Source: Gammaproteobacteria bacterium
GTDB lineage: Bacteria; Pseudomonadota; Gammaproteobacteria; GRL18
Length of the DNA stretch: 35,040 nt
Assembly (NCBI GenBank): GCA_027012135.1
Contig: JALUZF010000076.1
Coordinates: 1-35,040 of the forward strand
Reading direction: 5' to 3'
Shown here: one piece after another, positions 1 to 35,040 of the stretch
How positions within the stretch are numbered: the first letter of the stretch is position 1
Layout: every line of letters begins with the position of its first letter
Notes under the pieces: model-generated
The model's input: the letters and a program-made list of their open reading frames with translations, nothing else
Databases searched by the model: none
What the model was told of the DNA's origin: nothing
Translations under genes and position numbers: made by a program

Positions 1-9
1 TTGGTCTGG

Positions 10-56
10 AAATTTGCAAGTTAATAAGGCTTATTTTACCAAAATCTTGCAAATTT
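10..56. repeat. Perfect 11-bp inverted repeat near window start
   Basis: Bases 10-20 and 46-56 are exact reverse complements (AAATTTGCAAG / CTTGCAAATTT) separated by 25 bases. The interior contains a second short palindrome (AATAAG/CTTATT). It lies just downstream of the minus-strand CARDB-like gene and could act as a terminator for it or be one end of an element continuing outside the window. There is no clear T tract on either strand. Confidence 0.4.
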
Positions 57-122
57 AACAGCCGTAATTAATCTATATTTCCTTATAAATCAATGTGCTA
101 TGTTTTTTTCAGGGCGGACTAG

Positions 123-1346
123 TTAAGGTCTAAGCTCAGTTGAATAACTGTTATTCCTTTCATTTTTTTCTTTCACAACAGATAAAGAATCTATTGTTGC
201 TGAAATACGTGTAGGCCGGTTAACCGTATAATTAGAGATATAATTGACTGTGCCGCCAGGATACTTTAATCGTTTACTCCGGTCTATGATTTTAAGTGTG
301 GCGCCTCCCCAGGACTTTCCATTGATCTCAAGTTTTAAGGAGCAGGCTTTTGCTCCTGTAGCTTTCCAGCAAGCCTCAGGAATACCTGATTGACCTATAT
401 TGCGAATAGTAATACCTACTTTTTTTTGTGGAGTAAGAAAAACTTTAGAAATAATCAGGTCAGGAAGTTTTTGCGTCTTATGCTGAGGGGATAAAACTTT
501 TAGAAGCGCGTTGTTTTTGAAAGTAACCTCCTTTATCAAATTCGGATTAATACCTACGTTGATTTCGGAAGTTTGGTTAATTTTAATATTACTTATATAT
601 ATTACTTTGCCACCTGGTTGTCTTAAATGCTTGTCAGGATCTATTCTGTCCAGAGATGCCCCGCCAATTGCTTTACCATTTCGGTAGACTTTTAGCATAG
701 TTGTAGAATGATATTTCTTTGACCAGGCGGCATAAGGCAAGCCGGATTTACCTTTATTAACAATAGTCACTCTAAGATTATTAGAAGGGGTTAAATCAAT
801 ATCTTCAATACTCAGATCAGGTAGTTGGGCTCTTGCCTGCTCACGGCTTTCTCTGGATTCCTGCATGGAACCGGGATATTGAAGGTGGTATGCGCCTGTT
901 ACGGTATTTTTTGTCATATTGGAAATATACAGATCATATTTTCCATGATTTCTTATCAGTTCAGGTTCATCAATATAATATTCAAGATAATCCCTGGTAG
1001 GATCCATTATAAACTTTTCTTTATATATGTACTTGGAAGGTACATTATGTTTGTTGATTACTTTGGGATTAACCAGCCATAATCGGATTGCGCCTTTGGG
1101 CGGAAATGAAATAAATTTTACTTTTTTTCCGGAGAACTGAAGTTTAGATAAGCTTACTCTTATTTTGCCATAATGTTTAAGTCTCAACGGTATAATCATT
1201 GAGTAAGGATCATTTTTCTTACCAGGATATAGTGTAAAACGTGCATTTTTTTCTATGGTATAACCAGGCTCAGAGGCATGGACTGAAATAAAGCCGGTTA
1301 CAAGAAAAAAAAGTACAATAGCTATAATTTGAAATTTTTGGTCCAT
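123..1346 (-). CDS. Secreted protein with two CARDB-like repeats
   Basis: Exported protein of unknown function. I chose the ATG at 1346 (407 aa) because a GGAG lies six bases upstream; the ATG four codons earlier has no such site. Residues 1-25 form a signal peptide (charged start, hydrophobic IIAIVLFFLVTGF, then VHASE). The C-terminal half holds two related segments, about residues 175-285 and 294-403. Each opens with LPDL and continues with LTP, an N-x-G-x-SG motif, a GGA-L motif and PGG-V-YISN. This resembles CARDB-type Ig-like domains, which often stand on cell surfaces. Residues 26-170 are not recognised. It follows a small lipoprotein gene on the same strand with a short gap, so the two are probably co-transcribed. 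The domain assignment is by eye from the repeat pattern; no enzymatic residues are evident. Confidence 0.7.
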   Translation of the reverse strand: MDQKFQIIAIVLFFLVTGFISVHASEPGYTIEKNARFTLYPGKKNDPYSMIIPLRLKHYGKIRVSLSKLQFSGKKVKFISFPPKGAIRLWLVNPKVINKHNVPSKYIYKEKFIMDPTRDYLEYYIDEPELIRNHGKYDLYISNMTKNTVTGAYHLQYPGSMQESRESREQARAQLPDLSIEDIDLTPSNNLRVTIVNKGKSGLPYAAWSKKYHSTTMLKVYRNGKAIGGASLDRIDPDKHLRQPGGKVIYISNIKINQTSEINVGINPNLIKEVTFKNNALLKVLSPQHKTQKLPDLIISKVFLTPQKKVGITIRNIGQSGIPEACWKATGAKACSLKLEINGKSWGGATLKIIDRSKRLKYPGGTVNYISNYTVNRPTRISATIDSLSVVKEKNERNNSYSTELRP

Positions 1347-1381
1347 AACTGGCTCCATACCTATACAGTAGAAAAATTATT

Positions 1382-1666
1382 TTATTTTTGTTCTTTGTGA
1401 CTATTAACAATAGATTGACAGGCGGCTCCTTTGGGATCCTGTTCACAGGTGTTTTTTATCATTTCACAGGCACTCATGCCGAAACTCTGCATCATATTAC
1501 CCATAGCTTGCGGGGTATCAGGTGACTGTTTTATTTCATCAATACTTGTCTGAATCTGCTCTTTACATTCATTATAAATGCTGACCCATTCAGGCTTATC
1601 ACTGCAGGCGCTTAAAGACAAAACAATACTGATGCTGAAAAATTTTATCCATTTAAGAGAGTTCAT
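1382..1666 (-). CDS. Small predicted lipoprotein, 94 aa
   Basis: Short lipoprotein of unknown function. The N-terminus has a lysine-containing start, a hydrophobic stretch (FFSISIVLSLSAC) and a lipobox LSAC, so Cys21 should be the lipidated residue after signal peptidase II cleavage. The mature part is about 74 residues, largely helical and polar, with three further cysteines (near residues 34, 67 and 74) that could form disulfides in the periplasm. The ATG is preceded by GGAGA at good spacing. It lies directly upstream of the CARDB-like gene in the same orientation. No family recognised. Confidence 0.65.
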   Translation of the reverse strand: MNSLKWIKFFSISIVLSLSACSDKPEWVSIYNECKEQIQTSIDEIKQSPDTPQAMGNMMQSFGMSACEMIKNTCEQDPKGAACQSIVNSHKEQK

Positions 1667-1740
1667 AAGTTTATCTCCAATAGTGAGTGAATAATAAAAT
1701 AGTCATATTGTTTATAGTATTTGCCAGAAATGAAAAACTG

Positions 1741-2415
1741 TCAAATAATACCGCGTTCTGCTAGAGAAACAATTTCATCATCACCAATGACCAGATGATC
1801 CAGCAGCCGGATATCCACCAGACCCAGAGCCTCCTTCAGGCGGCGGGTAATGCTTTCATCTGCCAGGCTGGGCTCTGCGATTCCGGAGGGATGGTTATGA
1901 GCTACAATCATTGCTGCGGCATTATACTGCAGGGCTTTTTTGACTACTTCCCGGGGGTATACCGAGGCGCCATCAATAGTACCCTGAAAAAGTTCTTCAA
2001 ACTTAATAACCTGGTGCCGGTTATCCAGAAACAGAGCGGCAAAAACCTCATGAGTCTTATGTCTTAAGCGGCTTTTTAAATACAGTCGGGTATCCTGCGG
2101 ACTGCTGATAGTATCCTGTCGGCTGATGGTTTCAGCCAGGTAGCGCTGTGACATTTCCAGTACCGCCTGTAACTGCACATATTTTGCAGTCCCAACGCCT
2201 TTTGCCCTGCAAAAGGTGTCCAGATCAGCAGCAAACAGGTTGCGCAGGGATGAAAACTCATTGAGCAGATGACAGGCCAGATCAATGGCGCTCATACCCC
2301 GGGTGCCTGTGCGTAAAAAAATGGCCAGCAATTCTGCATCACTGAGTGCTGCAGCACCGCGCTGGAGTAATTTTTCCCGGGGACGTTCAGTTTCAGGCCA
2401 GTTAGTAATAGACAT
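1741..2415 (-). CDS. radC: RadC family protein (JAB/MPN domain)
   Basis: RadC-family protein, 224 aa, the usual length. An N-terminal helix-hairpin-helix-like region (about residues 20-90, with [15 protein letters not shown] and a GVGTAK motif) precedes the JAB1/MPN-like domain. The JAMM metal-site pattern is complete: a glutamate near 140-141, H173-x-H175 within AHNHPSG, S183 and D186. The family was once linked to recombination repair, but its biochemical function is unsettled; JAMM residues suggest a metallohydrolase. It is divergent from coaBC, an arrangement common in gammaproteobacteria. An AGGA stands upstream of the ATG. Confidence 0.95.
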
Positions 2416-2575
2416 AGCAAATCCTTATGCAGATGATGAATTATTTATTTTATAAAAAAGCTATTGAGAAGTGTGCCGGCATTTTCTGACACAGGTCATA
2501 GTCTGAAAAATTATCCGTGTACAGAGGGGAATACTTATTGCGGTAAGTACTTACTAATCGGTAGAATAGTCAGCT

Positions 2576-3850
2576 ATGTCACTTTTCCAGGATAAAAAAA
2601 TTATTTTAGGGGTTTGCGGGGGGGTTGCCGCCTACAAGTCAGCAGAATTATTACGCCTGCTGACTAAAGCGGGTGCTCAGGTACAGGTGATCATGACCCC
2701 ATCAGCCGAACAGTTTGTGGCTCCCATGACCTTTCAGGCACTGTCGGGCAATCCGGTACGCAGTAACTTATTTGATCAAGCCGCTGAAACCGGTATGGGG
2801 CATATTGAGCTGGCCCGCTGGGCTGATTTAATTCTGATTGCACCGGCAACGGCTAATACCATCGCTAAAATCAGCCAGGGAGTGGCTGACAATTTGCTGA
2901 CGACTGTTTGCCTGGCCAGTGCTGCATCGCTTATTATAGCCCCGGCCATGAATCAGCAGATGTGGCGCAGTGAGGTCAACCAGAAAAATATTCAGCACTT
3001 CAAAGGCCGGACAGCTATTAGTCTGATTGGTCCGGCCCGGGGAGAGCAGGCCTGTGGGGATAATGGGCCCGGGCGAATGGAAGAACCCGAAAGTATCATG
3101 CAGTTCTGTGAACAGCAATTGCAGCAGTTAAAAGAACAGCAGAGCCTCTCTGGTCTGCTAAAGGGTAAAAAACTGCTGGTTACCGCAGGCCCAACCATAG
3201 AGGATATTGATCCGGTTCGTTATATTAGCAACCGTAGCAGCGGCAAAATGGGCTATGCGATAGCGCGTGCGGCTTCTGAGGCGGGTGCTGAAGTGACCCT
3301 GGTCAGCGGCCCGGTGGTACTGGATGCACCTGAAGGAGTGAACTGTTATAAAGTTCGCAGTGCCGTGCAGATGCATGAAAAGGTATTTGAACAGCTGGAT
3401 AATATGGATATTTTTATTGCTTCGGCTGCAGTAGCGGACTATCGACCGGTAGAGACCAAAAGTCAGAAAATTAAAAAATCTCAGGATACTATAACTATAG
3501 AACTGGTAAAAAATCCCGATATCCTGGCAGATGTATCAACTCACAATGAAAAACTTTTTACCGTTGGCTTTGCTGCTGAAACCACAGAACTGGAAAAATA
3601 TGCGTTGGATAAACTGGACAGAAAAAAACTGGATATGATTGCCGCTAACAGGGTGGGTAGTGATAATGTGGGTCGAAGCATGGGGTTTGATAGTGATACT
3701 AATGAGCTGGTGTTGTTTTGCAATAATACTGATGCGGGCATCGAGCAGAAAGTATTACCTGAAACCACTAAGCTGCAGCTGGCTCGAGAGCTGATAAAAG
3801 AAATTATTCTGCAATATGAAAACAGCAATAAAAAGAAGGACTGGAAATAG
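2576..3850 (+). CDS. coaBC: Bifunctional phosphopantothenoylcysteine decarboxylase / phosphopantothenate-cysteine ligase
   Basis: Coenzyme A biosynthesis enzyme that joins 4'-phosphopantothenate to cysteine and then decarboxylates the product. The 424 residues match the bifunctional family. The N-terminal flavoprotein decarboxylase domain (about 1-190) shows GGVAAYK, the active-site His76 in MGHIELARWAD, the PAMN motif (123-126) and Cys160 in the ACGDNGPGRM substrate-recognition flap. The C-terminal ligase domain (about 196-420) shows VTAGPT, ISNRSSGKMGYA with Asn219, and a KIKK motif. The downstream dut start lies three bases after the stop, so the pair is co-transcribed. The upstream Shine-Dalgarno is weak. 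Confidence 0.97.
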   Translation: MSLFQDKKIILGVCGGVAAYKSAELLRLLTKAGAQVQVIMTPSAEQFVAPMTFQALSGNPVRSNLFDQAAETGMGHIELARWADLILIAPATANTIAKISQGVADNLLTTVCLASAASLIIAPAMNQQMWRSEVNQKNIQHFKGRTAISLIGPARGEQACGDNGPGRMEEPESIMQFCEQQLQQLKEQQSLSGLLKGKKLLVTAGPTIEDIDPVRYISNRSSGKMGYAIARAASEAGAEVTLVSGPVVLDAPEGVNCYKVRSAVQMHEKVFEQLDNMDIFIASAAVADYRPVETKSQKIKKSQDTITIELVKNPDILADVSTHNEKLFTVGFAAETTELEKYALDKLDRKKLDMIAANRVGSDNVGRSMGFDSDTNELVLFCNNTDAGIEQKVLPETTKLQLARELIKEIILQYENSNKKKDWK

Positions 3851-3853
3851 ATT

Positions 3854-4309
3854 ATGAACGAAGTGGATGTAAAAATTCTCGACCCCAGAGTAGGTACCGA
3901 ATTCCCATTACCTGAATATGCAACAGATGGTTCTGCAGGAATGGATTTACGGGCTATACTTGATAAAGATTACGAATTATTACCGAGTGAAACACTGTTA
4001 ATTCCTACCGGGCTGGCGATTCATATTGCTAATAATAATATGGCGGCTATGATCCTGCCACGCTCCGGACTTGGACATAAACACGGCATCGTTCTGGGTA
4101 ATCTGGTGGGGTTAATTGATTCAGATTATCAGGGACAGTTATTTGTATCCTGCTGGAACCGAGGTAATAGCGCATTTACCATTAAACCAGGTGAACGTAT
4201 AGCCCAACTGGTCTTTGTTCCGGTTGTGCAGGCGCAGTTAAAAATTGTTGATTCCTTTGATCAAAGCCAGCGTGGAGAAGGTGGTTTTGGTCATACTGGA
4301 AGCCATTAG
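3854..4309 (+). CDS. dut: dUTP diphosphatase (dUTPase)
   Basis: Hydrolyses dUTP to dUMP and diphosphate, keeping uracil out of DNA and supplying thymidylate synthesis. The 151 residues carry all five motifs of trimeric dUTPases: AGMDLRA (28-34), [11 protein letters not shown] (69-79), GLIDSDYQG (86-94), PGERIAQLV (112-120) and the C-terminal [10 protein letters not shown] (140-149) that closes over the nucleotide. It sits three bases after coaBC, the standard coaBC-dut operon. A GGAA overlaps the end of coaBC at suitable spacing. Confidence 0.97.
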
Positions 4310-4395
4310 CAGGATAAGATAGAGCCAGTAACTAATAAAGCTATTAATAATAGAAAACCAGTCATACAGCCAGATAAATTGAGCGGAACAATTAT

Positions 4396-6933
4396 ATGAG
4401 TGACACAAAAGAAAAAATCCAGGAGATGATCCAGAAAGAAAAAGCGGCAAAGCGCAAGGAAGAGCTGGAAGAAAAGCGCCTGAAAAAGGGGAAGAAAAAA
4501 AAGAATAACAGGGATAAGCCTGCCAGAAAACTGGATAAAAAATTTCTGCGTCTGGTGGCAGTTATGGTTTTGTTTCTCATTCTGGCCCTGGGATTGTTTT
4601 ATGCAGCTTCTATGAGCAAAACCAGCGTAGAAAACAATTTTCAGAAACAGGTTAAAGCCAATGCGGAAAAAGAGTTAAATAATCTGCTGGAACAGGCTGA
4701 ATTTATACTCAGAGATAAGATAGAAAACTTTAATTATATTCTTAAGGATGCGGAATATATCAAAAATTTTAATAACCCGTCCTGGCAGAGTGTTCTTAAA
4801 ACTGAACTGTCAGCCCTGCTGGGATATCAGGCTGTTATTGAAATTATCCCCGAAAACTACAGTGAAGAAATGATTATTGATAAGCCTGATATGGGCTATG
4901 CTGTACTGGGCTTACTCGAGGAACTTAAAACTTCCAGAAAGAAGAATAATGATATAAAAATAGAAGTTCATCGTGCCAACACTAAAAATGCCCGGCTGGT
5001 TATTATACGTAAAGTCAGCTACCAGGATGTTGATGCTAATAAGGTGGTACATATCGGTTATATTTATGCCAGTATGTCACCATTCTTTGTAAAAGAACTG
5101 ATCAAGGAATTTAAATATTCAACCGGTTATGCTGAGATTATTCAGCGTTTTTCAGGCCGGTCAATGGTGCTGGCTCACAAAGGCGATTCTTCACTTAAAT
5201 CGCTGCCGATATCCGTGTCACACAAAATCAGGCCAACTCAATGGCGGTTAAAATTATGGCCGGCGCAGCAGCAGACTGAACTGAGTCCTCAGCAGTTATG
5301 GCTGCCATTGCTGCTACTATTACTGGGTACGGCATGTCTGGTCAGCTCAATTATTATGCTGGTTCGCCTGGTGACCCGGTTAGTTAAAAAGTCCGAGCCA
5401 GGTGATGCAGATATTAAGCAGTCTGATAAAACGCAGGATAAACAAAAATCCATTGATGAAGACTATATTCCATCCACTCCAGCCCCTGTAACAGGGATCA
5501 AGGTGGATGAAGAAAATGCTGTAGATAGAGAATATATGGCACTGATACTGAATAAGATTTTCCGTGCTTATGATATTCGCGGTGAATATGGTGAATATAT
5601 TAACTCTGAAATTTTCCGGGAAATAGCCATGGCTATTGCCAGAGAAATGAATGAGCTTAAGCAAAACACCATCTCTGTAGCACGTGACGGACGCAACAGC
5701 AGCCCTGAACTGCATAAGGTTGTAACAGATACTCTGGTTGAATGCGGTTTACAGGTGCTGGATATTGGCATGGTAACCAGTCCGGTTCTCTATTTTGCTG
5801 CACTGACTAAAACTGAAGGTAATGGTCTGATAGTTACTGCCAGTCATAATCCTGGCAATTACAATGGTATGAAAATCTTGCTGGCCGGTCACTGTTATAG
5901 CCAGGTTCGTCTGGAAAAACTGAAGGAACGGATGCTGTCTCCTGAGCAGGCTGGATCTACTCCGGCTGAACAAAATGGCACCGCCGGCAAGCTGGAACAG
6001 CTTAATATCATGGAAGAATATATTACCAAGATTACGGGTAATGTGCTGCTTGCTCGTCCAATGAATGTTGTTATCGATACCGCTAATGGTGTGGCAGGCA
6101 ATTTTGCCGCTACTTTCTTTGAACAGATGGGGTGCCATGTTACGGCTTTAAATGCCGAAGTCGATGGGGATTTTCCGGTGCATGAACCGGATCCCAGCCG
6201 GCCTGAAAACCTTACCCAGCTTATTGAAAAAGTAACAGAAGTTAAGGCTGATGTTGGTTTTGCTTTTGATGGTGATGGCGACCGGCTGGCCCTGGTTTCT
6301 TCTGGTGGTGATATTGTCTGGCCGGACAGAATTTTAATGTTGCTGGCCAAAGATATTCTTAGCCGTAATAAGGAAGCCACTATTCTTTATGATGTTAAAT
6401 CATCCAGCAAGCTGGAAGCATTTATCCGTGAACTGGGCGGTAAGCCGATGATGTGCAAGAGCGGACATTCTTTTATGAAGAGTAAACTGCTTGAAACCGG
6501 TGCATTGCTGGCGGGTGAGATGAGCGGTCATATCTTTATCAAAGATCGCTGGTATGGGTTTGACGACGGTCTGTTTGTTGCGGCCCGGATTCTTGAAATA
6601 TTATCCATCGATCTGAGAAAATCACGGCAGATTTTTGCTGAACTGCCTGATGCACTCAATACCCCGGAAATCCTTATTGCTACAGCGGATGCTCACGGCA
6701 TTATGGAAAAACTGGATCCGAATAGTGCGCATTTTAACGGTGGTAATGTGATTACTATTGATGGTGTACGGGTTGAATATCCCGATGGCTGGGGGCTGGT
6801 TCGAGCCTCTAATACCAGTGACAATCTGACCATGCGTTTTGAAGCGGATAATGAAGAAGCACTACAGCACATTGCTAACAGCTTTAAAGCTGCAATTATG
6901 GAAGTTGAACCAGGACTGGAATTCCCCTTTTAA
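4396..6933 (+). CDS. algC: Membrane-anchored phosphomannomutase/phosphoglucomutase (long AlgC type)
   Basis: Interconverts hexose 6- and 1-phosphates (mannose, glucose) for exopolysaccharide and LPS precursors. The alpha-D-phosphohexomutase part is residues 385-845: RAYDIRG (390-396), the phosphoserine loop TASHNPGNYNG with Ser483, the metal loop DGDGDR (625-630), the sugar-binding GEMSGH (707-712) and the phosphate-binding RASNTSDNLTMRFE (803-816). The 380-residue N-terminal part is a very basic, lysine-rich cytoplasmic segment (1-50), a transmembrane helix (about 51-72), a probable periplasmic domain (73-298) and a second helix (about 301-328), then an acidic linker. This matches long AlgC proteins following dut in Pseudomonas and relatives. 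The ATG at 4396 is the only start that retains the whole N-terminus. The periplasmic domain's job is unknown; sensing or anchoring is inference. Confidence 0.93.
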   Translation: MSDTKEKIQEMIQKEKAAKRKEELEEKRLKKGKKKKNNRDKPARKLDKKFLRLVAVMVLFLILALGLFYAASMSKTSVENNFQKQVKANAEKELNNLLEQAEFILRDKIENFNYILKDAEYIKNFNNPSWQSVLKTELSALLGYQAVIEIIPENYSEEMIIDKPDMGYAVLGLLEELKTSRKKNNDIKIEVHRANTKNARLVIIRKVSYQDVDANKVVHIGYIYASMSPFFVKELIKEFKYSTGYAEIIQRFSGRSMVLAHKGDSSLKSLPISVSHKIRPTQWRLKLWPAQQQTELSPQQLWLPLLLLLLGTACLVSSIIMLVRLVTRLVKKSEPGDADIKQSDKTQDKQKSIDEDYIPSTPAPVTGIKVDEENAVDREYMALILNKIFRAYDIRGEYGEYINSEIFREIAMAIAREMNELKQNTISVARDGRNSSPELHKVVTDTLVECGLQVLDIGMVTSPVLYFAALTKTEGNGLIVTASHNPGNYNGMKILLAGHCYSQVRLEKLKERMLSPEQAGSTPAEQNGTAGKLEQLNIMEEYITKITGNVLLARPMNVVIDTANGVAGNFAATFFEQMGCHVTALNAEVDGDFPVHEPDPSRPENLTQLIEKVTEVKADVGFAFDGDGDRLALVSSGGDIVWPDRILMLLAKDILSRNKEATILYDVKSSSKLEAFIRELGGKPMMCKSGHSFMKSKLLETGALLAGEMSGHIFIKDRWYGFDDGLFVAARILEILSIDLRKSRQIFAELPDALNTPEILIATADAHGIMEKLDPNSAHFNGGNVITIDGVRVEYPDGWGLVRASNTSDNLTMRFEADNEEALQHIANSFKAAIMEVEPGLEFPF

Positions 6934-6949
6934 ATGAGCTGTTTTACTT

Positions 6950-6971
6950 TCCCCCTTCTTTAGACGGGGGA
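6950..6971. repeat. Small GC-rich hairpin in algC-argB gap
   Basis: TCCCCC (6950-6955) can pair with GGGGGA (6966-6971) around a ten-base loop, just after the algC stop. No T tract follows, so a Rho-independent terminator is not supported. The bases resemble fragments of the CCCCCTTT...AAAGGGGG motif, a partial version of which occurs downstream of ppnP near 26597. Confidence 0.35.
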
Positions 6972-7013
6972 TTGATGGGGTGCTGAATCAGCGAAAAATT
7001 TTAAGAGATATAA

Positions 7014-8548
<1,535 letters not shown>

Positions 8549-8591
8549 ATAGTTTCAACCTCTTATTCCACTGATCTTCCGGAAAGGGCTT

Positions 8592-9683
8592 TTATTGATT
8601 AATTTTATATGCAATGGTTTTAAATTCAGTTAATAAGCCGGAAATTTCTTCACTATTACAGAATTCCTGGCCTATGCGTTCCGGATGACAACGTATCTGA
8701 AATACCAGGTCTTTTTTGCTGTCAGACTCCCTGGTATCGAGTCTGGTTAAACTCATGGCAATGTCCTGGTGTTTTTCCGGGGTATCGGTGACTACAATTT
8801 GATTAGTCTGATAAAGAATGGGTCTGGTTGCAAACTCCCTGATAAATTCAATAGAGCGATCCCATAGCAGCTGACATTGTGCCTCACTTAAACAGCTTAG
8901 TTTAACAGCATGTAATTTTTTGGCCTGCCTGGGGGTAGACAGACTGTGTTTCAGCCGGTTTGATTTGGTGATCATAAAACGTTCGACGTCATGCGCAAAC
9001 ACTGTTTTTATTATTTCTGTTTCCTTTTTTTCAGAGTTGATCTGTGATTGCAGGTTGTGAATTTCATTTCGGCTGGCATCCAGTAATTCAGCCAGCTGGG
9101 GTGAAACCTGCCTGCCTGAACGTTCCATATTTGCGGCCTGTCTGACCAGATTGCCGAACTGGCGTTTTTTCAGTTCCATGCTGGAGTGCAGAATTTTAGA
9201 ACGGGAATTAATAATATCCAGTTTGGATCTCAGTGAACTTAACAAATCATCGATGGTCAGATAGGTTTTTAATAAAACCTGATCATATTCTCTGGATTTA
9301 CGTTTTTGATCCGCTTCAAGCTTGAGCAGCCTGGCCAGTTCCTGTTCAGAGCGAATTTCTTCAGGGGTTTTAGTGCGTTCTTTAATTTTCCGGGTAATGC
9401 CCTGTTCATCAATATAGCGGATACGCTGGTTATAATATTCTCTGGGAATACGTTTGCCGCATTCTGTAATGCCGTCTGTGTTTTTCCAGCATTTAATTAA
9501 GCTTTCAGCCTTTAGAGCAGGCGAAGACATTATCAGTATGCTGACAATAATCAGTAATGTCTTATTGAATCCCGTAAAGCCTGAAGAAAGTGATTTAGAA
9601 TAAAATAAAATAATTTTATGTGGTTTTAGTAATAGTTTAAGTAATTGCATATATAATAAAAAACTGGCTAGTCCATAATCCAT
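8592..9683 (-). CDS. Exported DUF4124-like protein with long coiled coil
   Basis: Protein of unknown function, up to 363 aa. A hydrophobic helix at about residues 42-57, followed by ALKAES, reads as a signal peptide, so export to the periplasm is expected. After it, residues 62-95 (KCWKNTDGITECGKRIP through YIDEQG) resemble the DUF4124 domain. Residues 105-245 are charged and helical, probably a coiled coil. The C-terminal region (about 265-355) contains four cysteines and looks like a separate small domain. The start is uncertain: ATGs at 9683 and 9650 are in frame, neither has a convincing ribosome binding site, and both leave an unusually long segment before the hydrophobic core. It converges with slmA and diverges from the TauE-like gene. 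Confidence 0.7.
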   Translation of the reverse strand: MDYGLASFLLYMQLLKLLLKPHKIILFYSKSLSSGFTGFNKTLLIIVSILIMSSPALKAESLIKCWKNTDGITECGKRIPREYYNQRIRYIDEQGITRKIKERTKTPEEIRSEQELARLLKLEADQKRKSREYDQVLLKTYLTIDDLLSSLRSKLDIINSRSKILHSSMELKKRQFGNLVRQAANMERSGRQVSPQLAELLDASRNEIHNLQSQINSEKKETEIIKTVFAHDVERFMITKSNRLKHSLSTPRQAKKLHAVKLSCLSEAQCQLLWDRSIEFIREFATRPILYQTNQIVVTDTPEKHQDIAMSLTRLDTRESDSKKDLVFQIRCHPERIGQEFCNSEEISGLLTEFKTIAYKINQ

Positions 9684-9774
9684 AATGTAAAGCTTGGTGC
9701 TAATTAGTTTATAACAGAAGTATTGATAATAGAAAAGAATAATATATTAAAAGCCATGAATAAAAGTATCTAAT

Positions 9775-10527
9775 ATGCCAATTAGTGAGCAAATTCTCTT
9801 ATTTATTGTTTCCTATAGCGCTAATACCTTTTCAGCTTTTGCCGGTGGCGGTGCCGGCCTGATACAACTGCCCTTACTGATCTTTCTGGGACTCATGTTC
9901 AGTACTGCCCTGGCTACCCATAAAGTGGCCAGCGTTGCTCTTGGCGTGGGCGCCACTATCCGTCATTTACGTTCCAGAACCATGGACAGAAAGTTTGCTC
10001 TGTTTATCCTGCTCTGTGGGGTTCCCGGGGTGATAGCCGGTGGGTTTATTATTGTGCAGGTTCCGGAAATGACAGCCAGGATGGCTTTGGGTGTTCTGAC
10101 CATATCCCTGGGTGTTTATTCATGGCTTAAGCCGGCTATGGGGCTGACCTTAAAAGCCAGTAACCGTTCCAGAAAAGGCATGCTCATCGGTGGGCTGGGA
10201 CTGTGCCTGATAGGCGTTTTAAATGGTTCACTGACCTCCGGTACAGGGCTTTTTGTGACCATATGGCTGGTCGGCTGGTTCGGGCTGGATTATAAATCGG
10301 CTGTGGCCTATACCCTGGTACTGGTCGGGGTATTCTGGAATGGTACGGGCGCTGTTACCATTGGTCTGCTCAGTCAGATCCAGTGGAACTGGCTTCCTGC
10401 TCTGCTGCTGGGTTCTCTGCTGGGCGGTTTTACCGGTGCCCATCTGGCCATTGTAGCCGGCAACCGCTGGATAAAACGGGTGTTTGAAGTGATTACCATT
10501 GCGGTAGGACTGAAACTTATTTTTTAA
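9775..10527 (+). CDS. TauE/SafE family membrane permease
   Basis: Integral membrane protein of 250 aa with about seven to eight hydrophobic helices and the TauE/SafE signature near the N-terminus (AFAGGGAGLIQLPLL, then ALATHKVASVALGVGA). A second glycine-rich half follows (GTGLFVTIWLVGWFGLDYKSAVAYTLV). The family exports sulfite, sulfoacetate or related organosulfur anions, or takes up other anions; the substrate here cannot be told from sequence. A sulfite export role would suit a sulfur oxidiser but is speculation. It is convergent with metF with only six bases between the stops. Confidence 0.85.
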   Translation: MPISEQILLFIVSYSANTFSAFAGGGAGLIQLPLLIFLGLMFSTALATHKVASVALGVGATIRHLRSRTMDRKFALFILLCGVPGVIAGGFIIVQVPEMTARMALGVLTISLGVYSWLKPAMGLTLKASNRSRKGMLIGGLGLCLIGVLNGSLTSGTGLFVTIWLVGWFGLDYKSAVAYTLVLVGVFWNGTGAVTIGLLSQIQWNWLPALLLGSLLGGFTGAHLAIVAGNRWIKRVFEVITIAVGLKLIF

Positions 10528-10533
10528 CCTGAT

Positions 10534-11388
10534 TTATTTAGGTTTAATTCCCAGATTCTCACAAATCTGCAAAGTCGTCTGACTCTGGTTCAGAGTATAA
10601 AAGTGTAATCCAGGAGCACCGGCAGCTAATAGTTGTTCACATAAACGGCTTACAACATCCAGCCCCAGCGACTTGATGGACTCTATATCATCCCCGTAAC
10701 TTTCCAGACGCCGGGATAACCAGCGCGGGATTTCAGCGCCGCACATATCCGAAAATCCGGCCAGACGGGTATAGTTGGTGATCGGCATAATGCCCGGTAC
10801 AATGGGTTTATCCAGCCCGGCTTTTTCACAGCTGTCGACAAAATACAGATAGGCATCCATATTGAAAAAATACTGGGTGATGGCACTATCGGCACCGGCA
10901 TTCATTTTAGTGACAAAATGCTGCAGGTCAGTCTGGGCGTTTTTAGCCTGGGGATGCACCTCGGGATAAGCAGCCACTTCAATATGAAAATGCTCGCCGG
11001 TTTCAGCGCGGATAAATTCAACCAGTTCATTGGCATAACGAAACTCACCAATATCCCGATGTCCGGAAGGCAGGTCTCCGCGCAGAGCGACAATACGTTT
11101 AATCCCCATATTGATAAAGGTATTAAGCAGATCTGCCAGACTGTCCCGGGTTGCCCCGATACAGGACAGATGAGGTGCGGCAGAATAACCGGCATCCTGG
11201 ATGCTCATCACTGTTTTTATGGTTCCTTCCCGGGTACTGCCTCCGGCGCCATAGGTGACGGAATAATACAGGGGATTTAAAACACTGAGTTCATCGCGTA
11301 CCTGTGCCAGTTTCCTGGCCCCATCTTCAGTCTTGGTTGGAAAAAACTCAAAACTGATCGGTTGCGGGTATTGTTGTTGTAATTTCAT
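10534..11388 (-). CDS. metF: Methylenetetrahydrofolate reductase
   Basis: Reduces 5,10-methylene-THF to 5-methyl-THF, the methyl donor for methionine synthesis. The 284 residues match the bacterial flavin-dependent family: SFEFFPTKT at residues 11-19 holding the catalytic glutamate, TYGAGGSTREGT (45-56), HLSCIG, ALRGDLPSG and ITQYFFN. It lies downstream of ahcY on the same strand (22-base gap), so ahcY-metF is probably one operon, linking methyl-group supply to S-adenosylhomocysteine recycling. Confidence 0.96.
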   Translation of the reverse strand: MKLQQQYPQPISFEFFPTKTEDGARKLAQVRDELSVLNPLYYSVTYGAGGSTREGTIKTVMSIQDAGYSAAPHLSCIGATRDSLADLLNTFINMGIKRIVALRGDLPSGHRDIGEFRYANELVEFIRAETGEHFHIEVAAYPEVHPQAKNAQTDLQHFVTKMNAGADSAITQYFFNMDAYLYFVDSCEKAGLDKPIVPGIMPITNYTRLAGFSDMCGAEIPRWLSRRLESYGDDIESIKSLGLDVVSRLCEQLLAAGAPGLHFYTLNQSQTTLQICENLGIKPK

Positions 11389-11410
11389 AATGTGTTATTA
11401 GTAACGCCGT

Positions 11411-12697
11411 TTAATAACGATAGTGTTCAGGCTTATAAGGGCCTTCCTGAGGTACGCGAATATAATCGGCCTGTTCCTTGCTCAGCAGAGTCAGGTTAGC
11501 GCCAATCTTAAGCAGGTGCAGATGGGCGACCTTTTCATCCAGCTTCTTGGGCAGGACATAGACCTGATTATCATAGTTTTCACTGTGCTGCCATAATTCA
11601 ATCTGAGCCAGAACCTGATTTGTGAAAGAAGCAGACATGACAAAGCTGGGGTGGCCGGTTGCACAGCCCAGGTTGACCAGACGACCTTCTGCCAGCAGAA
11701 TAATTCGCTTACCGTCAGGGAAAATAATATGATCCACCTGGGGCTTAATGTTTTCCCATTCATACTGACGTAATGCTTCGACCTGAATTTCAGAATCAAA
11801 ATGACCAATATTACAGACAATGGATTCATTCTTCATGGCCAGCATATGATCATGGGTAATAATATCGATATTACCGGTAGTGGTTACAAAGATATCCCCT
11901 TTATCTGCAGCATCTTCCATGGTAACAACCCGATAACCTTCCATGGCTGCCTGCAGAGCACAGATAGGATCAATTTCAGTCACCCAGACTGTGGCACCCA
12001 TACCGCGGAAAGCCTGAGCACAGCCTTTACCCACATCACCATAACCACAGACAACGGTAATTTTACCGGCAATCATAACATCAGTAGCACGCTTAATGCC
12101 GTCAATCAGAGATTCACGACAGCCGTACAGATTATCAAATTTTGACTTGGTGACTGAATCATTGACATTAAAGGCAGGCACTTTTAACTCACCTTTTTCC
12201 GCCATTTCATATAAACGGTGAACACCGGTAGTCGTTTCTTCTGAAAGGCCTTTAATGTCCTTAAGCAGCTCAGGATGATCATCATGAATAATCTGGGTCA
12301 GATCGCCGCCGTCATCCAGAATCATGTTGGGCGTCCAGTCATCAGGCCCATGGATAGTCTGTTCAATACACCAGATAAATTCCTCTTCCGTTTCACCCTT
12401 CCAGGCAAAAACAGGAATTCCCGCTGCTGCCATGGCTGCCGCTGCATGATCCTGAGTAGAGAAAATATTACAGGAAGACCAGCGGACCTCAGCCCCCAGA
12501 GCTGTCAGGGTTTCCATTAATACGGCGGTCTGAATGGTCATATGCAGACAACCTGCAATACGGGCACCTTTAAGCGGTTTTAATTCCCCGTACTCTTCAC
12601 GCAGCGCCATCAACCCGGGCATTTCCTGTTCTGCAATCAAAACTTCTTTTCTTCCCCAGTCGGCAAGACTGATATCTGCTACTTTATAATCTGACAT
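11411..12697 (-). CDS. ahcY: Adenosylhomocysteinase
   Basis: Hydrolyses S-adenosylhomocysteine to adenosine and homocysteine, relieving product inhibition of methyltransferases. The 428 residues show the family landmarks: [28 protein letters not shown], the Rossmann NAD site [26 protein letters not shown], and a C-terminal end PYKPEHYRY that completes the neighbouring active site in the tetramer. AAAGG lies before the ATG. The upstream gap to metK contains a palindromic dispersed element, and I see no SAH riboswitch consensus there. Confidence 0.97.
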
Positions 12698-12802
12698 GTT
12701 TACCTTTATCCTAATATCCTAAAAATAAGTTTGTAACTGTTCTTTATGCTACAACTAAAAAATCATTAAATTTATATCTTTATTTGTTAACTTAGACTCG
12801 TA

Positions 12803-12914
12803 GTATTAGCTGGTAGAATGGCTTTTCTGAAGACGCCGTGAACCCATCCATGGGGGCTTTTCGGCAGCGTCCCTGCTGCCGAAACTTCAGAAAAGCCATT
12901 CTACCAGCTAATAC
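12803..12914. repeat. Palindromic dispersed element, copy 1 (30-bp perfect arms)
   Basis: A 112-bp element between metK and ahcY. Bases 12803-12832 and 12885-12914 are perfect 30-nt reverse complements. The interior has the core GCCGTGAACCCATCCATGGG (12835-12854) and a second hairpin with a 10-bp stem (12859-12868 with 12875-12884, loop GTCCCT). The core recurs near 30442 and 35003, and in diverged form near 23395, but the arms have a different sequence at each site. It resembles a REP/MITE-type element. It could form a long cruciform or RNA hairpin between the two methyl-cycle genes. Confidence 0.85.
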
Positions 12915-12935
12915 GGTCGTGTTTATAGCACCGTA

Positions 12936-14096
12936 TTACAAACCCGCCGAATCCCTTAATGCCTCCGCCTTATCCGTCTGCTCCCAGCTGAACTGAGGCT
13001 CTTCACGGCCAAAATGGCCATAGGCCGCAGTGGCACGATAAATCGGACGTAACAGGTTCAGCATTTTAACCAGACCCCCGGCCCGTAAATCAAAATGCTC
13101 ATTAATCAGTGCCACCAGACGGCTATTATCCACTTTACCGGTACCGAAAGTTTCTACTGAAATAGAGGTAGGCTGAGCAACCCCAATGGCATAGGATACC
13201 TGAATTTCGCAGCGATCCGCCAGACCAGCGGCCACAATGTTTTTGGCTACATAGCGTCCGGCATAAGCCGCACTACGGTCAACCTTGGAGGGATCCTTGC
13301 CGGAGAAGGCGCCGCCGCCATGACGAGCCATACCGCCGTAAGTATCCACAATAATTTTACGGCCGGTCAGACCGCAGTCGCCCACAGGACCGCCGATAAC
13401 AAAACGGCCGGTTGGGTTTATATGATACTTGGTGTCTTTATCCAGCCATTTTTCCGGCAGTACCGGCTTGATAATTTCATCCATAACCGCTTCGCGCAGG
13501 GTGTTAGTACTGATATCATCAGAATGCTGGGTGGACAGCACCACAGCGTCAATCCCTACCGGCCGGCCGTTTTCATAACGGAAAGTAACCTGGCTTTTGG
13601 CATCGGGTCGCAGCCAGTCCAGCAGGCCGCTTTTTCTGACATGGGCCTGGCGTTTAACCAGCTGGTGGGCATAGGTAATCGGCGCCGGCATTAATACTTC
13701 AGTTTCGTTACTGGCATAGCCGAACATCAGCCCCTGATCACCGGCACCCTGTTCGTGATCTTTTGATTCATCCACACCCATGGCAATATCAGGAGACTGC
13801 TTGCCAATAGAAGTCAGTACTGCGCAGGAGTTATAGTCAAAACCCATATCGGAATGGTTATAACCGATTTCCTTAATGGTCTCCCGGACAATGGACGGCA
13901 TGTCCACATAGGTGGAGGTCGTAATCTCACCGGAAAGGATCACCATGCCGGTATTAATCATGGTTTCACAGGCAACACGAGCCCTGGCATCTTCGCTTAA
14001 GATTGCGTCAAGTATGGCATCTGCAATTTGATCGGCCATTTTATCAGGGTGGCCTTCAGAAACAGACTCAGAGGTAAACAGGTGGCTATTGGCCAT
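12936..14096 (-). CDS. metK: S-adenosylmethionine synthase
   Basis: Makes S-adenosylmethionine from methionine and ATP. Start chosen at ATG 14096 (386 aa, beginning [19 protein letters not shown]) because AGGA precedes it and the family begins here; the reading frame extends seven codons upstream only to a TTG. Signature motifs are [13 protein letters not shown], the [10 protein letters not shown] hexapeptide region, and the P-loop-like [19 protein letters not shown]. It is followed on the same strand by the palindromic element and then ahcY-metF. Transcription may run through, but the hairpin between them could alter expression downstream. Confidence 0.97.
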
Positions 14097-14134
14097 AATT
14101 GTGATTTCCTTTAACAAATAACCTTAATATTGGC

Positions 14135-14171
14135 ATCTTTACTTTGTACTTTCTCGGTGCTGTGTAAAGAT
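14135..14171 (-). promoter_or_regulatory. Inverted repeat in metK leader region
   Basis: ATCTTTAC (14135-14142) and GTAAAGAT (14164-14171) are perfect reverse complements flanking a 21-base loop containing TCTCGGTGCTG. It lies about 40 bases upstream of the metK ATG and could be an operator half-site pair or leader hairpin. It does not match MetJ boxes or any SAM riboswitch class I can recognise by eye. Function unproven. Confidence 0.3.
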
Positions 14172-14340
14172 AGAATAAGGCGTTCTATAATAAATGATCT
14201 GTTAAGTGTAAGACTTATTTTATAAACTTTAAATAAATTTAATAAAATAGTAGGATAAATTGAATATATTTCATAGTTTTTAGCAATCACCTTAAATTAA
14301 ACCTTCAATTTTATCATTTATTTAAATCCAAGGAGCTCAA

Positions 14341-14895
14341 ATGGTCAGTCTGGAAACCCCGGTATGTGAATTTGGTAAAGATGCCATTGATTTTTCCCTG
14401 CCCGATGGAGATGGAAGAATCTGGACCCTGCAGGATTGTGCCGGTGAAAAAGGCCTGCTGGTGATGTTTATCTGTAACCACTGTCCCTATGTTAAGGCCA
14501 TTCGTGAACGCCTGGTGCGTGATACCCTGGAATTAAAGGCTCTGGGTATTAATAGCGTTGCTATTATGTCTAATGATCCAGCGCAATACGAAGAAGATTC
14601 ACCAGAAAATATGAAAAAAGTGGCTCAGCAGTACGACTTCCCTTTTCCCTATTTACTGGATACCACTCAGGCCGTTGCCAAACAGTATGGAGCCGTCTGT
14701 ACGCCAGACTTTTTTGGTTATAACAAGGATCTGAAATTACAGTATCGCGGACGTCTGGATGCATCCCGCAAAGAAACAGCGCCGGAAGATGTCAAACGGG
14801 ATTTATTCGATGCCATGAAACAGGTGGCTCAGACCGGCCATGGTCCTAAGGAACAGATCCCCAGTATGGGCTGCTCAATCAAGTGGATTGATTGA
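14341..14895 (+). CDS. Thioredoxin-fold redox protein (AhpC/TSA-like)
   Basis: Cytosolic protein of 184 aa in the thioredoxin/peroxiredoxin-like group annotated as thioredoxin family protein. Residues 41-52 read VMFICNHCPYVK, giving a CxxC redox pair at Cys45 and Cys48 at the usual end of the first core strand. CTPDFFGY carries the cis-proline segment. The C-terminus ends with SMGCSIKWID, a conserved tail with a further cysteine. AAGGAG stands seven bases before the ATG. It is divergent from metK. Substrate unknown; disulfide reduction or peroxide detoxification are plausible. Confidence 0.87.
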   Translation: MVSLETPVCEFGKDAIDFSLPDGDGRIWTLQDCAGEKGLLVMFICNHCPYVKAIRERLVRDTLELKALGINSVAIMSNDPAQYEEDSPENMKKVAQQYDFPFPYLLDTTQAVAKQYGAVCTPDFFGYNKDLKLQYRGRLDASRKETAPEDVKRDLFDAMKQVAQTGHGPKEQIPSMGCSIKWID

Positions 14896-15007
14896 TATTT
14901 ATCAAGCTGAGATAAACTTATATCAAGTATAAAAAAACGCACAAGCATGCCAAACTGAGCATTGCTTTGTTTATAAGTTATTGAAAAACAATGGGTGTTG
15001 TATGTGT

Positions 15008-15072
15008 AACTATATGCTTTTCTAATAGTTGGTATAAGCTAATGCTTATGCCAACTATTAAAAAATATAGTT
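15008..15072. repeat. Long imperfect hairpin between thioredoxin-like gene and tkt
   Basis: Inner stem: 15023-15039 pairs with 15044-15060 (16 of 17 positions) around a TAAT loop. Outer stem: AACTATAT (15008-15015) pairs with ATATAGTT (15065-15072). A run of five A follows the inner stem on the plus strand and a short T run precedes it, so it could terminate transcription on one strand or be a small palindromic repeat. Confidence 0.5.
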
Positions 15073-15178
15073 GTACTTTATACCTGATTTCTATTATATT
15101 TCGATAATCAATTTTTTAGCGTAAAGTTTATCTTGGTGAAAACATCCCTGAAATATGGATAAAAGATAACCAAAAAAG

Positions 15179-15207
15179 TTGCTGTCTTATTAAAGATGAG
15201 AGACAAT
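15179..15207 (+). promoter_or_regulatory. Candidate sigma70 promoter for tkt
   Basis: TTGCTG (15179-15184) and GACAAT (15202-15207) are separated by exactly 17 bases, near the sigma70 consensus, about 120 bases before the tkt ATG. This leaves a leader containing the hairpin at 15252-15291. The match is by eye and unproven. Confidence 0.3.
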
Positions 15208-15251
15208 GAAGAACTTTACAAAATTTTAATTAAAACGTAATTGTCAGATAC

Positions 15252-15291
15252 CGGCTTTTCAGAATACTGATAAAGCTGATATTCGAAGCCG
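15252..15291 (+). promoter_or_regulatory. Leader hairpin upstream of tkt
   Basis: CGGCTT (15252-15257) pairs with AAGCCG (15286-15291), and GAATA (15262-15266) pairs with TATTC (15280-15284). The structure sits within 40 bases of the tkt start and would be in the 5' untranslated region if the promoter at 15179 is used. It may be an operator or an mRNA-stabilising hairpin. Confidence 0.35.
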
Positions 15292-15329
15292 TTACAAAAT
15301 AGAAATTCCTTAATTTCCAGGAGAATCAT

Positions 15330-17321
15330 ATGCCAGAACGTAAGGTACTAGCCAATGCTATTCGAGCATTAAGTATGGATGCAGTGCAAAAAGCAAATTC
15401 AGGGCACCCAGGAGCACCTATGGGTATGGCTGATATCGCAGAAGTGCTGTGGAATGACTTTATGACGCACAATCCAGCCAACCCGAAGTGGGCGGATCGC
15501 GACCGTTTCATTCTGTCCAATGGCCATGGCTCAATGCTTATCTATTCATTATTACACCTGACTGGTTATGATCTCTCTATCGATGATCTAAAACAGTTCC
15601 GTCAGCTGCATTCCAGGACTCCGGGACATCCTGAATACGGTTATGCGCCGGGCGTAGAAACTACCACCGGTCCTCTGGGTCAGGGTATTACCAATGCTGT
15701 TGGTATGGCCATGGCAGAAAAAACACTGGCGGCCCAGTTCAACCGTGACGGCCACGATATTGTTGACCATTACACTTATGTGTTTATGGGTGACGGCTGT
15801 ATGATGGAAGGTATTTCCCATGAAGCCTGTTCTCTGGCTGGTACCTGGGGCCTGGGCAAGCTGATTGCTTACTGGGATGATAACGGCATCTCTATTGACG
15901 GTCATGTTGAAGGCTGGTTTACTGATGATACGCCTAAGCGTTTTGAGTCTTATGGCTGGCACGTTATCCGTGATGTTGATGGTCATGATCCGGAAGCTAT
16001 CCGTAATGCCACATTAGAAGCCCGTTCGGTTACTGATCGTCCTACCTTAATCTGTACCAAAACCATTATTGGTATGGGTTCACCTAATCTGTGCGGTACT
16101 CATGACTGTCATGGCGCGCCTCTGGGTGAAGATGAAATTAAACTGACCCGTGAAAACATTGGCTGGGAATATGAGCCATTTGTTATTCCTGATGATGTTT
16201 ACAGTGGCTGGGATGCACGCAGTAAAGGTACCGAGGCAGAAAATGCCTGGAATGAAAAATTTGCAGCGTATCAGGCTGCCTATCCTGAACTGGCGGCTGA
16301 ATTTACCCGTCGTATGAACGGTGAACTGCCAGGTAACTGGACTGAAGTAGCGGATGCCTTTGTTAAGCAAAGTGTAGAAAATGCTGCAACGATTCCTTCC
16401 CGTAAGGCTTCCCAGTTAGCGATTGAAGGTTATGCCAAAGCCTTACCTGAATTTTTAGGTGGTTCTGCTGACCTGTCACCATCCAACCTGACAACCTGGT
16501 CTGGTTCGGTTTCCATTATGGATGATCCGGCCGGTAACTACATCAGCTATGGTGTGCGTGAATTCGGTATGTCAGCTATTATGAACGGTGTGACTCTGCA
16601 CGGCGGTTTCCTGCCTTATGGTGCAACCTTCCTGATGTTCTCGGAATATGCCCGTAATGCTCTGCGTATGGCAGCATTAATGAAACTGCGTACCCTGTTT
16701 GTTTATACTCACGATTCCATTGGTCTGGGTGAAGACGGTCCGACTCACCAGCCAATTGAGCAGATAGCCACTCTGCGTATGATTCCAAACATGTCTGTCT
16801 GGCGTCCGGCCGATGCCGTTGAATCAGCAGTAGCATGGCGTTGTGCCATTGAAAAATCCGATGGCCCAAGCTGTCTGATTTTCTCTCGTCAGAACCTGGA
16901 TCACCAGGATCGCTCTGATGAAGCTCTGGCTAATATCTCCAAAGGCGGGTATATACTGTCTGACTGTGATGGCACTCCGGATGTGATCCTGATTGCTACC
17001 GGTTCTGAAGTGGGTATTACCATGGATGCTGCCAAAGAATTAACCGGCAAGGGCAAAAAAGTACGCGTGGTTTCCATGCCCTGTACTAATGTTTTTGATG
17101 CTCAAAGCGATGACTATAAAGAGTCTGTGCTGCCTGCAGCAGTCACTGCACGTGTTGCAGTTGAAGCCGGTGTTACCTATGCCTGGGGCGAATATGTTGG
17201 CCTTAATGGCAAGGTTATCGGCATTAACCGCTTTGGTGAATCTGCACCTGCAGGTGAACTGTTCAAGGAATTTGGCTTTACTGTTGAGAACGTTGTCGCA
17301 ACGGCTGAATCCATCATGTAA
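15330..17321 (+). CDS. tkt: Transketolase
   Basis: Thiamine-diphosphate enzyme moving two-carbon units between sugar phosphates in the pentose phosphate and Calvin cycles. Full length at 663 aa. The N-terminal domain shows [16 protein letters not shown] (residues 22-37), the catalytic-site [16 protein letters not shown], and the ThDP motif [13 protein letters not shown]. The middle domain shows [20 protein letters not shown] and [16 protein letters not shown]. The C-terminal domain follows. GGAG precedes the ATG. It heads the tkt-gap-pgk-pyk-fba series, consistent with central carbon flux and possibly CO2 fixation. Confidence 0.97.
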
Positions 17322-17330
17322 AACATCTAT

Positions 17331-17373
17331 GATTCGGGTCGCTGAAGGCTAATGCCATTCAGCAGCCCGCATC
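17331..17373 (+). promoter_or_regulatory. Extended hairpin in tkt-gap gap
   Basis: GAT, CGGG and GCTGAA (within 17331-17346) pair in order with TTCAGC, CCCG and ATC (within 17358-17373), with small internal mismatches and a GGCTAATGCCA loop. No T tract follows, so it is more likely a processing or mRNA-stability hairpin than a terminator. It lies immediately after the tkt stop. Confidence 0.45.
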
Positions 17374-17431
17374 GCAATATTGCCAGCTCATGGCAAGTTT
17401 ATACAAAATTTAAAGATTTAAAATCAGTTAA

Positions 17432-18454
<1,023 letters not shown>

Positions 18455-18519
18455 TTACCAGTAGGAAATGTATACTATACAGACTGAACATAGTGTTTAG
18501 GCATAGTTATAGTATCGGA

Positions 18520-18566
18520 CAAAGAGCATATCAGGCGAACACCACCTGTTGTGCTCTTTGCTTTTT
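18520..18566 (+). terminator. Rho-independent terminator after gap
   Basis: CAAAGAGCA (18520-18528) pairs perfectly with TGCTCTTTG (18552-18560), with an inner CAGGCG/CACCTG stem, followed by a T-rich run (18562-18566). It ends the gap transcript about 65 bases after the stop codon. Confidence 0.75.
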
Positions 18567-18636
18567 ATAAAAATACAAATCCCTGTATTGTTTTTGTACT
18601 TGTTTTATTAACCTCAAAGTTATAACCAAAGTATAG

Positions 18637-18665
18637 TTGGCATTTAAATAGGTTTTAGGCATAAA
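18637..18665 (+). promoter_or_regulatory. Candidate promoter for pgk
   Basis: TTGGCA (18637-18642) and CATAAA (18660-18665) are 17 bases apart. The site lies between the gap terminator and the pgk start, where an independent promoter would be expected. Eye-based match only. Confidence 0.35.
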
Positions 18666-18720
18666 ATATATTTAAATGGTAATTAACCGCTTTTAAACTC
18701 ATTTGAAAAGAGGAATTCAC

Positions 18721-19899
18721 ATGTCAGTTATTAAAATGACCGATCTGGACCTGTCAGGCAAACGTGTACTTATACGCCAGGATCTCAATGTACCGATTAA
18801 AGACGGTAAAGTCACATCCGACAAACGGATCCGTGCTTCTCTGCCAACCATAGAAAAGGCACTTGAAGGCGGAGCCAAAGTCATGATCATGTCTCACCTG
18901 GGTCGTCCGACAGAAGGTGAATACTCTGATGAATTTTCCATGGCACCGGTAGCGGCTCACATGTCCGAACTGATGGGCAGAGAAGTGAAGCTGGTTAAGG
19001 ATTATCTGGATGGCTTCGACATGGGTGATGCCGATGTGGTACTGCTGGAAAATGTCCGTTTTAATGCAGGTGAAAAGAAAAATGATGAAGTTCTGGCTAA
19101 AAAATACGCGGCATTATGCGATGTATTTGTAATGGACGCCTTTGGTACTGCTCACCGTGCACAGGGTTCTACCTATGGTGCAGCACAATATGCGCCGGTT
19201 GCCTGTGCCGGTCCTCTGCTGGCGGGAGAACTGGATGCTCTGGGTAAAGCCCTGGATAATCCGGCCCGACCCATGGTGGCCATTGTGGGTGGTTCTAAAG
19301 TTTCTACCAAACTGACGGTACTGGAATCACTGTCTAAGGTGGTTGACCAGCTGATTGTTGGCGGTGGTATTGCCAATACCTTTATTGCAGCCGAAGGTTA
19401 CAATGTAGGTAAATCTCTGTATGAAGAAGACCTGGTTGAAACGGCTAAAGGACTGAAAGCCGCAGCCATAGAACGTGGCGGAGATATTCCGGTACCCACC
19501 GATGTGGTTTGTGCCAAGGAATTTTCAGAAACGGCAGAAGCTGAACTAAAATCCGTAGAAGATGTAACGGATGATGACATGATTTTTGATATTGGTCCGG
19601 ACAGCTCCAAAGCCCTGGCCGAAATACTGAAAAGTGCCGGTACCATTGTCTGGAACGGTCCTGTAGGCGTCTTTGAATTTGACCAGTTTGGTGAAGGCAC
19701 CAGGGCTATTTCGCTGGCTATTGCAGAATCACCTGCATTTTCAATTGCCGGCGGCGGTGATACTCTGGCAGCGGTTGATAAATATAATATTGCTGATAAA
19801 GTATCCTATATTTCCACGGGTGGTGGTGCATTCCTGGAATTTCTGGAAGGCAAAAAACTGCCTGCCGTTGCTATTCTGGAAGAACGTGCCAAAGGTTAA
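18721..19899 (+). CDS. pgk: Phosphoglycerate kinase
   Basis: Transfers phosphate between 1,3-bisphosphoglycerate and ADP (or 3-phosphoglycerate and ATP in the biosynthetic direction). Start set at ATG 18721 (392 aa) because GAGGA lies just before it; the frame reaches a TTG six codons upstream that has no support. Motifs: [16 protein letters not shown] (residues 15-30), [38 protein letters not shown], and the hinge/nucleotide site [14 protein letters not shown] with [13 protein letters not shown]. Third gene of the sugar-phosphate cluster. Confidence 0.97.
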
Positions 19900-20076
19900 T
19901 TATCTGCTGTTAAAAAACAGGTATTAACTCCAGACAGAAAATAGTAACAGCACCTTTACCCGGCTCCTCGTAATAGCCTGTTCTGCACTCTGTGTACCCT
20001 GAAGGGCAAAAGTCGAGGCGCTGAGTTTACTGATAATGGTCAAAAGTGGCCGTTATTTACCAAAGTGGAAGACTGA

Positions 20077-21528
20077 ATGTTTAGACGGACGAAAATTCTG
20101 GCCACCTTAGGGCCTGCTACCGATGATCCCAAAGTACTGGATAAGGTCATTGAAGCCGGTGTCGATGTGGTACGTATTAATTTTTCGCATGGAACCCCTG
20201 AAGAACACCTGTCCAGAGCTGAAAAACTACGCTCCAGAGCCCGTTCTTTTGGACGTCAGGTGGGTGTGCTGGCCGATCTACAGGGTCCTAAGATACGCAT
20301 CGAACGTTTTCGTGACGGCCCGATAGAATTAAACGAAGGGGATCAGTTTATTTTTGATGCTGGTCTGGACATTGCCGAAGGTGATCAAACCCGGGTTGGC
20401 ATTAGTTATAAAGAACTGGTAGATGATGTTAAACGCGGTGATAACCTGCTGGTTGATGACGGTCGCCTGGTATTCTGGGTCGATCATGTCGAAGATCACG
20501 AGGTGGTCTGCCGGGTGGTTGTAGGCGGTAAACTGTCTGACCGTAAAGGCATCAATCTGCAGGGTGGCGGGCTTTCAGCCAGTGCTCTGAGTGATAAAGA
20601 CAAGGCGGATATAAAAGTAGCCGCGCAGATGGGTGCCGACTATCTGGCTGTTTCTTTTCCAATCTGTGCCGATGATATTCATAAGGCACGCGAACTGTTT
20701 GTGGCAGCCGGCGGTCATGGCGGTATTGTTGCCAAGATTGAACGGGCGGAAGCGCTGGACTGCATAGATGATATTATTGAAGCGTCCGATGTCATTATGA
20801 TTGCCCGCGGTGATCTGGGTGTGGAAATAGGTGATGCGGCACTGCCACCCATTCAGAAACGCCTGATCAGCCTGGGACGTACCATGAACCGTGTGGTGAT
20901 TACTGCTACACAGATGATGGAGTCCATGATTGAAAACCAGATCCCGACCAGGGCAGAAGTTTTTGATGTGGCTAATGCGGTACTGGACGGTACCGATGCG
21001 GTCATGCTGTCGGCAGAAACCGCTACCGGTAAATTCCCGGACAAAGCCATTGCGGCCATGGACCGTATCTGTCGTGAAGCAGAAAAACAACGCCAGGTCA
21101 GTCAGTCCGATCATCGTATTCATACTGAATTTAAATATATTGATGAAGCCATAGCCATGTCCACCATGTATACGGCCAATCATCTTAAGGTAAAAGCCAT
21201 TGTAGCTTTAACCGAATCCGGCTCAACCACCCTGTGGATGTCCCGTATTGGTTCCGGCATCCCGATTTTTGCCTTTACCAGTCATGTGGATACCCGCCGC
21301 AAGGTTACTCTGTACCGTGGTGTGGTTCCCGTCAGTTTTGAAATCGGTACCACCGATCATGCAGAACTGAATATGGAAGTGGTCGATGAACTGAAACGCC
21401 GCGGCACCGTCAGAGACGGTGATCTGGTTATTATTACCAAGGGTGATCTGGCTGGGGTAATGGGTGGCACCAATGCCATGAAAATTGTCAAGGTTGGGGA
21501 GATGGTAGAACCCGATTTTAATGGCTAA
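20077..21528 (+). CDS. pyk: Pyruvate kinase
   Basis: Converts phosphoenolpyruvate and ADP to pyruvate and ATP. The 483 residues contain TKILATLGPA at the start, RINFSHG (34-40), DLQGPKIR, the catalytic lysine region IVAKIERAEALD, ARGDLGVEI, and TATQMMESMI followed by PTRAEVFDVANAVLDGTDAVMLSAETA. The C-terminal allosteric domain ends with a GTNAMKIVKVGEM tail. GGAAG stands upstream. The 177-base gap after pgk has no gene and only weak hairpin potential. Having pyk amid tkt, gap, pgk and fba links the cycle to pyruvate. Confidence 0.97.
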   Translation: MFRRTKILATLGPATDDPKVLDKVIEAGVDVVRINFSHGTPEEHLSRAEKLRSRARSFGRQVGVLADLQGPKIRIERFRDGPIELNEGDQFIFDAGLDIAEGDQTRVGISYKELVDDVKRGDNLLVDDGRLVFWVDHVEDHEVVCRVVVGGKLSDRKGINLQGGGLSASALSDKDKADIKVAAQMGADYLAVSFPICADDIHKARELFVAAGGHGGIVAKIERAEALDCIDDIIEASDVIMIARGDLGVEIGDAALPPIQKRLISLGRTMNRVVITATQMMESMIENQIPTRAEVFDVANAVLDGTDAVMLSAETATGKFPDKAIAAMDRICREAEKQRQVSQSDHRIHTEFKYIDEAIAMSTMYTANHLKVKAIVALTESGSTTLWMSRIGSGIPIFAFTSHVDTRRKVTLYRGVVPVSFEIGTTDHAELNMEVVDELKRRGTVRDGDLVIITKGDLAGVMGGTNAMKIVKVGEMVEPDFNG

Positions 21529-21606
21529 GCCGGTAAAAACTGGTAAAATACACGAATCTTATTTTAAACGATTAATTAATAACTCAATAGATGAAGGAGA
21601 GCCAAG

Positions 21607-22671
21607 ATGGCCTTGATTTCAATGCGTCAATTACTGGACTATGCTGCTGAACACAGCTTTGGTCTGCCAGCGTTCAATGTAAATAATATGGAGCAGGTCC
21701 ATGCTATTATGCAAGCTGCCGATGAAACCGATTCACCAGTGATTATGCAGGGTTCTGCAGGTGCACGTTCTTATGCAGGCGAACCCTTCCTGCGTCATCT
21801 GATTTCTGCAGCAGTAGAAATGTACCCTCATATTCCAGTTGTCATGCACCAGGATCATGGTTCTGAGCCAGCAGTATGTCTGCGTTCTATCCAGTCCGGT
21901 TTTACCTCTGTTATGATGGACGGTTCTCTGATGGCGGACATGAAGACCCCTTCTACTTTTGAATACAATGTAGAGACCACTCGTGAAGTGGTTAAAATGG
22001 CTCATGCCGGCGGTGTTTCTGTTGAAGGTGAGCTGGGTTGTCTGGGTTCTCTGGAAACCGGTATGATGGGTGAAGAAGACGGTCACGGTGCAGAAGGCAA
22101 GCTGGACATGGATATGCTGTTAACCGATCCAGAAGAAGCTGCTACTTTTGTTAAGGAAACCGGTGTTGATGCCCTGGCTATTGCCATTGGTACTTCTCAT
22201 GGTGCCTACAAGTTCACCAAGGAACCAGAAGGTGATGTACTGCGGATTGACCGTATTGTAGAAATTCATAATCGAATTCCTGATACACACCTGGTCATGC
22301 ACGGTTCTTCTTCGGTACCGCAGGACTGGCTGGAAATCATCAATAACTACGGTGGTGATATGGGTCAGACCTATGGTGTGCCGGTTGAAGAAATTGTTGA
22401 AGGTATCAGGAACGGTGTACGAAAGGTTAATATTGATACTGATCTGCGTATGGCCTCTACCGGTTCTATTCGTAAGTTCCTGGCTGAAAACCCATCCAAC
22501 TTCGATCCTCGCAAATTCCTTAAGGCATCTACAGCGGCTATGAAAGACATTTGTAAAGCTCGTTATGAAGCCTTTGGCAGTGCCGGTCATGCATCAAAAA
22601 TCAAGCCATTGCTGCTTGAAACTATGATTGGCCGCTATGAAAGTGGAGAACTGGATCCTAAAATTTCCTAA
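21607..22671 (+). CDS. fba: Class II fructose-bisphosphate aldolase
   Basis: Zinc-dependent aldolase joining or splitting triose phosphates, and sedoheptulose bisphosphate in Calvin-cycle relatives. The 354 residues begin [27 protein letters not shown]. Metal and substrate motifs include [28 protein letters not shown] and [10 protein letters not shown], with NIDTDLRMA near the end. It belongs to the group often called the CbbA type. AAGGAG lies ahead of the ATG. The gene closes the cluster and is followed by two hairpins, the second a strong terminator. Confidence 0.97.
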
Positions 22672-22694
22672 CTCTGAATATTATAGACCAAAAT

Positions 22695-22729
22695 TTAGAG
22701 CCTTTTTTATGGTATGAAAGAGGCTCTAA
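22695..22729 (+). terminator. Hairpin after fba
   Basis: TTAGAGCC (22695-22702) pairs perfectly with GGCTCTAA (22722-22729). It has no following T tract but stands 25 bases after the fba stop and just upstream of a strong terminator, so it may protect the mRNA 3' end. Confidence 0.5.
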
Positions 22730-22738
22730 GCATGAAAG

Positions 22739-22761
22739 AGGACGGCCTGGCCGTCCTTTTT
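22739..22761 (+). terminator. Rho-independent terminator after fba
   Basis: AGGACGG (22739-22745) and CCGTCCT (22751-22757) form a stem over CCTGG and are followed by TTTT. This is the clearest intrinsic terminator in the window and separates the sugar-phosphate cluster from the purine genes. Confidence 0.85.
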
Positions 22762-22837
22762 CTGTTTTAATTGATATAACCCAAAAAAAAATTACAGATA
22801 TTCCTGCTGGAATATCAGGTAGATAAAGATAAAAACT

Positions 22838-23338
22838 ATGAATAATAATACAAAGCCGGTCGTTGGTGTGGTTATGGGCAGTAATAGTGACTGGGATGTA
22901 ATGAAAAATGCCTGTCAGATGCTCAAAGATCTGGAGATTGTATACGAGGCAAAAGTGGTTTCAGCACACCGGACACCGGATCTGCTGTATCAGTATGCAG
23001 AGCAGGCAAGGGACAGAGGGATAAAGTGCATTATTGCCGGAGCAGGTGGTGCAGCCCATCTGCCGGGTATGCTGGCGGCCAAAACTACTATACCGGTACT
23101 GGGTGTACCGGTTAATTCACGCCATTTAAAAGGTATGGATTCGTTATTATCTATAGTACAGATGCCGAAGGGGATTCCGGTGGCAACCTTTGCCATTGGT
23201 GAAGCCGGAGCGGCTAATGCCGGTTTATATGCAGCATCTATTTTATCTGTTACTGATCAGGGGATTGCTGATAAACTACAGGTATTCAGAGATAAACAGG
23301 CAGAAGTGGTTCTGAATATGGAATTGCCGGAGTTGTAA
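22838..23338 (+). CDS. purE: N5-carboxyaminoimidazole ribonucleotide mutase
   Basis: Class I PurE, which rearranges N5-CAIR to CAIR in purine biosynthesis, acting after PurK. The 166 residues match the family: [12 protein letters not shown] near the N-terminus, the active-site [45 protein letters not shown] and [11 protein letters not shown]. No strong ribosome binding site is visible. Unlike the usual tight purEK pair, it is separated from purK by 227 bases holding a palindromic element. Confidence 0.96.
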
Positions 23339-23379
23339 AAATGGGGTAATTACCTGGATTACCGTAACAGGGTATAGTG

Positions 23380-23461
23380 ACTGTATTTCCGGGGACGCTC
23401 AGGCACATCCATGTGGCGCTTTATCTCGGCATCCTGCCTCCATAAACCCCGTAAATACAGT
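23380..23461. repeat. Palindromic dispersed element, diverged variant, between purE and purK
   Basis: Bases 23380-23394 and 23447-23461 are reverse complements at 14 of 15 positions. The interior (23395-23446) aligns with the core of the elements at 12803, 30413 and 34973: an ACGC start, a CATCCATG centre with a following GG, then CTTT. The inner hairpin is degraded. Just upstream, GTAACAGG at about 23364 matches the first eight bases of the left arm of the copy at 34973. I read it as a second subtype of the same element family. Confidence 0.6.
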
Positions 23462-23565
23462 ACCTGCAGCCAATCACGGTCATATTGACTGAATACTTGC
23501 GTTAGTTTTTCAATAGAGAAAATTTAAAAGTATTTTAGAAAGCAGAAATAAGGAAAAACAATACC

Positions 23566-24696
23566 ATGATACTACCAGGAAAAACATTAGGTATGCTCGG
23601 CGGCGGTCAGCTGGGGCGGATGTTTGTTATGGCGGCTCATGCAATGGGCTATCATGTTATTGTCCTTGATCCCGATCCCGACAGTCCAGCGGGTCGGATT
23701 GCCGATGAACATATTCATGCCTCCTATTCGGATCAATGGGCACTGGAGCAATTAGCTAATAATTGCGATGCCATTACCACCGAATTTGAAAATATACCTT
23801 CAGCCACTTTAAAGAAACTGGAGCAGTCGGTTCCGGTGCGGCCGTCTTCTTCTGCCGTTGAAATTGCCCAGAACCGTATTTCTGAGAAAACTTTTCTGGC
23901 CGATAATGGTTTTGAAACCGCTCGTTTTTTTCCCATATATGAAAAGGAGGAACTGGAGTTTGCGCTGTCACAGATTGGTGGAACCGCGATTCTGAAAGTG
24001 GCCAGTTTTGGTTATGACGGGAAGGGACAGGTTATCGTTAATAACCTGGAAGAGGCCATTGCCGGGTTTGAGTCCATGGGCTCAGTGCATTGTGTGCTGG
24101 AAGAGAAGGTGGATCTACAGACCGAGGTTTCGGTAGTGCTGGCTCGCAGTCATGACGGTACTGTTGCCTGTTATCCGGTCGGTGAGAACCATCATGTCAA
24201 TGGAATTCTGGAATATACGGCGGTCCCCTCCAGCCTGCCCAAGGTATTGCTGGACAGAGCAGTTCGGGATGCCTCTGAGTTTGCAGAAAAGCTGGATTAC
24301 TGCGGGGTAATGGCGGTTGAGTTTTTCTATACCCGTGATGAGCGCCTGCTGATAAACGAAGTGGCCCCCCGGCCGCATAACAGCGGTCATTACACCATTG
24401 ATGCCTGTAAGACCTCACAGTTTGAACAGCAGGTGCGTATGCTCTGCGGCCTGCCTGCCGGCAGTGTTGAGCTGCTGTCACCAGTGGTGATGTTTAATAT
24501 TCTGGGGGATGTCTGGGTCAATGGTGAGCCGGACTGGGAGCAGTTATTGTCCAACCCTGATGTTAAGCTGCATCTGTATGGTAAACGGGAAGCACGAGCC
24601 GGGCGCAAGATGGGGCATTTTACCTGTCTTGGACGCTCCACCACAGAACTGCTGCAGGAAACCCGCAGACTGGCTAATGCCCTGCCTAATCCCTGA
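23566..24696 (+). CDS. purK: N5-carboxyaminoimidazole ribonucleotide synthase
   Basis: ATP-grasp enzyme that carboxylates aminoimidazole ribonucleotide with bicarbonate to give N5-CAIR, the substrate of PurE. The 376 residues show LGMLGGGQLGRMF (8-20), the ATP-grasp segment KVASFGYDGKGQ, VLEEKVDLQTEVSV, and the metal/substrate loop LINEVAPRPHNSGHYT. AAGGA lies upstream of the ATG. trmO begins six bases after its stop. Confidence 0.96.
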   Translation: MILPGKTLGMLGGGQLGRMFVMAAHAMGYHVIVLDPDPDSPAGRIADEHIHASYSDQWALEQLANNCDAITTEFENIPSATLKKLEQSVPVRPSSSAVEIAQNRISEKTFLADNGFETARFFPIYEKEELEFALSQIGGTAILKVASFGYDGKGQVIVNNLEEAIAGFESMGSVHCVLEEKVDLQTEVSVVLARSHDGTVACYPVGENHHVNGILEYTAVPSSLPKVLLDRAVRDASEFAEKLDYCGVMAVEFFYTRDERLLINEVAPRPHNSGHYTIDACKTSQFEQQVRMLCGLPAGSVELLSPVVMFNILGDVWVNGEPDWEQLLSNPDVKLHLYGKREARAGRKMGHFTCLGRSTTELLQETRRLANALPNP

Positions 24697-24702
24697 TAAA
24701 TC

Positions 24703-25404
24703 ATGTCTTTTAGCTTTGAAACCATCGGGATAGTTCATTCCTGTTATAAGGACAAGTTTGCTATTCCGAGGCAGGCCGGACTGGTGACGGCTTCTACTGC
24801 CAGCATAGAATTACAGCCCCCCTTTAATGATATAGAAACCACCCGTGGTCTGGAGGATTTTTCTCATCTCTGGCTGACTTTTGTCTTTCACCGGCATGTG
24901 GGCAAAGGCTGGAATGTTATGGTTAAGCCGCCACGGCTGGACGGTAAACAGCGTTTCGGAGTGTTTGCTACCCGTGCCAGTTTTCGTCCAAACCCTGTTG
25001 GCCTGTCTCTGGTTGAACTGGACAGCATCGAACAGGACGGCTCCAGAGTGCTGATTCATATTAAGGGTGCGGATTTACTGGATCAGACACCAATACTCGA
25101 TATCAAGCCTTATATACCCTATAGTGACAGCCTGATGAATGCCAGAGGTGGTTTTACTGATAATATTCACGAACAGATGTTTACCGTGAAATTCAGTCCT
25201 CTGGCGGGGCACCAGACAGAACAGGCCAGTAAAAAGTATCCGCAGATCAGAGAATTTATAAGCCAGTTATTAGGACTGGATCATCGTGCGTATTTTTATA
25301 AAAAAATAGATAAAAGTTATGCCACAAAAATATATGATTATGATCTGAAATGGACAGTAAAAGATAATTCTGTTCAGGTAATAAGCCTGGAAACTATACG
25401 TTAA
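24703..25404 (+). CDS. trmO: tRNA (N6-threonylcarbamoyladenosine37-N6) methyltransferase TrmO
   Basis: SAM-dependent TsaA-like beta-barrel enzyme that methylates t6A37 of tRNA(Thr). The 233 residues include the N-terminal GIVHSCYKDKFAIPRQ, LEDFSHLWLTFVFH, and the SAM-site motif ASFRPNPVGLSLVEL, then DLLDQTPILDIKPYIPYSD; a C-terminal extension of about 80 residues is typical of proteobacterial members. It follows purK so closely that co-transcription is likely. It converges on the DUF3025 gene with only 19 bases between them. Confidence 0.9.
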   Translation: MSFSFETIGIVHSCYKDKFAIPRQAGLVTASTASIELQPPFNDIETTRGLEDFSHLWLTFVFHRHVGKGWNVMVKPPRLDGKQRFGVFATRASFRPNPVGLSLVELDSIEQDGSRVLIHIKGADLLDQTPILDIKPYIPYSDSLMNARGGFTDNIHEQMFTVKFSPLAGHQTEQASKKYPQIREFISQLLGLDHRAYFYKKIDKSYATKIYDYDLKWTVKDNSVQVISLETIR

Positions 25405-25423
25405 TTTCTGCCGGCATTACTGA

Positions 25424-26251
25424 TTATTTAACACGTTTTGGCCGAAAATAATCTTTATTATTATAAAATTCAGGATCCTTATTTGCAGAATACCAGCCGG
25501 GCACACCCAGAATGGGTAAGGGTGACAAAAAATGTGAGTCAGTAAGACGATTATGTTTTTTAATATCATCTCTTAATAAACCATCAAGCACTTTATACTG
25601 CTCCATTTTAGCGAGACTGAAAAAATCCTCTGGTACCGTAAGACAGTAAGCTTTGCCGGTAAAACCGATAAATGGTTTAAAGGCTTTTTCATACATACCG
25701 TGGCCGAAAACAAATGCACCTGTACTTTGCTGTACACCAGTCAGCCAGCAGGGTCGGTTTTTTACAAAAGCCTGCTGCCATTGATGAGCTTTTAAACTCT
25801 GCAGTAATTCAGTTTCTGTACTGGCAATAATGATTCCAGATTCATCCAGATGGGTAATGGCATCACGGGTCCGGGTACGTTTTTTTCCGGGCTGTTTGTG
25901 CAGTTCCTGTCTATGCAGTTCATTTAACAGAATTTTGGTCTGCGGAAAAAGGATCCAGATAAAGGCATTAAATAAATCATGCCAGCTTTGTTCCCGGGTA
26001 CTGATGATCCCGGTTTTAAATATCCGTTCTTCATAGCCCATTTCCGGAAAAGGCAGTGAATCATCCTGTGGTTTCATATCCAGGGGCAGGCCGCTGGCCA
26101 GGGTTACAGGAGATTTTATTAAAGCCATAAGACCGCTGCAGCCGGGCCAGTCAGCCCAGTTAACATCCTGCAGCAGAAGTTTTAAATCTGAAAAGATGGG
26201 ACTTTTATTGAGAAAGTCAGTGTCCCAATGCTGAATAATATTTTTGGCCAT
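25424..26251 (-). CDS. DUF3025 family protein
   Basis: Protein of 275 aa that I recognise as the DUF3025 family, widespread in beta- and gammaproteobacteria and functionally uncharacterised. Visible features are an N-terminal W-containing segment ending VNWADWPGCSGLMAL, the central WHDLFNAFIWILFPQTK (about residues 89-105), LHRQELHKQPGKKRTRTRDAITHLDESG, and FGHGMYEKAFKPFIGFTGKAY. No signal peptide or membrane helix. The H-D-F/W-rich central motif and conserved RD-HLDE stretch may form an active site, but no activity is known to me. Confidence 0.8.
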   Translation of the reverse strand: MAKNIIQHWDTDFLNKSPIFSDLKLLLQDVNWADWPGCSGLMALIKSPVTLASGLPLDMKPQDDSLPFPEMGYEERIFKTGIISTREQSWHDLFNAFIWILFPQTKILLNELHRQELHKQPGKKRTRTRDAITHLDESGIIIASTETELLQSLKAHQWQQAFVKNRPCWLTGVQQSTGAFVFGHGMYEKAFKPFIGFTGKAYCLTVPEDFFSLAKMEQYKVLDGLLRDDIKKHNRLTDSHFLSPLPILGVPGWYSANKDPEFYNNKDYFRPKRVK

Positions 26252-26293
26252 CAGTGAGTGCTTTCGTGTGATTGCTGTCAGGATTATAAAAAA

Positions 26294-26476
26294 TTATAAA
26301 GGCTCCGGGTGGGCAATGCCATAACCCTGAAGATAGTCTATATGCATAGCAACCAGCTCATTTTTAATGGCATCATTTTCAACGTATTCAACAATGGTCA
26401 GCAGGCCAATGGTGATACTAACTATAATGTGCAGCAGGAAAATAATTGCAGTAATAATATAGGTTTTAGTTTGCAA
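26294..26476 (-). pseudogene. Remnant of an EAL-domain (c-di-GMP phosphodiesterase) gene
   Basis: The last 35 codons (26294-26400) encode TIVEYVENDAIKNELVAMHI followed by DYLQGYGIAHPEPL, which matches the C-terminal end of EAL domains (typical pattern: TIAEFVEN..., DYxQGYxxxxPxPL). The rest of an EAL domain (EAL, NxxG, DDFG, Kxxx motifs) is missing. Upstream in the same frame are a hydrophobic stretch and a segment open through about 26550 without an ATG; the only nearby start is TTG at 26476. An ATG with a good GGAG at 26487 gives only two codons. I read this as a decayed gene, not an expressed 60-aa membrane peptide, although the latter cannot be excluded. Confidence 0.55.
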
Positions 26477-26630
26477 TTTTATTGCATAAATTACTCCACG
26501 TAAGGATTGCTTTTTAAATGTAGTAAACTGGCGGAAAAAATCAATGCAGCCGGATCAGCCGTAGTTAGTTTCCATCCATTTATTAAGCATTTAACTTCCC
26601 CCTTTGAAAAAGGTGCTGAGGAGTAATACT

Positions 26631-26915
26631 TTATTGATAAATACAAAGGTATGAGGTGTCAGAGTTCATTTTGACATCAAAAGACTGGTTGGCTTCGACA
26701 CGGAAGGTTTCGCCGGCAGTAAAGCTTTTCCAGCTATCGGCGCCGGGCAGTTTTACCTGCATGGCACCAGACGTTACGGTCATCAGTTCAATACTGGAAG
26801 TGCCAAAAGTATATTCTCCGGCAGCCATTACACCTACAGTGGCCTTATCGCCGGAAGCGTCTGTAAAAGACAGTGATTTCACCTTGCCGTCAAAGTATTC
26901 ATTTACATCAAACAT
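26631..26915 (-). CDS. ppnP: Pyrimidine/purine nucleoside phosphorylase (PpnP, DUF1255)
   Basis: Small cupin-fold phosphorylase that cleaves nucleosides to base and ribose 1-phosphate. The 94 residues match the family: [13 protein letters not shown] at the start, [33 protein letters not shown], and [13 protein letters not shown] near the end. A GGAG lies before the ATG. It is a single-gene unit, divergent from the DUF455 gene; its products link to nucleotide salvage. Confidence 0.93.
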
Positions 26916-26958
26916 ATATTCTCCAGAAAATGGAATTTATTGATTATAGTCAGAGTAT

Positions 26959-26978
26959 TACCGGCAGTCCGGCCGGTA
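26959..26978. repeat. Short GC-rich hairpin between ppnP and DUF455
   Basis: TACCGGC (26959-26965) pairs perfectly with GCCGGTA (26972-26978) over a six-base loop. It is in the shared upstream region of two divergent genes, with no T tract, so an operator or REP-like unit is more likely than a terminator. A further imperfect hairpin (GGGTAG...CTACCC) lies near 27037-27068. Confidence 0.4.
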
Positions 26979-27122
26979 TGCCAATTTTACTGTATCCTGC
27001 AGGCTTAATATAGTCGGTTTTAAACATCCTGGTTCTGGGTAGTGTAGCCTGTATACCCGCTATCTACCCTGTGTGTTCAGTGGTAAACTTGAATTTTTAA
27101 TTTATGTTTAACAGGTCTGTGA

Positions 27123-27965
27123 ATGAGGAACCTTTACCAGGAAGCCAAAAGCTGTTTTTTAACGGCGGATCCGGATGAAAAAATGCAGCTGAGTCTGGAA
27201 ATTGCATCAGCCTGGGATGCCGGACAGCTACAGTGGCAGGAGGGTGAGCTCCCATTAGAACCGGTATTGCAGCTTAATCAGCCCGGTCGGCTGGAGAAAC
27301 CGGAACTGGTGGCCGCAGGCAAGGTAAAAAACCGGGGCTTTAAGTCTGTTCAGCAGCGTGCGGCTCTGATCCATGCTCTGGCTCATATTGAAATGACTGC
27401 TGTTAACCTGGCCTGGGACAGTATTTATCGCTATCGCCAGATGCCCAAAGAATATTATGCTGACTGGGTAAAAACCGCCAGAGAAGAAACGCAGCACTTT
27501 TATATGCTGCGCCAGAGTTTGCGGGACATGGGTTATGATTACGGTGATTTTCCGGCACATAATGAATTATGGCAGATGGCGGTTACTACGGCAGATGATT
27601 TAATGGCCCGCATGGCTATAGTACATCGGGTGCTGGAAGCGAGAGCCCTGGATGTGGTACCTTTCTCGGTGGACAGGTTTCGGGCTATTGGCGATAAAGC
27701 CACAGCCGATTCACTGATCATTATTGCCAATGATGAAATCGGGCATGTGAATGCCGGCTCACGCTGGTTTCGCTATTGCTGTGAACAGCAGCAGGTGGAT
27801 GCTGATGCCATGTTTTTCAAACTGATCAAACAATACCTGCGCTCCACACCCAAAGGGCCCTTTAACCGGGAGGCGCGTATAAAAGCAGGTTTCAGCAATT
27901 GGGAAATGCAGGAACTGGAACGGCAGGATGCCCTGTTTAAGGCCAATAAACTTAAAAATAATTAG
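27123..27965 (+). CDS. DUF455 family ferritin-like protein
   Basis: Protein of 280 aa of the DUF455 family, which has a ferritin-like four-helix bundle with a probable di-iron centre. Candidate metal ligands are visible in HALAHIEMTAVNLAWD, REETQHFYML and IIANDEIGHVNAGSRWF, each with an E-x-x-H type arrangement on a long helix. The N-terminal 80 residues carry an RPGRLEKPELV-like segment (here QPGRLEKPELVAAG). Precise function unknown; some relatives act on tRNA or are redox enzymes. An AGG precedes the ATG. The gene ends in a bidirectional terminator. Confidence 0.85.
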   Translation: MRNLYQEAKSCFLTADPDEKMQLSLEIASAWDAGQLQWQEGELPLEPVLQLNQPGRLEKPELVAAGKVKNRGFKSVQQRAALIHALAHIEMTAVNLAWDSIYRYRQMPKEYYADWVKTAREETQHFYMLRQSLRDMGYDYGDFPAHNELWQMAVTTADDLMARMAIVHRVLEARALDVVPFSVDRFRAIGDKATADSLIIIANDEIGHVNAGSRWFRYCCEQQQVDADAMFFKLIKQYLRSTPKGPFNREARIKAGFSNWEMQELERQDALFKANKLKNN

Positions 27966-27982
27966 AAAATCCCTCATCCAGA

Positions 27983-28003
27983 CCTTCTCCCAAAGGGAGA
28001 AGG
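27983..28003. terminator. Bidirectional hairpin between DUF455 and hslR
   Basis: CCTTCTCCC (27983-27991) and GGGAGAAGG (27995-28003) form a perfect nine-bp stem over AAA, between two convergent genes. The surrounding CCCTCATCC motif makes it similar to a common dispersed hairpin in proteobacteria. The position suits a shared terminator, though the T tracts are poor. Confidence 0.6.
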
Positions 28004-28027
28004 AACCTGCACTGAAATGGACGGGTA

Positions 28028-28447
28028 TTAATTATTCTCCTGTTTAAACTGAATAATCTTCCTGCGCTCTTTTTTACTGGGACGCCGTGACTGAAACTGC
28101 GGCATACCGGCCATCATGACCTTGCGTTCCTGCAGCTGCTTTTCTCTGCGCTCTATACTTTCCCGGGTTTCTTCATAAAGTGTCTGGGCCACTTTAGCCG
28201 GGCCGCGTTTGGCAGACAGTTGTTTAATGATCACCGTCTGTTCAATGGATTCTTTCTTTATGCGCACAGTATGGCCAACTTCAGCATGATGGCTGGGTTT
28301 GACCCTCTGGTTGTTTAAATGTACCTTGCCGCCTTTAATTGCTTCGGTGGCCAGTGAGCGGGTTTTGTAAAAACGTGCAGCCCAGAGCCACTTGTCCAGA
28401 CGAACCACCTCGTTTTGTTCAGATGAGGATTTTTGTGATTTACTCAT
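28028..28447 (-). CDS. hslR: S4-domain RNA-binding heat shock protein 15
   Basis: Hsp15 binds stalled 50S subunits carrying peptidyl-tRNA. The 139 residues have the S4 RNA-binding motif near the N-terminus: RLDKWLWAARFYKTRSLATEAI (about 16-37), GGKVHLNNQRVKPS and VGHTVRIKK. The C-terminal third is strongly basic (PSKKERRKII), as in the family. It lies between the DUF455 gene (convergent) and the RAYT-like gene (divergent). Confidence 0.93.
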   Translation of the reverse strand: MSKSQKSSSEQNEVVRLDKWLWAARFYKTRSLATEAIKGGKVHLNNQRVKPSHHAEVGHTVRIKKESIEQTVIIKQLSAKRGPAKVAQTLYEETRESIERREKQLQERKVMMAGMPQFQSRRPSKKERRKIIQFKQENN

Positions 28448-28628
28448 AATTTGCCGTATTAAAATAATTGCAATTTATTAAAAAAAACTGGTTAAAAATA
28501 GCGCAATTGAAAAAAAGCGTCTATAAAGTATAAGTATAACGCTATTACCTGTTAAAAAAGCAGTGTAAAAGTATAAATAAAAAGTGCAGATAATAAGTAT
28601 TGAAAGATAAAGGTTAAAAGGTGTAGTT

Positions 28629-29465
28629 ATGGCAAGGCCAGTACGAATAGAGTATTCAGGCGCATATTATTTTATTTCCTCAAAAGCTGCCCCGGATGAG
28701 ACGGTTTTTAAAGACACTAAAGATCGTCAGGAATTCCTGACTGTATTGCAGGACGTGGTCAAACGTATGCACTGGGAAGTTTTTGCCTATAATCTTATGC
28801 CTGACTCCTACCAGTTGTTTATAAAAACCCCTAAGCCTAACCTGTCCAGAGGCATGAGACAGCTAAACGGTGTCTATACTCAGCGCTATAATGCCAAATA
28901 TGAAACGACCGGTAATATTTTTCATGGCCGCTTTAAGGCCGTACTGGTTGAGGCTAAACATTCATTTGAGGATGTCCTTAAATATGTGCTGTTGATGCCC
29001 ATGCTCAAACGTAAGGCACGCAAGCTGGACAAATGGAAATGGAGCAGTTATCAGGCAACCATGGGTATGTCCGAAGCACCGGAATGGTTAAAGGTGGATG
29101 AAGTCCTGTCCTATTTCGGTAAACAGCCCAAACGTGCCCGTGCTGCCCTGCAAAAAGCACTTGAAAATACCGATAAGGATTTTGACCTGATGGCACAGGT
29201 AAAGGCGCAGATCCTGCTGGGCAGTGATGCCTTTGTCAATAAATGGAAAAAGCAGCTGGTTACGGGCAAAATTATGGACAGGGCCAGACAGAGAAAGTCT
29301 AAAAAAGTAAAACCATTAACAGATTTTGGTAAACGCTTCAAAAATATCAAGGTGGCTATGGTCAAGGCTTATGAGACCGGAAACTATACCCTGGATCAAA
29401 TCGGTTCACATTTCGGGGTACACTACAGTACGGTTAGCCGGACGGTAAAAAAAGCCGGTCTGTAA
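28629..29465 (+). CDS. RAYT/IS200-like transposase-fold protein lacking the HUH motif
   Basis: Full-length 278-aa member of the Y1 transposase fold, REP-associated group. The start MARPVRIEYSGAYYFISS and the central NLSRGMRQLNGVYTQRYNAK and GNIFHGRFKAVLVE are close to canonical family motifs. The HUH metal site, normally MxNHYHLL, reads MPDSYQLF here: both histidines are replaced by Ser60 and Gln62. The candidate catalytic Tyr119 (KYVLLMP, canonical YVxLNP) remains. Residues 248-276 form a helix-turn-helix (LDQIGSHFGVHYSTVSRTVKK). The frame is intact and AAAGG precedes the ATG. Metal-dependent single-strand cleavage is unlikely without the histidines. Sometimes such proteins are mislabelled RelE toxins. 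It may be a domesticated DNA-binding protein; that is inference. Confidence 0.85.
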   Translation: MARPVRIEYSGAYYFISSKAAPDETVFKDTKDRQEFLTVLQDVVKRMHWEVFAYNLMPDSYQLFIKTPKPNLSRGMRQLNGVYTQRYNAKYETTGNIFHGRFKAVLVEAKHSFEDVLKYVLLMPMLKRKARKLDKWKWSSYQATMGMSEAPEWLKVDEVLSYFGKQPKRARAALQKALENTDKDFDLMAQVKAQILLGSDAFVNKWKKQLVTGKIMDRARQRKSKKVKPLTDFGKRFKNIKVAMVKAYETGNYTLDQIGSHFGVHYSTVSRTVKKAGL

Positions 29466-29505
29466 TTAACGGAAGTAATTCAGTAAAAAGTAATTCAGTG
29501 AAATT

Positions 29506-30192
29506 TTAATGAATTCTTTTGAAGATATATACCCTGGCATTTCTGTCTTTTACAATAAATTTATTGGGTTCATGGTAAAACTGAAACTGCAGGGTGGTTT
29601 TATTGGCTGGAATATAGGCATAGAGTATATTATTCTTAACCAGTAATCGCCCGGCAATATTACGTGTGTTGCCGTCAGACCAGATAAAGCGGTTATTATT
29701 GTAAATGGCAATGACATTACCCGTCTGAGACTGCCAGATCCCATTCATATTATTACTATTCTGCTGCTGATAATTGCCTGTCTGCGGGGTGCCGGATGCG
29801 GTATTTTTACTGTTCAGATCCCAGAAACTACCCTTGCTGTTGTATGCGTTATTGTAATTACTGCTGCTGGTATTCTGCCCGGTGGGAAAATTATCACTGT
29901 AGCTGTTAGTAAAATTATTGACCGGCAGGTTTGCAGCCATCGGGAAATTATTCATTGCATAGAGATTATTGCCCATCCCCGGCATAAAACCGGGTGAATA
30001 AGGCATACCGTACAGGCTTGAGTAATAATTACCACCACCACCACCCATAATATCATTCATTGCTCTAATCATGGCCGCCATCATTTCTACAAACGGCAGA
30101 TCACGCCAGTCATTATTTTTATAATAACTGCCTGCAAGCGACTGGCTGATTAGAACAAAACACAGTAATAAACTGCTGATGAGGTGTTTCAA
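29506..30192 (-). CDS. Secreted Asn/Ser/Tyr-rich protein with C-terminal beta domain
   Basis: Unrecognised protein of 228 aa. It starts with TTG at 30192, supported by AAGGA six to seven bases upstream; the next ATG would remove the signal peptide (KHLISSLLLCFVLISQSLAG). The mature N-terminal half is low complexity, with GGGGG at about 51-55 and many Asn, Ser, Tyr, Met and Pro residues (through residue 148). The C-terminal 80 residues (GIWQSQTGNVIAIYNNNRF onward) look like a compact all-beta, lipocalin-like domain ending VYIFKRIH. It converges with the RAYT-like gene. Surface or periplasmic location is likely; function unknown. Confidence 0.6.
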   Translation of the reverse strand: MKHLISSLLLCFVLISQSLAGSYYKNNDWRDLPFVEMMAAMIRAMNDIMGGGGGNYYSSLYGMPYSPGFMPGMGNNLYAMNNFPMAANLPVNNFTNSYSDNFPTGQNTSSSNYNNAYNSKGSFWDLNSKNTASGTPQTGNYQQQNSNNMNGIWQSQTGNVIAIYNNNRFIWSDGNTRNIAGRLLVKNNILYAYIPANKTTLQFQFYHEPNKFIVKDRNARVYIFKRIH

Positions 30193-30632
30193 AAATTATC
30201 CTTCAGATCACCGGTGGTTTAGTTTTTATCATTTTATTCAGGTTTATATTGCCGGTTCATATTTACCGGTCCAGAGTCGGAGAATAAACAACTGATACAA
30301 CCCATTATTATAGTCGGTTTTTTTTAAATAGTTAATTAGTATTTTATTAAATAGTTTAATGGTGTCAGAGTGGGAGCATACTTTTAATGATTCTCATTTA
30401 GACGCAAATACCGTATCTATTGACCGTGCTCCTTGCTGAAGATGCCGTGAATCCGTCCATGGCGGTCATGCTGCCGAAACTTCATCAAGCAGCACGGTCA
30501 ATGGATACTCAGAGGTTATAAATTTCAAATTGAACATATTTTAACCAAAGTATGATCCGGCCCTGTTAATGGTGTAATGTGCTTGTTAAAATGCCCGGCT
30601 TTTCAGGGGGAAGCAGGACACTCAGTGGTATG
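30193..30632. other. 440-bp gene-free region upstream of the secreted protein gene
   Basis: Contains no convincing gene. The AT-rich part adjoining 30193 should carry the promoter of the minus-strand secreted protein. The remainder holds dispersed palindromic element copy 2 (30413-30508) and, next to the end of lptG, a short CCGGCTTTTCAGGGGG stretch. I see no RNA gene. Confidence 0.5.
30413..30508. repeat. Palindromic dispersed element, copy 2 (29-bp arms)
   Basis: A 96-bp element. Bases 30413-30441 and 30480-30508 are reverse complements at 26 of 29 positions. The core GCCGTGAATCCGTCCATGG (30444-30462) matches the cores at 12835 and 35005, but the arms do not match the arms of copy 1 apart from a terminal GTA and CTGAAG next to the core. 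The inner hairpin seen in copy 1 is truncated here: only the right arm GCTGCCGAAAC is left, which accounts for the shorter length. Confidence 0.8.
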
Positions 30633-31697
30633 TTAGAGTATGCGCCTGATCAATAAAGAAGCGGTTACCAGGGTCAGCAGGGTGACAATAGAGGCACTGA
30701 AAATGGGGCTGAAGTTATATACCAGGCCAAACTGGGCGGCAATTTTGTTGGCAATAGTAAAACTGACACCAATCAGCACGCCGATCATCAGTCGGTTACC
30801 GGCATTATTGGTGCGGGAGGTATTAAATACAAAAGGCACCGCAATGAGCAGCATGGCGGCAATGGATAGCGGAGAAATCAGTTTACTCCAGAAAATCAGC
30901 CAGTACTGACTGCTGTCCAGATTATTGCTGTCCAGGTAACTAGCATAACGGTAAATACCGGAAGCGGACAGGAACTCCAGTTTGGTAATAATAACATCCA
31001 CCAGTTCCAGATCCAGCAAGGTTGGCCAGCGTGCCTGTTTAAGGGTATTAGTGACTACCTTTTCATCACTGATAAAACTCTGTCTGATGTTTTTTAAAAT
31101 CCAGTCTTTACCATTGTAGTGAGCACTCTGGGCCAGGGTGCTCACTCTGAGTGTGTTGTCATCATTAAAGGTATAAATACTGACCTTGCCAAAAGAATTA
31201 TCGGCCGTAATAGAATGAATTTTGGTAAAGGTTTTCTGATCTTTTACCCACACAGCATCATCACTAATAACGCTGGTGGCACCATGGGTTTTAACGGTCC
31301 AGTGATTCTGGGCAATGCTTTCTGTAACCGGTACCACGTACTCTCCAATGCCGAACATAAATATGCCTAGTAAAACAGCCGCTTTCATGGTGGAGAAAAC
31401 AATTCGTCCGGTGGCAACACCGGCGGCACGAATAGCCACCAGTTCACTATTGCTGTTTAAGGTGCCAAGCCCCATCATGGCGCCCAGCAACACAGAAAAA
31501 GGCATCAGTTGATACAGGCGTCTGGGCATGGTCATAGCCGTATAGTAAAAGGCATCACTAATGGTAAAGCTGCCTTTGCCGACATATTTAAAGGCGTCTG
31601 CCAGGGCAATAAACCCGTATAAAGCCAGAATAATAAACAGGAACAGGAAGGTGGAGCCGAGTACGGTTTTTATAAGATAACGATCAAGAATATACAT
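30633..31697 (-). CDS. lptG: LPS export ABC transporter permease LptG
   Basis: Inner-membrane permease of the LptB2FG complex that extracts lipopolysaccharide for transport to the outer membrane. The 354 residues follow the LptF/LptG plan: N-terminal helices (MYILDRYLIKTVLGSTFLFLF and a second near 60-85), the coupling segment LNSNSELVAIRAAG (about 80-93), a periplasmic beta-jellyroll (about 125-260) and C-terminal helices (SKLISPLSIAAMLLIAVPFVF and beyond). LptG rather than LptF is favoured by the length and the YILDRYL start. The usual lptF partner is not upstream; a 60-aa membrane peptide gene and a tandem repeat take that place. Confidence 0.9.
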   Translation of the reverse strand: MYILDRYLIKTVLGSTFLFLFIILALYGFIALADAFKYVGKGSFTISDAFYYTAMTMPRRLYQLMPFSVLLGAMMGLGTLNSNSELVAIRAAGVATGRIVFSTMKAAVLLGIFMFGIGEYVVPVTESIAQNHWTVKTHGATSVISDDAVWVKDQKTFTKIHSITADNSFGKVSIYTFNDDNTLRVSTLAQSAHYNGKDWILKNIRQSFISDEKVVTNTLKQARWPTLLDLELVDVIITKLEFLSASGIYRYASYLDSNNLDSSQYWLIFWSKLISPLSIAAMLLIAVPFVFNTSRTNNAGNRLMIGVLIGVSFTIANKIAAQFGLVYNFSPIFSASIVTLLTLVTASLLIRRIL

Positions 31698-31766
31698 GAC
31701 GTTTTATAATAATATCCGGGTTAAAGTGGTAACGGCTGGAATTTAAAGTTCAAGGCTCTATTTTTT

Positions 31767-31836
31767 GCGTTCAGGACTGTTTTAGCGTTCAGGACTGTTT
31801 TAGCGTTCAAGACTGTTTTTAACGTTCAAGACTGTA
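31767..31836. repeat. Tandem repeat, about 18-bp unit, four copies
   Basis: Units begin GCGTTCAGGACTGTTTTA at 31767 and 31785 (identical), with a 19-base variant at 31803 and a partial one at 31822-31836. Read on the minus strand, the first unit forms the last codons and stop of the 60-aa membrane peptide gene, so the array looks like serial duplication of that gene's 3' end in the leader of lptG. Confidence 0.85.
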
Positions 31837-32001
31837 GTGAGTCAGTTTGCTGTTCAGATGCTGCAGGAAGCTTAGAACCATCCAGACCAGGCTGATAAAC
31901 AGGATCTGTAAACTGAGCAGAACAAAAGACAAAGCAGTGATCAGTATGGCAAAGATACTGATAAGAAACTGGCCTGTTCGGTTCAGAATATTTTTAATCA
32001 T
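31819..32001 (-). CDS. Small membrane protein, 60 aa
   Basis: Hypothetical peptide with an ATG start, almost entirely hydrophobic from residue 11 to 46 (FLISIFAILITALSFVLLSL and further), enough for one long or two short transmembrane helices. A polar tail SKLTHYSLER ends it. No family recognised and no strong ribosome binding site. It precedes lptG on the same strand, so any link may be to the cell envelope. Its stop codon falls in a tandem repeat. It may be spurious, because membrane-like frames arise easily in AT-rich DNA. Confidence 0.4.
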   Translation of the reverse strand: MIKNILNRTGQFLISIFAILITALSFVLLSLQILFISLVWMVLSFLQHLNSKLTHYSLER

Positions 32002-32105
32002 AATGACTTAAATGGCTGGAGGTTGTTTCTTACAGTATAGCTTTTATAAACCTAAAATCATACCTGAATCAGATATATTGAAAAGATACCAGTAAAATCA
32101 GCTGC

Positions 32106-32492
32106 TTAATGAAGAAAACTGGGCTTGGCAAGAGTGAATGGATGGATTTCTGCATCAAACATCCGCCCGTCACTGGCTTTCATCTGGTAACTGCCCTGCA
32201 TACTGCCAACCGGGGTATCAATAATGGTGCCGGAGGTATAGGTAAAATCTTCACCGGGTTTTAAATAAGGGTGTTCACCAACTACACCGGGTCCTTTAAC
32301 TTCCTGGGTCTGGCCTTCAGCATTAGTAATTATCCAGTGACGGGAGATTAACTGGGCGGCTTCTGTACCCTTGTTAAGAATATTAATAGTATAGGAAAAT
32401 ACATAGCGCTCCTCACCGGGGGCCGACTGTTCTTCGATATATTGAACATCGACATCGATGGCAATATTGTATTTATCCGAATTCTGGGGCAT
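32106..32492 (-). CDS. apaG: ApaG family protein
   Basis: Small fibronectin-III-like beta-sandwich protein historically associated with Co2+/Mg2+ efflux; molecular role unclear. The 128 residues match the family: VQYIEEQSAPGEERYVFSYTI, LNKGTEAAQLISRHWIITN, VKGPGVVGEHPYLKPGEDFTYTSG and PVGSMQGSYQM. GAGAG precedes the ATG. It is normally adjacent to rsmA; here two other minus-strand genes lie between. Confidence 0.95.
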   Translation of the reverse strand: MPQNSDKYNIAIDVDVQYIEEQSAPGEERYVFSYTINILNKGTEAAQLISRHWIITNAEGQTQEVKGPGVVGEHPYLKPGEDFTYTSGTIIDTPVGSMQGSYQMKASDGRMFDAEIHPFTLAKPSFLH

Positions 32493-32605
32493 GGTTATCT
32501 CTCAGGCTGTTAATACTAACGGGCAATAAACCACCTATTATACTCTGTTTTATTGTCAGGCTCACGGTAATTTGTTATTTTTACGCTGTGGGCAGGTGTT
32601 TAACA

Positions 32606-32899
32606 TTATTGTGAAAAGGTATTTGGTCTGTTATCAGATTCCTGTTTATCAACATGGGCTTTGGCTTTCTGCACGGCATCCTTAACGGCTTTATCCATAT
32701 CGGCCCGCTCATGGGTGGTTAAAAAGAAGGCCATATCCACATCATGTCTGACATAACGGGCCGGCAGCATATTTAGAGCCACACAGGCAATATCCTGCAG
32801 GTAGTCTTCATCCATATGTTTAATGTCCTGCACAAAGGTCTGAATGAGTTCTCTGACCACCAGGGTTTCATAATAATTATGAATTGAATCAAAGCGCAT
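32606..32899 (-). CDS. ComFB-like protein
   Basis: Protein of 97 aa with the ComFB pattern: an N-terminal NYYETLVVRELIQTF (residues 8-22), then DYLQDIACVALNMLPARYVRH (32-52), where the ALNxLPxxYV motif is the hallmark. ComFB was named for late competence in Bacillus, and some relatives are reported to bind cyclic dinucleotides. This copy lacks the cysteine cluster seen in some members. The tail (KQESDNRPNTFSQ) looks disordered. GGAG lies before the ATG. Its neighbours, an HExxH protein and apaG, do not define a role. Confidence 0.8.
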   Translation of the reverse strand: MRFDSIHNYYETLVVRELIQTFVQDIKHMDEDYLQDIACVALNMLPARYVRHDVDMAFFLTTHERADMDKAVKDAVQKAKAHVDKQESDNRPNTFSQ

Positions 32900-33006
32900 A
32901 GTGACTCCAGATAAATTAGATGTCTGATACCTCTAGCCTAGTATGGAATATGGCAAAATCAAGCCTGGAGGCTAAGCTTATTTATACGCACTTTTTTTAT
33001 TTTCTG

Positions 33007-33489
33007 TTATCGGCGCAGTCTCCAGGCTGGTTTGCCGACCTTATCAATTAAACCATGATTCTGTAACCACAGGCGTGCATCTTCGGCATCTTCTTCAAAC
33101 CAGCGCTGTGCTGAACCCAGCCGGAAAGTGTAGCCCCAGTCATCCATATCCGCCATCATTTGAGTTCTGTTCATAAAAGGCAGGTAGTCGGCCAGTAGAA
33201 TCTGCAGATAACAGACTCCGTTTTCTTCATCATATCCGCCTGCAGCATCGGTATGCAGTTGATCACGTCTGGCCTGATCCATGCAGATATAATGACAGGA
33301 CTCGTGCAAAGCAGAATGTACCGGGGTGTCGGAGCGGACATAAAGCCGGTTCTGGATAATACCGGCTTCAGGTTCACCGAACCAGCTGCCGGGAATTGTC
33401 TGCTGTTCAGCTATGGTATTGATTTCAAGCTGATAGCGTTGCAGAAGTGTCTGCAGCTCTGAAATGTGTTCTGTTCGACAAAAAAACAT
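33007..33489 (-). CDS. Conserved hypothetical protein with HExxH metal motif
   Basis: Protein of 160 aa, no recognised family name. Residues 62-66 read HESCH, within SALHESCHYICMD, fitting the HExxH zinc-protease signature. Acidic residues at 88-89 (YDEENG) are candidates for a third ligand. The C-terminal half, with YLPFMNRTQMMADMDDWGYTF and a basic end AWRLRR, is helical. No signal peptide, so cytosolic. The start ATG lacks a clear ribosome binding site. It sits downstream of rsmA on the same strand. The context does not reveal a substrate, and the motif alone does not prove peptidase activity. Confidence 0.65.
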   Translation of the reverse strand: MFFCRTEHISELQTLLQRYQLEINTIAEQQTIPGSWFGEPEAGIIQNRLYVRSDTPVHSALHESCHYICMDQARRDQLHTDAAGGYDEENGVCYLQILLADYLPFMNRTQMMADMDDWGYTFRLGSAQRWFEEDAEDARLWLQNHGLIDKVGKPAWRLRR

Positions 33490-33672
33490 ATTTTTGGTTT
33501 TTTTTATAAAAAATTCAGCTAAATAAATGGACTTTTTAAAGTTATGTATTATTCTAAGGTTAAGATACAGGTAAAAGTTAAACTGATTTGTTCGAATAGC
33601 ATTTAACTGACTGATTAAAAAGTTATTATCTGGCTATTTTGGCTAATAAAAGAAGCATAAGGCTATAGATAC

Positions 33673-33912
33673 ATGAAAAAGAAAATTGATCCTCTGATGA
33701 TGCTGGCCGGGCTGGTGGTCAGTGGCGTTATCTTAAGTCATTTTGTGCTGTTTTCTCAAGTACAGCCGCCGTTATTAAAGCTTAATTCTGCTGCAGAAAG
33801 AGCCGCATCAGCACAGGGAAAAATATACTCTTTTGCAGAGCGTACTAATCTTCAGTGGCAGCAAGGCCGCCAGCTTGTGCAAATTGATCCGCCAGAGCAA
33901 CGAATTCACTGA
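33673..33912 (+). CDS. Small single-pass membrane protein overlapping rsmA 3' end
   Basis: Hypothetical protein of 79 aa with positively charged MKKKIDP, a hydrophobic segment (LMMLAGLVVSGVILSHFVLF, about 8-27), and a polar C-terminal region (QPPLLKLNSAAERAASAQGK onward) likely periplasmic. It is the only plus-strand gene in this part, and its last 68 bases overlap the 3' end of rsmA in the antisense direction. No family recognised. AT-rich sequence lies upstream. Confidence 0.55.
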   Translation: MKKKIDPLMMLAGLVVSGVILSHFVLFSQVQPPLLKLNSAAERAASAQGKIYSFAERTNLQWQQGRQLVQIDPPEQRIH

Positions 33913-34678
33913 TCGTCAGGGTTTCAGCACGCCGTCCCGGATCAATCCCGCAGGCATTAATCTGTTCTGCAGAAAGAATCTTTTTTAAATTATTACGCAG
34001 CGTTTTTCTGCGCTGAGCAAAAGCCTCCCTGGCAATTAAAGCCAGATCCTCCACACTGCCATACTGCAACTGCGGTGCAGAATCAAAATTGCGTCTGGGT
34101 GTTAACTGTACAATAGCCGAATCCACTTTAGGCGGCGGATTAAAAGCTCCGGGCGGAACAATAAATAAAAGTTGAGTCTGGCATAAATACTGTACCAGAA
34201 TACTCAGCCGACCATAGGCCCTGGAGCCCGCCGCTGCGGTCAGGCGTTCCACTACCTCTTTCTGCAGCATAAAATGCATATCTTCAATCAGGGCAATACT
34301 ATCCAGCAGATGAAAAATAAGTGGGGTGGAAATATTATAGGGCAGGTTGCCCACCAGCCTCAGCCGGTCATTTTCTGATGCTGCTAAACTGGAAAAATCA
34401 AACTTAAGTGCATCAGCGCTGTGAATATTAAAATGGGTAAATGATGCAAAGCGCTGTTCCAGCAGGGGTATCAGATCCCGATCCAGCTCAATCACATCCA
34501 GCCTGCCCGCCTGCTGTACCAGCAGTTCCGTCAAAGCCCCTTTACCCGGCCCGATTTCCACAAGATGCTGATCCGCAGTCGGATTAATATGGCTGATAAT
34601 CCGCTCAATAATATTCTGATCATGCAGAAAATTCTGCCCGAATCTTTTTCTGGCCTTATGTTTCAATGGTTTACCCAT
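33845..34678 (-). CDS. rsmA: 16S rRNA (adenine1518-N6/adenine1519-N6) dimethyltransferase
   Basis: KsgA, which dimethylates two adjacent adenines near the 3' end of 16S rRNA using S-adenosylmethionine, a late step in 30S maturation. I placed the start at ATG 34678 (277 aa, MGKPLKHKARKRFGQNFLHD), since the longer frame begins with a TTG and adds 22 residues not seen in the family. Motifs: VEIGPGKGALTELL (SAM site), VIELDRDL, NLPYNIST (catalytic), and the C-terminal FAQRRKTLRNNLK. Usual neighbours (pdxA, apaG, apaH) are not adjacent. Confidence 0.96.
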   Translation of the reverse strand: MGKPLKHKARKRFGQNFLHDQNIIERIISHINPTADQHLVEIGPGKGALTELLVQQAGRLDVIELDRDLIPLLEQRFASFTHFNIHSADALKFDFSSLAASENDRLRLVGNLPYNISTPLIFHLLDSIALIEDMHFMLQKEVVERLTAAAGSRAYGRLSILVQYLCQTQLLFIVPPGAFNPPPKVDSAIVQLTPRRNFDSAPQLQYGSVEDLALIAREAFAQRRKTLRNNLKKILSAEQINACGIDPGRRAETLTISEFVALADQFAQAGGLAATED

Positions 34679-34744
34679 ATAAAATTCTATACTCTTAAAC
34701 GGTAATATAAGCGTTATGCTGGCTTTATTCACATAAAGCACCAA

Positions 34745-35040
34745 ATATTCACTAACATTTATATCGACGGGTTTAAGCAGATTATACCATCAATAAATCA
34801 GCATGTTTTTAAAGAATCAGGAGGAATAATGTTTAATGAGCATTCAGAATAAATGATGTCTTTGTAGATTATAGATTGAATAGTATTATTGAACTAAAGT
34901 TTAGAGTTTCAGATCCCCCAAAAAGGAGAATCATTTAAAAAATTATTGATTACCTCAGTCAACCGATAGCCCGTAACAGGAACCGGGTATCCCTTGCTGA
35001 AGCCGCCGTGAATCCGTCCATGGAGGCTTTTCGACAGCAT
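34745..35040. other. Gene-free region at window end
   Basis: No gene identified. It holds a mini-frame with an excellent ribosome binding site (GGAGG at 34820-34824, ATG at 34829, seven codons then TAA), which may be a leader peptide or gene debris, and the start of palindromic element copy 3 from 34973 to beyond the window. Confidence 0.45.
34973..35040. repeat. Palindromic dispersed element, copy 3, cut by window end
   Basis: Left arm by analogy 34973-35002 (30 nt, starting GTAACAGG, ending GCTGAAG), followed by core GCCGTGAATCCGTCCATGG at 35005-35023 and the beginning of the inner hairpin (CTTTTCGACAGC). Core identical or near-identical to copies at 12803 and 30413. The right arm lies outside the window. 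Confidence 0.75.

Follow-up and report, generated by a model that had tools for sequence, protein, structure and literature searches.

Weinberg et al. (2010, PMC2864571) list TwoAYGGAY (Rfam RF01731) among probable RNAs, outside both the riboswitches and the cis-regulatory class. Binding of the regulator CsrA to TwoAYGGAY has been proposed (PMC4333381), and Rfam clan CL00106 comprises TwoAYGGAY and CsrB. The high-affinity Csr/Rsm site is an ANGGAX hexaloop on a stem (PMC4005645), and a CsrA dimer bridges sites 10-63 nt apart, with an optimum above 18 nt (PMC7652899). At the DNA level, template switching between inverted repeats has two published products, arm homogenisation and inversion of the spacer (PMC8604942, PMC8794818).

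We analysed a window of 35,040 nt (the whole stretch of DNA presented above) from a genome of 3.9 Mb in 325 contigs, hereafter the own genome. The preliminary description had noted two palindromes in this window, at 12803-12914 and 30413-30508. R1, a covariance model built from 17 own-genome copies, revealed two more, at 34966-35040 and 23357-23484, so that the window holds four elements. Their features are as follows.

12796..12921, minus strand: complete TwoAYGGAY-like element (R1 covariance model 125.4 bits; RF01731 37.3 bits)
12885..12914, minus strand: RNA 5′ arm, 30 nt, locus-unique sequence, 30/30 complementary to 12803-12832
12859..12884, minus strand: hairpin 1, loop AGGGAC at 12869-12874, a CsrA-type ANGGAN hexaloop
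12835..12857, minus strand: hairpin 2, loop AUGGAU at 12846-12851, conserved UUCAC bulge
12803..12832, minus strand: RNA 3′ arm, 30 nt, pairs with 12885-12914
23357..23484, minus strand: fourth element, divergent type (R1 34.6 bits; inverted repeat I2)
30356..30365: 10-bp target duplication TTAATGGTGT, left copy
30366..30565: 200-bp MITE enclosing the 30413 element, with terminal inverted repeats CAGAGTGGGAGCATACTTT / AAAGTATGATCCGGCCCTG
30406..30515, minus strand: MITE-internal element, hairpin 1 deleted, single ANGGA loop kept (R1 66.3 bits)
30566..30575: 10-bp target duplication TTAATGGTGT, right copy
34966..35040, minus strand: third element, truncated where the contig ends (R1 55 bits on the incomplete copy)

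The complete element was flanked by metK and ahcY (flanking genes by Pfam). On the minus strand, its core formed two hairpins atop a long stem made by the arms, with a fold 11 SD below dinucleotide shuffles. The arms of the 12803 copy were reverse complements at 30/30 positions and those of the 30413 copy (30413-30441 / 30480-30508) at 26/29, as first described. The two copies had in common the core GCCGTGAA-CC-TCCATGG, the terminal GTA and CTGAAG, and their arms were otherwise unlike; this pattern, too, was described correctly, and it proved general. The element at 23357-23484 was located between purE and purK, and the inner half of its arms was paired while the outer half had decayed. At least three copies with arms and flank similar to those of the 34966-35040 element were found (L003, L007, L013). 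Contig breaks inside elements recurred (window position 35040; L003, L011, L015); because assemblies repeatedly break there, draft genomes undercount the elements.

The closest Rfam family was TwoAYGGAY, with a full-length model match at 12794-12923 on the minus strand. The 12803 copy scored 37.3 bits against RF01731, below the gathering threshold of 43, whereas the sister copy L009 scored 52.3 bits and several copies from family genomes 43-53 bits. Against the TwoAYGGAY label stand this sub-threshold score and the loop AGGGAC, which is not AYGGAY. The core is probably TwoAYGGAY or a close relative, and the earlier remark that no described family was known has to be withdrawn. The CsrB covariance model (RF00018) gave no match in the window or the copies, and Rfam matches to miRNA families were rejected as chance matches to a near-perfect stem.

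The core loops were ANGGAX hexaloops placed directly on a stem, both in the folds and among 116 genus cores. Two CANGGANG were present in 83 of these 116, and the loops varied chiefly at the N and X positions of ANGGAX, as expected from RsmE structures (PMC4005645). Most cores carried two ANGGA loops, the second base often being G instead of Y, as in AGGGAC of the 12803 copy next to its AUGGAU. The GGA motifs were 19-20 nt apart in 59 of 60 copies from seven distant genomes, which is within the bridging range of a CsrA dimer. Moreover, a canonical csrA of normal length was present in the own genome. The core is probably a docking site for CsrA, and the elements may serve to titrate CsrA or to tag transcripts. 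We also observed an extra insertion in several copies whose mid-section is long, among them L028, L033 and L035: ~50 nt within the hairpin 1 loop that form a hairpin of their own (AATAAATTGCTCCTGCATTTATTGCATTTCCGCCATCCATGGCGG) and add an AUGGAU loop to the opposite strand. At two loci (L008 vs L248, L018 vs L266), hairpin 2 was exchanged between the unrelated GGGTTCACGGCGTC and CGCTCTTTATTATAAGAGAAAGGCGTC.

The preliminary description had suggested that structure might be the object of selection, and covariation bore this out. In the 17 own-genome copies, pairing was kept in 97.6% of stem cells and 33 of 45 pairs showed two-sided changes, a result reached by none of 500 shuffles; the outer stem alone had such changes in 24 of its 29 pairs. 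Non-Watson-Crick arm pairs, read on the AYGGAY strand of 59 non-redundant stems with a strand-symmetric scoring that gives G-U and A-C equal weight, comprised 85 G-U vs 13 A-C (p=4e-14), and the own genome alone gave 16 vs 3. Since a palindrome selected or kept up purely at the DNA level should yield the two kinds in roughly equal numbers, this skew points to selection for RNA pairing of the stem on the AYGGAY strand, which would be the transcribed product; transcription-linked deamination could add some of the G-U bias. On the other side, the orientation of copies relative to neighbouring genes was mixed, and the search for a promoter revealed no general one. An upstream promoter carried by the element was considered and rejected: TATAAT-like sites were enriched at -5 (13/101), mostly in the MITE lineage. 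Placement as a cis-regulatory element or terminator was likewise rejected, given the mixed gene orientation around copies and the rarity of convergent gaps.

With at most two mismatches, the core pattern had 39 matches in the own genome vs 1 in a reversed control; two of the 39 were gene-internal and without arms. The covariance model identified at least 51 distinct elements, a lower bound, as are our copy counts generally, because several contigs end inside an element. TwoAYGGAY-type matches occurred in 18 of 24 family genomes vs 0 of 14 control genomes. A wider survey with the core model, limited to genomes at least 90% complete, gave hits in 45 of 276 gammaproteobacterial genomes, from 41 of 216 genera; 16 candidates were scored per genome, and many genomes matched in all 16. 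Carriers of the exact core pattern included Alteromonas, Shewanella, Microbulbifer, Pseudoxanthomonas, Lysobacter and Arenimonas. Some elements stood in oppositely oriented pairs (L009:1246-1371 with 1433-1558; G021:C299, G018:C387, G013:C114), spaced from ~60 bp (L009) to ~130 bp, and L026:1372-1530 was a compound palindrome of two nested elements with a common arm region.

The arms differed from locus to locus, as the first reading of the window had it. Compared as inverted repeats, they were 0.90 identical within a copy vs 0.58 between copies, and their variable 15 nt 0.88 within vs a median of 0.33 between. Searched in the 24 family genomes with at most three mismatches, the 24-nt arm sequence from the 12803 copy matched nothing but its own two arms. 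Among the distant genomes, G103, G296 and G235 had arm identities of.96-.97 within and.47-.57 between copies, whereas the copies of G243 and G225 had arms in common.

How arms change was visible at 39 same-orientation orthologous pairs within the genus, where the element occupied the same site, the flanks were mostly 80-97% identical, and the arms differed yet remained self-complementary. The closest contrast per locus gave 493 stem pairs with 21 one-sided and 21 two-sided changes from one Watson-Crick pair to another, compared to ~0.8 two-sided changes expected by chance. One-sided changes were thus as frequent as two-sided ones, and homogenisation of the arms is incomplete. Matched one-base length changes were found in both arms of L038/L258 and L022/L296, although the matched changes come from few loci with a common phylogeny. 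Furthermore, the core was inverted between L312 (G000) and L346 (G002), with an identity of.98 inverted vs.53 direct, between arms.83-.86 identical and flanks 90-94% identical. Two more likely core inversions, with arms partly conserved, were found between G296 and G300, one of them at a locus partly masked by N. Matched arm changes and core inversion between the same arms are the footprints of template switching, which we infer to be the cause of arm exchange; they favour the earlier suggestion of gene conversion between arms.

The account that we prefer, with moderate confidence, combines a CsrA-type RNA core, a stem kept paired by selection and arm-to-arm template switching, with spread partly by MITEs. 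The RNA of the AYGGAY strand would form a long arm stem topped by two ANGGA-hexaloop hairpins ~20 nt apart, an arrangement suited to holding one CsrA dimer. Selection would preserve the sequence of the core but, in the stem, only the pairing, leaving the stem sequence free to drift. Because the arms form a long inverted repeat with 52 nt of spacer between them, template switching during replication would copy one arm onto the other and occasionally flip the core. Copies would travel partly as MITE cargo, and at loci other than 30413 the MITE ends would have decayed after insertion while arms and core persisted, so that each locus would come to have its own arms.

Compensatory mutation under RNA-stem selection alone, with no exchange at the DNA level, would also keep the arms complementary. 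The strong bias of G-U over A-C indicates selection at the RNA level, 11 of the 21 one-sided changes retained a G-U pair, and own-genus arms diverged at roughly the rate of the intergenic DNA next to them, so that no hypermutation is needed there; by eye, the arms of G296/G300 seemed to change faster than their flanks. However, 9 of the 21 two-sided changes (0.43) had no G-U path, which is as common as the mutation spectrum predicts (flank transversion share 0.35), and neither the matched length changes nor the core inversion between the same arms fits such a process. We consider compensatory mutation on its own an unlikely explanation.

Genome G296 is poorly explained by the account that we prefer. 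Its ten copies had near-identical cores but unlike arms of 26-32 nt, perfect in four copies, with arm identities of.97 within and.57 between copies and no common outer arm end or flank; G103 and G235 were similar. Near-identical cores with unrelated, near-perfect arms mean that slow drift alone is insufficient in these three genomes. The stem of hairpin 1 in G296 was also invariant in sequence between copies while the arms were scrambled, which counts against structure-only drift, since such drift does not predict it. Either the cores of G296 are homogenised between copies or the arms are renewed at insertion, the latter being only a possibility. A dispersed class of elements in which the core alone is inherited and 25-30 nt arms are strand-switched from local DNA, making each copy a unique perfect palindrome, seems to us rather doubtful.

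Somewhat less probable still is the proposal that arms arise anew at each insertion, the incoming core being joined by an inverted-repeat copy of 25-30 nt of the target DNA beside it. The ten copies of G296, their counterparts in G103 and G235, and a 12803 arm found nowhere else in the family would all be expected from it. In the own genus, however, the outer arm ends (GTA, GATACGGA) were conserved, so there the arms travel with the core. The element-free G300 loci orthologous to occupied sites had no pre-existing single arm. Sites L029, L039 and L324 had seemed to contain one arm in an otherwise empty site, a reading that we rejected because the remnant carries the conserved 3′ end of the element; that of L324 keeps both element ends. 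Loss of elements also occurs and leaves 3′ scars behind, and we read the apparent empty sites in close relatives as mostly deletion scars between short repeats. Of the earlier idea that arms are made locally, direct formation at insertion found no support.

Insertion was observed for the 30413 copy, which has the terminal inverted repeats, target duplication and empty sites of a MITE. The terminal repeats are of the form CAGRG...CCCTG, members of the family are 200-214 bp long, and relatives G004 and G002 have an empty site with a single copy of TTAATGGTGT. All eight family members checked were surrounded by exact or near-exact 10-bp duplications, and the 30413 arms were common to ~14 copies. 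Other copies had in common another type of flank, bearing GTAACTAYTCAG ends. In the flanks of the 12803 copy, no terminal inverted repeats or target duplication were visible outside the arms. The metK-ahcY locus lacked the element in G001, G005 and other family genomes in which it is contiguous, so the 12803 element is probably a gain; contigs of the same-genus relatives G003 and G004 break exactly at this locus. The preliminary description had held that fixed arms in many copies would make these repeats ordinary MITE subfamilies, which is the situation of the 30413 MITE copy and not of the 12803 arm. As a complete explanation, with arm types as fixed repeats and locus-specific arms as rare subfamilies, the subfamily account is very improbable: it stands for MITE-borne copies, given the 30413 family, the common arms in G243 and G225 and the recurrent GTAACTAYTCAG flank, but of the own-genome copies found first, roughly half have locus-unique arms and flanks, and it is refuted by arms that differ at one orthologous locus between sister genomes.

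These observations link an RNA that is an orphan in Rfam with a repeat family present, often in many copies, in 45 of the 276 gammaproteobacterial genomes sampled, and the sequence evidence indicates its acting strand and CsrA-type loops. The copies may form a genome-wide web of candidate CsrA docking sites, partly spread by MITEs. They also offer a natural test bed of many copies for whether long RNA stems are kept up by template switching or by two-step compensatory mutation, an open question in RNA evolution.

Compared to TwoAYGGAY, the elements similarly place two hairpins with AYGGAY-type loops on a long, poorly conserved outer stem, match the full-length model, and are likewise gammaproteobacterial, with multiple copies in genomes of this family. 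They differ in that the 12803 copy scores below gathering and the loops vary as ANGGAN, and in their MITE-embedded copies, co-evolving arms and core inversion, which we did not find described for TwoAYGGAY. With CsrB and the RsmX-Z sRNAs, which sequester CsrA, they have in common the clan CL00106 and ANGGA hairpin loops spaced for a CsrA dimer; those sRNAs hold many units in one molecule, whereas the elements here, for which no conserved promoter was found, have one putative binding unit per copy at tens of loci.

The 30413 copy resembles MITEs in its terminal inverted repeats, 10-bp target duplication and empty sites; the 12803 copy lacks such ends, and the variable arms lie inside the MITE and do not make up its terminal repeats. 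REP/BIME palindromes are similarly intergenic, multi-copy and palindromic, although we take the core and arms to be unlike REP sequences. At some orthologous loci of G300 (L466, L467), GTAG-type REP-like palindromes stood where the sister genome G296 has this element, as though certain intergenic gaps were prone to receive palindromic repeats. Finally, the matched arm and length changes and the inversion of the spacer between largely unchanged arms resemble template-switch (quasipalindrome) systems; those are known in scattered genes, microRNAs and rRNA stems, whereas here the changes occur in a dispersed repeat family with a conserved 52-nt spacer.

Follow-up and report, generated by a model that had tools for sequence, protein, structure and literature searches.

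The closest described relatives of the protein considered here are the TIR-associated TIRYT transposases, whose elements end in the motif GGGGWSAS (Di Nocera 2013, PMC3733652), and the HTH-bearing TnpA-REP proteins of subclass 2.1 (Quentin 2018, PMC6006769). In the former account, HUH and Tyr are conserved in every aligned TIRYT, while the latter retained only sequences with HuH and Y (722 of 924), stating that missing core motifs suggest non-functional proteins. The same source (PMC6006769) describes Y1 transposases as dimers that recognise folded DNA, and counts the Asn of the LNP motif, N119 in E. coli TnpA-REP, as a third ligand of the metal. TnpA-REP, or RAYT, proteins have additionally been described as domesticated (PMC8266576). 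Within those parts of the open-licence PMC literature that were searched, no description of catalytically dead RAYT or TIRYT proteins kept by selection was found.

The window analysed here, a stretch of 35,040 nucleotides from a Gammaproteobacteria bacterium (GenBank assembly GCA_027012135.1, contig JALUZF010000076.1), contains a gene of this kind whose product has lost residues required for DNA cleavage. The features on which the argument draws are as follows.

28629..29465, + strand: catalytically dead Y1-HTH (TIRYT/RAYT-like) protein of 278 aa, from ORF, Pfam and orthologues
28629..29018, + strand: Y1-type core, residues 1-130 (Pfam Y1_Tnp at residues 25-120; low-confidence model)
28803..28814, + strand: former HUH site, residues 59-62, D-S-Y-Q versus N-H-Y-H in active relatives
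28839..28952, + strand: residues 71-108, with the lowest pN/pS of seven tested regions; a conserved segment in active relatives
28983..28997, + strand: former tyrosine helix, residues 119-123 (Y-V-L-L-M)
29349..29453, + strand: C-terminal helix-turn-helix (HTH), residues 241-275, from HTH models, pLDDT and pN/pS
28493..28540, no strand assigned: 48-bp conserved block containing GTCTA(C/T)A, a possible promoter/operator, in the gap that separates the dead transposase gene from its divergent Hsp15-like neighbour
28028..28447, - strand: divergent neighbour, an S4-domain protein (Hsp15/HslR-like), beside the gene wherever an orthologous contig reaches
29506..30192, - strand: convergent neighbour with no Pfam match, its place conserved wherever contigs reach

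The reading frame at 28629-29465 (+) is open over all 278 codons, as the first-pass annotation had stated, and the protein matches Pfam Y1_Tnp at 37.6 bits (cut-off 23) and NCBIfam REP_Tyr_transpos at 47.3 bits, under that model's cut-off of 80. The C-terminal HTH claimed in the same annotation is also kept: residues 241-275 match HTH models, all below cut-offs, and have a pN/pS of 0.035. With TIRYT and TnpA-REP subclass 2.1.2 the protein shares a Y1 core with an HTH-type C-terminal extension; the earlier label of RAYT-like needs amending, the nearest known group being the TIR-associated TIRYT or subclass 2.1.2 and not the E. coli type. The protein can be aligned over its full length with the 60 relatives retrieved, and its own genome (3.9 Mb, 325 contigs) holds a single gene of this kind above cut-off. 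A PDB sequence search returned colicin N as its sole match (E 0.17, taken as chance), and an Rfam scan of 27900-29600 found no family.

Structure prediction is of low confidence, with an AlphaFold pLDDT of 54 for the full protein and 57 for the core, and of 84-90 for the HTH block within the full model. With the low-confidence core model, the top Foldseek matches were IS200/IS605 and TnpA-REP structures at E values of at least 0.016, and VIA-align gave Z scores of 5-6 to Y1 transposases, tied with ribosomal protein S6, a result that agrees with a Y1 fold but does not count as evidence for one. The HUH, Tyr and Asn positions of E. coli TnpA-REP (4ER8) align with those of the active relatives, in a weak match (E 0.054).

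A class-wide profile search of 369 genomes, 84 of them with a match at E<=1e-35, found full-length Y1-HTH proteins to be widespread; mainly the full-length ones among its 118 matches were classified, with broken or partial rows excluded (also G374, G307 and G277:C7). The relatives found number 88, of which 77 are full length, comprising 17 orthologues and 60 others. Among these 60 unbroken proteins outside the orthologue group, H-x-H is intact in 56 and lost in 4, and the active comparison set numbers 55, L030 (G005, NHYHL) being excluded as a distant type. The nearest active relatives, found in other families, share about 40% identity. No relative was found in the viral contigs scanned; plasmids yielded four records, the best (36%) from Legionella adelaidensis with NHYHL and YIVLNP intact.

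H60 and H62 occur in all 55 comparable full-length relatives and N59 in 98%, and the set H-H-Y-N is kept by 55 of 55. The window protein has D-S-Y-Q at residues 59-62, which bears out the earlier observation that both HUH histidines are replaced, and has Tyr at residue 119 and Met in place of Asn at residue 123. The change of LNP to LMP had also been noticed correctly, and its meaning can now be amended: with this Asn a third metal ligand has disappeared. The window protein thus retains one of four core catalytic residues, Tyr119, and this is a relic, as the orthologues below indicate. Also replaced are H15, C55, H96 and Q99, which all 55 relatives share.

These changes characterise an entire orthologue group, collected by a search of 57 relatives together with all 24 available family genomes. 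The first-pass annotation had proposed a search for homologues sharing S/x/Q at the HUH site, and Q62 with S or A at position 60 is indeed found in all 17 full-length orthologues, in each of which N123 has given way to M, V, T or L. Position 119 is Tyr in three of the 17 and His in 14, so that the preservation of Tyr119 claimed earlier applies to the window protein but not to its family. Among the 85 columns conserved across the 55 active relatives, the dead orthologues have kept 46 and lost 39, including H15, C55, N59, H60, H62, H96, Q99, Y119 and N123, and new near-invariant residues stand at old catalytic columns (e.g., N55, S60, Q62, N96 and H99).

The transposon ends have disappeared as well. 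An end pattern, GGGTCA[GAC][GT][TC]C, lies upstream of 46 of the 55 active relatives (0.05 per set in shuffles), and these GGGGTCA-type ends, which mostly lie 43-55 bp ahead of the start codon, fit the GGGGWSAS motif of TIRYT elements. The intact pattern is present in none of 20 distinct dead flanks (those of G004, G018 and G017 being short on one side); inspection of G012 by eye found no GGGTCA end in 300 bp upstream or the first 120 bp downstream, and no TIR-like end occurs in the window or in the 279,191 bases scanned from the family, which are a small, partly overlapping fraction of the genomes. The inverted repeats flanking the window gene are AT-rich, mostly imperfect and of no other sort.

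The 17 orthologues come from two genera (three of six genomes of the window's genus and 14 of 16 of the other), are 60-95% identical, contain no internal stop and differ in length only by whole codons; outside the window's family, internal stops occur in 9 of 115 matches of the class-wide search. The earlier annotation held that a recently dead transposase would be indicated if homologues with the substitution were absent or all frameshifted; what was found is 17 intact orthologues at one locus. The same gene arrangement recurs at every orthologous locus within contig reach, with few local gains or losses, and continues past the convergent gene with LptF/G-like, ApaG, ComFB and RsmA-like genes. 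So constant a position is not what a mobile element would be expected to show. The product of the convergent gene (29506-30192, -) has a Gly/Asn-rich first part and, at 44-66% identity to most orthologues, diverges more quickly than the proteins of the adjacent genes; the gene nevertheless always lies beside the dead transposase where contigs reach. An 18-bp tandem repeat in four copies (window 31762-31835) precedes the LptF/G-like gene, and in G018 a tandem repeat of the heptamer AAGTTGT lies just past the transposase gene, near the contig end (L052:9626-9662).

The other seven family genomes show mixed states and no full-length orthologue. In G013 the gene is truncated by the contig end past residue 38, in G003 the contig terminates within hslR, and no hslR was found in G005. 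G002 has the upstream block followed directly by an insertion with an IS3-like transposase, with no gene seen (L159:2638-3227), a possible natural knock-out. Neither gene nor block is present in the small-genome relative G023, where hslR touches the downstream neighbour (L163:5380-5620), as would follow from loss or an empty site; in G006 and G007, from two further genera, hslR is present and both gene and block are absent.

Selection on the orthologues is strong and unevenly distributed. As the first-pass annotation had proposed, dN/dS was computed among homologues (NG86, limited to the 15 of 136 orthologue pairs with dS<1.5), and values of 0.037-0.233, mostly 0.04-0.08, indicate strong purifying selection; for the G000-G004 pair the ratio is far below 1 (Fisher p 1e-17). 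Pooled pN/pS is 0.030 for residues 71-108, 0.035 for the HTH and 0.073 near the former HUH site, but 0.247 in the tyrosine helix and 0.241 in residues 131-190, so the HTH and a core segment remained under constraint, which was relaxed at the catalytic helix. Single copy, fixed locus and purifying selection, the attributes of a domesticated host gene, are thus all present. By these comparisons, the reading frame is a real, conserved pseudo-transposase and not a product of chance or decay.

Upstream, the 48-bp block matches its consensus at 47 of 48 positions in the window (28493-28540), at 48 in G018 and G016, at 47 in G022, G015 and G014, at 45 in G017 and at 43 in G001, compared with 26-37 in the remaining orthologues with usable upstream sequence (G004 is excluded, as its contig starts near the gene). 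Three gene-bearing genomes (G009, G020 and G021) have a diverged block. G018 and G016 both retain 48/48 although their dS of 1.42 places synonymous sites near saturation, and the neighbouring divergent intergenic region has no such similarity (by eye, two genomes). Allowing up to three mismatches, 16 of the 24 family genomes each contain a single copy of the block core (reversed control 0), and the 27-base core has its sole occurrence in the window's own genome in the 28493-28540 region. Where hslR occurs without the gene (G006, G007 and G023), the block was not found. Promoter-like hexamers overlap the block, seen by eye on the + strand and predicted on the - strand as TTAACA-17-TATACT, and the block is probably a promoter plus operator. 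Two other interpretations were rejected: as a relic left transposon end, it scored no higher than shuffles, with a matrix built from 46 active ends, in the 16 genomes out of 17 that allowed scoring, and as an inverted-repeat operator it was no better than shuffles in the 15 distinct sequences compared (lowest value 0.07).

Two further structures were observed near the start codon. Six sister-genus 5' leaders (G022, G008, G019, G015, G012 and G014; L053, L055, L056, L057, L060 and L061) have a hairpin between block and start codon whose arms have changed yet still match (CCATGT/ACATGG, GCGTGT/GCACGC, CCGTGT/ACGCGG), with loops of 4-52 nt. In G004 (L165 near 4430, L050:1-40), a MITE-like element, its inverted ends reading CCTAAAAAAATCAGTT / AACTGATTTTTTAGG, apparently lies between block and gene, where the contigs break.

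Altogether, exaptation of the dead transposase as a host protein is very strongly favoured, and the earlier suggestion of reuse after active-site loss is upheld by the 17 intact orthologues at one locus under purifying selection. The more specific suggestion of DNA-binding or regulatory reuse draws on conservation of the HTH, of residues 71-108 and of the upstream block, and on the strongly positive charge of the protein; that the dead protein is a DNA-binding regulator is likely at a lower level of confidence. Narrower still, a TIRYT that lost its catalysis and was exapted to bind DNA, with the block at its own divergent promoter as likely target, is on balance the preferred reading, and the block taken separately as the target falls slightly short of an even call. 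In the sequence of events we envisage, a TIRYT-type element (Y1/HUH with C-terminal HTH) would have inserted beside an hslR-like gene in the ancestor of the two genera and lost its ends and all metal ligands, one genus losing the tyrosine as well, while the protein would have been kept as a host DNA-binding regulator without cleavage. The Y1 core may serve as a dimer and DNA-binding platform, with the basic linker and HTH reading the target, most plausibly the 48-bp block in the divergent promoter region. Because the core segment was kept, a basic C-terminal part gained and the HTH left nearly unchanged, binding without cutting would be the simplest use, and because block and gene are present or absent together, the block is the obvious first target. 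The dead protein may control its own gene and perhaps the hslR-like gene, although hslR also exists without it; a purely self-regulating protein would hardly be retained.

Several other explanations were weighed against this one. It is unlikely, though the strongest competitor, that the block is a mere conserved bidirectional promoter and the protein a regulator or nucleoid-type protein acting at other sites. The overlapping hexamers and the lack of a palindrome above chance agree with the promoter, and action elsewhere would suit a very basic protein, with a net charge of +25 versus +9 in active relatives (+15 versus +4 over residues 201-278; both differences partly confounded by low GC). However, conservation of 47-48/48 at near-saturated synonymous divergence exceeds that of the neighbouring intergenic region in the two genomes compared by eye, and block and gene are jointly absent where hslR stands alone. 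Rather improbable is binding of folded ssDNA or RNA hairpins by the Y1 core, as in TnpA-REP but without cleavage, for example at its own leader hairpin in post-transcriptional autocontrol. The strongest constraint does fall on core residues 71-108, and arms such as CCATGT/ACATGG recur in several sister-genus leaders, but the hairpin is better than shuffles (p<0.05) in only six of ten anchor-motif genomes, three of these (G008, G012 and G019) being near-copies, and none was seen in the window's own genus.

A remodelled active site, in which invariant Q62, N96 and H99 (with His119 in 14 of 17) replace HUH/Tyr chemistry, is very improbable: the old pocket has new near-invariant polar residues, with H96/Q99 becoming N96/H99, and the HUH region is constrained at 0.073, but position 119 is Tyr or His within a relaxed helix, position 123 varies among M, V, T and L, and the ends are gone. 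Scarcely more credit can be given to dominant-negative protection, in which the dead protein would bind the GGGGTCAGGTCTTG ends of active TIRYT elements and block them. In its HTH, the recognition helix is very similar to that of active relatives, yet neither the window nor the 279,191 bases from the family, a small part of its genomes, contain a TIR-like end, and the closest active relatives, at about 40% identity, reside in other families. That the gene is a recently dead transposase heading for decay would fit one copy without ends in its own genome, but is refuted for the clade by 17 intact orthologues spanning 60-95% identity at dN/dS far below 1, leaving it a negligible probability.

Exaptation as a DNA-binding protein may have occurred more than once. 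Dead copies were also found in three other families, namely G079 (to which G215 adds a partial sister copy), G145/G259 and G099, all at loci other than that of the window's family. Purifying selection is indicated by dN/dS of 0.085 for G145-G259 and 0.114 for G079-G215 (partial). G145/G259 show a one-base-off end, GGGG[A/G]CAGGTCTTG, at the canonical 46 bp, matched as well by 2 and 1 of 100 shuffles, and the dead copy of G079/G215 lies tail-to-tail with a 608-aa ATPase-like ORF (L142:585-2408, L143:9788-11611) at a locus common to both. A single ancient clade of all dead genes was considered, as a masked tree joins 20 of 21 dead rows (100/98), but is contradicted by the differing loci and by the different or weakly supported places at which lineages attach when added singly. 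Added alone, the window's family groups as sister of an active clade with four members (SH-aLRT 100), G079 falls near that same active clade (56), G145/G259 join another (81) and G099 lies inside a further clade (99). Since long branches may attract, we limit the claim to two to four independent catalytic losses, as estimated from the sequences.

Among known systems, the protein most resembles TIRYT/TIRtron proteins, that is, TnpA-REP subclass 2.1, in its Y1 core and HTH_23/HTH_28/Bac_DnaA_C-like C-terminus, but differs in having neither catalytic metal ligands nor ends and in its fixed locus. With E. coli TnpA-REP (RAYT, 4ER8) it shares the Y1 family, whereas the E. coli protein is catalytically competent, is shorter at 165 aa, lacks the long HTH extension and has REP hairpins as substrate. 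Bertels and colleagues have reportedly worked on domesticated RAYTs. RAYT-type transposases are termed domesticated despite intact catalysis, which makes the host benefit hard to name; in a clade that keeps the protein without its catalysis, DNA binding stands apart from cleavage, and a short candidate target makes host function directly testable. Surveys that filter on HuH and Tyr discard exactly such dead proteins. TldR proteins are nuclease-dead. They are RNA-guided transcription factors related to TnpB (PMC13418256), and the likeness lies in the passage from a transposon-type protein to a regulator, a role that is inferred for the dead Y1 protein; unlike TldR, the window protein goes back to a Y1 transposase and carries an HTH. 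As a tentative generalisation, TIRYT-type Y1/HUH transposases may repeatedly have become dead host regulators (two to four times in the Gammaproteobacteria sample), with a new, extremely conserved operator in its own divergent promoter in the window's family. If true, dead TIRYT regulators would stand to TnpA as the TldR regulators do to TnpB.
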